From an uncultured Eubacteriales bacterium (GTDB taxonomy: Bacteria > Bacillota > Clostridia > Christensenellales > Aristaeellaceae), in the NCBI GenBank assembly GCA_902800625.1, contig CADCFG010000013.1:62001-126000 (forward strand): 64,000 nucleotides of DNA, in the 5' to 3' direction. The notes beneath the pieces are model-generated. The model was not told the origin of the DNA and searched no databases. It saw only the letters and a list, made by a program, of their open reading frames with translations. Of this stretch, positions 1 to 64,000 are shown piece by piece. A program made the translations under genes and the position numbers. The stretch's first letter is position 1. Every line of letters starts with the position of its first letter.

Positions 1-666
1 ACCGCCGCGGCTGCCCTGGCGGGCTTCGCCGGCGACGGCGCCGACCTGATCTACCTGCCCGAGAAGGACTTCGACCTGGACGCCTTCACCGAGAAGGTCA
101 AGGGCATCTACGCCAGACAGAAGAAGTGCCTGGTGGTGGTGTCCGAGGGCATCCACGACAAGGACGGCAAGTTCATCAGCGAGTACGGCTCCGCCAACGC
201 CGCCAAGGACGCCTTCGGCCACACCCAGCTGGGCGGCCTGGCCTCCTTCCTGGCCAACCACCTGAAGGCCGCCACCGGCGCGAAGGTGCGCGGCATCGAG
301 CTGAGCCTGCTGCAGCGCTGCGCGGCCCACTCCGCCTCCCAGACTGACATCGACGAGAGCTTCTCCGCCGGCAAGGCCGCCGTTGAGAACGCCGTCGCGG
401 GCATCACCGACAAGATGGTGGGCTTCGAGCGCACCTATGTGGACGGCAAGTACGTTTGCAACATCAAGCTGTTCAACCTCACCGACGTGGCCAACACCGA
501 GAAGAAGGTGCCCGTCGAGTGGATCAACGAGACTGGCGACGGCCTGACCCAGGACTTCATCGACTACGCGTTGCCGCTGATCCAGGGCGAGACCCAGCTG
601 CCCAAGGAGAACAGCCTGCCCCGCTTCGTGCACCTGGCCAAGGTGAAAGCCGAGCCCATCGCGTAA
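1..666 (+). CDS. 6-phosphofructokinase, PPi-dependent type (3' part)
   Basis: The reading frame is open from the window edge to TAA at 664-666, so only the C-terminal 221 residues are present. It contains the family landmarks DLIYLPE, VVVSEGI, a TQLGG segment and RGIELSLLQRC, which match the C-terminal half of the larger phosphofructokinases that often use pyrophosphate instead of ATP to phosphorylate fructose-6-phosphate in glycolysis. The phosphoryl-donor residues lie upstream of the window, so PPi use is inferred from overall similarity only. A second, ATP-type phosphofructokinase lies at 52616-53611. A hairpin follows the stop. Confidence 0.85.
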   Translation, partial: TAAAALAGFAGDGADLIYLPEKDFDLDAFTEKVKGIYARQKKCLVVVSEGIHDKDGKFISEYGSANAAKDAFGHTQLGGLASFLANHLKAATGAKVRGIELSLLQRCAAHSASQTDIDESFSAGKAAVENAVAGITDKMVGFERTYVDGKYVCNIKLFNLTDVANTEKKVPVEWINETGDGLTQDFIDYALPLIQGETQLPKENSLPRFVHLAKVKAEPIA

Positions 667-692
667 GGCAGCCCATTGACTGCCGTGAGGCA

Positions 693-740
693 AAACCGGC
701 ATCCGACCCCCATTGATTCAAGGGCCGGATGCCGGTGTTT
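693..740 (+). terminator. Hairpin after phosphofructokinase
   Basis: CCGGCATCCG (696-705) pairs with CGGATGCCGG (726-735) and is followed by TGTTT. This is a probable intrinsic terminator with a weak T-tract. It ends just before the ribosome binding site of the next gene. Confidence 0.55.
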
Positions 741-763
741 CATATCTGCCGGAGGTGAGAAGC

Positions 764-1399
764 GTGAACTACCGCATGATCGATATGGACACCTATTCCC
801 GCCGGGCCCACTTCGACTACTTCCGCACCCTGCAAAGCCCCATGGCGGGGGTGACGGCGGAGGTGGACGTGACGGCGCTCAAGCGTTTCTGCGCGGCGCG
901 GGGCTGCTCGTTCTACGCGGCGTTCATGCACATTGCGGCCCGGGCGGCGGACGCCGTGCCGGAGCTTCGGCGGCGCATCCACGACGGCGGCATCGCCGAG
1001 TACGACGCCTGCGGCACCAGCCACGTGGAGCTGCGCGAGGACGGCACCTACGCCTACTGCACGCTGTACCACGCCATGGACTGGGACGAGTACCTGCCCT
1101 ATGCCGATGAGGAGCGGGCCAGGTGCCGCGCGGGCGGCTCCATCGAGGAGGATGCGGACGTGGAGGGGCTGTACTTTGTCACCAGCCTGCCCTGGCTGAA
1201 GTACACCCAGTTGATCCAGCCCACGGCGGGCGGGGACGAGAGCAATCCCCGCATTTCCTGGGGCAAATTTGAGGAGGATCACCGCGGGCGGCTGATGATG
1301 CCGGTGACGCTGCTGGTTCACCACGGCCTGGTGGACGGGCTGCACATCGCCCGGTTCTATCAGAACCTCGACAAAGAGATCGCGGCGCTGGAATTTTAA
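764..1399 (+). CDS. Chloramphenicol acetyltransferase-like protein (CatA superfamily)
   Basis: A 211-residue protein, close to the usual CAT length of about 215-220. The GTG start at 764 was chosen because GGAGGTGAG (751-759) sits just ahead of it and the N-terminus (NYRMIDMDTYSRRAHFDYF) aligns with the CAT family opening. The catalytic motif is present near the C-terminus as HHGLVDGLH (family HHxxxDG), with the His acting as general base in acetyl-CoA-dependent O-acetylation. Many gut Clostridia carry CAT-like proteins with no shown resistance role, so the substrate is not known. It stands alone between two terminator-like regions. Confidence 0.8.
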   Translation: MNYRMIDMDTYSRRAHFDYFRTLQSPMAGVTAEVDVTALKRFCAARGCSFYAAFMHIAARAADAVPELRRRIHDGGIAEYDACGTSHVELREDGTYAYCTLYHAMDWDEYLPYADEERARCRAGGSIEEDADVEGLYFVTSLPWLKYTQLIQPTAGGDESNPRISWGKFEEDHRGRLMMPVTLLVHHGLVDGLHIARFYQNLDKEIAALEF

Positions 1400-1445
1400 C
1401 TCAAACGTAGCCATAAGGCCCCAACAGGATGATATAATGACAAGC

Positions 1446-1594
1446 AAGAGGGAGTAACAGCCGCGCCTGCGCGGAGCTGAGCCGTCATCACGGGCAAACA
1501 GCCCCGGCGAGGCTTTAAATTGTGAGACTCGCATGGCCCTGCTATGCGTGTGCCCTCTTTGAGAACAGGTATAGCGCGGCTATATCTGCTTTTT
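1446..1594 (+). ncRNA. yybP-ykoY-like (Mn2+) riboswitch with terminator platform
   Basis: P1 is a perfect pairing of AAGAGGG (1446-1452) with CCCTCTT (1553-1559). It is followed by GAGTAAC, a P2 hairpin CCGCGC/GCGCGG, then GCCGTCATCAC, GGGC-AAACA-GCCC, CGGCGAGGC, and GTGAGAC before a CGCAT/ATGCG hairpin. This order of a conserved L1 (GGGAGTA), GCCGTCA, a CCGG-type L3 and GAGAC fits the yybP-ykoY Mn2+-sensing class. Downstream, a 10-bp stem (1566-1588) followed by CTTTTTATT forms an intrinsic terminator, so the likely control is transcription read-through into the transporter gene. Assignment is by eye; a covariance search would settle it. Confidence 0.7.
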
Positions 1595-1610
1595 ATTGGA
1601 GGGGATGGAC

Positions 1611-2888
1611 TTGAATCAGATGTGGGTGGCGCTGGCGCTGTTCGCGGCGATGTACGTCATGCTGCTGAAGTTTTCGGAGCAGCGGTGGATCATCGCGCTG
1701 AGCGCGGCGGCGGTGTTCATTGTCATTGGCATACTGCCCATTGGCGGGGCCGTCGCGGCCATCAACTGGAACGTGCTGATGATGCTCACGGGCACCATGG
1801 TCGTGGTGGAGCTGTTCATCCAAAGCGGCATGCCCCAGCGGATGGCGGAGGGCCTTTTGAAGATCGTGCCGGACGTGCGCTGGGCCATCGTGGCGCTGAG
1901 CCTGTTCTCCGGGCTGATCTCCGCCTTCGTGGACAATGTGGCCACGGTGCTGATGGTGGCCCCGGTGGGCCTGGCTGTGGCGAAGCAGATCAAGACCAAC
2001 CCCATCCCGGTGATCATCGCCATCGCCGTGTCCAGCAACCTGCAGGGCGCGGCCACGCTGGTGGGCGACACCACGTCCATCCTGCTGGCGGGCTATGTGG
2101 GCATGAGCTTCAACGATTTCTTCGCGTTCCACGGGCGGCTGGGCATCTTCTTCGCCGTGGAGGCGGGCGCGCTGCTGACCGTGCCGGTGCTGCTGTGGCT
2201 GTTTCGGGCGGAGAAGGGCCGGAGGATCGCTCCCGGGAAGATGACCGAGGTAAAGGACTACGTGCCCACGGCGCTGCTGCTGGGCACGGTGCTGCTGTTG
2301 ATCGCGGCCAGCCAGTTCCCCAACCGGCCCGAGCTGACCAACGGCATCATCTGCATGGCGCTGGCGGCGATCGGCGTGGCCTATGAGGCGCTGCGCGGCG
2401 GGGGCAGGGCGCTGCTCGCCAGCGCCGCGAAGTCCATCGACTACAAGACGCTGCTGCTGCTGACGGGCCTGTTCATGGTGATCCAGGGCCTCACCGCCGC
2501 GGGCGTGATCGAGGCCATCGCCCAGCTGTTCGTGAAAATCGGCGGCGGGGGCAAGCTGGTGATGTACGTGCTGATCGTGGCCGTGTCGGTGCTGCTGAGC
2601 GCGTTCATCGACAACATCCCCTATGTGGCCACGATGCTGCCGGTTGTGGGCAGCATCTCCGCCAAGCTGGGCATCGAGCCGTACCTGCTGGCCTTCGGGC
2701 TGCTGATCGGCGCGACCCTGGGCGGCAACATCACGCCCATTGGCGCCTCCGCCAACATCGCCGGCATCGGCATCCTCCAGAAGGAGGGCTACAAGGTGGA
2801 GACGAGGGATTTCCTGCGCATCGGCGTGCCCTTCACGCTGATCGCCGCCGCCTCCGGCGCGCTGGTGATCTGGCTGGTGTGGGCGTGA
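1611..2888 (+). CDS. ArsB/NhaD/CitM-superfamily membrane transporter
   Basis: A polytopic membrane protein of about 425 residues with roughly 10-12 hydrophobic segments. Two related halves each carry a re-entrant-type signature: FVDNVATVLMVAP plus SSNLQGAATLVGDTTSI in the first, and FIDNIPYVATMLPVV plus LGGNITPIGASANI in the second, as in the ion transporter superfamily (ArsB, NhaD, CitM). TTG at 1611 is preferred because GGAGGGG (1598-1604) lies 6 nt ahead; ATG 1605 directly touches that site, and ATG 1620 is another option. A riboswitch of the Mn2+ class precedes it, which suggests a role in metal homeostasis, possibly export. The substrate is not shown by sequence. Confidence 0.82.
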   Translation: MNQMWVALALFAAMYVMLLKFSEQRWIIALSAAAVFIVIGILPIGGAVAAINWNVLMMLTGTMVVVELFIQSGMPQRMAEGLLKIVPDVRWAIVALSLFSGLISAFVDNVATVLMVAPVGLAVAKQIKTNPIPVIIAIAVSSNLQGAATLVGDTTSILLAGYVGMSFNDFFAFHGRLGIFFAVEAGALLTVPVLLWLFRAEKGRRIAPGKMTEVKDYVPTALLLGTVLLLIAASQFPNRPELTNGIICMALAAIGVAYEALRGGGRALLASAAKSIDYKTLLLLTGLFMVIQGLTAAGVIEAIAQLFVKIGGGGKLVMYVLIVAVSVLLSAFIDNIPYVATMLPVVGSISAKLGIEPYLLAFGLLIGATLGGNITPIGASANIAGIGILQKEGYKVETRDFLRIGVPFTLIAAASGALVIWLVWA

Positions 2889-2952
2889 CGAGAGCGGCCG
2901 GGGAACGGTGGATGCTCCATGGGAGGATGAGAAGCGGGAGCAGGTATAATCC

Positions 2953-3040
2953 TGTAGGGGCGGCGTTGCGCCGCCCGCCAGGCAGAACGATGTGATTCGT
3001 ACCTGGGCGGGCGCCGCAACGGTGCCCCTACATTTTTTAT
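2953..3040. repeat. Long inverted repeat between convergent genes
   Basis: TGTAGGGGCGGCG (from 2953) is mirrored by a near-complementary arm ending GGTGCCCCTACA at 3032, with inner GCGCCGCCCGCC / GGGCGGGCGCC pairing, followed by TTTTTTAT. It can serve as a bidirectional terminator between the transporter and the GH13 gene. A partial relative (GGGGCGGCGTTGCGCCG) is at about 26250-26270, so it is a dispersed element. Confidence 0.65.
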
Positions 3041-3066
3041 ATTCACAACGAGACAGCTCTATTGAA

Positions 3067-4611
3067 CTACTTCAGCACCGCGAACGACTGCGCGCCGAGT
3101 AAGAGGCTTTCGCCGTTCACCTTGGCATCGCCGAGGGTGAACACGGGCGTCATGCCCTGGGCTGGGAGCTTTGCGGTCGCGGCCTCCCCGGCGGGGTTCA
3201 CCGCCAGCAGAAGGCCTCCGCGCCGGTAGACGAAGGGCTTTTCCGGCTCGGAGCAGAGCACCTCGAACGGCCCGTCGGCCTGCAGATCCTCGTTTTCGTG
3301 GCGCAGCTTGAGCAGCGCCTTCACGGTGTTCAGCAGGGAATCGGGATCGGCTTCCTGGGCGGCGACGGTGGGCGCGTCGGCGGCGGGATCCACGGGCAGG
3401 TAGAGCGCTTCGGCTTCCGCTTCGGAGAAGCCCAGGTTCTTTGAATCATCCCACTGCATGGGCGTGCGGGTGCCGGTGCGCTGATAGCCGCCCTCCTTCG
3501 TGGGCAGCCCGTCCTGATAGCGCATGCCGATCTCGTCGCCGTAGTAGAGGAACGGCACGCCGGGCATGGTGAATATGAACGCGTAGGCCAGCTTCAGCTC
3601 CGTCTCGTCCAGGCCGAAGCGGGGGCGGGGCGTGTCGTGGTTGCAGGTGGGCAGGCAGATGTAGCCCACGCCCTTGGTCTGCTCATACCAGCGCCGGTAC
3701 ACGTCCATGAATTGGTTGATGTCCCGGGCCGGGGCGTCCTTTTTGAAGTACGTGTTGTCCACGGGCGCATTGTAGTCCCTGAGCAGCGAGGCATAGTGGG
3801 TGTGGGGGTCGTTCAGGATGAAATCCATGTCGAAGCCCGCGGGCAGGGACAGGTCCGGCCGCGCCCACTCCGCCACGATGGCGGCCTCGGGGAACTCGCT
3901 GTCCAGCATGGATCGCACCTCCCGCCAGATGGCGCAGGTGCCGGACTTCACCTCGTCGTCGTACTTCACCAGCGACGCGGCCATGTCCACCCGGAAGCCG
4001 TCGCAGCCGTGGGACAGCCAGAAGCGCATCACGTCCTTCATGGCCTCGCGGGTGGCCACGCAGTCCGGGTGGTCCATGGGCAGCTGCCAGGGCTCCCGGG
4101 GCTGCAAAAAGCCGAAGTTCAGCGCGGGCTGGCACTTGAAGAAGTTGACGATATAGGCGTTGGGACGCTCGGCCTCGCCGGCGATGTAGTTGAGGTCGCG
4201 GCTGCCGCAGAACCAGTTGTCCGTCCAGATGTAGCGGTTGGAGAATTCGTTGGGCTGGTCGGCGCTCTGGCTTTGGCGGAACCAGGGGTGTTCCTCGCTG
4301 GTGTGGCCGGGCACCAAATCCAGCAGCACCCGGATGCCCTTTTTGTGGGCCACGTCGAACAGCCGATACAGGTCCTCGTTGGTGCCGTAGCGGGAAGCCA
4401 CCTTCTTGTAGTCGCGCACATCGTAGCCGGCGTCGTGGAAGGGGGAGTCGAAGCAGGGGTTGATCCACAGGGCGTTGCAGCCCAGGGACCTGATGTAGTC
4501 CAGCTTTTCGATGATGCCGTTCAGGTCGCCGATGCCGTCCTTGTTGGTGTCCTTGAACGACTGGGGATAGATCTCATAGAAAACCGCGTCTTTCAACCAC
4601 TTTGCGGGCAT
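3067..4611 (-). CDS. GH13 alpha-amylase family glycosidase
   Basis: A 514-residue (beta/alpha)8 glycosidase without a signal peptide, so probably cytosolic. The catalytic set is visible: GFRVDM (nucleophile D209), VAEW (acid/base E248) and NHD (D326), with the GH13 opening FYEIYPQSF. QPALNF at about 161-166 occupies the region that helps set specificity in oligo-1,6-glucosidase-like members. It probably cleaves short alpha-glucans taken into the cell. The start at 4611 was chosen because AAAGGA lies about 9 nt upstream and the protein begins at WLKDAVFYEIYP; a longer frame to 4740 overlaps the metG promoter and is unlikely. The exact linkage is not decided by sequence. Confidence 0.88.
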   Translation of the reverse strand: MPAKWLKDAVFYEIYPQSFKDTNKDGIGDLNGIIEKLDYIRSLGCNALWINPCFDSPFHDAGYDVRDYKKVASRYGTNEDLYRLFDVAHKKGIRVLLDLVPGHTSEEHPWFRQSQSADQPNEFSNRYIWTDNWFCGSRDLNYIAGEAERPNAYIVNFFKCQPALNFGFLQPREPWQLPMDHPDCVATREAMKDVMRFWLSHGCDGFRVDMAASLVKYDDEVKSGTCAIWREVRSMLDSEFPEAAIVAEWARPDLSLPAGFDMDFILNDPHTHYASLLRDYNAPVDNTYFKKDAPARDINQFMDVYRRWYEQTKGVGYICLPTCNHDTPRPRFGLDETELKLAYAFIFTMPGVPFLYYGDEIGMRYQDGLPTKEGGYQRTGTRTPMQWDDSKNLGFSEAEAEALYLPVDPAADAPTVAAQEADPDSLLNTVKALLKLRHENEDLQADGPFEVLCSEPEKPFVYRRGGLLLAVNPAGEAATAKLPAQGMTPVFTLGDAKVNGESLLLGAQSFAVLK

Positions 4612-4726
4612 GGGTGCACATCCTTTCCGTGTATAATTGAGCTGGCAATATGATACCATATTTTCGTTCGGAAGGAAAGAAGAAATGCGGTGGGCCCATA
4701 GCCGCCACATATATCCCGCCATAGGC

Positions 4727-4756
4727 TTGACTTTTAACACGGCGGGGCATTATAAT
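4727..4756 (+). promoter_or_regulatory. Sigma-A-type promoter of metG
   Basis: TTGACT (4727-4732) and TATAAT (4751-4756) are separated by 18 nt, ahead of the T-box leader. Confidence 0.8.
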
Positions 4757-4762
4757 GGTTGC

Positions 4763-5012
4763 AACGGCTTTGATGGAGAGAGTAGCGCGGCCGGAAGCCC
4801 AAAGAGAGTCGGGACGGGTGAGAGCCGACGGCGGAGGGCGCGCGAACATGGCTCCGGAGCTTCGGACGTGAACTGCCGCAAGGCTTGAGCGCCCGACGTC
4901 GGCATACCTGCCGCCACGTTACAGGCATCCAAGGCGCGATTGATCGAATCGCGTGAAAAGGGTTGGTACCGCGCACTTCGCGCCCCTGCACATCGGGGGC
5001 GCGCTATTTTAT
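4763..5012 (+). ncRNA. T-box riboswitch, tRNA-Met specific
   Basis: The roughly 250-nt leader carries the T-box sequence AGGGTTGGTACCGCG (4959-4973) and ends in a terminator, GCGCCCC (4980-4986) paired with GGGGCGC (4996-5002), then CTATTTTA. In Stem I the stretch GCGAACATGG places ATG (4848-4850) where a specifier codon is expected, matching the downstream methionyl-tRNA synthetase. Uncharged tRNA-Met would pair with the specifier and the T-box bulge and favour the antiterminator. Confidence 0.88.
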
Positions 5013-5030
5013 CGACAGGGGGAGATAACC

Positions 5031-6997
5031 ATGGCCAAGCCCACGTTTTACCTGACCACGCCGATCTACTATCCCAGCGGGAACATGCACATCGGCCACA
5101 CCTACACCACCGTTGCGGCGGACACGATGACCCGCTTCAAGAAGCAGACGGGCTTCGACACCTACTTCCTCACCGGCACCGACGAGCACGGCCAGAAGAT
5201 CGAGCGCAAGGCCGCCGAGGCCGGCGTGACGCCCCAGCAGTTCGTGGACAAGATCGTGGCCGAGACCAAGGAGCTGTGGAAGCTGATGAACATCGAGTAC
5301 GATGACTTCATCCGCACCACCGAGGACCGGCACATGAAGATCGTGCAGAAGATCTTCAAGCAGTTCTACGACCAGGGTGACATCTACAAGAGCGAATACG
5401 AGGGCCTGTACTGCACCCCCTGCGAGAGCTTCTGGACGCCCACCCAGGTGAAGGACGGCAAGTGCCCGGACTGCGGCCGCCCCGTGGAGCCCATGAAGGA
5501 GGAGAGCTACTTCTTCCGCATGAGCAAGTACCAGGACTGGATGATCCAGTATATCGAGGATCACCCGGACTTCATCCAGCCGCCGTCGAGGGCCAACGAG
5601 ATGCTGAACAACTTCCTGCGTCCCGGCCTGCAGGACCTGTGCGTGTCCCGCACGTCCTTCAAGTGGGGCGTGCCGGTGGACTTTGACCCCAGCCACGTGG
5701 TGTACGTGTGGATCGACGCGCTTTCCAACTACATCACCGCCCTGGGCTACGGCACCGACCACGACGAGAAGTTCAGGAAGTACTGGCCCGCGGACGTGCA
5801 CCTGGTGGGTAAGGAGATCGTGCGCTTCCACACCATCTACTGGCCCATCATGCTCCACGCGCTGGGGCTGCCCCTGCCCAAGCAGGTGTTCGGCCACGGC
5901 TGGCTGCTGTTCGGAGCAAGTCCAAGGGCAACATCGTCTATCCCGGCCCCATCGTGAAGCGCTACGGCGTGGACACCCTGCGGTACTACCTGATGCGCGA
6001 GATGCCCTTCGGCGCCGACGGCAATTACACCAACGAGGCGCTGCTCACCCGCATGAACGCCGACCTGGTGAACGACCTGGGCAACCTGGTCAGCCGCACC
6101 GTGGCGATGATCGAGAAGTACTTTGGCGGCGTGGTGCCGGCTCCCAACGATTACGAGGAGCCGGACAGGGCGCTGATCGACCACTTCGAGGCCCTGCCGA
6201 AGATCGTCGAGGAGCAGATGGACAAGCTGCAGTTCTCCGTGGCGCTGTCCGAGATCTGGAAGCTGATCGGCGAGTGCAACAAGTATATCGACATCACCCA
6301 GCCCTGGGTGCTGTGCAAGGATGAAGCGACCATGCCCCGGCTGGCCACGGTGATGTACGTGCTGGCGGAGTGCATCCGCGCCGTGGGCGTGTACATCTAT
6401 CCCACCATGCCCTCCACCCCCGAGCGTATCTATGCCCAGCTGGGCGTGAAGGACGAGGCGCTCAAGACCTGGGAGAGCGTCCAGAAGTTCGGCCAGCTGC
6501 CCGCGGGCACCGTGGTGAAGAAGGGCGAGGCCCTGTTCCCGCGCGTGGACATCAAGAAGGAGCTGGAGGCCATGGCCGCCGAGAAGGAGAAGGAAGCCAA
6601 GCAGGCGGAGAAGGCCGAAAAGAAGGAAGAGAAGAAGCAGGAGAAGGCCGAGAAGAAGGCCGACGACGGCATCGCCTCCTTCGACGACTTCATGAAGATC
6701 AAGCTGATCGCGGCGAAGGTGATCGCCTGCGAGAAGGTGGAGAAGAGCGACAAGCTGCTGAAGGAGACGCTGGACATCGGCGGCGGCCTGACCAAGACCG
6801 TCTGCTCCGGCATCGCCAAGTATTACAGCCCCGAGGAGATGGTGGGCAAGACCGTGGTGCTGGTGAACAACTTTGCGCCGCGCAAGATGGCCGGCCAGGT
6901 GTCCGAGGGCATGCTGCTGTGTGCCGAGGACCCCGACGGGAAGGTGCGCCTGCTGACCGTGGACGGCGACGTGGCCCCCGGGAGCGAGATCGGCTGA
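5031..6997 (+). pseudogene. metG: Methionyl-tRNA synthetase, frameshifted at KMSKS
   Basis: It charges tRNA-Met with methionine. ATG 5031 follows GGGGGAG. The HIGH motif is at residues 20-23 and a zinc knuckle CxxC...CxxC (CTPCESFW...CPDCGRP) is present. The first frame ends at 5957 after GHGWLLFG. The normal sequence resumes in another frame at SKSKGNIVYPG, so about 13 nt coding the start of the KMSKS loop are missing at about 5914/5915. The second part (to 6997) has the anticodon-binding domain, a Lys/Glu-rich linker and a C-terminal tRNA-binding (Trbp111-like) domain. As written the gene could not make active enzyme. Since the rest is well conserved and the gene is essential, assembly error is the likelier reason. 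Confidence 0.88.
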
Positions 6998-7098
6998 TTT
7001 AGTCAGGAAACAGGGGATAGGGAACAGGGAACAGGATATGCCTGAATGCGCGGCAGCCGCTATTCCTGTTCCCTTTTCCCTGTTGTCCGTTCCCTCTG
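6998..7098. repeat. Palindromic intergenic element built of GGGAACAGG-like units
   Basis: Between metG and tatD, units such as GGAAACAGG, GATAGGGAACAGGGAACAGG on one side face GCTATTCCTGTTCCC, TTTTCCCTGTTG on the other, around a GCGGCAGCCGC core. The result is a long imperfect hairpin. Related elements occur at 13310-13373, 26197-26360, 29113-29165 and, in a different base composition, 56465-56652. Confidence 0.6.
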
Positions 7099-7125
7099 AT
7101 GAAGCCTATGTGAGAGGAGAATGTT

Positions 7126-7950
7126 ATGCGCCTGTTTGACACCCACTGCCACATTGCCGACCCGTGCTTTGACGGAGACCGGGAGGCGGTTATCCAGCGG
7201 TTCTTGGACGCGGGCGTGGCCCGGGCGCTGGTGGTGGCCGACCCGCGGGAGGAGATCTACGACGGCGACCCGGACGAGGGCGGCCGTCTGATCCGGGTCG
7301 GCAACGAGGAGAAGGTGTTTGAGATCGTCGAAAGCCGCGATTTTCTGTACGGCGCCATCGGCGTGCATCCCCACAACGCCCGGCTCTGGGACGGGGCGGC
7401 CGAGGCCGTCGTGTCGCGGTATCTGGAGAAGCCCAAGTGCCGCCTGCTGGGGGAGATCGGCCTGGATTACCACTACGACCTGTCGCCCCGGGACGTGCAG
7501 CGGGACGTGTTCGACATCCAGCTGGACATGGCCTTCGAGCGCAATATCCCCGTGCAGCTGCACATCCGGGAGGCCCACGGCGACTGCCTGGACATGCTGC
7601 GCGCGCGGGCGAAGGCGGGGCGGATGCCCGTGGGCATCATGCACTGCTATACCGGCAGCTGGGAGAGCGCGAAAATCTACCTGGACCTGGGGCTGTACAT
7701 CAGCCTGTCCGGGGCGGTGACGTTCAAGAACGCGCCGAAGCTGACCGAGGTGGCGCAAAACCTGCCCGCTGACCGGCTGCTGATCGAGACCGACTGCCCC
7801 TACATGGCCCCCGTGCCGCTGCGCGGCCGGCGCAACGAACCGGCGTTCATCGCCCACACCTTTGCCAAGGTGGCCCAATTGAGGGGCGTCGGACCGGATC
7901 AGCTGGCGGAGCAGCTGTGGGAAAATTCAAACAGGATATTGGGGATATGA
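7126..7950 (+). CDS. TatD family metal-dependent hydrolase (DNase-like)
   Basis: A 274-residue TIM-barrel hydrolase. Metal ligands are visible in order: FDTHCHIAD, the GEIGLDYHY segment, QLHIREAH, MHCYTG, and the terminal IETDCPYMAP typical of TatD. Family members are 3'-5' exonucleases or related phosphoesterases acting in the cytosol. GAGGAGA lies 7 nt before ATG 7126. It directly follows metG, an arrangement common in Firmicutes (metG-tatD), and ends at a strong hairpin. Confidence 0.9.
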   Translation: MRLFDTHCHIADPCFDGDREAVIQRFLDAGVARALVVADPREEIYDGDPDEGGRLIRVGNEEKVFEIVESRDFLYGAIGVHPHNARLWDGAAEAVVSRYLEKPKCRLLGEIGLDYHYDLSPRDVQRDVFDIQLDMAFERNIPVQLHIREAHGDCLDMLRARAKAGRMPVGIMHCYTGSWESAKIYLDLGLYISLSGAVTFKNAPKLTEVAQNLPADRLLIETDCPYMAPVPLRGRRNEPAFIAHTFAKVAQLRGVGPDQLAEQLWENSNRILGI

Positions 7951-7951
7951 G

Positions 7952-7985
7952 AAGACAGGCTGCCGGTTGGCAGCCTGTCTTGAGC
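7952..7985. terminator. Bidirectional terminator between tatD and marR-like gene
   Basis: AAGACAGGCTGCC (7952-7964) pairs with GGCAGCCTGTCTT (7969-7981). Confidence 0.7.
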
Positions 7986-7991
7986 TATTTG

Positions 7992-8666
7992 TTATACCTC
8001 CACCGGCCTCTGGTTGCGGGGACCGTGGGGGCCGCGGGGCGCGTCCTCCAGCTCGCCGACCCAGTGGTTCAGCAGCGTGCGCAGCATGGCGGACAGCTGG
8101 TCCTGCTGCTCGGCGGTGAGGGGGGAGAAGGGGTCGCTGCCGTCGGCTTCGGGCTGGACGGCGCTGGCCTGGCGACCGGCGTCGGTGATGTGCAGCACAT
8201 TGCCCCGGCGATCCTCCGCCCTTTCCCGGGTGACGAGGCCCTTGGCCTCCAGCTTGCTCACCAGCTCGCTGAGGGAGCCGGGCTGGATGCCCAGCATCTG
8301 CTGCAGGTCGCGCTGGCTGATGGCGTCGCGCCCTGCCAGGATCGCCAGGATCAGCGCCTGGCCCTGGGCCGGGCCGCCCTGGGGGCGGCGGCGCAGCATG
8401 CGGCCCGCCATGTCGATCAGCTCCGCCAGGTCGGCCTCGTCCACCCGGCGCTGCAAAAACTCGCGGTCGGGGCGGCGGGGCCCCATGCCGTGCGGGGGCA
8501 TGCCGGGACCGCCAGGGCCCATGCCGCCCCCGCCCATGCCACGGGGGAAGCCGGGCCCCATGCCGTGACCGCCCATGCCGCGGGGACCGCAGTGGAAGCC
8601 CTCCTGCTCACGGTGGTTTTTATATGCGTCGAAGGCATTTTCAAATCGATTGAAATCGCTGTACAT
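7992..8666 (-). CDS. MarR family transcriptional regulator with Gly/Met-rich N-terminus
   Basis: A winged-helix regulator of about 224 residues. The DNA-binding part reads ISQRDLQQMLG...SLSELVSKLEAKGLVTRERAEDRRGNVLHITDAG, the classic MarR recognition helix and wing. Ahead of it lies an unusual low-complexity stretch of about 50 residues rich in Gly, Met, Pro and His (GMGGHGMGPGFPRGMGG and similar), probably disordered. ATG 8666 is preferred because AAAGGA is 9 nt upstream; ATG 8672 is only 3 nt away. Two copies of GTTTTGGTACC in opposite orientation flank its own promoter, suggesting autorepression. The ligand is not known. Confidence 0.85.
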   Translation of the reverse strand: MYSDFNRFENAFDAYKNHREQEGFHCGPRGMGGHGMGPGFPRGMGGGGMGPGGPGMPPHGMGPRRPDREFLQRRVDEADLAELIDMAGRMLRRRPQGGPAQGQALILAILAGRDAISQRDLQQMLGIQPGSLSELVSKLEAKGLVTRERAEDRRGNVLHITDAGRQASAVQPEADGSDPFSPLTAEQQDQLSAMLRTLLNHWVGELEDAPRGPHGPRNQRPVEV

Positions 8667-8684
8667 ATTCATCCGTCCTTTCTT

Positions 8685-8738
8685 GTTTTGGTACCTAAAT
8701 ATTAGCATGGACGGGAGAGAATGTCAAGGTACCAAAAC
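8685..8738 (-). promoter_or_regulatory. marR-like gene promoter with paired operator arms
   Basis: On the minus strand TTGACA (8727-8722) and TAATAT (8704-8699) are spaced by 17 nt. GTTTTGGTACC (8685-8695) and its exact reverse complement GGTACCAAAAC (8728-8738) sit on either side, 43 nt apart (about four helical turns). This is a good candidate for a regulator-bound operator. Confidence 0.75.
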
Positions 8739-8760
8739 AAAAATTAACAAACGTACAACA

Positions 8761-8790
8761 AAAGCCTTCCCCCGATGGGGAAGGCTTTTT
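8761..8790. terminator. Terminator after alpha/beta hydrolase gene
   Basis: AAAGCCTTCCCC (8761-8772) pairs with GGGGAAGGCTTTTT (8777-8790). It has T-runs on both strands and separates the minus-strand hydrolase from the marR promoter. Confidence 0.75.
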
Positions 8791-8793
8791 GGG

Positions 8794-9717
8794 TTACTGG
8801 ATCCACCCGTCAAACAGCCCCAGGAGATCGTCGTAGACCAGCTGGTGTTCGGCGTGGTTCAGGATCTCGTGGCGCATATTCGGGTACATCCTGGCGGTGA
8901 CGTTCCGGTAGCCGTCGTCCTTCACGCGCTGCACGGCGGCTTCGAAGCCCTTTCTATCCGGGGCGCAGGGGTCGTTTTCGCCGGAGATGAAGTGCACCGG
9001 CAGGTCCGGATGCCCAGCGGGCACGGCCTTGTAGGCGTCGCGCATCAGCGTGAGCAGCGCCCTGTAGCCGTTCAGCGTGAAGGGAAAGCCGCAGAGGGGA
9101 TCGGCGTCGTACTTCTGCACGTTGTCCTGGTTGGTGCTTAGCCAGGTGTTGGCGCTGCCGGACTTGGGGTTGCCCTTGTTGAAGCTGCCGGTGGTCATGT
9201 TCACGAACAGCTTGCTGATGTACCGCTCGCCCTTGAAGACGGTCATTATCCTGTTCAGCAGCAGGCCCGCGCCGGTGGCGGGGTTTGCCCCGGGGCTGCC
9301 GCAGACCACCAGGCCGTCGATGTCGCCGTCGTACTTCTGCCGGTACACCCGCACTGCCAGCGAGCCCATGCTGTGGCCGAACAGGATCAGCCTGAGCCCC
9401 GGGTAGCGCTGGCGGAACCAGAGCGTCAGCTGGTGCAGGTCGTCCACCAGGGCCTGGGCGCCGCCGGCGTAGAAGTAGCCCAGGTCGCCGGGATCCTTCA
9501 CGCTTAAGCCGTGGCCGCGGTGGTCGTTGATCAGGCAGGCGTAGCCGTTGTCGGCCAGGAACTGCATGAAGGGCAGATAGCGCTCCTTGTGCTCGGCCAT
9601 GCCGTGGGCGAACTGCACGAGCCCCTTTGGCTGGCCGCCGTCGGGGGACACCACGCACACCGACAGGCCCAAGCCATCGGCGTTGGAATTGATGACAAAG
9701 GTTTCGATCCTGGACAT
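8794..9717 (-). CDS. Alpha/beta hydrolase (monoacylglycerol-lipase-like)
   Basis: A 307-residue serine hydrolase of the 'serine aminopeptidase S33' group. The nucleophile elbow is GHSMGS, the oxyanion strand is VQFAHGMAEH, the acid is likely in ISGENDP, and the catalytic His is in NMRHEILNH. DHRGHGLS is also typical of monoacylglycerol lipases and lysophospholipases. No signal peptide is seen, so cytosolic. ATG 9717 was chosen for AAGGAGG just upstream; the longer frame to 9774 has no such site. The substrate is unknown. Confidence 0.85.
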   Translation of the reverse strand: MSRIETFVINSNADGLGLSVCVVSPDGGQPKGLVQFAHGMAEHKERYLPFMQFLADNGYACLINDHRGHGLSVKDPGDLGYFYAGGAQALVDDLHQLTLWFRQRYPGLRLILFGHSMGSLAVRVYRQKYDGDIDGLVVCGSPGANPATGAGLLLNRIMTVFKGERYISKLFVNMTTGSFNKGNPKSGSANTWLSTNQDNVQKYDADPLCGFPFTLNGYRALLTLMRDAYKAVPAGHPDLPVHFISGENDPCAPDRKGFEAAVQRVKDDGYRNVTARMYPNMRHEILNHAEHQLVYDDLLGLFDGWIQ

Positions 9718-9800
9718 GGGGACCTCCTTCTTTGAATCAGAAATGGGGAATTGGGGCGGGCGCCGCAGCGGCATGCCAGCAAGACACGGCGTTGACGGTT

Positions 9801-9831
9801 AAGAAAAGAGCGGCACAGCCGTGCCGCTCTT
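9801..9831 (-). terminator. Terminator of the cmk-plsC-ispH-rpsA cluster
   Basis: AAGAGCGGCAC (9806-9816) pairs with GTGCCGCTCTT (9821-9831), followed on the minus strand by TTCTT. Confidence 0.75.
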
Positions 9832-9842
9832 GGGTTATTGGA

Positions 9843-11057
9843 TTATTCCTCGACGGGCGCTTCCTCGGCGGGCGCTTCCTCGACGGGAGCCTCCTCCACG
9901 GGCGCTTCCTCGACGTACTCCTCCTCGGCGGGGATCTCGTCGATGTCATACTCGCCCTCGTCGCTGGCCAGCGCCTCGTCCTCCAGCACCTCGCGGATGG
10001 ACAGGGAGATGCGCTTGGCTTCGGTGTTGACGTCCAGCACCTTCACGCGCACGATGTCGCCCACGTTCACGGCGTCCTCGACCTTCGCGATGCGGGTCAG
10101 GGCGCACTGGCTGATGTGCACCAGGCCGTCCAGGCCGGGCTCCAGCTCCACGAACGCGCCGAAGGTGGTGATGCGGACGACCTTGCCCTCCACCACGGAG
10201 CCGACGGGATACTTTTCACCGGCGACGGTCCAGGGACGGGGCTGGGTCTGCTTGTAGGACAGGGAGATGCGCTCGCGCTCGGGATCGATGTTCAGGATCT
10301 TCACGTCGATCTCCTGGCCGACGGAAACCACGTCGGAGGGATGCTTCACGCGGCCCCAGCTGAGGTCGGTGACGTGCACCAGGCCGTCCACGCCGCCGAT
10401 GTCCACGAAGGCACCGAAATCCGCCAGGCGGCGAACGACGCCCTTCACGACGGAGCCGACTTCCAGGTTCTCCCAGATCTTCTTCTTCTTCTCGGCCTCT
10501 TCAGCCATCAGCACGGCCTTGCGGCTGGCGACGATGCGCTTCTTGGCCTTGTCGATCTCGATGATCTTCAGCGTCATGGGCTGGCCCACGAACTCGTCGA
10601 TCTTCTCGACATAGCGCAGCGAGAGCTGGGACGCGGGGATGAAGGTGCGAACGCCGGCCACGTCAGCCAGAAGGCCGCCCTTGACGGCTTCCTTGCCGAT
10701 GCCTTCGACGAACTCGCCAGCCTCTTCCTTGGCGCAGATCTCTTCCCAGGCCTTGCGGTTGATGATGTTCTTCTGGGAAAGCAGAACGTTGCCTTCGCCG
10801 TCATTCACCTTGACGACCTCGACTTCGATCTCATCGCCTTCCTTGACATCGGTGGAAGAAAGCTCGGATTTCTTAACGATACCGTCAGACTTATAGCCGA
10901 TGTTGACGCAAACCTCATCGTCGGTGATCATTTCGACCTTGCCAGTGATGATCTGGCCGGGGCGAATTTGAACTATGGTCTTGTCAATGGCTTCTTCTGA
11001 CATGACTTCAAGTTCCTGGTTCTCTTCGGGGGTGACTTTCTTCTCGATGTCGTTCAT
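9843..11057 (-). CDS. rpsA: Ribosomal protein S1-type RNA-binding protein (four S1 domains)
   Basis: 404 residues from ATG 11057, with four S1 OB-fold domains at about 34-96, 116-181, 200-269 and 285-356. The last two are the most canonical (GxVxxxxxFGAFVxxxxxxGLVHxS). The tail is acidic, made of repeated PVEEA/PAEEA units. It assists mRNA binding at the 30S subunit. Upstream the frame is open and runs without a stop into the IspH C-terminal sequence GITAGASTPDCIIKEV, so the native product is probably an IspH-S1 fusion as in many Clostridia. An AAGGAGG 11 nt before ATG 11057 could allow separate initiation. Confidence 0.85.
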   Translation of the reverse strand: MNDIEKKVTPEENQELEVMSEEAIDKTIVQIRPGQIITGKVEMITDDEVCVNIGYKSDGIVKKSELSSTDVKEGDEIEVEVVKVNDGEGNVLLSQKNIINRKAWEEICAKEEAGEFVEGIGKEAVKGGLLADVAGVRTFIPASQLSLRYVEKIDEFVGQPMTLKIIEIDKAKKRIVASRKAVLMAEEAEKKKKIWENLEVGSVVKGVVRRLADFGAFVDIGGVDGLVHVTDLSWGRVKHPSDVVSVGQEIDVKILNIDPERERISLSYKQTQPRPWTVAGEKYPVGSVVEGKVVRITTFGAFVELEPGLDGLVHISQCALTRIAKVEDAVNVGDIVRVKVLDVNTEAKRISLSIREVLEDEALASDEGEYDIDEIPAEEEYVEEAPVEEAPVEEAPAEEAPVEE

Positions 11058-11830
11058 TCTTGCAACAACCTCCTTAATGATACAATCCGGCGTGGATGCA
11101 CCGGCTGTAATCCCAATCGTATCGGACGGTAAGTCCTGCGGCATATATCAGAAGCGAGCCTGTACAGCTTGCGACTGTTTGAACTCTCCCGTCCGCCCAC
11201 CACCAGCATCACGTCCGCCTGGCGGGCGATGTCAGCGACCTCCTGCTGGCGGTCCCGGGTGGCGGTGCAGATGGTTGCGTGCACGTCCAGGCTGGGGACG
11301 CGCCGTGAGAGCAGCGCGCACAGCCGGTCGAAGGTCTCCTTCACCATGGTGGTCTGGGCCACGACCAGGGCGCTGTCCAGCGGGGGAAGGGCGGCGACGT
11401 CCGCCTCCGTCATCACGGCGAAGGCCGGGGCCTGCGTCCAGCCCAGTATGCCCTGCACCTCCGGGTGCTCCGCCTCGCCGATGACGATCAGCGGCGTGCC
11501 GGACTTCGAGGCCGAGCGGGCCATGTCGTGGATGCGCTGCACGAAGGGGCAGGTGGCGTCCACGATCTCGCATTTCCGATCCTCCAGCGCCTCGTAGGCC
11601 GCCCGGCCCACGCCGTGGGAGCGGATGACCACCCGCGCGCCCTCGGGGATGTCCGAAGGGGCGCCGGCGCTGGTGACGCCAAGCGCCGCGAGGGACTGGA
11701 CCACCTGCGGGTTGTGGATGATGGGCCCGAGCGTGACCGCCGGGGCCGACCGCTGGGCGGTCTCCACTGCGCGGCGGACGCCGAAGCAGAACCCGGCATG
11801 CCGCGCCAACACAACGCGCGCGATCTCCAA
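11058..11830 (-). pseudogene. ispH: 4-hydroxy-3-methylbut-2-enyl diphosphate reductase (IspH), internal deletion
   Basis: This is the iron-sulfur enzyme of the last MEP-pathway step, making IPP and DMAPP. The three cluster cysteines are visible: HAGFCFGV, DATCPFVQ and TICTATRDRQ. The frame is lost after VVGGRESSNSRKLYRL; the correct C-terminus (PSDTIGITAGASTPD) resumes in the rpsA frame at about 11140. Compared with the family about 15-17 codons are missing there plus a frame change. The gene is otherwise well conserved. The start is uncertain: TTG 11830 follows TGGAGG closely, GTG 11812 is an alternative. With rpsA it would form one fused gene. Confidence 0.8.
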
Positions 11831-11978
11831 TCGCCTCCAGAGCAACGAAATGCGGTGTATACACAGGGTATACGCATAAATATACTATTTACGCTATCCG
11901 TGTTATTTCGCCCGGAATCCTTGTAATTCCTGCCTCTATTTTGGAATTAATGCAATTTTAACACATCAGCGCGGTAAA

Positions 11979-12566
11979 TCAGCGCTTCAACCCCCACACC
12001 GCGGCCTCGATGCGCCGGGTGGCCTTGTCCAGGGTGTCGCTGTCCACCCGCCGGGGCAGCCCCTCGAAGCTGACGGGCGGGCCGAAGGACAGCTGGGTCT
12101 TCCGGAACAGGCGGAAGGGGCCGCCGATGTAGGCCGGAATCACCGGCGCGTTCGCGCGCATGGCGATCATGGACACGCCCTCCAGCATCGGGGCGGGGTG
12201 GTTGTCCTTCACCCGGGTGCCCTGGGGGAAGATGGCCATGCCGTGGCCCTCCTTCAGGATCTTCATGGCGGTGCGGATGGCGGCCAGGTCGCTGTTGCCC
12301 CGGTCCACCGAGAAGGCGCCCAGCGCGCTGAAGAAGTTCGCCGTGATCTTCCACCGGAACAGGCTCGATTTCGCCATGTAGTGCAGATGGCGCTCCTCTA
12401 TGTGGGCGGCGAGATAGAACGGGTCGTGGTTGCTGCAGTGGTTGGCACAGAGTATGAAGGCGCCCTCGCGGGGGATGTTTTCCAGGCCGTCCAACTGCAC
12501 CGGGAAAAACAGCGCGTAGAACGGCCGCAGCAGGACGCGCATGAGGCCATAGAGTCGTTTGTTCAT
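11979..12566 (-). CDS. plsC: 1-acyl-sn-glycerol-3-phosphate acyltransferase
   Basis: A 195-residue PlsC-type acyltransferase that converts lysophosphatidic acid to phosphatidic acid at the membrane. Motif I is NHCSNHD (NHxxxxD) and the phosphate-binding motif is FPQGTR, with VDRG and PVIPAYIG also in place. The length is typical of the short Firmicute form. It lies between cmk and ispH, 18 nt from cmk, in a widely conserved Clostridia cluster. Confidence 0.92.
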   Translation of the reverse strand: MNKRLYGLMRVLLRPFYALFFPVQLDGLENIPREGAFILCANHCSNHDPFYLAAHIEERHLHYMAKSSLFRWKITANFFSALGAFSVDRGNSDLAAIRTAMKILKEGHGMAIFPQGTRVKDNHPAPMLEGVSMIAMRANAPVIPAYIGGPFRLFRKTQLSFGPPVSFEGLPRRVDSDTLDKATRRIEAAVWGLKR

Positions 12567-12584
12567 GGTATCACCTTGTCAGAG

Positions 12585-13274
12585 TCAGCAGTCGGCGGCG
12601 CGTGAAATGGCTTCCTCCGCCAGCTTCTTCATCAGGGTCACGGTTTCTTCGATGGTCAGCTTGGAGGAATCCACGTGCACGCTGTCCTCGGCGGGCTGCA
12701 GGGGAGAGGCGGCACGGTGGGTGTCCTGGTAGTCGCGGCGGATCATGTCCTGCAGCACCTGTTCGTAGGGCTCGGGCATGCCCTTCTCCGCAAGCTCCGC
12801 GCAGCGGCGGCGGGCGCGCTCCTCGGCGGAGGCGGTCAGGTAGATCTTCAGCGTGGCGCCCGGCAACACCTTGGTGCCGATGTCGCGGCCATCCATGACC
12901 ACGTTCTGCCCCTCGGCGATCTTGCGCTGCAGCGCCACCATGCGCTGACGCACCTCGGGCACAGCGGACACCGTGCTGGCCGCCATGGAGACCTCCGGCT
13001 CGCGGATGGCCGAGGTCACGTCCTCGCCGGACAGGTACAGCCGCTGGGCGCCGTCCACGAAGCGCACGTCGATGTCCATGTCCTCCACGGCCCTGGCCAC
13101 GGCGGCCTTGTCGTTCACGGCGTTCTTTCGCAGCATATACAGCCCGAAGGCCCGGTACATGGCCCCGGTGTCCAGGTACATGGCCCCCAGCTCCTTCGCG
13201 AGAGCCTTGGCCATGGTGGATTTGCCCGCGCCCGCGGGCCCGTCGATGGCGATGGAAAAGGGCTTGGTTTGCAT
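12585..13274 (-). CDS. cmk: Cytidylate kinase
   Basis: A 229-residue (d)CMP kinase. The P-loop is GPAGAGKST near the N-terminus, followed by YLDTGAMYRA (substrate contact), DGRDIGTKVLP and LTASAEERARRR, as in the family. ATG 13274 was chosen because AAAGGA is 9 nt upstream and the product begins at the family start SIAIDGPAGAGKS. It begins the cmk-plsC-ispH-rpsA cluster. Confidence 0.93.
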   Translation of the reverse strand: MQTKPFSIAIDGPAGAGKSTMAKALAKELGAMYLDTGAMYRAFGLYMLRKNAVNDKAAVARAVEDMDIDVRFVDGAQRLYLSGEDVTSAIREPEVSMAASTVSAVPEVRQRMVALQRKIAEGQNVVMDGRDIGTKVLPGATLKIYLTASAEERARRRCAELAEKGMPEPYEQVLQDMIRRDYQDTHRAASPLQPAEDSVHVDSSKLTIEETVTLMKKLAEEAISRAADC

Positions 13275-13299
13275 GGGCGTATTTCCTTTCTTGTGTTTG

Positions 13300-13373
13300 C
13301 TTGAGGGAACAGGCAACAGGGTACAGAGAACAGGAACAGTGGCTGCCGTGAGGCAATTCCTATTGCCTTATGC
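13300..13373. repeat. Palindromic intergenic element
   Basis: GGGAACAGGCAACAGGG, AGAGAACAGGAACAG and a GGCTGCCGTGAGGCAA core face AATTCCTATTGCC. It belongs to the same family as 6998-7098 and fills the gap between the dipeptidase stop and cmk. Confidence 0.5.
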
Positions 13374-14739
13374 CTAATCCTCGATCTGTCCTCCCGCGAT
13401 TTCAGCGATGGCGTGGGCGAAGATCTTCACGCCCAGCATCAGCTTTTCCAGGTCGATGTACTCGTCGGCGATGTGGCACACGTCCATGTCGCCGGGGAAG
13501 CACACGCCGAAGGCCACGGTGTTGGGCATCATGCGGGAATAGGTGCCTCCGCCGATGGCGATGGTATAGGCGGGCAGGCCGGTCACGTCGTGATAGACCT
13601 TCAAAAGCCCCCGCACGATCTTGCTTTCGGCGGGCACGTGCAGCGGAGTGTGGCTGGAGGCGCAGCACACGCTCATGCCGGCGGGGGCCACCCGCTTGGC
13701 TGCCTGGCCCAGCATCAATTCCTCGCTGCCGCAGATGGGATAGCGGATGTCCAGCAGGGCGGAGAGCTCGTTGGAATCATACCTCAGGATGCCCAGGTTG
13801 CAGGTCAGCGCGCCGGACAGCTCGTCCTCGCAGGCGATGCCCAGGCTCGCGCCGGTATATTCCATGCCCACGGCGTCCGCCAGCATGGCGATGGCGGCTC
13901 GGGTGGATTCCGAGCCCGCGCCCAGCTCCTTCAGGGCGATCAGCAGCATGCCCGCGGCGTTCACGCCGCGCTGGGGCATGGCGGCGTGGGCGTTGACGCC
14001 CGTGGCGGTGATCTTCGCCCGGCCCTCGCCCTCGGCCACGGCCTTCAGGCTGAACTTTTCATGCTTCGCGACGATGGCGGAGAGCCTGTCGTTCAGCGCA
14101 TCCAGCGTGACATTGCCCAGCCCCACCACGGCCGTCGCCTCCGCAGGCACCACGTTGGGCCGCTCGCCGGCGTACAGGCTGTAGACGGGGATATCCGCGC
14201 CGCCCTCGCCGCCGGTGACCTTGCTCAGGCGCATGTTCACGCCGCCCTTTTCGATGTTGATGACGGGGAACTCCGCGTCCGGAGAGAAGCCGTAGTCCGG
14301 CATCTTCACCTTGCTGGCGTAGTGGCGCATGTCGCTCATGCCCGTCTCCTCGTCGCAGCCCAGGATCAGCCGTACGCCGTCCTTCAGCGGGATGCCCGCC
14401 TCCTTCACGGCGCGCATGGCGTACAGCGCGCACAGCGCCGGGCCCTTGTCGTCGGTGGCCCAGGGGCACCACGTCCAGGTGGGCCAGCATGCCCATGGTC
14501 TGGGGGCCGGAGCCGTAGCTGATGTCGCCGGCATAGCCGTCGATGTCCCGCACCTCGAAGCCGAAGGATTTGGCATCCGCAAGCGCCGTGTCCAGCATCC
14601 GGCGTACCTCCTTGCCGAAGGGGGCGTTTTCGCCCGCCGGCGCGCCCTGCACCGAGGGAATGGCGATCCACTTGCGGATGTTTTCGATCAGTTCGTCCCG
14701 GTAGGAGTCGACGATTCTATCGAGATTGGTGTAATCCAT
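13374..14739 (-). pseudogene. PepV/Sapep-type M20 dipeptidase, frameshifted
   Basis: A zinc-dependent dipeptidase of the M20 family that hydrolyses dipeptides in the cytosol. ATG 14739 follows GGAGGT. The first frame runs to MLAHLDVVPLG (metal-binding His, Asp) and is then lost. The protein continues in another frame from ATDDKGPALCALYAM (14455 downward) with GCDEETG (bridging acid and catalytic Glu) and IGGGTYSR near the end. The family normally has about 20-25 residues between LDVVPLG and GATDDKGP (the WTxxPF...YGRG segment). These are missing at about 14460/14461 together with a frame change. Everything else is intact, so an assembly deletion is plausible. Confidence 0.85.
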
Positions 14740-14798
14740 GACGTTGACCTCCATGAGAAATGATGGTTTTTCACTTTGGCGCTGAGCGGAAAACGACA

Positions 14799-14865
14799 AG
14801 ACCCTTCGGCTCGCTCAGGATGACGCAATGCGCTTCGTTGTCATCCTGAGCGAAGCGAAGGATCT
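14799..14865. repeat. Inverted repeat element (CTCAGGATGA type)
   Basis: Arm 1 (14799-14825) and arm 2 (14839-14865) are near-perfect reverse complements: AGACCCTTCGGCTCGCTCAG opposite CTGAGCGAAGCGAAGGATCT. This sequence type is a frequent dispersed repeat in gut bacteria. Here it lies in the 5' leader of the dipeptidase gene. Confidence 0.75.
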
Positions 14866-14914
14866 GGCGATTGCGCGTGGGTTGTCCGCTCTCGGTCCCC
14901 TGTGGGACAGTGCT

Positions 14915-14943
14915 ATTGTATAATAGATGCCGGAATCTGTCAA
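14915..14943 (-). promoter_or_regulatory. Promoter of the dipeptidase gene
   Basis: On the minus strand TTGACA (14943-14938) and TACAAT (14920-14915) are spaced by 17 nt. The transcript would pass through the inverted repeat at 14799-14865 before the gene. Confidence 0.6.
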
Positions 14944-15054
14944 GCGGGACGATGCCCGGGAAAGCCGTTCAGGGGGCGGCGCTTTCATCCCGCCAATGCC
15001 CCGCCATAGCGCTCCGGGTGTCGATTGCGGATCATACGCCTCTGCCCTTCGCGC

Positions 15055-16638
15055 TTATTCCTCCCACGGCGTATAGCCGGACTTTTCCACCAATTCCATG
15101 CCCTGGGACGACTGGATCCAGTCGAGCAGCGCGACCACGTTGGGGTTGTCGTTACCCTTGAGGCGTATGGCGTACAGCGTGGAGGTGATGGGATAGCTGC
15201 CGTTTCGGATATTGGCCTCGGTGGGCTGAACGCCGTCCACGGCCAGCAGCTTCACCTCGCTGCCCATCATTTCGGTGCAGAAGAAGCGGAAGGAATAGCC
15301 GATGGCGTTGGGCAGGTTGCGGTACTCCACGGTGTCCACGATGTCGCCCATGTCCCAGGCCACCACGCCCTGGGGGGCCTCCGCTAGCGGGGTATCGCCC
15401 ATCAGCGCCTCCAGGGCGGTCTGGCTGCCGCTGTTCTTCGGGCGCTGGTAGGCCACGATGGGGCCGACGCCCTGAACGCCCAGCTGGCTCCAGTCGGTGA
15501 TTTGGCCGGAGTAGACGCCCCTGATCTCATCGACGGTGATGTCCTCCAGCGGGTTGTCCTTGTTCACGATGAACACGAAGGCCTCTTTGCCAAAGGGGAT
15601 CATGTCGAATTCGACGCCCTTTTCGGCGGCCATGGCCAGCTCTTCGTCCGAGGGCTGGGCCACGAAGATGATGTCGGCGTCGCCCTCGATCAGACGCTCG
15701 TAGGCGCGGTTGGTCTTGGTGCAGGTGATCAGGGCGTTTTGCCCGGTTTCGTCGTCCCCAAGCCAGGTGTAGCGGGTGTCCTTGGGGTACACTGCCTGGC
15801 AGAAGGCGGAATACACCGGGAACAGCGCCGTGGCCCCGTCCAGGCGGGGAAGGGTATTGCTGTCGCTGACCCGCTTGGCAAGGGTGGGCTTCTCATCGAG
15901 GACCGCCACCTTTTTGCCTTTAAAGGGCATGTAGTCGGACAGGTCGATGCCGGAGCCGACGGCTCTCACCTCCACCGCCGTGCCGGAGGAGATGTCGAAA
16001 TGGCGGAAGGACTCGCCCGTATCCGGGTCGATGACGGAGATCAGGCCGTCGCCATCCACGCGGAACTCAGGGTAATCAAACTGTGGTTCTAGTACCCAGA
16101 CGCCGCTCTTGTCGATCAGTCCCCATTTATCCCCAGACTCCACTGCGGCATAGCCATTGTGATAGTCGTCGGCGGCATCATACGTCGACTCTACGGTGAA
16201 GCGGCCGGTGTGGTCGATATAGCCCCACTTGCCGTCCTGCTCCACGGCCGCCAGGCCCTCGGAAAACTCGTTGACGTCGTCGAACCACGGGCCGACGACC
16301 AGCCTCCCTGCGTCGTCCACGTAGCCCCATTTTACACCGAGGCGCACGGGCAGCACGCCCTCGCAAAAAACGCTCCACGTCTTGTCGTAGACCGCGGGCA
16401 CCACCTCGCGGCCTGATTCGTCGATAAAGCCGCAGTGTCCGTCCCGCTTTACCGCGAAGGGCGGCTCGGACAGGTCATATTGTATGAAATCGTAGATGTA
16501 GTCCGTCAGCAAAAATCCGCTTTCGTCCGCCAGGGCGTATTTGCCGTCCCGTTCCTCGACGCGCAACCCCTCCGCCAGGGCGGGGGCGGCGATCATCGCG
16601 ACGATCAGCAGACCCAGCAGGACCTTTATCCTGAGCAT
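15055..16638 (-). CDS. Secreted WG-repeat / PstS-like substrate-binding fusion protein
   Basis: 527 residues with an N-terminal signal peptide (LRIKVLLGLLIVAMIAAPALA). Residues about 25-215 contain WG-type repeats (HCGFIDESG, KWGYVDDAG, KWGYIDHTG, KWGLIDKSG). Residues about 230-527 resemble PstS-type periplasmic binding proteins: an FPVYSAFCQAVYP start, DIIFVAQPSDEE, FVFIVNKDNPL, IYSGQITDWSQLG-like VYSGQITDWSQLG, and RPKNSGSQT. The role may be binding phosphate or another anion outside the cell while the WG part binds a partner or the wall. No Pst permease genes lie nearby. AAGGAGGG precedes ATG 16638. Confidence 0.8.
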   Translation of the reverse strand: MLRIKVLLGLLIVAMIAAPALAEGLRVEERDGKYALADESGFLLTDYIYDFIQYDLSEPPFAVKRDGHCGFIDESGREVVPAVYDKTWSVFCEGVLPVRLGVKWGYVDDAGRLVVGPWFDDVNEFSEGLAAVEQDGKWGYIDHTGRFTVESTYDAADDYHNGYAAVESGDKWGLIDKSGVWVLEPQFDYPEFRVDGDGLISVIDPDTGESFRHFDISSGTAVEVRAVGSGIDLSDYMPFKGKKVAVLDEKPTLAKRVSDSNTLPRLDGATALFPVYSAFCQAVYPKDTRYTWLGDDETGQNALITCTKTNRAYERLIEGDADIIFVAQPSDEELAMAAEKGVEFDMIPFGKEAFVFIVNKDNPLEDITVDEIRGVYSGQITDWSQLGVQGVGPIVAYQRPKNSGSQTALEALMGDTPLAEAPQGVVAWDMGDIVDTVEYRNLPNAIGYSFRFFCTEMMGSEVKLLAVDGVQPTEANIRNGSYPITSTLYAIRLKGNDNPNVVALLDWIQSSQGMELVEKSGYTPWEE

Positions 16639-16657
16639 GATAAACCCTCCTTGCAAT

Positions 16658-18556
16658 TCATTCCCCTTCCCGCAAAAACCGGTACACGCTTTCCGCCACC
16701 TTCTCCGGCACGCCGGGCACGGCCTTGATGTCCTCCACGCCGGCGGCGCGCAGGGCCTCCACGGTTTTGAAGTGCTTCAATATCGCCTTTCTGCGCTTTT
16801 CGCCCACGCCGGGGATGCCGTCCAGCCGCGAGGCGATGGAGGCCCGGCCCCGCAGGGTGCGATGGTGGATGATGGCGAAGCGGTGGCTCTCGTCGCGCAC
16901 CCGCTGGATCAGGTGCAGCGCGGGGGAGTGGCGGTCCAGCAGCACGCTCTCCTCCTGGTCGGGCAGCACGATCTCCTCGATGCGCTTGGCCAGGCCGATC
17001 ATGGGGATGTTCAACCCCTGGCCCTCCATGGCCTCACGTGCCGCGGCCAGCTGGCCCCGGCCGCCGTCCACCAGGATCAAATCCGGCAGCCAGCTGAACT
17101 TGCCGCCCTGGGGGTCGAGACCCTGTTCCCGGCGCTCCTGGAGCTCGTCCAGCCCGTGGGAGAGACGGCGGGTGATGACCTCGTACATGCTGGCGAAGTC
17201 GTTGGCCCCCTCCACGGTCTTGATGCGGTAGTGGCGATACTCCCTGTTGGCGCTGACGCCATCCACCATCACCACCTCGCTGGCCACGCTCTGGGCGCCC
17301 TGGGTGTTGGAGATGTCGTAGCCCTCGATGCGCCGGGGCAGCGTGGGCAGGTTCAGGACCGCCTGCAGCTCCTCCAGCGCGCCGATGGTGCGCGCACGGC
17401 TGTTGGCGTTCCTGCGGTCCAGCTTCTTCGCCTCGTCCTTCAGGTTCTTCAGCGCCATGTTGACCAGCTTCAGCTTCTCGCCCCGGCGCGGCGTGAGGAT
17501 GTAGGTGCGCGCGCCGTGCTGTTCGGACAGCAGCTGCTCGATCACGTCGTGCTCCGGCGGCGTGGCCGAGAGCAGGATCTCCCGGGGCGGGGTGATCTCC
17601 GGGCCGTAGTATTGCAGCATGAACTGGGTCAATATCTCGCCCTGGGGCTCGTCGGCGGCGCCTTCCAGCGTGAAGCGCTCCGAGCCGATCATCCGGCCGG
17701 AGCGCACGAATATCAGCTGCACCATGGCGTCGGCGTCATGGGGCAGCACGGCGATGATGTCCTGGTCGGCCTGCTGGGTGGAGATGGCCTTCTGCTTCTG
17801 CATCACTGCCTCCACGGCGCGGATGCGGTCGCGGTACAGGGCGGCCCGCTCGTAGTTCATCTCGGCGGAGGCCTCCATCATCCGATCCTTCAGCTCGGAG
17901 AGCACCGGGGCGTATTTGCCGTTCAGGAAGTCAACGACCTTCAAAATGGTGGCGCGGTAATCCTCCTGGCTGATCAGGCCTGCGCAGGGGGCGGGGCACT
18001 GGCCCACCTGGTGGTGCACGCAGGGACGCAGGGGTTTTTCCGGGTTCAGCTTCTTCGAGCAGACCCGGATGGGGAACACCATGCGCACCACGTCCAGCAC
18101 CTCGCGGACCACCGTGGCGCCCTGGTAGGGGCCGAAGTACTTTGCACCGTCCTTCTCCTGCCGCCGCACCAGCTCCGCCCGGGGAAAGTTTTCCCGCAGG
18201 TCCACGCGGATATAGGGATAGGCCTTGTCGTCCTTCAGCAGGATGTTGTAGTGGGGCATGTGCAGCTTGATCAGGTTGCACTCCAGCGTGAAGGCCTCCA
18301 GCTCGCCGTCCACCAGGATGATGTCGAAGTCGTCGATCTTCTCCACCATCGCCCGCACCTTGGGGGTGTGCTGGGCGGAGAAGTGGAAGTACTGGCTGAC
18401 CCGGTTCTTCAGGTTCTTGGCCTTGCCCACGTAGATGATCTCGCCTTCGGACTTCATCAGGTAGCAGCCCGGGCTGTCCGGAAGGTTTTCGATCTTGAAC
18501 TGCAGCTCCGGCGACATCCGCGCGCCGTTGAAGGGCTTGCGATAGGATTCAGTCAT
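16658..18556 (-). CDS. uvrC: UvrABC system protein C
   Basis: A 632-residue excision nuclease subunit for nucleotide excision repair. In order: GIY-YIG domain (DSPGCYLMKSEGEIIYVGKAKNLK), Cys-containing central part (CVHHQVGQCPAPC), UVR/UvrB-binding motif, RNase H-like endonuclease domain (EGYDISNTQG, LILVDGGRGQL), and a C-terminal (HhH)2 (DGIPGVGEKRRKAILKHF). ATG 18556 overlaps the stop of the ABC permease gene (TAATG), so translation is probably coupled; an upstream in-frame extension of 19 residues is less likely. Confidence 0.95.
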   Translation of the reverse strand: MTESYRKPFNGARMSPELQFKIENLPDSPGCYLMKSEGEIIYVGKAKNLKNRVSQYFHFSAQHTPKVRAMVEKIDDFDIILVDGELEAFTLECNLIKLHMPHYNILLKDDKAYPYIRVDLRENFPRAELVRRQEKDGAKYFGPYQGATVVREVLDVVRMVFPIRVCSKKLNPEKPLRPCVHHQVGQCPAPCAGLISQEDYRATILKVVDFLNGKYAPVLSELKDRMMEASAEMNYERAALYRDRIRAVEAVMQKQKAISTQQADQDIIAVLPHDADAMVQLIFVRSGRMIGSERFTLEGAADEPQGEILTQFMLQYYGPEITPPREILLSATPPEHDVIEQLLSEQHGARTYILTPRRGEKLKLVNMALKNLKDEAKKLDRRNANSRARTIGALEELQAVLNLPTLPRRIEGYDISNTQGAQSVASEVVMVDGVSANREYRHYRIKTVEGANDFASMYEVITRRLSHGLDELQERREQGLDPQGGKFSWLPDLILVDGGRGQLAAAREAMEGQGLNIPMIGLAKRIEEIVLPDQEESVLLDRHSPALHLIQRVRDESHRFAIIHHRTLRGRASIASRLDGIPGVGEKRRKAILKHFKTVEALRAAGVEDIKAVPGVPEKVAESVYRFLREGE

Positions 18557-19338
18557 TACAAATTCACTTTCTTGTCCAGCAGCCATGCGCTGGCGGCGAT
18601 GAAGATGGCGCACAGCCCGGCGTTGAACAGGGCCGACCAGGCCAGCACGCCCTTCATCTGTTCGAAGGTGGCGCTCATGGCCACGCCCTCATAGAACAGC
18701 TTCTGGGAGGCCCAACTGCCGCCCCAGGTGAGCAGCACAAACAGCAGCAGGCTGACAAAGCCCCGGATGAAGCCCTTCTTGTTTTGCAAAAGCGTGGCGG
18801 ACAGGGTGATGGCCAGGTAGGCGCTGCACATGGTGACCATGATCTCAATCAGCACCGTCAGCACATAGAACAGCACCGTGCGCATGATCTGGAACAGGTC
18901 GGCGTTGGAGTTCAGGCCGAAGCGCAGCATCGTGTTCAGCTGCTTCAGCGTGTTCGCGTCCAGGTGGGCGCGCTCGATCAGGTAGCGCAGGTCCAGGTAC
19001 GCCGCCAGGCCAAAGGTGGCCGTGGCCACCAGGGAGGCCAGTGTGGTGAACAGCAGCTTGGACAGCACGATGCCCAGGGGGCTGACCGGCGTCATGAAGA
19101 TCAGGTAGCCGGATTTCTCCTTCAATTCCCTGGAATAGCTGGCCATGCCCGCCAGCATGATGTAGCCATAGACCACGAACACGAGTATGGAAATCAGCGT
19201 GAGGCAGATCGCCATCACGTTGTTCTTCTCCAGGTGGACGCCCGTGATGAAGCCGATCTCCAGCGCCACCAGCGCGCCCAGCATGGCCAGCAGCGTGGTG
19301 CGCATCTTTCGGAACTCGTATTTCATCAATTTAAGCAT
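18556..19338 (-). CDS. ABC transporter permease (ABC-2-like)
   Basis: A 260-residue integral membrane protein with about six hydrophobic segments, starting LKLMKYEFRKMRTTLLAML as in ABC-2-type permeases. It overlaps the ATPase gene by 8 nt and the two should form one exporter with the ATPase. The substrate is unknown; similar pairs export peptides or act in stress responses. Confidence 0.85.
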   Translation of the reverse strand: MLKLMKYEFRKMRTTLLAMLGALVALEIGFITGVHLEKNNVMAICLTLISILVFVVYGYIMLAGMASYSRELKEKSGYLIFMTPVSPLGIVLSKLLFTTLASLVATATFGLAAYLDLRYLIERAHLDANTLKQLNTMLRFGLNSNADLFQIMRTVLFYVLTVLIEIMVTMCSAYLAITLSATLLQNKKGFIRGFVSLLLFVLLTWGGSWASQKLFYEGVAMSATFEQMKGVLAWSALFNAGLCAIFIAASAWLLDKKVNL

Positions 19339-20053
19339 CTTCGCGCACCTCCTCCACGGGCTCCTGGGAAATGTGGCCGTAGACCTCCAGGTACAGGTCC
19401 TTCAGCGTGCGGCCCGCGCAGATTTCCTTCTTGTCGCCGGCCATGATCAGCTTGCCCTTCTTCAGGAACACGGTGGTGTCCACCACGTCCTCCAGCTCGT
19501 CCACCAGGTGGGTGGAGATCAGCATTGTGCGACCGTCCTTCCGGCCGTTCAGTATGGCCTCGATGGTCTGGGTGCGGGTGAGGATGTCCACGCCGTTCAG
19601 CGGCTCGTCGAACATCATCAGCCCCGCGTCCCGGCTCAGCGTCAGCGCCAGGCGCAGCTTGGCGGCCATGCCGCTGGAAAGCTGGCGGATGCGGTCAGCG
19701 GAGTCCAGCTCCATGGCCACCAGCTGGCGCTCGAACTCCCGGGGATCGAAGTCCTTGAAGAAGTCGGCGTAGTATCTGCCGATGTCCTTGATGGTCATGT
19801 AGTTGTAGAAGTAGTTTTCCGTGGGCATATAGGCGATATGCGCCTTTGTGGCCGCGCCGATGGGCATGCCGTCGAAGGTGATCTCGCCGCTGGTGGGCCG
19901 GCACAGGCCGGCGATCATCTTCATCATGGTGGTCTTGCCGGAGCCGTTGGGGCCCAGCAGCAGGCAGGTCTTGCCCGACTCGATGGCCAGGCTCACGTCG
20001 TCCAGCGCCGTGCGGCGCAGGTACTTTTTGGTCACGTTCCTAAGTTCGAGCAT
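19331..20053 (-). CDS. ABC transporter ATP-binding protein
   Basis: 240 residues with Walker A GPNGSGKTT, Q-loop, signature RQLSSGMAAKLRLAL (LSSGM form of LSGGQ), Walker B LMMFDEPLNGVD and switch His in STHLVDE. It resembles the BcrA/NatA group that pairs with ABC-2 permeases. It begins inside the end of the upstream DUF5655-like gene (14-nt overlap). Confidence 0.92.
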   Translation of the reverse strand: MLELRNVTKKYLRRTALDDVSLAIESGKTCLLLGPNGSGKTTMMKMIAGLCRPTSGEITFDGMPIGAATKAHIAYMPTENYFYNYMTIKDIGRYYADFFKDFDPREFERQLVAMELDSADRIRQLSSGMAAKLRLALTLSRDAGLMMFDEPLNGVDILTRTQTIEAILNGRKDGRTMLISTHLVDELEDVVDTTVFLKKGKLIMAGDKKEICAGRTLKDLYLEVYGHISQEPVEEVREDA

Positions 20054-20447
20054 GGTTCACGGTCCTTTCAGTGGTGAATCGATGGGCGGCGTCCAGCCAA
20101 CCCAGCAGGGTTTCGTCGATCTCCCCGGCGTGGCCGAGGAGGACGTGTTGGGTGTATCGGTTGGGCCCCACGGGCACGACGAGCGCCCGGGGGTCGTCCA
20201 GCGGACGATCCAGGCCGAAGGTGACGGTGATGAAGCGCTCTGGCCGTTCGGCCTTCCGGCGCACAGGTGTCAGGCTCACGCAGCAGAACAGGCCGGGGCA
20301 GTAGAAGCCGATCTGGGTCTTCTTCACCCGGATGGCCGTGTCCGACCAGCGCGCAAAGATTTCAGCCGCCAGCTGTTCATACAACACCAGCTCTGCGGGC
20401 TTGCCGTCGAAGAAGAACAGTATGTCCTGGGTGATGATGTCCGGCAT
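20040..20447 (-). CDS. DUF5655-like protein
   Basis: A 135-residue cytosolic protein. The pattern VKKTQIGFYCPGLFCCVSL, ITVTFGL, NRYTQHVLL and a final ELDxxLLGWL-like helix resembles the DUF5655 domain. Function is unknown. AGGAGGC precedes ATG 20447. Its overlap with the ABC ATPase gene shows it is the first gene of that operon. Confidence 0.65.
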   Translation of the reverse strand: MPDIITQDILFFFDGKPAELVLYEQLAAEIFARWSDTAIRVKKTQIGFYCPGLFCCVSLTPVRRKAERPERFITVTFGLDRPLDDPRALVVPVGPNRYTQHVLLGHAGEIDETLLGWLDAAHRFTTERTVNHART

Positions 20448-20473
20448 GGAGCCTCCTGGATGCGATCTATATC

Positions 20474-20502
20474 AGGATAACGGATTCAACTGACAATTGC
20501 AA
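20474..20502 (-). promoter_or_regulatory. Probable promoter of DUF5655-ABC-uvrC operon
   Basis: On the minus strand TTGCAA (20502-20497) and TATCCT (20479-20474) are spaced by 17 nt. Confidence 0.45.
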
Positions 20503-20537
20503 GCAACCAATGTTTGCAAACGCTATACCGAGGGTTG

Positions 20538-21941
20538 CTATCCCACAAACTCAATCGCCTTTTTCAGCGCCTTGGCGGCCAGTTCGCTGGGCATGCGCGC
20601 GCCGGCGCCGCCGCCCTCGATGACCACGGAGATGGCGTAGGGATGGGCCTCGTCATAGATGAAGCCGGTGAACCAGGCGTTGGTCTCCACGGTCTTGTCG
20701 TTGGACACCTCGGCCGAGCCGGTCTTGCCGCCCACGGTGTAGCCCTTGATGGCGGCGCGGGTGGCGGTGCCGCTCTGGACGGTTTCATACATATATTCCG
20801 CGATCTTGCTGGCCACGGACTCGCTGAGCACCTGTCGATAAGCGGCGGGGGCGCCGGTGGCGGTGGTCTTTCCCACAGAGCTGCGAATCCTCTGGATCAG
20901 CCAGGGCTTCATCATCACGCCGCCGTTGGCGACGGTGCCGGTGATCATGGCCATGTGCAGCGGCGTGACCAGCACCTCGCCCTGGCCGATGCCCGCCCAG
21001 ACCAGGCCGTTCATGTTGCCGACGTCGGTGGGGAAGGCGGAGTTGTAGACCACGAAGTCGCCGAACTTGAAGTTCTCGTTGAAGCCGAAGCGCTCGGCGG
21101 TCTGGCGGAGCCGCTCCAGCCCCAGCTGGTAGGCCAACTTTCCGAAGGTGACGTTGCAGCTGCGCTTGAAGGCGGTCTTCAGGTTCACGGTGCCGTGGGC
21201 GGTATTGCCCGCGCAGACGATGTGGCCGCCCTCGTATTCCCATGTGCCGGAGCAGGAGAAGGCCTGGTCGAGGACGTTCACGTCGTTGGTGATGGCCGAG
21301 GCCAGCGTGATGATCTTGAACACCGAGCCGGGGGTATAAAGGCCCTGCAGGCAGCGGTTCAGGTAGGCGGTGTCCTCCACCTGGGTGTCGCTGCGCACGG
21401 CCAGGTCGTAGGGGTCGTAATTGGGCATGGAAACCATGGCCAGGATCTCGCCGGTCTTGTAGTTGATGACGCACACCGCGCCCCGGTACCCGGCGGGGAA
21501 TTCGCTGGCGATATATGCCTGCAGCGGGCCGTCCACGGTGATCTGGATGCTGCCGCCCACGTGCTTGGCGCTGCTGAACAGCTCGTTCAGCCGGCCGAGC
21601 AGCCCGGTGGAGATGTCCAGCAGCGTGGCGGAGTAGAAGGTTTCGATGCCGGTGCTCATGCCGGCGGTGTCGCCCACGGTCTGGGACAGGGCCCGGCGGG
21701 CGGTGGTGTTCTTCGTATACTGCCGGGTGCCGTCCTCGGCGGTGGTGGCCAGCAGGTTGCCGTCCCGGTCGGTGATGTCGCCTCGCAGGCTGGCCGTGGC
21801 CCGAAGGCGGCTGTTGCGCACGTCGCTGGCCCAGACGCTGCCTTGGGTGAACACCGTCATGGCGAACCAGGCGGCCAGGCCCACGAACAGGATCACCACC
21901 AGCGTTCCGACGAAGCGCATGTTGCGGCGAAGCTCCTTCAC
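20538..21941 (-). CDS. Class B penicillin-binding protein (PbpA/FtsI-like)
   Basis: A 467-residue peptidoglycan transpeptidase anchored by one N-terminal membrane helix (about 9-31). Active-site motifs are SVFK at 206-209 (nucleophile Ser206), SCN at 261-263 and KTG at 406-408. It is short for a class B PBP, lacking extra C-terminal PASTA domains, like actinobacterial PbpA. GTG 21941 is preceded by GGAGGTGA. It follows ftsW/rodA with a short gap and should act with it as a glycosyltransferase/transpeptidase pair in wall synthesis. Confidence 0.92.
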   Translation of the reverse strand: MKELRRNMRFVGTLVVILFVGLAAWFAMTVFTQGSVWASDVRNSRLRATASLRGDITDRDGNLLATTAEDGTRQYTKNTTARRALSQTVGDTAGMSTGIETFYSATLLDISTGLLGRLNELFSSAKHVGGSIQITVDGPLQAYIASEFPAGYRGAVCVINYKTGEILAMVSMPNYDPYDLAVRSDTQVEDTAYLNRCLQGLYTPGSVFKIITLASAITNDVNVLDQAFSCSGTWEYEGGHIVCAGNTAHGTVNLKTAFKRSCNVTFGKLAYQLGLERLRQTAERFGFNENFKFGDFVVYNSAFPTDVGNMNGLVWAGIGQGEVLVTPLHMAMITGTVANGGVMMKPWLIQRIRSSVGKTTATGAPAAYRQVLSESVASKIAEYMYETVQSGTATRAAIKGYTVGGKTGSAEVSNDKTVETNAWFTGFIYDEAHPYAISVVIEGGGAGARMPSELAAKALKKAIEFVG

Positions 21942-21975
21942 GAAATCACCTCCAGGCAAATCACAGTGGAGCGCA

Positions 21976-23274
21976 TCAATATGTTCCTTCCTCTTTCAGC
22001 TCCAGCGTCTCGATGTCCCGGGCCTCATCCTCGGCGTTCATGGACGAGAGCCCCAGCAATATGCCCATGGTGAAGAAGGTGGACACCAGCGAGGAGCCGC
22101 CGTAGCAGATCAGCGGCAGCGTCACGCCGGACAGGGGCAGCAGCTTTGTGTTGCCGCCGGCGATCAGCATGGTCTGAAGCCCCAGCATGATCACCAGCCC
22201 GAAGGCCGCCAGCGAGTGGAAGCTCGTGCGGGCGTTGAAGGCCACGATCAGCCCGCGCATGATGATCAGCACGTACACCGCCAGCAGCCCGATGGCGAAG
22301 ATCAGGCCGAATTCCTCGGTGATGGAGGCGAAGATGAAATCGGAGTGATAGAGGGGGATGTCCCTGGGCATGCCCATGCCCAGCCCCATGCCGAACAGCC
22401 CGCCGGAGCCGATGGCGATCAGCGACTGGATCAGCTGGTAGCCGCTCTCCTGGGGGTCGATCCAGGGGTTCTGCCAGATGGCCACGCGGTCCTGCACGTA
22501 GGGCAGCGCCTGGTAGGCGAGCACCGCCGCGCCCGCGCCCATGCCCAGCCCCGCCAGGCTGATGAAGGCGTTGGAGGTGGCCACGTAGTACATGAACACC
22601 GTGGTCAGGAAGTACAGCAGCACCGCGCCCAGGTCCTTCTCCGCCAGCAGCACCCCGCAGCACAGCGCCGCGAAGGCGATGGTGGGAATGCATTTGGTGA
22701 AGGGCGGGCGGTTGGAAAAGCCGCTGGCCAGGCAGAGGATCAGGATCGGCTTCATGAACTCGCTGGGCTGCACGGAGAAGGGCCCCAGGCCCACCCAGTT
22801 GCGCGCGCCGTATTTATAAATGCCGATCACCGGCGCAAACGGCGAGGCCAGCGCCAGCAGGCACAGGGCCATCAAAAGCGGCGTGTACTTCTTCCAGTGC
22901 CGCCAGTGCCTTATGAACGCCGCGCCTGCGAACATGGCCGCCACGCCGCCCAGGGCATAGATGGCCTGGGTGCGGGGGGTGATGTCGCTCTTGGCGATGT
23001 CGGACAGGGTGATGATGCCCACGCTGCACAGGAACAGCACCATGATGAGGATTGCCCGGTCCACCGGCCAGACCCGGCCCATCAGGTGGGTGATCAGCCA
23101 GGTGGCCAGCGGCAGCGCCACGGCCAGCGCCAGGGCCTGCAGGTTGACCGTGCCCTTCTGGAAGGCGATCAGCAGCATGGCCAGCGCCTGGAACAGCATC
23201 ACCGCCGACAGGAGCAGCTTCGTATTCGAGCGCATCAGCGCCTTTTTCATGCGATCAAGTTTATTCTTTGCCAT
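21976..23274 (-). CDS. FtsW/RodA/SpoVE family peptidoglycan glycosyltransferase
   Basis: A 432-residue SEDS protein with about ten or more membrane segments. Family landmarks include GARNWVGLGPFSVQPSEFMK, LAEKDLGAVLLYF, GYQLIQSLIAIGSGGLFGMGLG, SDFIFASITEEFG and LPLSGVTLPLICYGGSS near the C-terminus. It polymerises lipid II together with the class B PBP next door. Whether it serves division, elongation or sporulation cannot be told from sequence. Confidence 0.93.
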   Translation of the reverse strand: MAKNKLDRMKKALMRSNTKLLLSAVMLFQALAMLLIAFQKGTVNLQALALAVALPLATWLITHLMGRVWPVDRAILIMVLFLCSVGIITLSDIAKSDITPRTQAIYALGGVAAMFAGAAFIRHWRHWKKYTPLLMALCLLALASPFAPVIGIYKYGARNWVGLGPFSVQPSEFMKPILILCLASGFSNRPPFTKCIPTIAFAALCCGVLLAEKDLGAVLLYFLTTVFMYYVATSNAFISLAGLGMGAGAAVLAYQALPYVQDRVAIWQNPWIDPQESGYQLIQSLIAIGSGGLFGMGLGMGMPRDIPLYHSDFIFASITEEFGLIFAIGLLAVYVLIIMRGLIVAFNARTSFHSLAAFGLVIMLGLQTMLIAGGNTKLLPLSGVTLPLICYGGSSLVSTFFTMGILLGLSSMNAEDEARDIETLELKEEGTY

Positions 23275-23280
23275 GGTATT

Positions 23281-23925
23281 CTACCTGTCAAATCCGTCGT
23301 CCACGTCGAAATACTCGTCCACGTCGATGGGCCGGCCCAGCCGCTTTTCCGACGTGCGGCGCAGCACGGGCTGGGCGTCGAAGGGATCGTCGGATGCGGG
23401 AAGCTCGTCGGCATAGTCCTCGCCGTCGTCATGCTCGCCCCGGTGTCCGTGCCGATGGGGGGCGGCGGGCTCGGGGGCCTCGGTCAGCACCAGCAAAAGC
23501 CGCACCCGGCCCAGGCTGAACTCACCGCCGTCGGACAGGGTGAGGGCGCGCACGGGCCGCCCGTCCCCGTCCCGCATGGGCGCGCCGGCGTGGGTGCGGA
23601 CGAACAGGCCGTCCTCGGTCAGCTGGAAGTAGGCGTGGCGGCGGCGGACGGAGGAGTGGCGCACGCGGATATCCGCGCGGCGGGACGTGCCGATCATGCC
23701 CTCCTTGATCACCGGGTATTTCATGCCCCGGCGGGCCTTCTCGTCGCCCTCCAGCACCACCAGCTCGCCGCTGATGCCAGTGGAGGGGGACAGGTGGCGC
23801 AGCGTGGCCGCCCGGCGGCTGTCCACCAGTGTGATGCGCCAGGCCCGCAGCACGATCAGCACCATCAGCCCCGCGAACGCGTAACGCGCGGCCAGGGCGA
23901 CGATCTCATACAGATTCTGGCTCAT
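23281..23925 (-). CDS. Membrane-anchored FHA domain protein
   Basis: 214 residues: one membrane helix near the N-terminus (ALAARYAFAGLMVLIVL), then a forkhead-associated domain (about 65-155) with the phosphothreonine-binding pattern IGTSRRADIRVRHSSVRRRHAYF, then an acidic His-rich tail. The FHA domain binds phosphothreonine, implying control of the wall operon by Ser/Thr kinase signalling, as with FhaB in actinobacteria. ATG 23925 is preceded by GGGAGGG; the longer frame runs through the promoter. Confidence 0.87.
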   Translation of the reverse strand: MSQNLYEIVALAARYAFAGLMVLIVLRAWRITLVDSRRAATLRHLSPSTGISGELVVLEGDEKARRGMKYPVIKEGMIGTSRRADIRVRHSSVRRRHAYFQLTEDGLFVRTHAGAPMRDGDGRPVRALTLSDGGEFSLGRVRLLLVLTEAPEPAAPHRHGHRGEHDDGEDYADELPASDDPFDAQPVLRRTSEKRLGRPIDVDEYFDVDDGFDR

Positions 23926-24240
23926 GGCGCATCCCTCCCTTTCCATCCGGTGTTTGCGGATAATAAACCATCTTACATTATAGACCTGCCGGGCACAAGT
24001 TGCAAGGCGGCCTGTGTACAGGCTTTGGATCGAAATTATGACGAAATGTGTGCATATTTGACCGAAATGTACCGATTTCACCCCACATGCCGGGTCGAAT
24101 CGTGTTATAATACAAAATGGGTGAAGATAGTACCCACGTTTTTTCGCTGCGCTGTATAACCCCGGCGAAAGCTGTCAAGAATTGGAAATACAATCGAATT
24201 TGCATAGCGGCGGGCGGGTGAGCCCGCCCATGGAGGCATT
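23926..24240. promoter_or_regulatory. Divergent control region between the FHA operon and the SpoIID-like gene
   Basis: On the minus strand TTGCAA (24005-24000) and TATAAT (23982-23977), spaced by 17 nt, should drive FHA-ftsW-pbp. On the plus strand a TATAAT lies at 24106-24111 without a clear -35, upstream of the gene at 24241. No gene is seen in the 315-nt gap. Confidence 0.65.
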
Positions 24241-26196
24241 ATGAGAGATACCCATTTAGCAAAGCGGTTTGCGCGGGCGACGGCGCTCGCGCTGGTGTTG
24301 GCGCTGGGACTGGCGATGCCGGCCAGCGCCGGCGGGTTCCTGGACTGGCTGTTTGGCGGGGACGAAGCCGTTGAGGCCGCCGCGGACGCGGCTACGGTGC
24401 CCCCGGCGGTGACGCTGCCCCCGGCGGAGGCGCTGGCGTCGCCCACCCCGGAGGCGGAGCCGACGGCCACCCTCGCGCCCGTCCCGGACGCGGCCATCGA
24501 GGACGACGGCCTGCTGCGGGTGGGGCTGATGTCCCTGGGCAACCCGGAGCAGCTGCACCTGACGCTTTCCGGCGTGTACGCCGTGGAGGGCGACGCAGGC
24601 TTCCGCTTCGCGCGAGGCACGGAGCTGACCCTGTCCGAGGCGGAGGGGAATGTATACATGTATGTGGGCGGCCTGACGCTGATGATGGGCTCATCCATGA
24701 CGCTCACCCGGCACCGCGCCGCGGAGGGCGAGGAGAACGGGCTGTACATCGACGAGAGCGAGAAGCCCACGCTGTACGCGGGCGACCTGACCGTGTCCGT
24801 CGGGGAAAACGGCGGCCTGCAGGCGGTGCTGAAGCTGCCCGTGGAGGACTACCTCTACGGCGTGGTGGCCTATGAGATGAGCGACTCCTTTCCGCTGGAG
24901 GCCCTGAAGGCTCAGGCCGTGGCGGCGCGCACCTACGCCATGCAGCGCAAGTGGCAGTCTGCCGGGCGGGCTTACGACGTGGTGGACACCACCGCCGACC
25001 AGGTGTTCAAGGGCTTTGACGGGGAGTACCGGAACGTGATCGAGGCCGTGGACGACACCCGGGGCGTGGTGGGGCTGTACAACGGCGCCTTTGCCGTGTG
25101 CTACTACACCGCCAGCAACGGCGGGCAGACCGCCCTGGCCAGCCAGCTCTGGGGCGTGAAGGACTACGACGGCTACCTGGCCATGGTGGACGACCCCTAT
25201 GACCTGGAGAACCCCCGCAGCCTGCAGAATGAGCTGACCGTCACGCCCGACTGCGAGGGCAGCGAGGCGCTGAAGGGGATGCTGGAGGCGGCGCTGGGCG
25301 AGCGTCTGGCGAAGGACGGTTACGGCGAAGGGGAGTGGAAGCTGGATTCCATCGCCTCCATCGAGCCGACGCGCCCCCGCTTCGAGGGCAGCCGGATGTT
25401 CGACACGCTGACCTTCGGCCTGCGGGCGCAGCTTTTGAAACCCGTGGCGACGCCGGAGCCGACCGGCACGCCCGAGGCCAGCGAGGCGCCTGAGGCCACT
25501 GCCGAGGCATCGGCAGAGCCCTCGGCGGAACCGACGGAGGGCGACGCCATGCCCACCGCGCCGGACGAGCCTCTGCCCGCGCCCACGGAGATCCCCCGGG
25601 AGTGGACGCTGTCGGATGAGATCTACACCGTGGCCCTGGACACCTACACCGACATCAAGGGCGGCCTGTCCCTGGGGCTGAACGGCTCGGAATGCGAGCT
25701 GGTGAGCGTGGACACGGAGCTGGACGACGCCGGGGAGCCGGCGAAGTTCACCATCATCATGCGCCGCTTCGGCCACGGCGTGGGCATGAGCCAGCGTGGC
25801 GCCCAGTGGATGGCGGGCCATTACGGCAAGAACTGGCAGGAGATCCTGGCGTTCTACTATCCTGGGCTGTCCTTTGAGCGGATGGCCTGGCCGGAGCAGC
25901 CCCTCACCGACCTGGCGGCGCTGCCCGCCGGGGTGGGAGCCGCCCGTCCCAAGCCCACGCCCGTGCCCACGCCCGCGCCGCTGCCGGAACTCAAGGAGGG
26001 CGAGCGCTATGCCGCAGTGACGGCCACGATGTTGAACTTGCGCGAAAGGCCCACCACCGCATCCATGGCCATCGCCCAGCTGGCCGAGGGCCGTCGGTTG
26101 ATCGTCACCGGCGAAGCCGATGAAAACGGCTGGGTCGCCGTGCACACGGCGGAGAGGGAGGGGTTCGTGAAGGAAGAGTATTTGAAGTATGAATAG
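24241..26196 (+). CDS. Secreted SpoIID/LytB-type protein with SH3-like C-terminus
   Basis: 651 residues with a signal peptide (LALVLALGLAMPASA). The SpoIID domain starts at about residue 90 and includes VEDYLYGVVAYEMS, ALKAQAVAARTYAMQ, TASNGGQT and RRFGHGVGMSQRGAQWMA, the features of this peptidoglycan lytic transglycosylase family. A Pro/Ala/Glu/Thr-rich linker (about 403-450) is inserted between the two halves of the domain. The C-terminus (NLRERPTTASMAIAQL...GWVAV) is a bacterial SH3 wall-binding module. SpoIID proteins often act in engulfment during sporulation, but related LytB proteins modify vegetative wall, and no other sporulation gene is nearby. Confidence 0.88.
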   Translation: MRDTHLAKRFARATALALVLALGLAMPASAGGFLDWLFGGDEAVEAAADAATVPPAVTLPPAEALASPTPEAEPTATLAPVPDAAIEDDGLLRVGLMSLGNPEQLHLTLSGVYAVEGDAGFRFARGTELTLSEAEGNVYMYVGGLTLMMGSSMTLTRHRAAEGEENGLYIDESEKPTLYAGDLTVSVGENGGLQAVLKLPVEDYLYGVVAYEMSDSFPLEALKAQAVAARTYAMQRKWQSAGRAYDVVDTTADQVFKGFDGEYRNVIEAVDDTRGVVGLYNGAFAVCYYTASNGGQTALASQLWGVKDYDGYLAMVDDPYDLENPRSLQNELTVTPDCEGSEALKGMLEAALGERLAKDGYGEGEWKLDSIASIEPTRPRFEGSRMFDTLTFGLRAQLLKPVATPEPTGTPEASEAPEATAEASAEPSAEPTEGDAMPTAPDEPLPAPTEIPREWTLSDEIYTVALDTYTDIKGGLSLGLNGSECELVSVDTELDDAGEPAKFTIIMRRFGHGVGMSQRGAQWMAGHYGKNWQEILAFYYPGLSFERMAWPEQPLTDLAALPAGVGAARPKPTPVPTPAPLPELKEGERYAAVTATMLNLRERPTTASMAIAQLAEGRRLIVTGEADENGWVAVHTAEREGFVKEEYLKYE

Positions 26197-26366
26197 GGAA
26201 CAGGCAATAGGCAAAAGGCAATAGGAATGGCTGATGTCGTGCATATGCAGGGGCGGCGTTGCGCCGTCCGCCCATATCAGGCAACTGGCAACTGGAATGG
26301 CTGCTGCCGCGTGTGAGCAGCTGTTCCCATATTCCCGCTGCCTGCTCCCTTAAAAGAGGAAACACC
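26197..26366. repeat. Composite palindromic intergenic element
   Basis: GGGAACAGGCAATAGG, CAAAAGGCAATAGGAATGG and GGCAACTGGCAACTGG units face GCTGTTCCCATATTCCCGC, TGCCTGCTCCC, with a short copy of the GGGGCGGCGTTGCGCCG repeat (see 2953-3040) between them. No gene is seen here. Confidence 0.55.
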
Positions 26367-28481
26367 ATGCACAACCGTCTTCTGCGCCTTGCGGCGCTGG
26401 TGATGCTGGCGGCGGCGCTTCTGCCGGCGCTGGCCGCCGGCGCGGGCGCGGAGGGCGGTTTTTCCGTGGCCGAGAGCATCAGTGAGCCGCGTGAAGGGGA
26501 AGCGGCGGACGGTTTTTCTGCGGAAGAAGGCGACGGGGAACTGGCGTTCATCGAGGACGTGCCGCTTTCGGCGGGAGAGCTGCGGGAGGTGGAGCTTTCC
26601 GATATCCCGGCGGGCTTTGCCTTCACCGCCCCCACGGGCAGCGTATACGACGTGTGGCTGTTCCCGGTGGGGGACGTGTCCGCAGAGGTGCATGCCCGAC
26701 TGTGGCAAGAGGATGAGCTGGCGGCGAAGAGCGACGGCGAGACGATGCCCGCGCTGAGCCTGCGCCTGACGGCAGGGGCCAGTTACGCGCTGCGCCTGAC
26801 GGGCCGGGGCAGGGTGCGGCTGGAGATTGCCCGCCACGCGCTGGGACGCTGCTTCGGCGATCCCATGGCGCTGGACGCCGCCGGGGATGACCACAGCAAG
26901 GCGTTTGCCCGGAAGGGGGACGCCCACTGGTATGCTGTGGAGCCGGACACGGACGGCGCGCTGGCGCTGGCGGCGGTGCCCGGGGACGCAGACGTGGCGC
27001 TGCAGGCGCTGCTGTTCGACGGGACCGGGCGGCTGCTGGGCGGCGCTTCCATCACCCCCGGCGGCGCGGCGCTGACGCGGCTGGAGGCCAGGGCCGGAGA
27101 ACGGTACCTGCTGCGGCTCACCGCCCGGAACGGGGCCACGGGGCTGTACAGCCTGCGGCTTGTGCCGGTAGCGGGGGAGGCCCCGGCGATGCTGACACTG
27201 TCCAGGCAGCGCGCGCTGCTGGCAGGCCGGACGCGGCTGCAGCTGACGGCGGAGACGGCCCCCTCCAGCGCGACGGACTTCATCCTCTGGGAGAGCAGCG
27301 ACGCACAGGTGGCCTCCGTGAGCGCAGACGGCCTGGTGACCAGCCGGGGCGAGGGCGAGGTGGACATCACCGCCTATGCCGCCGGCGGCGCGTTGGCCCG
27401 CTGCCGGGTGACGGTGCGCTATGTGGCGGTGGAGGAGGTGCGGCTGCTGTCCCGGCAGATGGCCCTCTGCGTGGGCGACGATGCGGCCATCGAGTGCGAC
27501 GTGCTGCCCGGCAACGCCACCGACCCGCGGCTCACCTACGTGGCCGAGCCGGAGGGTGTGGTGGAGATCGACCGGCGGGGCGTGCTGCGGGGCGTCAGCG
27601 AGGGCGAATGCACCGTGACGGTGCGCGCGGTGGACGGCGGCTGGATGGACACCCTGGCCGTCGCCGTCGGCCCCGCGCCCAAGCGCTGGCGGGCGCTGCT
27701 GGTGGGCGAGCAGAACTACGCCTCCACGGTGGCGTCGGTGCGCACCGGCTCCATCAACTCCGTCTCCGGCCTGCGCAGCATGCTGGCCGGGCTGTCCTTT
27801 GGCGGCGCGCGCTTTGCCACCACCACGCTGCTGGACGCCAGTCGCGACGGGATCCTGGCGGGCATCCGCGACGCCTTCGCCGGGGCCAAGGACGGGGATG
27901 TAGCGCTTTTTTACATCACCTGCCACGGCTACTACGAGGGCGGCGTGACCTGCTTTCGGCTGTACGACGGCTCGGTGCTGACGGCTGCGGAGCTGGCCGC
28001 GGCGCTGGCGGACGTGCCGGGGGAGATACTGCTGGTGATCGACTGCTGCGGCAGCGGCGGGGCCATCGGTCGATCCAGCGGCGCCGGGGACATCCTCAGG
28101 GGCGTGGACGCGGTGTTCGGCGGGAATGTCGGCCCCGCGGTGGTGAACGGCAGTCGGTTCCGGGTGCTGGCCAGCGCCGCGCTGGAGCAGGACAGCCACC
28201 GCATCAGCTTTGCCCCGGGCGGCGGCGAGTCCGGCATGGCCACGGTGTTTGCCCGGGCGCTGTGCGAGGCCGGGGGCTGGGATTTGCAGCGCTCGGCGCG
28301 CAGTGCCATGCGCGCCGACGTGGACTACGACGGGCGGGTGACGCTGAGCGAGCTGTACGAGTACGTGTCCCGCCGCGTGATGTGGTATCTGAGCCTGGCG
28401 GGCGAGCCGGGTCAGTATGCCCAGAGCGTGCAGGTCTGGCCCGAGGGACTGGCGGACGCGGTGTTTGAGAGGACGCGATAG
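26367..28481 (+). CDS. Secreted caspase-like (clan CD) protein with Ig-like domains
   Basis: 704 residues with a signal peptide (RLLRLAALVMLAAALLPALA). The middle (about 270-435) carries two BIG2-type Ig-like domains (SSDAQVASVSADGLVTS, GVVEIDRRGVLRGVSEGECTVTV). The C-terminal part (about 445-690) resembles a C14 caspase/metacaspase fold: RALLVGEQNY opening strand, catalytic-type ITCHGY (His520) and VIDCCGSGG (Cys561, with Cys560 adjacent), followed by FRVLASAALEQDS. The protein may be an Arg/Lys- or Asp-specific peptidase outside the cell; activity is not shown. AGAGGA precedes ATG 26367. Confidence 0.78.
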   Translation: MHNRLLRLAALVMLAAALLPALAAGAGAEGGFSVAESISEPREGEAADGFSAEEGDGELAFIEDVPLSAGELREVELSDIPAGFAFTAPTGSVYDVWLFPVGDVSAEVHARLWQEDELAAKSDGETMPALSLRLTAGASYALRLTGRGRVRLEIARHALGRCFGDPMALDAAGDDHSKAFARKGDAHWYAVEPDTDGALALAAVPGDADVALQALLFDGTGRLLGGASITPGGAALTRLEARAGERYLLRLTARNGATGLYSLRLVPVAGEAPAMLTLSRQRALLAGRTRLQLTAETAPSSATDFILWESSDAQVASVSADGLVTSRGEGEVDITAYAAGGALARCRVTVRYVAVEEVRLLSRQMALCVGDDAAIECDVLPGNATDPRLTYVAEPEGVVEIDRRGVLRGVSEGECTVTVRAVDGGWMDTLAVAVGPAPKRWRALLVGEQNYASTVASVRTGSINSVSGLRSMLAGLSFGGARFATTTLLDASRDGILAGIRDAFAGAKDGDVALFYITCHGYYEGGVTCFRLYDGSVLTAAELAAALADVPGEILLVIDCCGSGGAIGRSSGAGDILRGVDAVFGGNVGPAVVNGSRFRVLASAALEQDSHRISFAPGGGESGMATVFARALCEAGGWDLQRSARSAMRADVDYDGRVTLSELYEYVSRRVMWYLSLAGEPGQYAQSVQVWPEGLADAVFERTR

Positions 28482-28564
28482 GAATGAAATATAACGCGCT
28501 TCGGCAGGATTTGGCGGATGGGCGTGGAAATCAAAAGCAAATTCGTTGAAAAGGAGACATACAG

Positions 28565-29116
28565 ATGAACCGGGATGAAGCGCTGGCATTGCTGAAGGAA
28601 TACAACAGGGAGCCCTTTCACATCGAACACGGGATCACCGTGGGCCATGTGATGCGTTGGTACGCCGAAAAGCTGGGCTATAGCGATGAGGCGGATTTCT
28701 GGGAGACGGTGGGCATCCTCCACGACCTGGACTTCGAGCAGTGGCCCGGGGAACACTGCCACAAGGAGCAGGAGCTGATGGCCGAGCGGGGGCTGGATGC
28801 GCGGCTGATCCGCGCCACGGCCAGCCATGGCTGGGGCGTCAGCTTCGACGACCTGCCCAAGCCCGAGCACGAGATGGAAAAGGTGCTGTTCGCCGCGGAC
28901 GAGCTGACCGGGATCATCGGTGCGGCGGCGCTGATGCGGCCCTCGAAGAGCTGTGCGGACATGGAGCTGAAGAGCCTGAAGAAGAAGTACAAGGATAAAA
29001 AGTTCGCCGCCGGGTGCAGCCGGGACGTGATCGCCCGGGGCGCGGAGCTGCTGGGCTGGGACCTGGACCGGCTGTTGCAGGATACGCTGGACGCGATGAA
29101 GGCATATGCGGGGTGA
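28565..29116 (+). CDS. HD domain-containing hydrolase-like protein
   Basis: A 183-residue cytosolic protein with an HD-type metal site: FHIEHGITVGHVM, GILHDLDFEQWP (the HD pair) and a following His in TASHGWG, typical of HDIG-type phosphohydrolases. The substrate (nucleotide or other phosphoester) is not known. AAGGAGA precedes ATG 28565. Confidence 0.82.
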   Translation: MNRDEALALLKEYNREPFHIEHGITVGHVMRWYAEKLGYSDEADFWETVGILHDLDFEQWPGEHCHKEQELMAERGLDARLIRATASHGWGVSFDDLPKPEHEMEKVLFAADELTGIIGAAALMRPSKSCADMELKSLKKKYKDKKFAAGCSRDVIARGAELLGWDLDRLLQDTLDAMKAYAG

Positions 29117-29184
29117 GGGAACAGAAATAGCGGCTGCCGAGCTGTTTTGCGGGAGCAGCGCAATAGTGCCTTGAAGCTTTGTTC

Positions 29185-29226
29185 GACGCAAAAACCTTCC
29201 CATACAATGGGAAGGTTTTTGCGTCG
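29185..29226. terminator. Bidirectional terminator between HD gene and RND permease gene
   Basis: GACGCAAAAACCTTCCCAT pairs with ATGGGAAGGTTTTTGCGTC around a short loop. It is a perfect long stem with A/T runs on both sides. Confidence 0.85.
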
Positions 29227-29253
29227 ATGTATGTCAGGCGACGGGCGATTCCC

Positions 29254-32200
29254 TTACTTCAGCTTCACCCGCATGGGCCTGGCCGGGGGCGTATAGCTGA
29301 AATCGGGAATGATGGCGGGAGCCCTTTCCGGGACGGGCGCGTCTTTGACGGGCGTTTTCGACGCGGGCGCTTCCACTGGCGCGGGCGTTGTCTCCGGCGC
29401 AGGCGCTTCAACGGGCGCTTCCGCAGGCGCGGCCTCCGGCGCGGGTGCTTCCACACGCGCATCATCGGGCGCTTCCGCTGCCGGGATTGCCGCGGGCGCC
29501 TCCGTCCGGTCCTCGCCGTCCAGCACGGAGTCGTCGGTCATGCCGGCGGCCTCCTTGATCATCTGGATCTCCTGGGCCTTCATGGTCTTGCCGTTCACCA
29601 GGTCGTACAGCACCGGTACCACGAACAGCGTCATCAGCGTGGCGTAGGTCAGTCCGCCGATGGACACCACGGCCATGGGCTGCATCATCTCCGCGCCCAT
29701 GCCCCGGCCCAGCGCCATGGTGGACATGCCCAGAATGGTGGTCAGCGCCGTCATCAGGATCGGCCTCAGGCGGATGCGGCCGGTCTCAATCAGGGCCTCC
29801 CGCTTCTCCATGCCGCCGATGCGCAGCTGGTTCACGCAGTCGATGAACACGATGCCGTTGTTCACCACCACGCCGGACAGCACCAGGAAGCCCAGCATGC
29901 TGACGATGGACAGGTCCATGCCGGTGAGCAGCAGCGCCAGCAATCCGCCGGTGAACGCCAGGGGGATGGTGAACATGACGATGATGGGGGACTTGAAGGA
30001 CTGGAACTGGGCCACCATGATCAGGAAGATCAGCAGTATGGCGATCAGCACCATCCAGACCAGGTCCTGCATGATGCCCATGACGGTCTCGTTCTCGCCG
30101 GACAGGTCGACGCTGTAGCCCGCGGGCACGGCGTAGTCCTTCAGCTTCGCCTCGAAGGCGTCGCTGACGTGGTTGGCACTGTAGCCCTCGGCCACGCCGA
30201 AGGACACCGTCACCATGCGCTTCTGGCTGGCGCGGTTGATGGTGGACAGGCTGTTGGCGTCCGTCACCTCGGCCACGTCGCCGATGCGCACCAGCTTGTT
30301 CTCCTCCTCGCCGTCCACCTCGATCTCCAGGTCTTCCACCTCTTCGGGGGTGATCTCGGCGTTGGCGGCGTCGGATAGGTACACGCTGTACTCCTTGCCG
30401 TCGAAGGTCACCTTGGTGATCTCCGTGCGCCCGGCCACCTTTTGGGCCACGAACTGGAATACCTGGGCGGTGGTCAGGCCCTGGTCGATGGCCTTCTCCT
30501 TGTCCACCTCGATGCGCAGCTCCGGCACTGCGTCCTCCAGGCCGTCGTCCACGTCGACGGCGCCTTCGGTCTGCCGGGCCAGCTCGGCCACATCCCTGGC
30601 GATGGCCTGCAGGGTGTCGATGTCGTCGCCGGTGATTTCGGCGGAGATGCCGCTGCCGGTCATCATGGAGATGTCCATGGTGCTGGCCTGCACAGACAGG
30701 TCCGCGCCGTACTTTCCGCCGATGGCGCTCATCTGGTTGGCGATGTCGGCATTCTTGAGCCCCAGGGTGTCGTCGATCATGATATAATAGCTCATGCCGC
30801 TGCCGCCGGACAGGCCGGACAACATGCCGCCCGCGCCGCCCATCAGGCCCACGGACTGCACGCCCTCGATCTGAAGCATGTCGTCCATGATGGCCACGGC
30901 CTGCTCCTTCTGCTGGGCGTCGGTCATTTCCGGGTCAAACTGCAGATCGGCGCTCATTTGGCGGCTGTTGACCTCCGGCATGAAGGAGATGCCCATCTTC
31001 GGCACCTGCATGGCCGAGAACACCAGCAGCCCCAGCGCCGCCAGCAGCACCAGCGGCTTCACCTTCAGCGCGCCGCGCAGCAGGCCGGTGTAGCCCCGCT
31101 GGATGGCGCTGAAGACGCGGTGTTTGTGGGGCTTGCTGTGGCGCATCAGGAACGAGCACATGGCGGGCACCACCGTCATGGCCACGAACAGGCTGGCCAG
31201 CAGCGAGAACGCGATGGTCAGGCCCATGTCAGAAAACAGGTCGCGGGCCATGCCCTGCACGAACACGATGGGCAGGAACACGCAGATGGTGGTGAGCGTG
31301 GAGGCGAACAGCGCGCCGGAGACGGATTTCACGCCCTCCACGCAGGCGCGCAGCAGGGGAACACCCTCCTCGTCGTGGAGGCGGTAGATGTTTTCAATGG
31401 CCACGATGGAGTTGTCCACCAGCATGCCGATGCCCAGACTCAAGCCGCTCAGCGACAGCACGTTCAGCGTGATGCCGGTGAAGTACATGCACACGAAGGC
31501 GATGACCACGCTGATGGGGATGGAGAAGGCCACGGTGATGGTGGGCCGCAGGTCCATCAGGAACAGCAGCAGGATCAATATCGCCAGAGCGCCGCCGGAC
31601 AGCAGGTTGTTCAGCACGGAGTCGACGATGATCTTGATGTACTCGCCCTGGTTCATCAGGTCGACGATGTGCAGGTTCTCGTTCTCCGCCATCAGCGCCT
31701 TTGCCCGGTCGAGGATGGTTTCCGCCACGTCGGCGGTGGAGTAGGTGGACTGCTTGTCGATGGACAGCAGGATGCCGTCGGCGCCGTTCAGCTTGGTGAA
31801 CACCTCGTCCCGGTTATCGGCCATCTCCACCCGGGCCACGTCCAGCAGGCGCACCTCGTCGATGGAATCCAGCCCCAGGTCGAACAGCTTCATCCGCCGC
31901 AGGCTGTCCAGGGAGTTGAACTTGTCGCCCACGCGCACCAGCACCTGCTCATTTTCCGCGTCGTAGACGTAGCCCGCGGGCATGGAGAAGTTCTGGGCGC
32001 CGATGAGCCCGGCCACCATCTGCACGGTGATTACGCCGTCCAATCCGGCGTTCTCCAGGGCTTCGTCCCGCTTCTCGTTGAATTCCTTGCGGGCCTTGGC
32101 CAGCTCCGCCTCGCCGTTTTCGATCATGGCCGCGGCCTGGGCAAAGCCGCTGTCGGCCTGCTTGCGGGCGGCCTGCAGCTGGGCCTTGGCGTCGGCGAGG

Positions 32201-34476
32201 TTGGTGTCCTCGTCGATGCCCTCGATGTAGCCGCCGGGGATGATGCCCTTCTTGAGCTTCTCCAGCGTGTCGTCGATCTGGGCGATGCCCGCGTCCAGCT
32301 GCGCCAGGCCATCCTTGGCCTGGGTGTATTGGGCGTTCAGGGCTTCGGGATCCTGGGCCAGGGCCAGCGCCTTGTACTCATCGCTGCCCTCCAGTGCGTC
32401 GATCTGTCCCTGCAACAGCGCGATCTGCTGGCGCAGGGTGTCGGGGTCAAGGGCGTTCTCCACGGCCTGGCTCATGCCTCCCAATTCGGCCTCCAGCGTG
32501 GAGATGCGCCCGTTGAGGGACTCGATTTGGCGCTGGGCCTCGGCGCGGCGGCTCTCCACGTCGGCGTTGTCGCTCTCGGCGATGGCCAGGGCGGCGCGCT
32601 TGGCCTCCAGGTTGGCGGTATCGGCGGCAAGGGCCTGCTCCAGGCCGGACACCGTGCCGGACTGGGCGTTGATCTCGGTTTCCAGCTGGCTGAGACTGGC
32701 CTGCGCGGCGCTCAGCTGGCTGCGCAGGGCCTCGATGCCGCCGTCCTCGGCCAACGCCCGGAAGGGGCTGTAGCCGGTGAGGGTTTCGGGGTCGGGGGTG
32801 ACGGTGGGCTCGACCATGGGCTCCGTCGTGGAGGCTTCTTCGCCGTCCGACAGAACTGCGCCGGCGGGCTTGGTGCCGTCGGTCTGGCCGGGGACGTCGG
32901 TCTGGCCGGGATCGTCGGTCTGTCCGGGGTCGTCGGTCTGTCCGGGGTCGTCGGTCTGTCCGGGGTCGTCGGTCTGGCCGGGGACGTCGGTCTGGCCGGG
33001 GTCGTCGATCTGGCCGGGATCGTCGGTCTGGCCGGGGTCGTCGGTCTGGCCGGGGTCGTCGGTCTGAGCGGGGTCGTCGGTCTGGCCGGGGTCGTCGGTC
33101 TGAGCGGGGTCGTCGGTCTGGCCGGGGTCGTCGGTCTGGCCGGGGTCGTCGGTCTGGCCGGGATTGTCGGTCTGTTCAGGCGCTTCTGTCTGCGCCGGGG
33201 TTTCTGTCTGCGCCGGGGCTTCGGTTTTGTTGTCCGCCGCGTCGATCTTCCGCTGCAGCTCCGCGATCTCATCCTGCAGGGACTGGCGCTGGTCCTCCAA
33301 CTCGGACAGGCGCGCCTTGGCGCTGTCCAGGTCGGCCTGATCGGAGGCCACAGCGCTCTCCAGGGACGCCACATCGCCCTTCAGGGCGTCGGCGTCCAGC
33401 AGGTTGAGGTCGGCCAGATACTGCTGCTGGGCGTCGCGCTGGGAAGTCAGCTCGTCGATCTGGCTCTGCAGATCGGCCCGGGAGGCGTCGATATCGCTGG
33501 CAGTGAGGCCGTTGTCGTCGGCGCTGTCCAGCTGCTTCTGGAGCACCTCCAGCTGCTGCTTGAGGGCGGTCAGCTGCTCCTGGCCCTGCTCCAGCGCGGC
33601 GCGATCCTCGTCGCTCATGTTTACCAGCGGCTCCATGGCCTGGACGGCCTTGCTCAGCTCGTCCCGCTGGGCGACCAGCTCGGCGCGCTGGGCCTCCAGC
33701 TGCTGGATGGCGGGTTCGATCTTGTCAGCGCCATTGTCGATGGCGTCCAGGGCTTCGTCGATCTTCTGGTAGGCCTGCCGGCGCGCGCGGGCCAGCTGGC
33801 GCTTGCCGTCGGACAGCTGGGCCTGGGCGTCGTTCAGCTGGCGCTCCACGTCAGCCAGCTCCGCGTCCACGTCCTCGAGGATGGCGCTGTTGAGCACGTC
33901 GATGCGGCTCTGCTCGATGACCACGTCCACCCGCTGCTCGATCAGGCCGGAGGCGCTGGCCGAGGCCACGCCGTTCAGGCTCTCGAAGGCGGGGATCAGC
34001 TCGTCCTCCACGTAGTCCGACAGGGCAAGGATGTCCATGTCGTCCCGGGAGACGGAGAGTATGGCCACGGGCAGCATGTCCGGGTTCAGCTTCATGGCCA
34101 CCGGCGCGCCGATCTCGTCGCCCCAGTTGCCCCGCAGCTGCTCCAGCCGGGAATTCAGCTCGATCAGGGCGGTGTCCATGTTGGCGCCGTCGTTGAACTG
34201 CATGATGACCACGGACACGTTGTCCCGGGAGGAGGAGGTGATCTTCTTCACGTCCGTCAGTGTGGCCACCGCGGCCTCCATGGGCCGGGTGACCTCCGCC
34301 TCCACCTGCTCCGGGGTCGCGCCCACATAGGTGGTGTACACCACCACATAGGGCAGGTTCATGCTGGGCAGCAGGTCGGTGGTCATGTGCTGGAAGGAGA
34401 TGACCCCCAGCACGATCACCAGTATGATGCCCACGATGACCGTATATGGTTTTTTGACGCTGTATTTTGAAAGCAT
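29254..34476 (-). CDS. RND efflux permease with giant coiled-coil and hexapeptide-repeat insertion
   Basis: 1740 residues, against about 1040 for typical RND pumps. The N-terminus (KKPYTVIVGIILVIVLGVISF, then PYVVVYTTYVGATPEQVE) and the later membrane domain (GMLVDNSIVAIENIYR, SKPHKH, VVNNGIVFIDCVNQLR) are standard. The usual second Asp of the proton relay in helix 4 is Asn here. Residues about 200-815 are an insertion in the first extracytoplasmic loop. It consists of heptad-like coiled coil (ELADVERQLNDAQAQLSDGK...), then 19 units of PGQTDD-type hexapeptides (about 421-535), then a second coiled coil. The C-terminal tail (about 90 residues) is Ala/Pro/Glu rich. GGGAGG precedes ATG 34476. 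It probably exports a hydrophobic substrate, which is unknown. Confidence 0.88.
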   Translation of the reverse strand: MLSKYSVKKPYTVIVGIILVIVLGVISFQHMTTDLLPSMNLPYVVVYTTYVGATPEQVEAEVTRPMEAAVATLTDVKKITSSSRDNVSVVIMQFNDGANMDTALIELNSRLEQLRGNWGDEIGAPVAMKLNPDMLPVAILSVSRDDMDILALSDYVEDELIPAFESLNGVASASASGLIEQRVDVVIEQSRIDVLNSAILEDVDAELADVERQLNDAQAQLSDGKRQLARARRQAYQKIDEALDAIDNGADKIEPAIQQLEAQRAELVAQRDELSKAVQAMEPLVNMSDEDRAALEQGQEQLTALKQQLEVLQKQLDSADDNGLTASDIDASRADLQSQIDELTSQRDAQQQYLADLNLLDADALKGDVASLESAVASDQADLDSAKARLSELEDQRQSLQDEIAELQRKIDAADNKTEAPAQTETPAQTEAPEQTDNPGQTDDPGQTDDPGQTDDPAQTDDPGQTDDPAQTDDPGQTDDPGQTDDPGQIDDPGQTDVPGQTDDPGQTDDPGQTDDPGQTDDPGQTDVPGQTDGTKPAGAVLSDGEEASTTEPMVEPTVTPDPETLTGYSPFRALAEDGGIEALRSQLSAAQASLSQLETEINAQSGTVSGLEQALAADTANLEAKRAALAIAESDNADVESRRAEAQRQIESLNGRISTLEAELGGMSQAVENALDPDTLRQQIALLQGQIDALEGSDEYKALALAQDPEALNAQYTQAKDGLAQLDAGIAQIDDTLEKLKKGIIPGGYIEGIDEDTNLADAKAQLQAARKQADSGFAQAAAMIENGEAELAKARKEFNEKRDEALENAGLDGVITVQMVAGLIGAQNFSMPAGYVYDAENEQVLVRVGDKFNSLDSLRRMKLFDLGLDSIDEVRLLDVARVEMADNRDEVFTKLNGADGILLSIDKQSTYSTADVAETILDRAKALMAENENLHIVDLMNQGEYIKIIVDSVLNNLLSGGALAILILLLFLMDLRPTITVAFSIPISVVIAFVCMYFTGITLNVLSLSGLSLGIGMLVDNSIVAIENIYRLHDEEGVPLLRACVEGVKSVSGALFASTLTTICVFLPIVFVQGMARDLFSDMGLTIAFSLLASLFVAMTVVPAMCSFLMRHSKPHKHRVFSAIQRGYTGLLRGALKVKPLVLLAALGLLVFSAMQVPKMGISFMPEVNSRQMSADLQFDPEMTDAQQKEQAVAIMDDMLQIEGVQSVGLMGGAGGMLSGLSGGSGMSYYIMIDDTLGLKNADIANQMSAIGGKYGADLSVQASTMDISMMTGSGISAEITGDDIDTLQAIARDVAELARQTEGAVDVDDGLEDAVPELRIEVDKEKAIDQGLTTAQVFQFVAQKVAGRTEITKVTFDGKEYSVYLSDAANAEITPEEVEDLEIEVDGEEENKLVRIGDVAEVTDANSLSTINRASQKRMVTVSFGVAEGYSANHVSDAFEAKLKDYAVPAGYSVDLSGENETVMGIMQDLVWMVLIAILLIFLIMVAQFQSFKSPIIVMFTIPLAFTGGLLALLLTGMDLSIVSMLGFLVLSGVVVNNGIVFIDCVNQLRIGGMEKREALIETGRIRLRPILMTALTTILGMSTMALGRGMGAEMMQPMAVVSIGGLTYATLMTLFVVPVLYDLVNGKTMKAQEIQMIKEAAGMTDDSVLDGEDRTEAPAAIPAAEAPDDARVEAPAPEAAPAEAPVEAPAPETTPAPVEAPASKTPVKDAPVPERAPAIIPDFSYTPPARPMRVKLK
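32873..33216 (-). repeat. 18-nt tandem repeat array inside the RND permease gene
   Basis: About 19 copies of an 18-nt unit encode PxQTDx hexapeptides (mostly PGQTDD, some PAQTDD, PGQTDV, PGQIDD). Units at the edges are more diverged. Such arrays change length by slippage, so copy number may vary between strains or be compressed in assembly. Confidence 0.9.
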
Positions 34477-34571
34477 GCCGCGCCTCCCGAGGCTGTGAAA
34501 GCTGTATTGCGCCTATTTAATACGATTCTATATCAAATATATGAACCAAATATTAATAAATCGCCGCACTC

Positions 34572-34600
34572 ATTATAGCGGCACCGGGCCTGTTTGTCTA
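34572..34600 (-). promoter_or_regulatory. Promoter of the RND permease gene
   Basis: On the minus strand TAGACA (34600-34595) and TATAAT (34577-34572) are spaced by 17 nt. A similar TAGACA/TATAAT pair precedes pfkA. Confidence 0.65.
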
Positions 34601-34714
34601 CAGGGTTTGTGAGGTTTAACAAAAAAAGGAGCTGACGGGCGAGGATGGGACGATTTACGTTGACATAACGAACGGAATCGTATATCATGGAGGCGGAAAG
34701 AAGGAGGGATGACC

Positions 34715-35629
34715 ATGGACCAGTCTCTGTATGAGATCATCGCTTCCGCCGTGGTGGACGGCAGGCTCCCCGACGGCTTTTCCGTTCCCAAACCGGATGC
34801 GGGGGAGTCGGCGATGCCCTTCGTGGATGGCGGCATGGACGGCATCCATATCTACCACATGGCGCCGGGGGGCGGCCCCTCGGACGAGCAGTGGGCCATG
34901 ATCGCCGCGGCGATGGAGCACGTCTCCGCAGGACAATTCAGCGAGGCCATCGCCGCCCTGGGCGATACGGGGCTGGAGCCGCTGGAGATCTATGAGCCCC
35001 TCTACGAGTACCTGAACGAACACGCCATGGAAATGGACGGCGGCAGCCTGTTCCGCTTCGCCTTCACGCTGGTCACCCGGGCGCCGGATTACCGGCTGGT
35101 GAAGATCGGGCTGGCGCTGATGGGCGGCTTTGATCCCGAGGAACAGTTCAAGGCGCCGGTGCGCACGCTGGCGCTGAGCGACGAGCTCACCTACTTCGCC
35201 ATGCTGGCGATGCGACCCTGGGATGACCGCAACGAGGAGATGTTCCGGCTGGCCCAGCATGTATTCGGCTGGGGCCGCGTCCACCTGGTGGAGGCGCTGG
35301 AGCCCGAGACGGAGGAGATCCGCCGCTGGCTGCTGCGCGAGGGCGTGCACAACGGCGTCATGCCCCAGTATTCCGCCTGGGCCTGCTGGGTCAAGGGCGA
35401 CGCGCCCGCCGCGCTGAAGGGCCCACTGACCCGGGAGGACTTCTCCGGCATCCGCGACATCGTCGAGGCCCTGCTGAACGAGGGCCCCGTGGCGGGCATC
35501 TCCGCCGTGGAGGACGCCGGCGCCCACCTGCGCGCCTTCCTGGAGCGGGCAGGGGAATTCGAGCCGGACGAGGACGACCGGCGGGTCGTGGAGGCGGTGA
35601 AGGCGTACCTGGATCAGGCAGGTAAGTGA
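34715..35629 (+). CDS. Hypothetical protein, acidic, helical
   Basis: A 304-residue acidic protein with no signal peptide, membrane helix or motif I recognise. Helical stretches of 30-40 residues suggest a TPR/HEAT-like fold, but this is a guess. ATG 34715 is preferred over ATG 34709 because AAGGAGG (34701-34707) lies 7 nt ahead of it. It stands alone between the RND promoter and the ribosomal protein region. Confidence 0.6.
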   Translation: MDQSLYEIIASAVVDGRLPDGFSVPKPDAGESAMPFVDGGMDGIHIYHMAPGGGPSDEQWAMIAAAMEHVSAGQFSEAIAALGDTGLEPLEIYEPLYEYLNEHAMEMDGGSLFRFAFTLVTRAPDYRLVKIGLALMGGFDPEEQFKAPVRTLALSDELTYFAMLAMRPWDDRNEEMFRLAQHVFGWGRVHLVEALEPETEEIRRWLLREGVHNGVMPQYSAWACWVKGDAPAALKGPLTREDFSGIRDIVEALLNEGPVAGISAVEDAGAHLRAFLERAGEFEPDEDDRRVVEAVKAYLDQAGK

Positions 35630-36149
35630 AGGCCGGATTACCTATTATATAGGAAGCGCCGCCAAGTGCGGCACGCGCCATGGACCGACCCCTGAACCAA
35701 TTCCGTAGAGGAGCGTCGCCAGCTGCGGCGCTTCCTGTTTTGAAGGGAATGCCGCACTCGGGAGCGTCCGGAGGTGAAGCGGGCGGCCAAGTTTGCTCAT
35801 TTATCTAAAAAATAACATTGAAATCACAGAATTAATTTGATTCTCCCCGGCACATAGGGTATAATGATAAAGCTGTGTGCCGGGGTACCTATGTGCAATT
35901 TTGCCGGAATTGCGGGGTGCGGAGCCGGGCGCAGTAGGAGACAAATGGGATGAACCGGAAGGTTGCGGTATAAACGCGGCTTGCGTTTAACCCGGCGCAG
36001 GACGCGCAGCCGGTAATTTCCGGGGACTATGTCCGACAATCGGACGACGGAGCTCATGCCCGTCGTGAGGCGATCGAAGGTCGATCGCCGAGAAAAAACA
36101 ATAGAACACGCCCGGCAGCGTGTGCATGAGTTCAACAGGAGGAAAGAAC
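35630..36149 (+). promoter_or_regulatory. Promoter and long leader of the S10 supercluster
   Basis: A 520-nt gap. AGGAAGCGCCGC (35651-35662) and GCGGCGCTTCCT (35725-35736) followed by GTTTT can fold as a terminator. TTGATT (35837-35842) and TATAAT (35860-35865), spaced by 17 nt, form the promoter. CCCCGGCACA (35845-35854) and TGTGCCGGGG (35876-35885) make a 10-bp dyad around the -10 box. The transcript then has an untranslated leader of about 275 nt with several GC-rich stems, possibly for ribosomal-protein feedback. No gene is seen. Confidence 0.7.
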
Positions 36150-36458
36150 ATGGCAAACCAGAAGATCCGCATCAAGCTCAAGGCCTATGAGCATTCCATC
36201 ATCGACCAGAGCGCAGCGCGCATCGTCGAGACGGCCAAGCGCACCGGTTCCCGCGTGTCTGGCCCGATCCCGCTGCCCACCGAGAAGGAGATCGTCACGA
36301 TCCTGCGTTCCCCCCACAAGCATAAGGATTCCCGCGAGCAGTTTGAGATGAGGACGCACAAGCGCCTGATCGACATCCTGCGGCCCACTCCCCAGACGGT
36401 GGACGCTCTGACCAAGCTGGATCTGCCGGCGGGCGTTGAAATCGAGATCAAGCTGTAA
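36150..36458 (+). CDS. rpsJ: 30S ribosomal protein S10
   Basis: 102 residues, the usual length, first gene of the S10 cluster. The product ([18 protein letters not shown]...[39 protein letters not shown]) is highly conserved. It binds 16S rRNA in the 30S head and also acts as NusE in antitermination. ATG 36150 follows AGGAGGAAAG. A 162-nt gap separates it from rplC. Confidence 0.97.
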
Positions 36459-36620
36459 GGAACCAGGACAGACGGACGCGCTCTTTCCCGGCATCCTGCG
36501 TAGCAGGGAAATGATCGTCCGGATGAAGTCTGAAGGCTTTGCGGCTTATCAATAGGGAGCCTGAGAAACTCCCGAGCAAACTGTGAAACGGTTTGTACAA
36601 CAATCAGAAGAGGTGTAACA

Positions 36621-37262
36621 ATGAAAAAGGCAATTCTCGGCAAGAAGATCGGCATGACCCAGATTTTCGTATCTGACGGTCGCCTGGTGCCGGTCACCGT
36701 CGTGGAAGCGGGCCCCTGCACTGTGACGCAGGTGAAGACCGCCCAGACCGACGGCTATGAGGCGGTACAGGTCGGTTTCGACGAGCTCAGCGAACAGCGG
36801 GCCAAGAAACTGCTCAACAAGCCCGAGCAAGGTCACTTCGCCAAGGCTGGCGTGAAGCCCGCCCGGCACCTGCGCGAGTTCCGCTTTGAGGACATCAGCG
36901 GCTACAGCGTGGGCGATACCATCAAGTGCGACGTCTTCGCCGAAGGCGACAAGATCGACGTCGTCGGCACCAGCAAGGGCCACGGCTACACCGGCGCCAT
37001 CCAGCGCTGGAACCAGCACACCGGCCCCATGGGCCACGGCTCCAAGTACCACCGCGGCGTGGGCTCCCTGAGCGCCAACTCTGATCCGTCCCGCGTGTTC
37101 AAGAACAAGCACATGGCCGGTCAGTACGGCGGCGAGCGCGTCACCGTGCAGAACCTCGAGGTCGTCAAGGTGGACGCCGAGCGCAACCTGCTCATGATCA
37201 AGGGCGCGATCCCCGGTGCCAACGGCAGCCTGGTGATTGTGCGCGACGCGGTCAAGGGTTAA
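36621..37262 (+). CDS. rplC: 50S ribosomal protein L3
   Basis: 213 residues, starting [15 protein letters not shown] and containing the conserved [23 protein letters not shown] loop region that reaches the peptidyl transferase centre. It is an early 23S rRNA assembly protein. AAGAGGTG lies ahead of ATG 36621. Confidence 0.97.
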
Positions 37263-37277
37263 TAGGAGGACGCAAAC

Positions 37278-37910
37278 ATGGCAAACGTGAAAGTATTCAA
37301 CATGCAGGGCGCCGCAGTCGGTGAGATCGCTCTCAACGACGAGGTTTTCGGCGTCGAGCCCCATATCAGCGCCATGCACGCTGTGGTGCGCGCCTACATG
37401 AACGCGCAGCGCCAGGGCACCCAGTCCGCCCTCACCCGCACCGAGGTGCGCGGCGGCGGCCGTAAGATCTATCGCCAGAAGGGCACCGGCAACGCGCGCC
37501 ATCACGGCCGCAGGGCGCCCCAGTTCACCCACGGCGGCGTCGTGTTCGCCCCCAAGCCCCGCGACTATCGCATCAGCGTGCCCCGCAAGGTTCGCCGCCT
37601 GGCGATGAAGAGCGCGCTGAGCAGCAAGGTGGCCGAGCAGGAGATCGTGGTGGTGGACAACATCACCCTGACCGAGGCCGAGGCCAAGACCAAGAACGTC
37701 GTCAAGATGCTCAAGGCCCTGGGCGCGGACAAGAAGGCCCTGATCGTGACCAAGGACGTGGAGCCCATGGTGGTTCGCGCCGCGAACAACATCCAGGGCG
37801 TCAAGACCACCTTCGTGGGCAGCCTGAACGTGGTCGACATCCTGAACTACGACAAGTTCATCATTTCCCAGGACGCTGTGAAGCTGGTTGAGGAGGTGTA
37901 CGCCGAATGA
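37278..37910 (+). CDS. rplD: 50S ribosomal protein L4
   Basis: 210 residues with the long basic loop (EVRGGGRKIYRQKGTGNARHHG...) that lines the exit tunnel. In other bacteria L4 represses its own S10 operon; the long leader upstream of rpsJ could serve the same purpose here. The gene overlaps rplW by the ATGA at 37907-37910. Confidence 0.97.
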   Translation: MANVKVFNMQGAAVGEIALNDEVFGVEPHISAMHAVVRAYMNAQRQGTQSALTRTEVRGGGRKIYRQKGTGNARHHGRRAPQFTHGGVVFAPKPRDYRISVPRKVRRLAMKSALSSKVAEQEIVVVDNITLTEAEAKTKNVVKMLKALGADKKALIVTKDVEPMVVRAANNIQGVKTTFVGSLNVVDILNYDKFIISQDAVKLVEEVYAE

Positions 37911-38212
37911 AGACCCCCTATGATATCATCATCAAGCCGGTCCTGACCGAGAAGTCCTACGCGGACATGGCCGACAAGAAGTTCACCTTCCAGGTGGCCG
38001 TCGGCGCCAACAAGACGGAGATCAAGCAGGCTCTGGAGAGCATCTTCGAGGGCGTGAAGGTCGAATCCGTCAACACCATGCGCACGGTCGGCAAGATCAA
38101 GCGCCAGGGCCGCTATCAGGGCCGCACCCCTGAGATCAAGAAGGCCATCGTCACCCTGAAGAAGGATTCCAAGCCGATTCCGTTCTTCGAGGGCATGGCT
38201 GAAGAGGAATAA
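37907..38212 (+). CDS. rplW: 50S ribosomal protein L23
   Basis: 101 residues (DIIIKPVLTEKSYADM...VESVNTMRTVGKIKRQGRYQGR). It sits at the tunnel exit and docks trigger factor and SRP. It is translationally coupled to rplD. Confidence 0.97.
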   Translation: MKTPYDIIIKPVLTEKSYADMADKKFTFQVAVGANKTEIKQALESIFEGVKVESVNTMRTVGKIKRQGRYQGRTPEIKKAIVTLKKDSKPIPFFEGMAEEE

Positions 38213-38370
38213 GGGGTAAGACGACCTCTTCCGTCAGCCGCTTCGCGGCTGCCACCTTCCCCTGAAGGGGAAGGCATTGGAGGAAGAAAACCCTTTGAAG
38301 CCTGAAAGGGCTTCCACAATGGTAAGGCCCGCCGAAAAAGGGTCAAAGAAAGAAAGGGAGAAATAAGACA
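38213..38370 (+). repeat. Palindromic repeat within the S10 cluster
   Basis: The sequence from AGACGACCTCTTCCG (38219) on contains hairpins CAGCCGC-TTCG-GCGGCTG and CCTTCCCC-TGAA-GGGGAAGG. The same 15-nt opening recurs at about 63985 at the window end. This dispersed element lies between rplW and rplB, where a gap is usually short. Its second hairpin has no T-run, so read-through is expected. Confidence 0.65.
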
Positions 38371-39207
38371 ATGGCAATTCGAGTGTACAAGCCGACTTCG
38401 CCCGCGCGGCGCTTCATGTCGGTTCTGACCTTTGAAGAGGTCACCAAGAAGACGCCCGAGCGCTCTCTGGTCACTGACCTGCGCCATCGCGCTGGCCGCA
38501 ACAACCAGGGCAAGATCACCGTTCGCCACCAGGGCGGCGGCGCTCGTCGCAAGTACCGCATCATCGACTTCAAGCGCCAGAAGGACGGCATCCCCGCCAC
38601 CGTGAAGGCGATTGAGTACGATCCCAACCGCACCTGCTTCATCGCCCTGCTGGTCTACGCCGACGGCGAGAAGCGCTACATCCTGGCGCCCCTGGGCCTG
38701 AAGGTGGGCGACACCGTGATGAGCGGCCCCACCGCCGACATCAAGCCCGGCAACAGCCTGCCGATCGCCAACATCCCGCTGGGCACCCTGGTGCACAACA
38801 TCGAGATCAAGGTTGGCCGCGGCGGCCAGATGGTCCGCTCCGCCGGCACCGCCGCCCAGGTCATGGCGAAGGAGGGCGATTTTGCCCAGATCCGCCTGCC
38901 CTCCGGCGAGGTTCGCAAGGTGAGCATGAACGCCCGCGCCACCGTTGGCCAGGTTGGCAACACCGACCACTCTAACGTCCGCATCGGCAAGGCCGGCCGC
39001 AAGCGCCACATGGGCGTCCGTCCCACCGTCCGCGGCGTGGTCATGAACCCGGTGGACCATCCCCACGGCGGCGGCGAAGGCCGCAGCCCGGTGGGCATGC
39101 CCGCCCCGATGTCTCCGTGGGGCAAGAAGACGCAGGGCGTCAAGACCCGCAAGCATCGCAAGTATTCGGACAAGCTGATCATCAGCCGTCCCAAGAAGAA
39201 CAAGTAA
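38371..39207 (+). CDS. rplB: 50S ribosomal protein L2
   Basis: 278 residues, full length. Conserved features include [20 protein letters not shown] and the C-terminal [17 protein letters not shown] segment at the peptidyl transferase region. Confidence 0.97.
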
Positions 39208-39229
39208 GGCCTGAAAGGAGGCAAACCAA

Positions 39230-39508
39230 ATGAGCAGATCTGTTAAAAAGGGTCCTTTCATTCAGCCCGCGCTGCTCAAGCGCGTGCAGGAAATGAACGC
39301 CAGCGGCGACAAGAAGGTTCTGAAGACCTGGTCCCGCTCCTCCACGATCTTCCCGGATTTCATCGGGCACACGGTTGCCGTCCATGACGGCCGCAAGCAT
39401 GTTCCGGTATATGTCACCGAGGATATGGTCGGACACAAGTTCGGCGAGTTCGCCCCCACCCGTACCTTCAGGGGCCACGCCGGTGAAAAAGCGTCGTCTC
39501 GCAAGTAA
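39230..39508 (+). CDS. rpsS: 30S ribosomal protein S19
   Basis: 92 residues ([18 protein letters not shown]...[42 protein letters not shown]). It forms a complex with S13 in the 30S head. AAAGGAGGC precedes the ATG. Confidence 0.97.
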
Positions 39509-39526
39509 CGGAAGGAGATAAAAGTT

Positions 39527-39907
39527 ATGGCAACTCGTGTTAAAGAGAAGGCCGCGGCGCGTCAGGCCAATGCCGACAAGCGCCCGCGCGCGACTGCCAA
39601 GTACGTCCGCGTTGCTCCCCGCAAGGTGAAGATCGTTGTGGATCTGATCCGCGGCAAGCAGGTTGACGACGCTCTGGCAATCCTCATGTATACGCCCAAG
39701 AGCGCTTCCCCGGTGGTTGAAAAGCTGCTGAACAGCGCCATCGCCAACGCCGAGTACAAGGAGCTGGACCGCTCCAGCCTGTACGTGGCCGAAGCCTACG
39801 CCAACCAGGGCCCGACCCTGAAGCGTTACTGGGCGCGTTCCCACGGTCGTGCCGATATGATCAAGAAGCACACCAGCCACATCACGATCGTGCTCGACCA
39901 GAAGTGA
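39527..39907 (+). CDS. rplV: 50S ribosomal protein L22
   Basis: 126 residues with [20 protein letters not shown] and the tunnel-lining loop near [18 protein letters not shown]. The length is slightly above usual because of a charged N-terminal extension. Confidence 0.96.
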
Positions 39908-39920
39908 GGGAGGATATAAA

Positions 39921-40703
39921 ATGGGACAGAAAGTTAATCCCCACGGCGCCCGCGTTGGTGTCATCCTGGACTGGAGCACCAAATGGTACGCTGGGAAGAA
40001 AGATTTTTCCAACAACCTGATCGAAGACTACAATCTTCGCAAGCTGTTGAAGGACAAGCTGAACACCGCCGGCATTTCCCGCATTGACATCCAGCGGGCC
40101 GGCACCAAGCTGCATGTGTCCGTGTACACCGCCAAGCCCGGCATCGTGATCGGCAAGGGCGGCGCCGGCGTCGAGGCCCTGAAGAAGGAGCTGGAAGACT
40201 TCACCGGCCGCCAGGTGGCCCTGGACATCATGGAGATCAAGAACCCCGACTGCGACGCTCAGCTCGTGGCCGAGAACATCGCCCAGCAGCTGGAGAAGCG
40301 CATCTCCTTCCGCCGCGCGATGAAGCAGTCCATCGCCCGTTCCATGAAGGCCGGCGCGAAGGGCATCAAGACCACCGTTTCCGGCCGTCTGGGCGGCGCC
40401 GACATCGCCCGCTCCGAAGGCTATCACGAGGGCTCCATCCCGCTGCAGACCCTGCGCGCCAACATCGACTATGGCTTCTGCGAGGCCAGGACGACCTACG
40501 GCCGCATCGGCGTCAAGGTGTGGATCTACAAGGGCCAGGTCCTGCCGCAGAACGGCAAGAAGGTTCTCGCCGGTTATACCGACATCAAGAGCCCCTTCGC
40601 CGGCCGCGGTGACCGCAGAAGGAACGACAGGAACGATCGCGGCCCGCGCGGTGAGCGCCGGGAGCGCGGCGAGCGCACTGAGCGTAAGGAAGGAGGCAAT
40701 TAA
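39921..40703 (+). CDS. rpsC: 30S ribosomal protein S3
   Basis: 260 residues, some 40 longer than the commonest forms. The KH domain ([21 protein letters not shown]) is intact and the C-terminal domain is normal. The extra length is an Arg-rich tail made of [18 protein letters not shown]-type residues. It binds 16S rRNA at the mRNA entry site. GGGAGGA precedes ATG 39921. Confidence 0.96.
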
Positions 40704-40706
40704 GCT

Positions 40707-41159
40707 ATGCTGATGCCGAAGAGAGTCAAGCACCGCAAGCAGCAGCGCGGTCGCATGAAGGGTAAGGCCCAGCGCGGCAATTTCCTCGCCTACGGCGACT
40801 ACGGTCTCGTGGCGACCCAGCCCGGCTGGGTGACCTCCAACCAGATTGAGGCTGCCCGTCAGGCCATGACCCGTCGCACCAAGCGCGGCGGCCAGGTCTG
40901 GATCAAGATTTTCCCCGACAAGCCCATTACCGCCAAGCCGGCCGAGACCCGAATGGGTTCCGGTAAGGGCGCTCCGGAGTACTGGGTGAGCGTTATCAAA
41001 CCCGGCCGCGTGCTGTTCGAGATGGGCGGCATCCCCGAGGAGCTGGCCCGCGAGGCCCTGCGCCTGGCGGCCCACAAGCTTCCGATCACCACCAAGTTCA
41101 TCAAGCGCGAGGCGGTTAAGGAAGAAGCCAATACTGAGATGGGTGGTGAAGAGCAGTGA
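40707..41159 (+). CDS. rplP: 50S ribosomal protein L16
   Basis: 150 residues ([21 protein letters not shown]...[23 protein letters not shown]). It binds near the A-site tRNA. AAGGAGG lies ahead of ATG 40707. Its stop overlaps the GTG start of rpmC. Confidence 0.96.
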
Positions 41160-41368
41160 AGACCAAGGACGAACTGAAGGCCCTGCAGGCCAAGACCATG
41201 GCCGAGCTCGACACCGATCTGAAGGACAAGAAGAGCGAGCTGTTCAACCTGCGCTTCCAGCTGGCGACCGGCCAGCTGCAGAACACCGCGGCCATCCGCG
41301 ACTGCAAGAAGAGCATCGCGCGGGTCAAGACCGTCATCCGTCAGCGTCAGCTGGCCGAGAAGGCGTAA
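41156..41368 (+). CDS. rpmC: 50S ribosomal protein L29
   Basis: 70 residues, starting with GTG inside the rplP stop (GTGA), so translation is coupled. Two long helices ([38 protein letters not shown] in shorter pieces) match L29 near the tunnel exit. Confidence 0.95.
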
Positions 41369-41389
41369 CGCGAAAGGAGGCAACTGAAA

Positions 41390-41604
41390 ATGGCTGAAGT
41401 AAGAGGCATGCGCAAGACTCGTATCGGCGTGGTTGTTTCCGACAAGATGGACAAGACCATCGTCGTCGCGGTACCAGCAAGATCAAGGCCCACGACGAAG
41501 AGAACCAGTGCGGCATCGGCGACACCGTGAAGATCATGGAGACCCGCCCGCTGTCCAAGGAAAAGCACTGGCGTCTGGTCGAGATCATCGAAAAGGCGAA
41601 GTAA
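41390..41604 (+). pseudogene. rpsQ: 30S ribosomal protein S17, internal deletion and frameshift
   Basis: ATG 41390 follows AAAGGAGGC. The N-terminus ([21 protein letters not shown]) is normal up to about 41472. The C-terminal half ([27 protein letters not shown]...) continues in another frame to TAA at 41602. About 15 residues (the LYGKR-type loop of S17) are absent and the frame changes at 41472/41473. A cell normally needs S17, and the neighbours are intact, so the deletion is likely an assembly fault. Confidence 0.85.
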
Positions 41605-41637
41605 GCCGCTTGAAAGTAAGCAAGGAGGAAGAAAAAT

Positions 41638-42006
41638 ATGATTCAGCCTCAAACTCGTTTGAAGGTAGCCGATAACAGCGGCGCTAAGGAAATCATGTGC
41701 TTCCGCGTGCTGGGCGGCTCTTTCCGCCGCACCGGCAGCGTGGGCGACGTGATCGTCGCTTCCGTGAAGTCCGCCACTCCCGGCGGCGCCGTGAAGAAGG
41801 GCGAGGTCGTGAAGGCCGTTATCGTCCGCACCCGCAAGCAGTATCGTCGTCCGGACGGCACCTACATCCGCTTCGACGACAATGCCGCCGTCATCATCAA
41901 CGAACAGAAGCAGCCCAGGGGCACCCGCATCTTTGGGCCCGTGGCTCGCGAGCTCCGCGAAAAGGATTATATGAAGATCGTTTCGCTGGCGCCCGAAGTG
42001 CTTTAA
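41638..42006 (+). CDS. rplN: 50S ribosomal protein L14
   Basis: 122 residues, the usual length ([20 protein letters not shown]...RDNAAVIIN-like [28 protein letters not shown]). It forms the inter-subunit bridge region with L19. AAGGAGGAAG precedes the start. Confidence 0.97.
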
Positions 42007-42019
42007 TGGAGGTGCAACC

Positions 42020-42370
42020 ATGGCAGTTAAGCTCAAGGTAAAGGTCGGCGATACCGTCAAGGTCATCGCGGGCACCGACAAGAACAAGAAGGACAACACT
42101 GGCAAGGTTCAGAAGGTCTTTCCGGAGACGGGCCGCATCATCGTCGAAGGCATGAACATGGTGAAGAAGCACCAGAAGCCCCGTGGACAGGGCATGCCCG
42201 GCGGCATTATCGAAAAGGAAGCGCCCATCAGCGCCTCCAACGTGATGGTGATTTGCCCCAAGTGCGGCAAGCCCACCCGCATCGGCCATGTGTTTATCGA
42301 AGGCGAGGGCAAGCAGTCCCGCCGCAAGCGCCGCGTGTGCAAGCAGTGCAAAGCGGTGTTTGACAACTGA
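42020..42370 (+). CDS. rplX: 50S ribosomal protein L24
   Basis: 116 residues with a KOW motif ([21 protein letters not shown]) and a C-terminal zinc-ribbon-like part ([14 protein letters not shown]...[14 protein letters not shown]). It is an assembly initiator of the 50S subunit. Confidence 0.96.
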
Positions 42371-42387
42371 TAAGGAGGATTGGCACA

Positions 42388-42927
42388 ATGGCCAGATTAA
42401 AGGATAAGTACCGCGCGGAAGTGGCTCCGGCGCTGCAGCAGCGCTTCGGGTACAAGAACGTGATGGAAATTCCGCGCCTGGAGAAGATCGTTATCAACAT
42501 GGGCCTGGGCGACTGCAAGGACAACGCGAAGGCGCTGGACCTGGCTGTCGAGGAGCTGACGACCATCGCCGGCCAGAAGCCCCTGGTGACCAAGGCCAAG
42601 AAGTCCATCGCGAACTTCAAGCTGCGTGCCGGCATGAACGTTGGCGCCAAGGTTACCCTGCGCGGCGACCGCATGTATGAGTTTGCCGACAAGCTGGTCA
42701 GCATCGTGCTGCCCCGCGTGCGCGACTTCCGCGGCGTTTCCGCCAAGGCCTTCGACGGCCGCGGCAACTACAGCCTGGGCGTGCGTGAACAGCTGATTTT
42801 CCCCGAGATCGAGTACGACAAGGTCGAAAAGATCCGCGGCATGGAGATGATCTTCGTCACCACCGCCAAGACCGACGAGGAAGCCAAGGAACTGCTCCGC
42901 CTTCTGGGCATGCCGTTCCAGGCCTGA
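42388..42927 (+). CDS. rplE: 50S ribosomal protein L5
   Basis: 179 residues ([17 protein letters not shown]...[32 protein letters not shown]). It binds 5S rRNA and the P-site tRNA. AAGGAGGA precedes ATG 42388. Confidence 0.97.
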
Positions 42928-42946
42928 TTGAAGGAGGAAATTCAAC

Positions 42947-43132
42947 GTGGCTAAGACAAGCATGAAGGTCAAGCAGGCGCGGCCCGCGAAGTTCTCGACC
43001 CGCGCTTATACCCGCTGCCGCATCTGCGGCCGTCCCCATTCCGTGCTTCGCAAGTACGGCGTGTGCCGCATCTGCTTCCGTGAACTGGCCTACGCGGGCC
43101 AGATCCCGGGCGTTCGCAAGGCCAGCTGGTAA
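42947..43132 (+). CDS. rpsN: 30S ribosomal protein S14, zinc type (S14Z)
   Basis: 61 residues with GTG start after AAGGAGGA. The zinc ribbon is CRICGRPH...[12 protein letters not shown] (two CxxC pairs). This is the short zinc-binding S14 of the main ribosomal cluster. Confidence 0.96.
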
Positions 43133-43158
43133 TCCGGCAGTAATTAGGAGGTAACAAA

Positions 43159-43560
43159 ATGGCTGTTATTAATGATCCCATCGCGGATATGCTCACCAGA
43201 ATCCGCAATGGCCTGATTGCCAGACACGACAGCGTAACGATGCCCGCTTCGAACATGAAGAAGGCGATCGCGAAGATCCTGCTGGACGAAGGCTACATCA
43301 AGTCTGTTGACTATATCGACGACGGCGTCCAGGGCCAGATCAAGGTCACCCTGAAGTACGTTCAGGGCAAGGAGTCCGTCATCAAGGGTCTGAAGCGCAT
43401 TTCCAAGCCTGGACTGCGCGTCTACGCCAGGAACGACGAGATCCCGAAGGTCCTGGGCGGCCTGGGTATTGCCATCGTTTCCACGTCCAAGGGCGTGATG
43501 ACCGACAAGGAAGCCCGCAACGCGGGTGTCGGCGGCGAAGTTCTGGCCTATATCTGGTAA
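43159..43560 (+). CDS. rpsH: 30S ribosomal protein S8
   Basis: 133 residues ([22 protein letters not shown]...[26 protein letters not shown]). In other bacteria S8 represses the spc operon by binding its mRNA. TAGGAGG precedes the start. Confidence 0.97.
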
Positions 43561-43581
43561 GTAAAGTGGAGGTGCACTAGA

Positions 43582-44130
43582 ATGAGTCGAATCGGTAGAC
43601 TTCCGATTCCGGTTCCCGCCGGCGTGACCGTGACCATCGCGGACGACAACACCGTGACTGTCAAGGGCCCCAAGGGTGAACTGAGTCAGAAGGTAAACAA
43701 GGATATCAAGGTCGAACAGGTCGGCGCCGAAGTGCTCGTGTCCCGTCCGTCCGACAGCAAGCCCCACCGCTCGATGCATGGTTTGTACCGGTCCCTGATC
43801 AACAACATGGTCGTTGGCGTCACCCAGGGATTCGAGAAGAAGCTGCATATCGAAGGCGTCGGCTGGAGAATCGCCGAGTGGAACAAGAATCAGCTGACCA
43901 TCAACGTGGGCTATTCTCATCCCGTAATCGTAGACGCTCCCGCGGGCATCGAGTTCGACGTTGACAAGAGCAACGTGAACTTCTCCGTGAAGGGCATCGA
44001 CAAGCAGCAGGTCGGCGCCATCGCCGCTGACATCCGCGCCATCCGCAAGCCGGAGCCGTATCACGGCAAGGGCATCCGCTATGAGGGCGAGTATGTCCGC
44101 CACAAGGAAGGCAAAGCCGGTAAGAAGTAA
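43582..44130 (+). CDS. rplF: 50S ribosomal protein L6
   Basis: 182 residues, two alpha/beta domains (SRIGRLPIPVPAGVTV...KGPKGELS; KPEPYHGKGIRYEGEYVRHKEGKAGKK). It binds near the sarcin-ricin loop. Confidence 0.97.
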   Translation: MSRIGRLPIPVPAGVTVTIADDNTVTVKGPKGELSQKVNKDIKVEQVGAEVLVSRPSDSKPHRSMHGLYRSLINNMVVGVTQGFEKKLHIEGVGWRIAEWNKNQLTINVGYSHPVIVDAPAGIEFDVDKSNVNFSVKGIDKQQVGAIAADIRAIRKPEPYHGKGIRYEGEYVRHKEGKAGKK

Positions 44131-44148
44131 TGAGGGAGGGTACCGCAA

Positions 44149-44517
44149 ATGTTTAATAAGCGTGATCGCAACGAGGTTCGCAAGATCCGTCATGAGCGCG
44201 TACGCAAAAAGATCAGCGGGACGCCCGAACGTCCGCGGCTTTGCGTATTCCGCAGCAACAAGCACATCTACGCTCAGGTCATTGACGACGTAGCCGGCAA
44301 CACGCTGGCCGCCGCCAGCACCGTGGAGAAGGAAATCGCCGCGCAGCTGAATGACTGCGACAAGAAGGGCGAAGCCAAGATCGTCGGCAAGATCGTGGCC
44401 GAGCGCGCCATCAAGGCCGGCATCAAGGAAGTCGTCTTTGATCGCGGCGGCTACATCTACACCGGCCGCGTGGCCGAGCTCGCAGCCGGCGCCCGCGAGG
44501 GCGGCCTGGACTTCTAA
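44149..44517 (+). CDS. rplR: 50S ribosomal protein L18
   Basis: 122 residues with a basic N-terminus and [24 protein letters not shown]. It binds 5S rRNA with L5. Confidence 0.97.
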
Positions 44518-44533
44518 TAGGAGGGTGTAAGCA

Positions 44534-45037
44534 ATGCAGCGTAGAGAAGAAGACAACAGATATCTGGAAAAGCTGGTTGCCGTCAACCGCGTTTCCAAGA
44601 CCGTCAAGGGCGGCCGCAACATGCGGTTCTCGGCCCTGATGGTGGTCGGCGATACCGAGAACCCCGGCACCGTCGGCTGCGGCATGGGCAAGGCGGTTGA
44701 AATCCCCGAGGCCATCCGCAAGGGCCTTGAGGACGCCAAGAAGTCCATGATCACCATTCCGCTGAACGGTACGACCATTCCCCACGAGGTGGTGGGCGTG
44801 TTCGGCACCGGCAAGGTGAAGATGCTCCCCGCTCCGGAAGGTACCGGCGTGATCGCCGGCGGCCCCGTGCGCGCCGTCCTGGAAGCCGCTGGCATCAAGG
44901 ACATCGTGACCAAGAGCATCGGCTCCAACAACAAGATCAACATGGTTCGCGCCACCCTGGCGGGGCTGAAGCAGCTTCGCAGTGCCGAACAGGTTGCGGC
45001 TATGCGCGGCAAGTCCGTCGAAGAGCTGCTCGGTTAA
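44534..45037 (+). CDS. rpsE: 30S ribosomal protein S5
   Basis: 167 residues with the S5 RNA-binding part ([27 protein letters not shown]) and the [22 protein letters not shown] segment. It contributes to decoding accuracy. Confidence 0.97.
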
Positions 45038-45051
45038 GGGGGTACAACGAT

Positions 45052-45234
45052 ATGAAGCTTAAGATTACGCAGACCAAGTCCACCATCGCTTGCCTGAAGG
45101 ACCAGATCGCTACCATCAAGGCGCTGGGCCTGCACCGCATCGGCCACACGGTCGTGAAGGAAGACACGCCCGCCATCCGCGGCATGATCTTCAAGGTGAA
45201 GCACATGGTCAAGGTCGAAGAAGTTGCAGAATAA
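45052..45234 (+). CDS. rpmD: 50S ribosomal protein L30
   Basis: 60 residues ([20 protein letters not shown]...[22 protein letters not shown]). Spacing to rpsE is 14 nt. Confidence 0.96.
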
Positions 45235-45249
45235 GGAGGTCAGAACACC

Positions 45250-45674
45250 ATGAAACTTCATGATCTCAAACCCGCCGTGGGCGCTACCACGGCCCCGAAG
45301 CGCCTTGGGCGCGGCACGGGTTCCGGTCTGGGCAAGACCTCCGGTAAAGGTCACAAGGGCGCGAAGGCCCGCTCCGGCGGCGGCAAGCGGCCCGGCTTCG
45401 AGGGCGGCCAGATGCCCCTGACCATGCGCCTGCCGAAGCGTGGCTTCACCAACAAGTGGCGCGTGGAATACGCGACCGTCAACGTCGAGCGCCTCAACAT
45501 CTTTGAGGACGGCGAGGTCGTGACCCCCGTCGAGCTGGTCAGAACGTTCAGGACGGCGTGAAGATCCTCGGCAACGGCGAAATCACCAAAAAGCTGACCG
45601 TGAAGGCGACCAAGTTCACCGCCACGGCCAAGGAAAAGATCGAGGCGGCAGGCGGGAAAGTCGAGGTGTTCTGA
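45250..45674 (+). pseudogene. rplO: 50S ribosomal protein L15, internal deletion and frameshift
   Basis: ATG 45250 follows AAGGAGG. The N-terminal part ([21 protein letters not shown]...[20 protein letters not shown]) is normal to VTPVELV at about 45540. The rest ([25 protein letters not shown]...) continues in another frame to TGA at 45672. A few codons (typically about 5-8, the GLI/GVI-type segment) are missing and the frame changes at 45540/45541. L15 is a central 23S assembly protein, so this is probably an assembly fault. Its stop is just before ATG of secY. Confidence 0.85.
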
Positions 45675-45675
45675 T

Positions 45676-46935
45676 ATGCTTGAGACATTGAAGAACGCCT
45701 GGAAAATCCAGGACCTGCGCAAGAAGATCCTGTACACCCTGGGTATGCTGCTGATTTATCGTCTGCTGTGCTATGTGCCGACTCCCGGCGTCAACACCAG
45801 TCTGATCGCCAGCGCCCTGGAGCGCTACAGCCTGCTGGGCTTCATCAATTCGATGACCGGCTCGGATCTTTCCAACTACACCATCATGGCCATGGGCATC
45901 ACCCCGTACATCAATGCCAGCATTATCATGCAGTTGCTGTGCGTGGCGATCCCGAAGCTGGAGGAGCTGCAGAAGGAAGGCGAGGAAGGCCGCAAGAAGA
46001 TCGCTCAGATCACCCGTTATGTCACGGTGGGCCTGGGCTTCGTGCAGGCCATCGCGCTGACCATCGGCCTCCATGCCAACGCCACCAACGGCTTCCTGGG
46101 CCTGCTGACCATCGGCTTCTGCCTGGCGGCCGGCACCGCGATCGCCATGTGGATGGGCGAGCGCATCACGGAGAACGGCATCGGCAACGGCATTTCCCTG
46201 CTGATCTTCGCCGGCATCATCTCCAACCTGGCCCGCAGCGTGGGCACCAACGTGGTGAACATCTTCAGCCATCCTGAAGCGGTTCACATCCCCGCTGTCA
46301 TCGCTTCCCTGATCGTGTTCATCATTCTCGTGGTGGGCATCGTGCTGGTGGACCTGGCCGAGCGCCGCATCCGCATCCAGTATGCCAAGCGCATGGTGGG
46401 CCGCAGGATGTACGGCGGCCAGAGCACCCACATCCCGCTGAAGCTGAACGCCTCCGGCGTGCTGCCGCTGATCTTCGCCAATGCGATCATGCAGTTCCCG
46501 GCCACCATACTGGCGTTCTTCCCGAACTCCGGCGCGAACCAGTGGTGGACGAGCCACGTGAGCTCTACCCACGCGCTGTACCAGATCATCTTCGCGCTGA
46601 TGATCTTCGGCTTCACCTTCTTCTACTCTGAGATTTCCTTCAATCCCGTTGAGATTGCCAAGAACATCCAGAGCAACGGCGGCATGATCCCCGGCATTCG
46701 CCAGGGCAAGCCCACCAGCGACTACATCAAGAAGATCACCCACCGGATCACCATGTTCGGCGCGATCTATCTGGCGGTCCTGGCCGTGATCCCGATGATC
46801 ATCTATTCGATCGCCGGCGTCAGCCTGCCCTTCGCGGCGAGCTCCCTGCTGATCGCAGTTTCCGTCGCCATGGAGACCATGCGCGAGCTGGAGAGCCAGA
46901 TGCTGATGCGCCACTACAAGGGATTCCTGAACTGA
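45676..46935 (+). CDS. secY: Protein translocase subunit SecY
   Basis: 419 residues with ten membrane helices. It forms the channel of the Sec translocase. Plug and gate regions are recognisable (FINSMTGSDLSNYTIMAMGITPYINASIIMQLL; GGQSTHIPLKLNASGVLPLIFANAIM; MIPGIRQGKPTSDYIKKI). It lies in the standard spc position right after rplO. Confidence 0.97.
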   Translation: MLETLKNAWKIQDLRKKILYTLGMLLIYRLLCYVPTPGVNTSLIASALERYSLLGFINSMTGSDLSNYTIMAMGITPYINASIIMQLLCVAIPKLEELQKEGEEGRKKIAQITRYVTVGLGFVQAIALTIGLHANATNGFLGLLTIGFCLAAGTAIAMWMGERITENGIGNGISLLIFAGIISNLARSVGTNVVNIFSHPEAVHIPAVIASLIVFIILVVGIVLVDLAERRIRIQYAKRMVGRRMYGGQSTHIPLKLNASGVLPLIFANAIMQFPATILAFFPNSGANQWWTSHVSSTHALYQIIFALMIFGFTFFYSEISFNPVEIAKNIQSNGGMIPGIRQGKPTSDYIKKITHRITMFGAIYLAVLAVIPMIIYSIAGVSLPFAASSLLIAVSVAMETMRELESQMLMRHYKGFLN

Positions 46936-46952
46936 TCCCTGGAGGAAACCAT

Positions 46953-47573
46953 ATGAAGCTGATCTTTTTGGGCCCTCCCGGAGCCGGCAAGGGCACACAG
47001 GCGGCAGGAGTGAGCGCGCACCTGGGCGTGCCGCACATCTCCACGGGCGACATGTTCCGCTCCGCCATTCAGAACCAAACCCCCACGGGTATCGAAGCCA
47101 AGAAGTATCTGGACGCGGGCGAGCTGGTTCCCGACAGCGTGACCATTGCGATGGTGAAAGAGCGCCTGAGCATGGACGACGCCAGGAACGGCTACCTGCT
47201 GGATGGTTTTCCCCGCACGGTGGACCAGGCCATTGCGCTGGACGAGATCAGCGCGCCTGACGCCGTGGTGGATATCGACGTTCCCGATGAGCGGCTCATG
47301 AGCCGCCTCACCGGGCGTCGGTTTTGTGGAAAGTGCCACGGCACCTTCCACGTCTCCAAGCTCACCGACGAGCACACCTGCCCCATCTGCGGCGGCGAGC
47401 TCTATCAGCGCAGCGACGATCACCCCGACACGATCTCGACCCGCCTGAAGGCCTATCACGCCTCCACCGAGCCGCTGATCGGGTACTACAAGGGCCTGGG
47501 CAAGCTGCGCCGGGTGAACGGAGACAGTCAACTGGAGGATGTGTTCAAGGCCATCCTCGCAACGCTGGAGTGA
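46953..47573 (+). CDS. adk: Adenylate kinase
   Basis: 206 residues. The P-loop is GPPGAGKGTQ, followed by HISTGDMFRSAI, the NMP-bind segment GFPRTVDQ and a zinc-binding lid (CGKCHGTFHVSK...CPICGG). It makes 2 ADP from ATP and AMP. AGGAAA precedes ATG 46953 and map follows after 3 nt. Confidence 0.96.
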   Translation: MKLIFLGPPGAGKGTQAAGVSAHLGVPHISTGDMFRSAIQNQTPTGIEAKKYLDAGELVPDSVTIAMVKERLSMDDARNGYLLDGFPRTVDQAIALDEISAPDAVVDIDVPDERLMSRLTGRRFCGKCHGTFHVSKLTDEHTCPICGGELYQRSDDHPDTISTRLKAYHASTEPLIGYYKGLGKLRRVNGDSQLEDVFKAILATLE

Positions 47574-47576
47574 CAC

Positions 47577-48350
47577 ATGATCACAATCAAGAACGAATCA
47601 CAGATAGAGAAGATGCGCAAGGCCGGGGCGCTTCTGCACGAGGTGCTCGGGCTGGTGCGCGAGGCCATCGAGCCCGGTGTGACCACCCACTATCTGGACC
47701 AGCTGACCGAAAAGCTGATCCGGGAACGCGGTGCGATCCCGTCCTCGAAGGGATACCAGGGCTTTCCTTATTCGATCTGTGCTTCTGTGGATGATCAGGT
47801 GGTCCACGGCTTCCCCAACAAGGAAAAGCTGCGCCGGGGGCAGCTGCTGAGCGTCGATTGCACCTGCATACTCGACGGCTGGCAGTCCGACAGCGCGTTT
47901 TCCGTGGTGGTGGGCGGCGGCAATGAAAAGAACCAACAGCTGGTGGATGTCACCGAAAGGTGCTTCTGGCTGGGGGCGCAACAGGCGGTGGCCGGGAACC
48001 ATTTGGGCGACATCGGCTACGCTGTGCAGACCTGCGCGGAATCCCACGGCTACGGCGTCATCCGCGACCTTTGCGGCCACGGCATCGGCACCGAGATGCA
48101 CGAGGATCCCAACGTGCCCAACTTCGGCCGGCCTCACAGGGGCGTGGTGCTGCAGCCGGGCATGACCATCACCATCGAGCCGATGATCTCCATGGGCACC
48201 TGGAAGGTGTGGCAGGAGGACGACGGCTGGACCATCATCACCCGGGACGGCAGCCCCTGCTCCCACTACGAGCACACGCTGCTGATCACCGACGGGGAAC
48301 CGGAACTGCTGTCCTACCCCGGCATGAAGGTGTCGGAGGTACTGAAATGA
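47577..48350 (+). CDS. map: Methionine aminopeptidase, type I
   Basis: 257 residues. Metal ligands are visible in the order D (SVDCTCILDGWQSDSAF), H (DLCGHGIGTEMHEDP), E (ITIEPMI) and E (YEHTLLIT). It removes the initiator methionine. The N-terminal half shows the usual SICASVDDQVVHGFPN segment. The stop overlaps the KOW gene start (ATGA). Confidence 0.96.
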   Translation: MITIKNESQIEKMRKAGALLHEVLGLVREAIEPGVTTHYLDQLTEKLIRERGAIPSSKGYQGFPYSICASVDDQVVHGFPNKEKLRRGQLLSVDCTCILDGWQSDSAFSVVVGGGNEKNQQLVDVTERCFWLGAQQAVAGNHLGDIGYAVQTCAESHGYGVIRDLCGHGIGTEMHEDPNVPNFGRPHRGVVLQPGMTITIEPMISMGTWKVWQEDDGWTIITRDGSPCSHYEHTLLITDGEPELLSYPGMKVSEVLK

Positions 48351-48619
48351 ACAAGTTGCCGGTAGAGCTTGGCAGCATCGTCATTTCAAAGGCAGGCCGC
48401 GACCAGGGCCGCGCGTTCGTGGTCGTGGGAGAAGTGGACGACGACTTCGTGATGGTCGCCAACGGCGGCCTGAGGAAGATGGATCGCCAAAAGAAAAAGC
48501 GCCGCAAGCACCTGAAGCCCACGGGCAGAGTGGTGAAAACGGTGGCCGAGCGACTGGCCGCAGGCCAGGCGATTGAAGATCATGAATTGCGCGACTGGTT
48601 GAGCGAGGAGGAGGAATAG
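48347..48619 (+). CDS. KOW-domain RNA-binding protein (L14e-like)
   Basis: 90 residues. The N-terminal half ([33 protein letters not shown]) is an SH3/KOW-like fold related to archaeal and eukaryal L14e. Such a protein between map and infA is widespread in Clostridia. Its function is unknown, probably ribosome or RNA linked. It is coupled to map by the ATGA overlap. Confidence 0.85.
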
Positions 48620-48620
48620 C

Positions 48621-49041
<421 letters not shown>

Positions 49042-49467
49042 TGATGCCGAATGGGCGGGGGAGCGAAGGCTCCTCCGCCTATTGATCGCTTTTGCGGGCA
49101 CTTGCATCATTGTTGGCGCAATGTTGCATCAAAAGGCGGCAAAAGCACCGTAGACAGAAAAATTAACATAATCAGACCTATGATTTAACAGGCGGTACTT
49201 CAAAGATGTAAGAACCGCCTGGTTGAATGTGGTATAATCATTTAGTCTGTGAGAATTTCGGAGCGGCTGACGCGCCTTACCCGCGCGTTTTCCGGGATTC
49301 TTTCACATATCTGTCCGGGCGTTACGCCAGACGCCGGGACGCAGGCGGGGGCCGTCTGGCTTCCGGTGCCGCCGCGAGGCGGAACTGATGCTGCCCAAAC
49401 TATGTACGGGCAATATCGCCGGTTTTCAACACAAAGCATAGAAGCATGTTGGAGGTGCAAACAACAC
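49042..49467 (+). promoter_or_regulatory. rpmJ-rpsM gap: terminator, internal promoter and alpha-operon leader
   Basis: After rpmJ, GGGCGGGGGAG and CTCCTCCGCC form a stem without a T-run. Further on AGGCGGTACTT / AAGAACCGCCT makes an imperfect dyad (about 49190-49220), just upstream of a TATAAT at about 49232-49237. A 35-box is weak. The RNA from there to ATG 49468 would be about 220 nt, with GC-rich stems (e.g. GTCTGGC / GCCAGAC). It may fold as a ribosomal-protein-binding leader (S4 in the same operon is the classical regulator). No gene is seen. Confidence 0.55.
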
Positions 49468-49839
49468 ATGGCACGAATTGCTGGTGTCGACCTTCCCAGG
49501 GAGAAGCGAATCGAGATCGCCCTGACGTACATCTACGGCATTGGCCGTAACATCGCGGACGATATCATCGAGGCCACGGGCGTGAACCCGGACACCCGGG
49601 TGAAGGACCTGACCGAGGAGGATATCGGTAAGCTGCGCGACTACATCGACCACAACGTCAAGGTTGAGGGCGACCTGCGCCGCGAAGTTTCCATGAACAT
49701 CAAGCGCCTGATGGAGATCGGCTGCTATCGCGGCCTGCGCCATCGTCGCGGTCTGCCCGTTCGCGGTCAGAATACCAAGCAGAATGCCCGTACCCGCAAG
49801 GGCCCGAAGAAGCAGGCTGCCGGTAAGAAGAAGAAATAA
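49468..49839 (+). CDS. rpsM: 30S ribosomal protein S13
   Basis: 123 residues ([20 protein letters not shown]...[15 protein letters not shown]). The C-terminal [26 protein letters not shown] is basic. ATG 49468 was chosen because GGAGGTGC is upstream and the family begins with ARIAGVD. It is the first gene of the alpha part. Confidence 0.96.
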
Positions 49840-49875
49840 TCTCATCGCTTAATAACTTAGGGAGGAATAAACGCT

Positions 49876-50274
49876 ATGGCAAAGCCGAAGCTGAAAAGGG
49901 TTACCCGCAAGCGCCGCGAGAAGAAGCTCGTGGAGCGCGGCGCGGCCCATATTCGCTCTTCTTTCAACAATACCATCGTGACGATCACGGACACCGCCGG
50001 CAACGCGCTGAGCTGGGCCTCCGCTGGCGGACTGGGTTTCCGCGGCAGCAAGAAGTCCACGCCCTTTGCCGCGCAGAGTGCCGCTGAGACTGCCGCGAAG
50101 GCCGCCATGGAGTATGGCCTGAAGACCGTCGAGGTCTATGTCAAGGGCCCCGGCTCCGGGCGTGAAGCCGCTATCCGTTCGCTGCAGGCCGCCGGTCTGG
50201 AAGTGAACATGATCAAGGACGTGACGCCCATCCCCCACAACGGATGCCGCCCGCCCAAGCGCAGAAGAGTATAA
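49876..50274 (+). CDS. rpsK: 30S ribosomal protein S11
   Basis: 132 residues ([24 protein letters not shown]..., [20 protein letters not shown]). It sits at the 30S platform near the Shine-Dalgarno helix. Confidence 0.97.
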
Positions 50275-50293
50275 TTGAGAGGAGAAACCGGAC

Positions 50294-50890
50294 ATGGCTA
50301 AGAATACACAGCCCGTTCTGAAAAGATGCAAGGCGCTGGGTCTGTCTCCTGCGGTGCTTGGTTACTCCAAGGAGACCAATCGCAATCCCAAGCCCCAGAT
50401 GCGTCGCAAGCAGTCTGAATATGGCAAGCAGTTGATGGAAAAGCAGAAGGTCAAGTTCATCTATGGCGTTCTGGAAAAGCAGTTCTATCATTACTATGAG
50501 ATGGCCGAGCGCAAGCGCGGCATCACCGGCGAGATCATGCTCCAGTATCTGGAGCGCCGCCTGGACAACGTGGTGTTCCGCATGGGCTTCGCCGCGACCC
50601 GCCGCGAGGCGCGCCAGCTGGTGAACCACGGTCACTTCACCGTGAACGGCAAGCGCTGCGACATCCCCTCCGCCATGGTCAAGCCCGGCGACGTCGTCGC
50701 CGTGTGCCAGAAGAGCCAGGCTTCCGTGAAGTTCAAGGGCCTGCTGGAGGAGTACGGCAAGAAGACCGTGCCCCAGTGGATCGAGAAGGCCGCGGATTCC
50801 TTCGAGGGCAAGATCACCGCGATGCCGAGCCGCGAAGACATTGACTATGAGGTTTCCGAGAACCTGATCGTCGAGCTGTACTCCCGCTAA
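50294..50890 (+). CDS. rpsD: 30S ribosomal protein S4
   Basis: 198 residues with the S4 RNA-binding domain (LERRLDNVVFRMGFAATRREARQLVNHGHFTVNG). No zinc-type Cys cluster is obvious at the N-terminus. It nucleates 30S assembly and in other bacteria represses its own operon. Confidence 0.97.
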   Translation: MAKNTQPVLKRCKALGLSPAVLGYSKETNRNPKPQMRRKQSEYGKQLMEKQKVKFIYGVLEKQFYHYYEMAERKRGITGEIMLQYLERRLDNVVFRMGFAATRREARQLVNHGHFTVNGKRCDIPSAMVKPGDVVAVCQKSQASVKFKGLLEEYGKKTVPQWIEKAADSFEGKITAMPSREDIDYEVSENLIVELYSR

Positions 50891-51012
50891 TAGCTGTTTA
50901 TAGACAGACGTTTGCCTCTGGCCTGGCGGTGAGATACGAAACCACCGTCAAGCCAAGGGCCAGCACCGCTTCGACCGACAAGGTGAAGCGACAGGAGAGG
51001 AGGAAACGCTGA

Positions 51013-51984
51013 GTGATCGATCAAATCGAAAAACCCAAAATTGAGCGTGTAGAAGTCGGCGAGAACAACCGTTACGGAAAGTTTGTCGTGAATCCCCTGG
51101 AGCGCGGCTTCGGCCAGACCCTGGGCAATTCTCTGCGCCGCGTGCTGCTGAACTCGCTGCCCGGCGTGGCCGCCACGAGCGTCCGTATCGAGGGCGTTCA
51201 GCATGAGTTTTCGACCGTTCCCGGCATGAAGGAAGATGTTGCGGAACTGATCCTTAACATCAAGCTTCTCTCTGCGAAACTCTTCACGGACAACCAGAAG
51301 GTTGTCTCCATCGATGCGCACGGTCCCTGCGAGATCACCGCGGGCGACATCAAGGCGGACGACGAAGTGGAAATCGTCAACCCCGAACTGCACATCGCTA
51401 CGCTTTCCGAGGGCGCGCACCTGCAGTGCCAGATCACCCTCGAAAAGGGAAGAGGCTATGTTTCCGCAGAGCGGAACAAGCAGCTCGCAATGGAACGCAA
51501 CAAGGTGGCCGGAATGCCCATCGGCGTGATTCCGGTGGATTCCATCTTTACGCCCATCCGCAAGGTGAGCTATTCCGTTGAAGACACCCGCGTGGGCCAG
51601 GTTACCGACTACGATAAGCTGACCATCGAAGTGTGGACCAACGGCTCGATCCTGCCCAAGGAGGCGCTGGCCTCCGCGGCGCAGATCCTTACGAACAACA
51701 TGCGCCTGTTCATCGACCTGACGGTGAACGTCGTCCGCGTCGATTACAACGAACCGGAAATCGACGACAAGAGCAAGGTCCTGGAGATGACCATCGAAGA
51801 GCTGGATCTCTCCGTCCGTGCGTTCAACTGCCTGAAGCGCGCCGGCATCAACACGGTTGCCGAGCTGGTGCAGCGCAATCAGGAGGACATGATGAAGGTG
51901 CGCAACCTCGGCAAAAAGTCGCTTGAAGAGGTGGAACAGAAGCTGATCGCTCTGGGCCTGAGCCTCAAGACGAGCGAAGAATAA
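51013..51984 (+). CDS. rpoA: DNA-directed RNA polymerase subunit alpha
   Basis: 323 residues with GTG start after GAGAGGAGGAAAC. The N-terminal domain ([24 protein letters not shown]) forms the dimer scaffold. The C-terminal domain ([24 protein letters not shown]...[14 protein letters not shown]) binds DNA and activators. Confidence 0.97.
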
Positions 51985-52024
51985 CCGGGACTGAATGATT
52001 TAAGCATCAAGGGAGGAACCAGAA

Positions 52025-52534
52025 ATGGCCAATCGCAAGCTGGGTCGGCCGACCGACCAGAGGATGGCGATGCTTCGCAACCAGGTGACCAATCTGATCT
52101 GGTACGGCAGGATCGAAACCACTCTGGCGCGCGGCAAGGAAGTTCAGTCTCTGGCTGAGCACCTCGTGACCATCGCAATGCGTCAGTGTGATAACACCGT
52201 CGAAGTGACCAAGAAGCACATGAACGACAAGAAGCAGGTTGAGGAGCTGACCGTGCAGAACGACAGCCCCGAGCGCCTGGCTGCCCGTCGTCAGGTCATG
52301 CGCTATCTGTACGACATCCCCGCCGTCCAGAACGAGGGCGAGGACAAGGACGACTTCAAGAAGCGTCAGAAGGACGTGAAGCATCAGGTCGTCGAGAAGC
52401 TGTTCCGCGAGATCGCGCCGAAGTACAAGAAGCGCGCCGAGGAAAAGGGCCAGGGCGGCGGTTACACCCGCATCGTCAAGAAGGGCCCCCGTCGCGGCGA
52501 TGCCGCCGAGATGTGCATCCTGGAGTTCATCTGA
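52025..52534 (+). CDS. rplQ: 50S ribosomal protein L17
   Basis: 169 residues. The N-terminal half ([22 protein letters not shown]...[20 protein letters not shown]) is standard; the charged middle is longer than in the shortest forms. Last gene of the supercluster. Confidence 0.96.
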
Positions 52535-52550
52535 TAGCGGAATGATGAAG

Positions 52551-52587
52551 GCCGCCCCCCACGCAGTAGCGTGGGGGCGGTTTTTTC
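52551..52587 (+). terminator. Terminator of the ribosomal supercluster
   Basis: A strong stem CCGCCCCCCACGC...GCGTGGGGGCGG is followed by TTTTTT. Confidence 0.9.
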
Positions 52588-52615
52588 TATCGTAGGGGCA
52601 GGGGAAAAGCCTGCG

Positions 52616-53611
52616 TCATCCCATTGCGGGGGGAGCGGTGATGGAGACGGTCTCCAGCACCTCGTAGCGGTCCATCTGCAGATGGCGCTTCATCTGCAGG
52701 GCCTCCTCGATGGGGATCTCCACCATCTCGCCCTCGTGGGTGCCGATGATGCAGTTGCCGCGGCCGTTCACCAGCGCCTTGACGGCGAAATAGCCCATGC
52801 GGGTGGCGGTTTCGCGGTCGCGGGCGTTGGGGGTGCCGCCGCGCTGGATGTGGCCAAGCACGGTGACCCGGGGCTCGATGCCGATGGCTTCGTGGATCTT
52901 CTTGCCGATGTCCACGGCGCTGCCCGCGCCCTCGGCCACCACGATCATGAAGTGGGTGCTGCCGGCCAGGCGGGCGCTGCGGATGCGCTCCACCACGTCC
53001 CTCTGGAAGTCCAGCTCGCGCTCGGGCACCAGCACGGCGGTGGCGCCCACGGAGATGCCCACGTACAGCGCCAGGAAGCCGGCGTTGCGGCCCATGACCT
53101 CCACCACCGAGCAGCGCTCGTGGCTCTGCATGGTGTCGCGCAGCTTGTCGATGCAGTCGATGGCGGTGTTGCAGGCGGTGTCAAAGCCGATGGTGTAGTT
53201 GGTGCAGCCGATGTCGTTGTCGATGGTGGCCGGGATGCCCACCACCGGGACGCCCAGCCGGGACAGCTGCAGCGCGCCGCGGAAGGTGCCGTCGCCGCCG
53301 ATGGCCACGATGCCGTCCAGGCCCAGCATCTTGCAGGTGGAGACCGCCCTCTGCCGGCCCTCTTCGGTCATGAACTCCTTGCTGCGGGCGGTGTAGAGCA
53401 TGGTGCCGCCGCGGGAGATGATGTGGCCCACGCTGGCGGAGTCCAGCTGGACGAAGTCGCTGTTGATGAGGCCCTGCCAGCCCCGGCGGATGCCGATGCA
53501 CTGCACGCCGCTGGAGATGGCCGTGCGGACGACGGCGCGAACTGCCGCGTTCATGCCCGGGGAGTCCCCGCCGCTGGTCAGTACGCCGATGCGCTTGATC
53601 TTGTTATCCAT
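52616..53611 (-). CDS. pfkA: ATP-dependent 6-phosphofructokinase
   Basis: 331 residues. Features: TSGGDSPGMNAAVR, AIGGDGTFRGA (GGDGT marks the ATP-using type), IPATIDND, GRNAGFLAL, and GTPNARDRETATRMG near the end. It catalyses the committed step of glycolysis in the cytosol. AAAGGAG lies 9 nt before ATG 53611. It is separate from the large PPi-type enzyme at the window start. Confidence 0.95.
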   Translation of the reverse strand: MDNKIKRIGVLTSGGDSPGMNAAVRAVVRTAISSGVQCIGIRRGWQGLINSDFVQLDSASVGHIISRGGTMLYTARSKEFMTEEGRQRAVSTCKMLGLDGIVAIGGDGTFRGALQLSRLGVPVVGIPATIDNDIGCTNYTIGFDTACNTAIDCIDKLRDTMQSHERCSVVEVMGRNAGFLALYVGISVGATAVLVPERELDFQRDVVERIRSARLAGSTHFMIVVAEGAGSAVDIGKKIHEAIGIEPRVTVLGHIQRGGTPNARDRETATRMGYFAVKALVNGRGNCIIGTHEGEMVEIPIEEALQMKRHLQMDRYEVLETVSITAPPAMG

Positions 53612-53647
53612 GGTGACCCACTCCTTTGTGTGTATTGTTCTGATTCT

Positions 53648-53677
53648 ATTATAGCGCAAAACGGGGCGGGATGTCTA
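53648..53677 (-). promoter_or_regulatory. Promoter of pfkA
   Basis: On the minus strand TAGACA (53677-53672) and TATAAT (53653-53648) are spaced by 18 nt. The same TGTAGACA -35 type occurs before the RND gene. Confidence 0.65.
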
Positions 53678-53746
53678 CAGGATTTTGCGGGGGCTGTTAC
53701 ATATAGGGCTCTGTGCGCGTCATAACAGATGAAAGGGGGAAGGCCA

Positions 53747-54289
53747 ATGGAGGACAGGGAGATCGTAGCACTGTACTTTGCCCGGTCGGAGCAAGCCATT
53801 CGGGAAACGGATGGGAAATATGGACGACAGGTGCGCAACTTGGCCGAGGGAATCCTGAAGAACTGTTCAGACGCGGAGGAGTGCGTGAGCGACACCTGGC
53901 TGCGGGCATGGAATGCCATTCCACCCGCGCGGCCGAGCTCGCTGGGCGCGTATCTGTTCAGGATCGCCCGGAACTTGAGTATCGACAGGCTTCGACGGAA
54001 AAAGGCATTGAAGCGGGGCGAGGGCGCCCTGGTGCTGGACGAGTTGAAGGAGGTGGCGTCGCGCGTGCCGGAGGACGCGGAAGGCGAGATCTCCGCCGCG
54101 ATCAGCCGGTTCTTGGAGAAGCAGTCGAAGGAGAACCGGCGGATGTTCCTGCTGCGCTATTGGCGGATGGAGACCATCGCGGAAATCGCGAGGGAGGCGG
54201 GCAGGAAGGAAGCGTCGGTGAGAATGGTGCTGTCCAGGATGCGCAAGGGCCTGCGGGTTGCGCTGGAAAAGGAGGGGATCTGGCTGTGA
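53747..54289 (+). CDS. ECF-type RNA polymerase sigma factor
   Basis: 180 residues with sigma region 2 (SDAEECVSDTWLRAWNAIPP, LGAYLFRIARNLSIDRLRR) and region 4 (LLRYWRMETIAEIAREAGRKEASVRMVLSRMRKGL). It redirects RNA polymerase to a small promoter set. GGGGGAAGG precedes ATG 53747. The stop overlaps the start of the next gene (GTGA), an arrangement typical for a sigma/anti-sigma pair. Confidence 0.92.
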   Translation: MEDREIVALYFARSEQAIRETDGKYGRQVRNLAEGILKNCSDAEECVSDTWLRAWNAIPPARPSSLGAYLFRIARNLSIDRLRRKKALKRGEGALVLDELKEVASRVPEDAEGEISAAISRFLEKQSKENRRMFLLRYWRMETIAEIAREAGRKEASVRMVLSRMRKGLRVALEKEGIWL

Positions 54290-55539
54290 AGGCGGAAAAG
54301 CTGTTGGAGCTGATGGGAAATATACCGGACGCCTACATAACGGAAGCCATGGAAAAGCCCGCGCGGCGGCGCTGGCCGGCGGGACGGGCACTGTTGGCGG
54401 CGGCGCTTATGCTGGTGGGGGTGAGCGCGGCAGTGGCAGGGTTCCAGTCCCGGCTTCTGGGATATATCTTTCGGAATGGCGACGAACATCCCACGCCCGC
54501 CGTTCAGGCGCATTTGGTGCATATGGAAAGGGAGGGCACGGCGGAGGATGTGTCGTTCCGGGTGGATGAATTTCTGTTGGACGACGACCGGCTGTACCTG
54601 ACCTGGACGGCGGAGAACCATACCGGCAAGCCGCTGATCTTTACCGGCCCGATCATCGAGGGCGAAGGGGAGTTTGACATTCGCGCGGGAATGATTCGCA
54701 CCACCGTGGGTGGCGAGGTGTTGGGCGCGGCGCTGCCCGAGACCTGCGGCGAGACCACTGAGTTCCGCGTGCAGGGCGCGGGCGAGGGCCCGGTGAAGGT
54801 GACGATGCTGGCACAGGAGCCCGTTGCGGAATTTGTGGACAACAAGGTCTCGTCGCCCGTGGGCACGCCGGTTATCGCCTGGAACGTGGACTTGCAGCAG
54901 GTCGAGAGTTTCTGCTACGGCTTCGATGTTCACCCATCGAAGATATTCAAGGACGGGCAGCTCGTGGATGATGACGGCACCGACGGCTGGGGTCCCTGGA
55001 TTTCTACACACTTCTGCTATGATGACCGGGAGGCGCTGTGGAGCGACTTCGTCGACAAGCCGCTGTACGACACGATGCTTGGGGAGGTCGAGCTGGACGA
55101 GAAGCTGGGTTACGCAAAGCTGGCCAAGCGCTGGGACGTGGATTTGACGCTGGAGAAGGGCGCGCGGCGCAGGTCGCTGGCGGAGGAACTGCCGAGCTTC
55201 GATTTGGGGGATTACCGGCTGGTGGTCACGGAGCTGACCCAGACCGACGTGACCAATCGACTGCGGTTCCAGGCGGTGCCGAAGCGGGAAGGGGCATTTG
55301 ACGACGGGGCGGGGGAGTTCAAGCTGTACGTCAACGGTGCGGATGAGGAGCCGAGGTGCCTGGAGGGCAGCGGCGCGATATTGAACGACGGCTGGACTTT
55401 TTCCAACGCGACGCCCGTGGACGACACGCCGCGGATCGCCGCCTGGGAGTTCAAGTGGCTGAACGACGGCGAGCCCATCCGGGAAATCCGACTGACGCGC
55501 AACGACGCTGAGGATGAGACCGTGGACTGGAAGTTGTAG
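54286..55539 (+). CDS. Membrane protein, putative anti-sigma partner
   Basis: 417 residues with GTG start overlapping the sigma gene, AAGGAGGGG upstream. A cytosolic N-terminus of about 30 residues is followed by one membrane helix (RALLAAALMLVGVSAAVAGF) and a long extracellular part with beta-rich repeats (DVSFRVDEFLLDDDRLYLTWTAENHTG, resembling the DUF4179 type). It lacks an obvious zinc-binding anti-sigma motif. By position it should hold the sigma factor and sense an external signal, but this is inference. Confidence 0.7.
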   Translation: MKAEKLLELMGNIPDAYITEAMEKPARRRWPAGRALLAAALMLVGVSAAVAGFQSRLLGYIFRNGDEHPTPAVQAHLVHMEREGTAEDVSFRVDEFLLDDDRLYLTWTAENHTGKPLIFTGPIIEGEGEFDIRAGMIRTTVGGEVLGAALPETCGETTEFRVQGAGEGPVKVTMLAQEPVAEFVDNKVSSPVGTPVIAWNVDLQQVESFCYGFDVHPSKIFKDGQLVDDDGTDGWGPWISTHFCYDDREALWSDFVDKPLYDTMLGEVELDEKLGYAKLAKRWDVDLTLEKGARRRSLAEELPSFDLGDYRLVVTELTQTDVTNRLRFQAVPKREGAFDDGAGEFKLYVNGADEEPRCLEGSGAILNDGWTFSNATPVDDTPRIAAWEFKWLNDGEPIREIRLTRNDAEDETVDWKL

Positions 55540-55557
55540 ACAGAACACACAACACCA

Positions 55558-55592
55558 CGCGGGAGCGATATTGCATCGCTCCCGCATTTTTA
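55558..55592 (+). terminator. Terminator after the sigma/anti-sigma genes
   Basis: GCGGGAGCGAT (55559-55569) pairs with ATCGCTCCCGC and is followed by ATTTTTAT. Confidence 0.85.
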
Positions 55593-55594
55593 TC

Positions 55595-55623
55595 TTGCCA
55601 CCGGGTATAAAATGCCGTATAAT
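55595..55623 (+). promoter_or_regulatory. Promoter of parA
   Basis: TTGCCA (55595-55600) and TATAAT (55618-55623) are spaced by 17 nt. Confidence 0.7.
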
Positions 55624-55682
55624 ATAATTGAAAAAATGTGTGTATGCCGCCGAAGGGCGGTTTGCGGATGGGAAGGTTTACA

Positions 55683-56444
55683 TTGGGCAAGATCATTGCA
55701 GTGACGAACCAGAAGGGCGGCGTGGGCAAGACCACCACCGCCGTGAATTTGAGCGCCTGCGTGGCGGCATTGGATAAAAAAGTGCTGCTGGTGGACATCG
55801 ACCCCCAGGGCAACGCCACCAGCGGGCTTGGAAAGGCCGGCGGGGACGGAGCGACGATCTACGACGTGCTGATCGGCGAGGCGACGGCGAAGGACGCGGC
55901 GGTCCAGACCGGCTTTGGTGCGCTGGATCTGATCCCCACCGCCATCGAGCTGGCAGGCGCGGAGATCGAGCTGGTGGCCGTGGAGGACCGGGAGAAGCTG
56001 CTGAAGGCGGCGCTGGAGCCCCTGCGGGACGAATACGACTATATCTTCATCGACTGCCCGCCCTCGCTGAGCCTTCTTACGCTGAACGCGTTGACGGCGG
56101 CGGACAGCGTGCTGATCCCGATCCAGTGCGAGTACTATGCGCTGGAGGGCGTGGGCCAGCTGGTGAACACGGTGAAGCTGATGCGCAGGAAGCTGAACCC
56201 GGATCTGGCCGTGGAGGGCATCCTGCTGACCATGTTCGACGGGCGGACGAATCTGTGCGCCCAGGTGGTGCAGGAGGTGCGCAACCACTTCCGGGACGAG
56301 GCGTTTGAGACGATGATCCCCCGGAACGTGCGACTGAGTGAGGCGCCCAGCTACGGGCTGCCCATCCACTTGTATGACGCCAGGAGCACCGGCGCGAAGG
56401 CGTATCAGGAGCTGGCGAAGGAGCTGTTGGAGAGGAACGGGTGA
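55683..56444 (+). CDS. parA: Chromosome partitioning ATPase Soj/ParA
   Basis: 253 residues from TTG 55683. The deviant Walker A is KGGVGKTT (11-18); LLVDIDPQGNATSGLG and FIDCPPSLSLLTLNAL follow. TTG is chosen because the product then begins GKIIAVTNQKGG as in Soj, and GGAAGG lies 7 nt ahead; ATG 55668 is an alternative. With ParB it segregates chromosomes and controls initiation by DnaA. Confidence 0.93.
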   Translation: MGKIIAVTNQKGGVGKTTTAVNLSACVAALDKKVLLVDIDPQGNATSGLGKAGGDGATIYDVLIGEATAKDAAVQTGFGALDLIPTAIELAGAEIELVAVEDREKLLKAALEPLRDEYDYIFIDCPPSLSLLTLNALTAADSVLIPIQCEYYALEGVGQLVNTVKLMRRKLNPDLAVEGILLTMFDGRTNLCAQVVQEVRNHFRDEAFETMIPRNVRLSEAPSYGLPIHLYDARSTGAKAYQELAKELLERNG

Positions 56445-56452
56445 ATCCTGAC

Positions 56453-56660
56453 TTGCCGCTTCGCTTGAATGAGGAATTAGGAATGAGGAATTAGGAATGG
56501 GGAATGAGGAGTGGAGGTGCAAATCCCTGCGGGATTTGTTTTGATTAATGAAGACGGAAGCGTGCTGAAACGCCGCTTGTCCCTTTTCAATCGAAGAAAT
56601 CCGTCAGGATTTCCTCCTGAATTCCTCATTCCTCACTCCTCATTCCTCATTTATGAGCGT
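56453..56660. repeat. Palindromic purine-repeat element between parA and parB
   Basis: Units GAATGAGGAATTAGGAATGAGG on the left face CCTGAATTCCTCATTCC, TCACTCCTCATTCCTC on the right. A smaller hairpin AAATCCCTGCGGGATTT is in the middle. It fills the 260-nt gap. It is an A/T-richer relative in form of the GGGAACAGG elements. Confidence 0.7.
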
Positions 56661-56705
56661 CAGCCCGACAAATCATAATTTCCACAAAACCTTGGAGGTT
56701 ATCAT

Positions 56706-57635
56706 ATGGCAAAGAAATTACAGCGCGGACTGGGCAGGGGCCTGGGGGCCCTGCTGGGCGAGGACGTGGTGGCGGAGGCCGCCCAGGAGGCCGAGCAGGC
56801 CAGGCAGGCCCAGCAGGCGAAGGCGGAGGAGGCGGCGAAGGCCGCCGAGCCCGTGGACGCGGTGCGGATGCTGCCCATCGGGCTGATCGACCCAAACCTG
56901 GAGCAGCCCCGGCGGCGCTTTGACGAGGCGGCGCTGAACGATCTGGCGGCGTCCATCCGGGCGGTGGGCGTGCTGCAGCCGATCATCGTGTCGCAGAATG
57001 GCGAGCGGTACACCATCATCGCGGGCGAGCGGCGCTATCGGGCGTCGCGGCTGGCGGAGCTCAGTGAGATCCCGGCCATCGTGCGGGACTGGGACAGCCA
57101 GAAGCGCCTGGAGGCCGCGCTGATTGAGAATTTGCAGCGCGACGACCTGAACCCGGTGGAGGAGGCCATGGGCGTGCGAAGGCTCATGGACGAGGCCGGG
57201 CTGACCCAGGAGAAGGTGGCCGAGCGCCTGGGCAAGAGCCGCCCGGCGGTGGCGAACCTGCTGCGGCTCTTGAACCTGCCGGACAGCGTGAAGCAGATGC
57301 TGGTGGAGGGCAAGCTCTCCGCCGGGCACGCCCGGGCGCTGGTGACGGTGGAGCCGCGGCGGCAGGTGCAGCTGGCCAACCTGACCGTGCAGCAGGGCTG
57401 GTCCGTGCGCCAGCTGGAGCGCATCTGCGCCCAGCCGGTGAAGGAGGAGGTCAAGAAGCCCCGCGTGCCCAAGGACGCCCAGATCGGCGAGCTGGAGAGC
57501 ATGGCCCGGGAGCTGTTCGGCACCCGTGTGCGCCTGGACGGCACCACCGACAGCGGGCGGATCACGCTGTTTTACTACAACGCCGACGATTTGCAGAGGA
57601 TCTGGGACGTCATAGAGATGGCAAGGGAGAAGTAA
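56706..57635 (+). CDS. parB: Chromosome partitioning protein ParB/Spo0J
   Basis: 309 residues. The N-terminal KKLQRGLGRGLGALLGE box contacts ParA. GERRYR (107-112) and ENLQR (141-145) are the CTP-binding motifs of the CTPase clamp. A helix-turn-helix (LTQEKVAERLGKSRPAVANLLRL) should bind parS. A low-complexity Ala/Glu/Gln linker (about 21-48) is longer than usual. No parS-like site (TGTTNCACGTGAAACA type) was noticed in the window. Confidence 0.94.
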   Translation: MAKKLQRGLGRGLGALLGEDVVAEAAQEAEQARQAQQAKAEEAAKAAEPVDAVRMLPIGLIDPNLEQPRRRFDEAALNDLAASIRAVGVLQPIIVSQNGERYTIIAGERRYRASRLAELSEIPAIVRDWDSQKRLEAALIENLQRDDLNPVEEAMGVRRLMDEAGLTQEKVAERLGKSRPAVANLLRLLNLPDSVKQMLVEGKLSAGHARALVTVEPRRQVQLANLTVQQGWSVRQLERICAQPVKEEVKKPRVPKDAQIGELESMARELFGTRVRLDGTTDSGRITLFYYNADDLQRIWDVIEMAREK

Positions 57636-57697
57636 GCGCTAAGGGAACTCCGTCCCCCTCCGCTGCCATCCCGCCAAGTCGGTTTTATGGAGGAAGT

Positions 57698-58213
57698 ATG
57701 TACTCTGAAAGGGATTTGAACGAGATCAACGGCAAGATCAGGAAAAACTGGCTGGTCTTGACGCCGGTGCTGGCGGCGCTGCTGGCGGCGTATGTGTACG
57801 GCCTGGCGGCGCGGGTGAAGTGGCTGGCGATGGTGGCGGGGCCGCTGCTTTTCGTGGCGGCGTGCTTCGGGTTCCTGGCCTACCTATGGCCGAACATGCG
57901 TTATCGCGGCTTCCTGCGGGACATGGACATGGGCCTGAGCCGGGACATGAAGGGCACGATCCTCTCCATCAGCGAGGCGGCGGAGCTGCAGGACGGGGCG
58001 ATGGTGCTGCCGGTGCGCGTGAAGCTGGATGCGCCCGAGGAGACGCACACGTCGTCCCTGGCCGAGCGGCTGGAGGCTCAGGGCGCCGAGGATACCCGCG
58101 ACGAGCGCATCGTGTACCTGAACGCCACCAAGCGCGCGGGCTTCCCGGGCGTGGGGAGCGACGTGGTGCTGCACTGCTTCGGCAGGCACATCAAGGCGGT
58201 GGAAGCGCTGTGA
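57698..58213 (+). CDS. Hypothetical membrane protein
   Basis: 171 residues with two membrane helices (WLVLTPVLAALLAAYVYGLA and WLAMVAGPLLFVAACFGFLA), then a soluble part. I recognise no family. Its stop overlaps the Nudix start (GTGA), so the two are probably co-translated. Confidence 0.65.
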   Translation: MYSERDLNEINGKIRKNWLVLTPVLAALLAAYVYGLAARVKWLAMVAGPLLFVAACFGFLAYLWPNMRYRGFLRDMDMGLSRDMKGTILSISEAAELQDGAMVLPVRVKLDAPEETHTSSLAERLEAQGAEDTRDERIVYLNATKRAGFPGVGSDVVLHCFGRHIKAVEAL

Positions 58214-58596
58214 GCGGCCAGCCGTTGATCGTGGTGGCGGCGGTGACGCTGCGGGACGGCCGGGTGATGATCTGCCAGCGGCGGCCAAGGGTACACAACG
58301 GATTGAAGTGGGAGTTCCCCGGCGGGAAGCTGGAGGACGGCGAGAGCCCGGAGGCGGCGCTGGCGCGGGAGCTTGCCGAGGAGCTGGCCATCGAGACCCG
58401 GGTGGGCCGCGTGGCGGACGCCGTCTACTATCGCTACCCCGACCGGGACGTGCTGGTGCTGTTCTATATGTGCGAGATCGTCTCGGGGGAGCCCAGGACG
58501 GTGGACTGCAACGCCATCGCCTGGGCGACCTTCGAGGAGCTGAAGGATTACGACTTCGCCGGGGCGGACGCTGTGTTCGTGAAGCGAAATACCTGA
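58210..58596 (+). CDS. Nudix hydrolase, MutT-like (8-oxo-dGTP diphosphatase-like)
   Basis: 128 residues with the Nudix box GGKLEDGESPEAALARELAE-ELAI (consensus Gx5Ex7REUxEExGU, with the last Gly replaced by Ala). The CQRRPRVHNGLKWEFPGG opening is typical of MutT. It likely hydrolyses oxidised nucleotides. GTG 58210 overlaps the previous gene's stop. Confidence 0.88.
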   Translation: MSGQPLIVVAAVTLRDGRVMICQRRPRVHNGLKWEFPGGKLEDGESPEAALARELAEELAIETRVGRVADAVYYRYPDRDVLVLFYMCEIVSGEPRTVDCNAIAWATFEELKDYDFAGADAVFVKRNT

Positions 58597-58604
58597 TCTG
58601 TCAA

Positions 58605-58650
58605 AGCGAGAGCATACCGTTTCGTCGGTATGCTCTCGCTCATTTCTTCT
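58605..58650. terminator. Terminator between Nudix and XRE genes
   Basis: AGCGAGAGCATACCG (58605-58619) pairs with CGGTATGCTCTCGCT (58626-58640), followed by CATTTCTT. Confidence 0.8.
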
Positions 58651-58864
58651 CATAGAGGTTTGGGTCGTCTGTCCTGCCCAGCAGGTAGTCGGTGGAGGTG
58701 TGGTAATAGTCGGCAAGCTTGATTAAAACCTCGGTGGGGATATCGGTTTTCCCACATTCATAATCGCTGTAGGTTTGTTGTGAACAGTGCAACATGGCAG
58801 ACAGCGTTTTTTGCCTTAAGTCGGAATCTTCTCTCATATCACGGATTCTTGGATAATGCGGCAC
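58640..58864 (-). CDS. XRE-family repressor-like protein
   Basis: 74 residues with a Cro/CI helix-turn-helix (KTLSAMLHCSQQTYSDYECG) and the tail KLADYYHTSTDYLLGRTDDP that is common in small XRE regulators. GTG 58864 is chosen because AGGAGGG lies 6 nt upstream. It is transcribed away from the secreted peptidase-like gene and probably binds the two TACCGG dyads between them. Confidence 0.85.
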   Translation of the reverse strand: MPHYPRIRDMREDSDLRQKTLSAMLHCSQQTYSDYECGKTDIPTEVLIKLADYYHTSTDYLLGRTDDPNLYEKK

Positions 58865-58891
58865 AGCAATCCCTCCTGCCTTTACTATGCC

Positions 58892-58938
58892 ATACCGGTT
58901 ATTTCGGTATTGACATTTACCGGAAAATCCGGTATAGT
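58892..58938 (+). promoter_or_regulatory. Promoter with two XRE-type operator dyads
   Basis: TTGACA (58910-58915) and TATAGT (58933-58938) are spaced by 17 nt. Dyad 1, ATACCG-N7-CGGTAT (58892-58910), covers the -35 start. Dyad 2, TACCGG-N5-CCGGTA (58918-58934), covers the spacer and the -10 box. The centres are 25 nt apart. Binding of the divergent XRE protein would block this promoter. Confidence 0.78.
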
Positions 58939-58979
58939 ATTCATGGGTTAACATGTTTTTTATGCAGGAGGCTACTGGA

Positions 58980-60425
58980 ATGAATTGGCGGCGGTTGATG
59001 GTAAAGGCGTTGATCGGGGCGGCAGCATGCATGGTGCTGCTCGGCCTGACTGTGGGCGCTTGCGCGGCGAAGGACTATAGCGCGATCATTCGGTCGGTGT
59101 ATTCGCAGCTTTTGGCAAGTCGAGGGAATTCCTATAACGGCTGGTGCGGGCAATATGTTTTGGATCAATTAAGCGCCAATGGCATCGGCTATGTGACGAA
59201 TGGCGGCAGCTGCAATGGCAACCAGATATATTATTCCATTGTGGACGGCGCCAAGACCTCCGGCGGCTATACCCAGGTGAAGTTCGGGGGCAATAACGCG
59301 CTTTATGACATTGTGAACCGCTATGGCTCCACCGTGGAGAACATCGTCGTGAGCTTTACCCACCAATCCGGGCACAGCGACAGCAACCCCGGCGCGGGCC
59401 ATACCAACTTCTTATATGCGATTGTCGATGGGAATATCTATTTTTCTGAGAGCTACGGCGGATACGGTTACAAAGAAGGCGATCCACAGGTGCTGTCGAT
59501 TGGCCAGTATATGTCGCGCTATAATAACAGCTATGGGAACATCATCGGGGCGGTGGTGTATGAGCCTGCAGCATGCATTCAGCTTTGGGGCATTGAGGAG
59601 AACTCAGAATGGAGCGGTAATGCAAAACTGCGGGCAAAGAGAACGGATAATGATTCAAACCATTATGCTATTTTCTATATAGATGATGTTCCAATAACAG
59701 GCCATATCAATTCTGATGATAACGGTTTTTTCAATGTCACAATAGATACAACGAACTATAATGATGGAACGCATCAGCTCAGTATTTATTATGCGAATAC
59801 ACAATCGGGGAGTTGGGATGTAAGAAACATTGTTTTCAAAAATATAATCAAACTGCAAAATGTGGAAGAAGGCTCAGTCTGGGGAGGAGATGCAACATTT
59901 ATTGCAAAAAGGTTTGATAATGATGATAATCATTATGCAATTTTCTACTTGGATGATGTTCCGATAACAGGCCACATATCAGCCGATGCAAATGGCTATT
60001 TCAGAAGAACATTGAACACGACAGAATACCCAAATGGCCATCACCAGTTGAGTATATACTATGCGTGTACGTCGCATGGAGGATGGGATGTACGCCAGAT
60101 TGAGTTCTATAACGAAGATGAGAAGACAATGTCCACCCCTGACTTCATCCTCCCCGCATCCCTCACGGTCATCGAGGAGGGAGCCTTTGAGGGGCTCTCC
60201 ATGACGGTGGTGCAGTGCCCGGAGGGACTAAAGGAGATTGGCGCGGACGCCTTCCGGAACTGTGCCAGGCTGAAGGAAATCTACATTCCGGCGAGCGTGA
60301 CGTTCATCGACGGCGGCGCGCTGGAGGGCTGTGCGGAGGATTTGACGATCTTCGGCCATGCCGGAAGCGTGGCTGAGGCCTACGCGAATCTGAACGGGAT
60401 TGAGTTTGTGGAGACGGAGGACTGA
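58980..60425 (+). CDS. Secreted cysteine-peptidase-like protein with duplicated modules and leucine-rich C-terminus
   Basis: 481 residues. A signal peptide (VKALIGAAACMVLLGLTVGACA) is followed by a CHAP/NlpC-like part with Cys56 (GWCGQYV) and His141 (GAGHTNFLYAI) in the order expected for a papain-like amidase. Two related modules of about 90 residues follow (59565-59850 and 59851-60115), each with AIFYxDDVPITGHI and HQLSIYYA...WDVRxIxF. The end is a BspA-type LRR_5 region (LTVIEEGAFEGLS...EIGADAFRNC). The module DNA is much richer in A+T than its surroundings. AGGAGG precedes ATG 58980. Confidence 0.75.
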   Translation: MNWRRLMVKALIGAAACMVLLGLTVGACAAKDYSAIIRSVYSQLLASRGNSYNGWCGQYVLDQLSANGIGYVTNGGSCNGNQIYYSIVDGAKTSGGYTQVKFGGNNALYDIVNRYGSTVENIVVSFTHQSGHSDSNPGAGHTNFLYAIVDGNIYFSESYGGYGYKEGDPQVLSIGQYMSRYNNSYGNIIGAVVYEPAACIQLWGIEENSEWSGNAKLRAKRTDNDSNHYAIFYIDDVPITGHINSDDNGFFNVTIDTTNYNDGTHQLSIYYANTQSGSWDVRNIVFKNIIKLQNVEEGSVWGGDATFIAKRFDNDDNHYAIFYLDDVPITGHISADANGYFRRTLNTTEYPNGHHQLSIYYACTSHGGWDVRQIEFYNEDEKTMSTPDFILPASLTVIEEGAFEGLSMTVVQCPEGLKEIGADAFRNCARLKEIYIPASVTFIDGGALEGCAEDLTIFGHAGSVAEAYANLNGIEFVETED

Positions 60426-60440
60426 CGGCGACGCGAGGGA

Positions 60441-60473
60441 GGCGCGAATCCAGAGATGGGTTCGCGCCTTTTC
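60441..60473 (+). terminator. Terminator after the secreted peptidase-like gene
   Basis: GGCGCGAA (60441-60448) pairs with TTCGCGCC (60461-60468), followed by TTTT. Confidence 0.8.
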
Positions 60474-60498
60474 ATGCTTGCGCAAACGACATCAGGAA

Positions 60499-60527
60499 TT
60501 GACATTTGGGCGGTGAAAGTGTATCAT
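60499..60527 (+). promoter_or_regulatory. Promoter of the nfeD-floA cluster
   Basis: TTGACA (60499-60504) and TATCAT (60522-60527) are spaced by 17 nt. A second TATAAT lies near 60565 with a weaker -35. Confidence 0.65.
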
Positions 60528-60623
60528 TTGAAGCGCAGGGCTTTTATTTCCGGGGGGCCAATGCTATAATACGCACATACCGAAGATTGGAGCGCATCCA
60601 ATCGCAAAAAGGAGGTGCAGCCC

Positions 60624-61124
60624 ATGGATGGTTTGGGCAGCCTGTTGCTTAACAACATCCCGGTGATGATCATGCTGCTGGTGGGCGTGGGCCTGCTGGT
60701 GTTTGAAATGTACGTTCCGGGATTCGGCGTGCCGGGGATCTCCGGCATCGCGCTGCTGGTGCTGGGCTTCGTGCTGCTGCAGCCGACGCTGGCGCAGGGA
60801 TTGGTGCTGTTCGCGATACTGGCGGCAATCCTGTGCGTGGCGCTTTCGATCTGCCTGTATTCGGCGTCGAAGGGGCGGCTGAGCAAGTCGAAGCTGGTGC
60901 TGAACGACGTGGCGGTGCCTGCGGATACCGCGGAGAACAACGACCTGAACTACTTCATCGGCAAGGAGGGCGTGACCCACACGGCCCTGCGGCCGGCGGG
61001 GATCGGGGAGTTCGACGGCGTGAAGCTGAACGTGGTTTCCGATGGCGAATTCATCGGCAAGGACAAGCGCATCCGCGTGCTGAGCGTGGAGGGCAATCGG
61101 ATCGTGGTGTGTGAGATCGGTTGA
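60624..61124 (+). CDS. NfeD-family membrane protein
   Basis: 166 residues with three membrane helices (MIMLLVGVGLLVFEMYVPGF, GISGIALLVLGFVLL, LVLFAILAAILCVALSICLY) and a C-terminal OB-fold (GKEGVTHTALRPAGIGEFDGVKLNV...). NfeD proteins act next to flotillins in membrane microdomains. AAGGAGG lies 8 nt before ATG 60624. floA follows. Confidence 0.9.
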   Translation: MDGLGSLLLNNIPVMIMLLVGVGLLVFEMYVPGFGVPGISGIALLVLGFVLLQPTLAQGLVLFAILAAILCVALSICLYSASKGRLSKSKLVLNDVAVPADTAENNDLNYFIGKEGVTHTALRPAGIGEFDGVKLNVVSDGEFIGKDKRIRVLSVEGNRIVVCEIG

Positions 61125-61156
61125 GCAATCAACTGGCATAGAGGGAGGAAATGATT

Positions 61157-62155
61157 ATGATTCCGAGCAATGTGGTTTCTCTGGTAATCGCGGTGATCAT
61201 CGTATTCCTGGTGATCGCGCTGTTCTCGCTGTTCCCGCTGGGCCTGTGGTTCTCGGCGCTGATGAGCGGCGTGCACGTGAGCATCTTCAACCTGGTGGGC
61301 ATGAAGTTCCGCCGCGTGAACCCCCGGCGCATCGTGCCGCCGATGATCAAGGCCCGCAAGGCCGGCATCAACGTGAGCATGAACGAGCTGGAGACGCTGT
61401 ACCTGGCCGGCGGCAATGTGGACCGGGTGGTGGACGCGCTGATCGCGGCCCAGAGCGCCCAGATCCAGCTGACCTTTGAGCAGTCCAAGGCCATCGACCT
61501 GGCAGGCCGCAACGTGCTGGAGGCCGTGAAGATGTCCGTCAACCCGAAGGTGATCGAGACGCCCGTCATCGCCGCCATCGCCAAGAACGGCATCGAGTTG
61601 CGCGCCAAGGCCCGCGTGACCGTGCGCGCCAACATCGACCGCCTGGTCGGTGGCGCCGGCGAGGAGACCATCATCGCCCGCGTCGGCGAGGGTATCGTCA
61701 CCACCGTCGGCTCCTCCGAGAGCCACAAGGACGTGCTGGAGAACCCCGACCTGATCAGCCGCACCGTGCTGAACAAGGGCCTGGACGCCGGCACCGCGTT
61801 TGAGATCCTCTCCATCGACATCGCGGACGTGGACGTGGGCCGCAACGTAGGCGCGCAGCTGCAGATGGACCAGGCGGAAGCCGACCGTCGCATCGCCCAG
61901 GCCAAGGCCGAAGAGCGCCGCGCGATGGCCGTGGCCCACGAGCAGGAGATGAAGGCCAGCGTGCAGGAGATGCGCGCGAAGGTGGTCGAGGCCGAGGCCG
62001 AGGTGCCGAAGGCGATGGCCGCCGCGCTGCGGGAAGGCAAGCTGGGCGTGATGGATTACTACAACATGCAGAATGTGCAGTCTGATACCCGGATGCGCGA
62101 GGCGATTGCCGGCGACGGCAACGCGCCCGCCACGGAGGAGAAGGCGAAGAAGTAA
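61157..62155 (+). CDS. floA: Flotillin-like protein FloA
   Basis: 332 residues. An N-terminal membrane helix ([18 protein letters not shown]) is followed by the SPFH-like/UPF0365 core ([57 protein letters not shown]) and a coiled-coil C-terminus rich in Ala/Glu. It organises lipid-raft-like membrane domains. ATG 61157 is chosen over ATG 61151 by distance to GGGAGG. Confidence 0.94.
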
Positions 62156-62216
62156 GGTTTGACCCATGCCTCCGGGCGCGTTCAGCGCCCGGAGGGAGTG
62201 GAAGGGAGGCGTGCCT

Positions 62217-62849
62217 GTGGAGATCATTGCGGTGATCCTGGTGGTTATATTTGCACTGGTGAGCGCAGGCGACCGCAAAAAGAAGGCAGCCAAAAGGGCC
62301 GGACAGCAGAGCGTGACCCCCGGCACGGCGGCGCGCGTGAATACCGCGAACCAGAGGCCCGTGAGCCAGATGGGCATGGCCGAGCGCCAGGCGCGGATGG
62401 CCGAACTGAAGCAGAAGCAGGCTGAGCGCGCGGCGCAGAAGGCCGCTGGAGCGGAGCCTGTGAGGCCCGGCAATGCCAGGGCGAGCTTTGAGTCCTCGCT
62501 CAATGACCTGAAGGAGCTGCTGGAGGTGGCGCTCCAGCCTGAGCCCACCGAAGGCACGGGCATGCTGGCCGACGCGGACTGCGCCGGGGGCTCCATGCCC
62601 CACGACCACGCCGAGGGCGGCAGCGCCCTTGAGGACGAGGAGTGCGCGGGCGGCAGCATGGCGCACCACCACACCCAGGGCGTCAGCCGCGCGGCACAGA
62701 ATCGCCGTTTGAGCGAGCTGGACAGTCGCCGGGAGGCGGAGGAGGCTGGCAGGCTGGTGCCCACCGCCATCGACGCCGCGGCCATGCGAAGGGCCGTGGT
62801 GATGGCCGAGGTGCTGGGAAAGCCGAAGGCGATGCAGGGCAGGCGATAG
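62217..62849 (+). CDS. Membrane-anchored protein with duplicated CAGGSMxHxH motif
   Basis: 210 residues. One N-terminal membrane helix (EIIAVILVVIFALVSAG), a basic then Ala/Gln-rich helical part, and two copies of a short Cys/His motif: DCAGGSMPHDHAEG and ECAGGSMAHHHTQG, spaced by 11 residues. Cys and His clusters suggest metal binding, but no known site is matched. GTG 62217 lies 7 nt after GGGAGG. Position after floA suggests a role at the same membrane domains. Confidence 0.7.
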   Translation: MEIIAVILVVIFALVSAGDRKKKAAKRAGQQSVTPGTAARVNTANQRPVSQMGMAERQARMAELKQKQAERAAQKAAGAEPVRPGNARASFESSLNDLKELLEVALQPEPTEGTGMLADADCAGGSMPHDHAEGGSALEDEECAGGSMAHHHTQGVSRAAQNRRLSELDSRREAEEAGRLVPTAIDAAAMRRAVVMAEVLGKPKAMQGRR

Positions 62850-62861
62850 GAGGCGAAGGCC

Positions 62862-63140
62862 GTGATCACGCCGTTCAACAGCGTCAGGCTGATCCAGGAT
62901 TCTTCCGCCGAGGCCGTGGCGAACGTTCGCGGCGCGCTGAAGGCGGAAGGGATCCCCTTCAGCGTCAGGACCCGACAGAGCCGCGCCGCGATCGGCAGGG
63001 CCCTGGATGCCAGAGCAGGGATGCGGGCATACGGGGGCGGCATGTCCGCCTCGTCCTATTCGGAAGGGACTGGCTATGTGTATGAGATCCGCGTCAGGCG
63101 GAAGGACGAGGCGAGGGCCCGGGAGCTGTGCGGGCTGTAG
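62862..63140 (+). CDS. Small conserved hypothetical protein
   Basis: 92 residues with GTG start after TAGGAGGCG. The central part (SAEAVANVRGALKAEGIPFSVRTRQSRA) and the end (GYVYEIRVRRKDEARARELCGL) resemble small Clostridia proteins of unknown function that look like a ferredoxin-like fold. Only 12 nt follow the previous gene, so it belongs to the floA cluster. Confidence 0.65.
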   Translation: MITPFNSVRLIQDSSAEAVANVRGALKAEGIPFSVRTRQSRAAIGRALDARAGMRAYGGGMSASSYSEGTGYVYEIRVRRKDEARARELCGL

Positions 63141-63162
63141 CGCCGGAGAATTCGAGTTGACA

Positions 63163-63188
63163 GGCAGCGCCGCGCATGCGGCGCTGCC
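63163..63188 (+). repeat. Perfect GC-rich hairpin upstream of the LytTR gene
   Basis: GGCAGCGCCGC (63163-63173) pairs with GCGGCGCTGCC (63178-63188) with a 4-nt loop. There is no clear T-run, so it may be a weak terminator or a leader structure. Confidence 0.6.
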
Positions 63189-63213
63189 CGAAGCTGTGTT
63201 TGGAGGGAATGGA

Positions 63214-63975
63214 ATGGACCCGATTCGCATACTGATCGCCGACGACGACGCGGGCATGCGGCTGGTGATGAAAAAGCTGGCCGGGAAGGCCGAGGGCTAC
63301 GAGCTGGTGGGCGAGGCCGAGGACGGCGAGAAACTGATCGAGCTGTACGATGCGCTGAAGCCCGAGGTGGTGCTGATGGACGTGGAGATGCCCGGCATGA
63401 CGGGGATCGACTGCGCCCGCGCCATCCAGGACAGGGACCCGCGCACGGTGATCGTGTTCGCCACCGCCCACGAGGAATACATGGCCAGCGCGTTCGAGGT
63501 GTATGCCTTCGACTATCTGGTGAAACCCTTTAAGGTGGAGCGGGCCATGCAGACCCTGGAGCGCATCTGCGACCGGCTGCGGGGCGGGGCCAGCGAGCCG
63601 GTGGAGGTGCCCGTGGCGGAGCGCAAGAGCGCGCCGGAGATGGTGTCCGACCGGATGATGCTGAAGCACCGGGACGGCATCAGCTTCATTGACATCCCTC
63701 AAATTGCCATGGTGATGCGGGAGAACCGGGCCACCATCCTGTTGATGCAGGACGGGACGCGGTACGTGGTGGGCGACGGCATGGCCGAGCTGGACGAGCG
63801 CCTGCCGGACGAGATCTTCTTCCGCACCCACAAGAGCTATATCGTGAACCTGAACCTGATCGATTCCATTGCGCCCTACGGGCGGTGGACCTATGTGGTG
63901 AAGCTGAAGGGCCTGAAGGAGGACGCGCTGATCACCCACGAGCGGTTCGAGGAGTTGCAGAAGCGGTTTGCGTGA
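63214..63975 (+). CDS. LytTR-family response regulator
   Basis: 253 residues. The receiver domain (about 3-120) has the acidic pair ADDDAG, the phosphorylated Asp in VVLMDVEMPG and the conserved Lys in DYLVKPF. The LytTR DNA-binding domain (about 150-253) includes FFRTHKSYIVNLNLIDSI. GGAGGG lies 6 nt before ATG 63214. The cognate kinase should be downstream, outside the window, and was not seen. Confidence 0.92.
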   Translation: MDPIRILIADDDAGMRLVMKKLAGKAEGYELVGEAEDGEKLIELYDALKPEVVLMDVEMPGMTGIDCARAIQDRDPRTVIVFATAHEEYMASAFEVYAFDYLVKPFKVERAMQTLERICDRLRGGASEPVEVPVAERKSAPEMVSDRMMLKHRDGISFIDIPQIAMVMRENRATILLMQDGTRYVVGDGMAELDERLPDEIFFRTHKSYIVNLNLIDSIAPYGRWTYVVKLKGLKEDALITHERFEELQKRFA

Positions 63976-63982
63976 CATAGGG

Positions 63983-64000
63983 GAGACGACCTCTTCCGGC
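63983..64000 (+). repeat. Start of a dispersed repeat (also at 38219)
   Basis: AGACGACCTCTTCCG at the window end is identical to the first 15 nt of the element at 38219. The rest lies outside the window. Confidence 0.5.

Follow-up and report, generated by a model that had tools for sequence, protein, structure and literature searches.

Among the described systems closest to the transporter analysed here are the HAE1/AcrB-MdtB tripartite pumps, with which it shares core sequence, the porter fold and the TM4 and TM11 motifs. Unlike in those pumps, there is no adaptor gene at the locus and no outer-membrane factor in the genome, and the docking subdomain contains an insertion of ~617 aa. For such an insertion the nearest parallels are MmpL5 and MmpL10. 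Deleting the 196-aa coiled-coil insert of MmpL5 abolishes efflux, and the insert has been modelled as a hexameric alpha-barrel of ~13 nm (PMC12501195), while trimerisation of MmpL10 depends on its coiled coil (PMC12183618). An earlier sequence-only reading of this DNA, which knew of no described function for an insertion of this kind, is therefore outdated as regards RNDs generally.

Like the pump, MmpL5 and MmpL10 are RND exporters of a wall-bound cell without TolC; they carry an inserted antiparallel coiled-coil hairpin, which in the pump is predicted. The MmpL hairpins comprise about 190-255 aa and are proposed to form a trimeric tube, and either efflux or oligomerisation depends on them (PMC12501195, PMC12183618). 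In MmpL cluster I the coiled coil is flanked by beta2 and beta3 of the C-terminal D2 domain (PMC8277102, PMC12501195), that is, it lies in PD2 (loop 2), whereas the insert of the pump is in loop 1, where it interrupts the FN subdomain of a core of the AcrB/HAE1 type. The arms of the pump are also about twice as long and have a disordered linker at their tip, and the host is a Clostridia monoderm rather than a mycomembrane bacterium, with a pump of a different RND subfamily. The MmpL and Clostridia hairpins are probably convergent.

Two other systems resemble the pump in part. The alpha-hairpins of AcrA/EmrA-type adaptors are also coiled coils that extend the export path off the membrane; these adaptors, however, are separate polypeptides with lipoyl and beta-barrel domains, neither of which was found in the pump insert. 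PrgA of enterococci has a long coiled-coil stalk in a monoderm, ~40 nm in length (PMC10588982), and was matched by VIA-align, but it is a wall-anchored protease presenter and no transporter; the arrangement alone is common to both.

The pump gene and its insertion

The pump gene lies within a 64,000-nucleotide stretch of DNA (the window), and its features are collected in the table. The sequence-only reading had placed an RND pump at exactly these coordinates, and the Pfam profile ACR_tran matches the open frame with an E-value of 2.9e-203, in two pieces that cover both halves of the protein. In the genome these pieces correspond to profile positions 2-218 and 199-1020, with no intervening stop. 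The NCBIfam profile RND_permease_2 also matches (E 1.3e-158), at 529.9 bits and thus below its cut-off of 1250, as for a divergent superfamily member, so that the protein is filed at the superfamily level only. Both the TM4 motif GIGMLVDN (with D1021) and the TM11 motif RLRPILMT (from residue 1569) are kept, and VIA-align superposes aa 40-131 onto AcrB, AcrD, MexY and CusA with Z of 10-12 and rmsd of about 2.1-2.4 Å. By these sequence criteria the protein is an AcrB-type (HAE1-like) RND permease, a predicted proton-driven exporter of rumen Clostridia.

Features of the pump gene (positions are those of the window)
Feature	Coordinates	Strand	Basis
RND permease ORF, 1740 aa	29254..34476	(-)	monocistronic, both neighbours on the other strand; ACR_tran, RND_permease_2
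TM1 and first porter part of loop 1, aa 1-195	33892..34476	(-)	ACR_tran pieces, alignment, VIA-align
Insertion into the N-terminal funnel/docking (FN/DN) subdomain, aa 196-814	32035..33891	(-)	alignment, flank HMMs, MdtB mapping
Coiled-coil arm 1, aa 197-416	33229..33888	(-)	heptad z 9.2, AF2, length in the genus
Acidic linker, aa 418-578, disordered, Pro/Thr/Asp-rich, net charge -41	32743..33225	(-)	pLDDT 30-40
Hexapeptide array within the linker: aa 421-534 hold 19 units, including 16 near PGQTDD at aa 439-534	32875..33216	(-)	
Coiled-coil arm 2, aa 579-809	32050..32742	(-)	heptad z 9.2, AF2, length in the genus
Core remainder, aa 815-1640 (rest of funnel and porter, TM2-TM12)	29557..32034	(-)	ACR_tran, MdtB mapping
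C-terminal tail, aa 1641-1740, Pro/Ala/Glu-rich, variable, presumably cytoplasmic	29257..29556	(-)	genus comparison
Promoter-like site TAGACA-17-TATAAT upstream of the pump ORF	34572..34600	(-)	consensus match only, 11/12

The gene stands alone, with the promoter-like site 96-124 bp upstream of it. The C-terminal tail is highly variable, measuring 22-154 aa across members of the genus. An open frame of 1342 aa runs antisense to the pump (30442-34470, plus strand) and is most likely an artefact of GC bias. Near the pump, a plus-strand gene at 24241-26196 encodes a SpoIID/LytB-domain protein with an SH3_3 domain and an internal Pro/Ala/Glu-rich stretch; the plus-strand gene at 26259-28481 encodes a secreted-looking protein with a Big_2 domain and a second domain that is caspase-like, of the EACC1-associated type (1.4e-12, a match that falls short of the curated cut-off). 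Elsewhere in the window, heptanucleotide arrays of GAATGAG and its complement CTCATTC (56467-56510 and 56621-56651) form an inverted pair ~110 bp apart.

The roughly 600 extra residues previously noticed in the first extracytoplasmic loop were recovered as ~617 aa (aa 196/197-813) between TM1 and TM2, both by alignment of genus homologs and by paired flank HMMs, and their site could be refined to the N-terminal funnel/docking subdomain. Alignment to MdtB puts the insertion between about residues 207 and 208 of that protein, which corresponds to about residue 197-199 of AcrB. In the terms of PMC8277102, the N-terminal funnel (docking) subdomain begins with a short helix, and the MdtB position comes just after this first one; the subdomain covers the porter on its membrane-distal side, and exported drug collects there (PMC8277102). 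Profile searches of Pfam and NCBIfam found no known peptidoglycan-binding domain in the insert.

Constant arms and a variable linker

The insert consists of arm 1 (222 aa), a linker of 160 aa and arm 2 (about 230 aa). The order of coil, repeats and coil proposed earlier was borne out by a heptad test, in which the hydrophobic contrast of a/d positions gave z of 9.2 in each arm, a value reached by 0 of 1000 shuffles, and z of -1.2, without any pattern, in the linker. When periodicity was sought at 97-108 degrees alone, arm 2 scored weakly, its heptad signal being in the 154-degree harmonic. At the DNA level the repeats form a tandem array (32877-33174) of an 18-bp unit with 16.6 copies and 92% matches, and at the protein level the hexapeptides are of the P-x-Q-T-D/E type.

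In AF2 models the arm helices have pLDDT of about 60-97. Arm 1 is built of helices 189-250, 253-285, 289-322, 326-358 and 362-416, and arm 2 of helices 579-635, 637-673, 678-696/699-707 (with a small break), 710-742 and 760-809, with a conserved IIPGGYIEGIDEDTNL turn at aa 745-760. Counted from base to tip, the segments measure 62/33/34/33/55 residues in arm 1 and 50/33/30/37/57 in arm 2. Because the helix breaks mirror each other, we infer antiparallel pairing of the two arms, which would give a single extended hairpin at least about 30 nm long; fully extended, its predicted length would be about 32-34 nm (217-228 residues at 1.5 Å). The full loop, modelled with 7 sequences, had a poorly modelled RND core and a pTM of 0.28, and the hairpin alone was better, with mean pLDDT of 71 and pTM of 0.35. 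Both pTM values are low, so the models do not fix the global shape, and the helices may instead be folded back on one another as a bundle. The VIA-align hits of the arms are nearly all long antiparallel coiled coils, including SMC/MukB/Rad50 and PrgA, at Z of about 10-12, a range common for long helices. The most precise hit was to Wadjet JetC, with 1.1 Å rmsd over 75 residues that cover both distal arms, and it lends support to antiparallel pairing.

The pump gene was found in 23 of 28 genomes of the genus. All 18 full-length members contain 573-930 extra aa at the same residue. In these 18 proteins the lengths of the arms are nearly constant (218-225 aa for arm 1 and 228-235 aa for arm 2, sd about 2), and that of the linker ranges from 119 to 470 aa (sd 92). 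The insertion is thus widespread. To an assembly chimera or a frame error we give practically no weight, and we reject this explanation, as nothing was found in its favour and the same architecture occurs in the genus genomes and in independent rumen Clostridia MAGs, most copies being a single open frame.

The linkers themselves are unrelated, low-complexity sequences. The closest relative matches over the whole protein with 92% identity, yet its linker consists of APAETE repeats instead of the PGQTDD type of the window, and PTEAP, KPEPKSEP and SDGDSPS are found elsewhere. The 19-unit array described in the sequence-only reading is thus real, with 16 units near PGQTDD, but its sequence is unconserved even in the closest relative, and we rejected the array as a conserved element. 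The hairpin is the common feature, and the hexapeptide array decorates its tip.

The arms evolve faster than the core, with dN/dS of 0.25-0.79 and one value of 1.04 as compared to 0-0.44 in the core. The constant-length arms are under purifying selection in most comparisons. Linker repeats and fast-evolving arms speak for an inert insertion, in which slippage of repeats has enlarged an exposed loop that plays no part in transport. Set against this, the arm length is constant (sd 2 aa), arm dN/dS is mostly below 1, heptads are kept in every coiled-coil insert tested, from many families, and the insert has a single origin and has long been retained. We therefore consider an inert insertion very improbable.

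Hairpin pumps of other families and the missing adaptor

In 200 surveyed genomes of the order, the profile match of many AcrB-type RNDs, proteins of about 1250-1400 aa, breaks at position about 198, as it does in the pump. Among 20 loci of the order, 18 hold coiled-coil inserts of 208-322 aa at the identical site, as does L054; the other two, L071 and L083, have inserts of just 44 and 25 aa. Five further hairpin RNDs (L084-L088, 205-349 aa) were found elsewhere in the class or phylum. In all, 24 sister RNDs sampled from other families have a coiled-coil insert of about 205-350 aa at the site used in the pump, in addition to the 18 full-length genus members, and heptad z was 5.9-13 in the 20 sister inserts tested. 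As a control, ~150 best matches in a survey of 299 genomes of the phylum, a ranked list that favours canonical pumps, were unbroken from about position 2 to 1020, and nearly all their ORFs measure about 1020-1100 aa.

In a tree of the cores with the inserts removed, the 31 hairpin rows fall on one side of a branch with SH-aLRT of 100. They are nested in a 40-row adaptor-less group (SH-aLRT 100) that is set apart from 20 canonical RNDs (97); this is a quick tree, in which the long rows L058, L060 and L097 are unsurely placed. As judged from this tree, the hairpin pumps are a single clade, inherited as one group. Beside it branch L056, L057, L058 and L059 of the order, separate adaptor-less RNDs with inserts of 176-461 aa near the docking-domain site of the pump; the heptad z is -1.0 for L056 (no pattern) and weak for L057 (2.6) and L059 (4.3). 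Other Clostridia RNDs, L090, L091 and L095 (also L092-L094), are extended at a different point, about position 250 of the Pfam profile, which in AcrB is near the docking hairpin, and no adaptor was found at their loci.

The only long Pro-rich linker among these sisters is that of L054 (58 aa), so the linker is mainly an elaboration at the level of the genus. This bears on the possibility that the hairpin is a stalk displaying a variable surface tip, for evasion of phages or antibodies or for shielding of the pump, with the array as the functional part. Such a role would fit linkers that differ altogether in sequence and length from one close relative to the next, the proneness of an 18-bp tandem array to slippage and the VIA-align match to PrgA, itself a stalk of ~40 nm (PMC10588982). 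However, neutral drift of a disordered loop also fits this turnover, and nearly all sister pumps have the hairpin with merely short tip loops; the hairpin thus predates the linker and needs another use. We regard display as improbable.

The proposal of a single-membrane cell agrees with the genomes. No TolC-type outer-membrane factor was found in any of 60 relatives and no Omp85 in 41 genomes, and the absence of both indicates a monoderm envelope. At the pump locus we found no TolC, Omp85 or adaptor genes; adaptors of the HlyD/RND_mfp type are present elsewhere in genomes of the genus, away from the pump. A search with an HMM of 20 adaptor sequences located an adaptor abutting the canonical Clostridia RND in 20 of 20 fetched loci, which were chosen among the best-scoring canonical pumps, and had no match at any hairpin locus. 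It also had no match at the sisters with a short insert or none (L055, L071, L083, L089, L096 and L097); the short inserts of adaptor-less sister RNDs measure 25-91 aa. The absence of the adaptor is therefore wider than the hairpin and probably older, that is, it probably preceded the hairpin. Of the earlier suggestion that the insertion replaces a separate adaptor, the lack of an adaptor gene at the locus stands, but replacement in its simple form is weakened by these hairpin-less sisters.

A TetR gene lies directly downstream of eight sister pumps (L066, L067, L070, L075, L078, L084, L086 and L088), L082 has a TetR gene upstream and L077 a MarR gene downstream, and these regulator genes directly abut or overlap the pump gene. 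TetR or MarR genes in such a position usually accompany inducible exporters of drugs or amphiphiles. The pump of the window has neither beside it.

A proposed stalk through the cell wall

By analogy with the described systems we lean towards a proton-coupled AcrB-type exporter of monoderm Clostridia that works without adaptor or outer-membrane channel, and in which the hairpins of a trimer would form a stalk through the wall. The protomers would trimerise, as inferred from RND homology and from MmpL5 and MmpL10. Above the exit of the funnel, their three hairpins would then come together as a stalk of six helices, perhaps a conduit, which may carry or guide exported amphiphiles off the membrane and through the peptidoglycan wall, and the linker would be a flexible, surface-exposed tip with little constraint on its sequence. 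A lipopeptide or other amphiphile is a plausible substrate, by analogy with SwrC and surfactin (PMC12096827), and spanning of the wall with hand-over of cargo outside, as first suggested from the sequence, is likewise plausible.

A bolder version, which we think less probable, is a single-polypeptide efflux machine whose docking domains would form a six-helix tube of ~30 nm across thick peptidoglycan, independent of the MmpL tube, and substitute for adaptor and outer-membrane duct. Against the stalk reading as such, adaptor-less sisters without a hairpin exist, so a pump can do without the adaptor and have no hairpin either; the RND SwrC exports surfactin from a monoderm, B. subtilis (PMC12096827); and the wall of a channel under tight constraint would not usually evolve as fast as the arms do (ω of 0.25-1.04 versus 0-0.44 in the core).

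The role of the hairpin may instead be mechanical or organising, with the cargo released at the funnel and the hairpin clamping the trimer or anchoring the pump to peptidoglycan or to a partner in the wall or in division. The coiled coil of MmpL10 does drive trimerisation (PMC12183618), adaptor-less RNDs without hairpins exist, and fast-evolving arms of conserved length fit a spacer or clamp. On the other hand, the insert has no known peptidoglycan-binding domain in Pfam or NCBIfam, and it is located at the funnel, where cargo exits. We consider a clamp or anchor on the whole unlikely, and prefer the stalk.

No report of a coiled-coil RND in Firmicutes was found in the open-access literature, and Firmicutes were by design not part of a major phylogeny of the HME, NFE and HAE-1 pumps (PMC10872679). 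The hairpin pump is a real variant of RND exporters that, within the open-access literature, seems to be undescribed. What makes it interesting is the hairpin clade, more than the hexapeptide array. Little has been described of how RNDs hand on their cargo where an outer membrane is lacking, and the occurrence of long-hairpin, short-hairpin and hairpin-less clades on similar cores makes the function of the stalk directly testable. The comparison suggests that in single-membrane bacteria a stalk crossing the wall became part of the pump protein, as happened separately in mycobacteria; together with MmpL, RND exporters would then have evolved a stalk of their own at least twice, at different positions of the fold.
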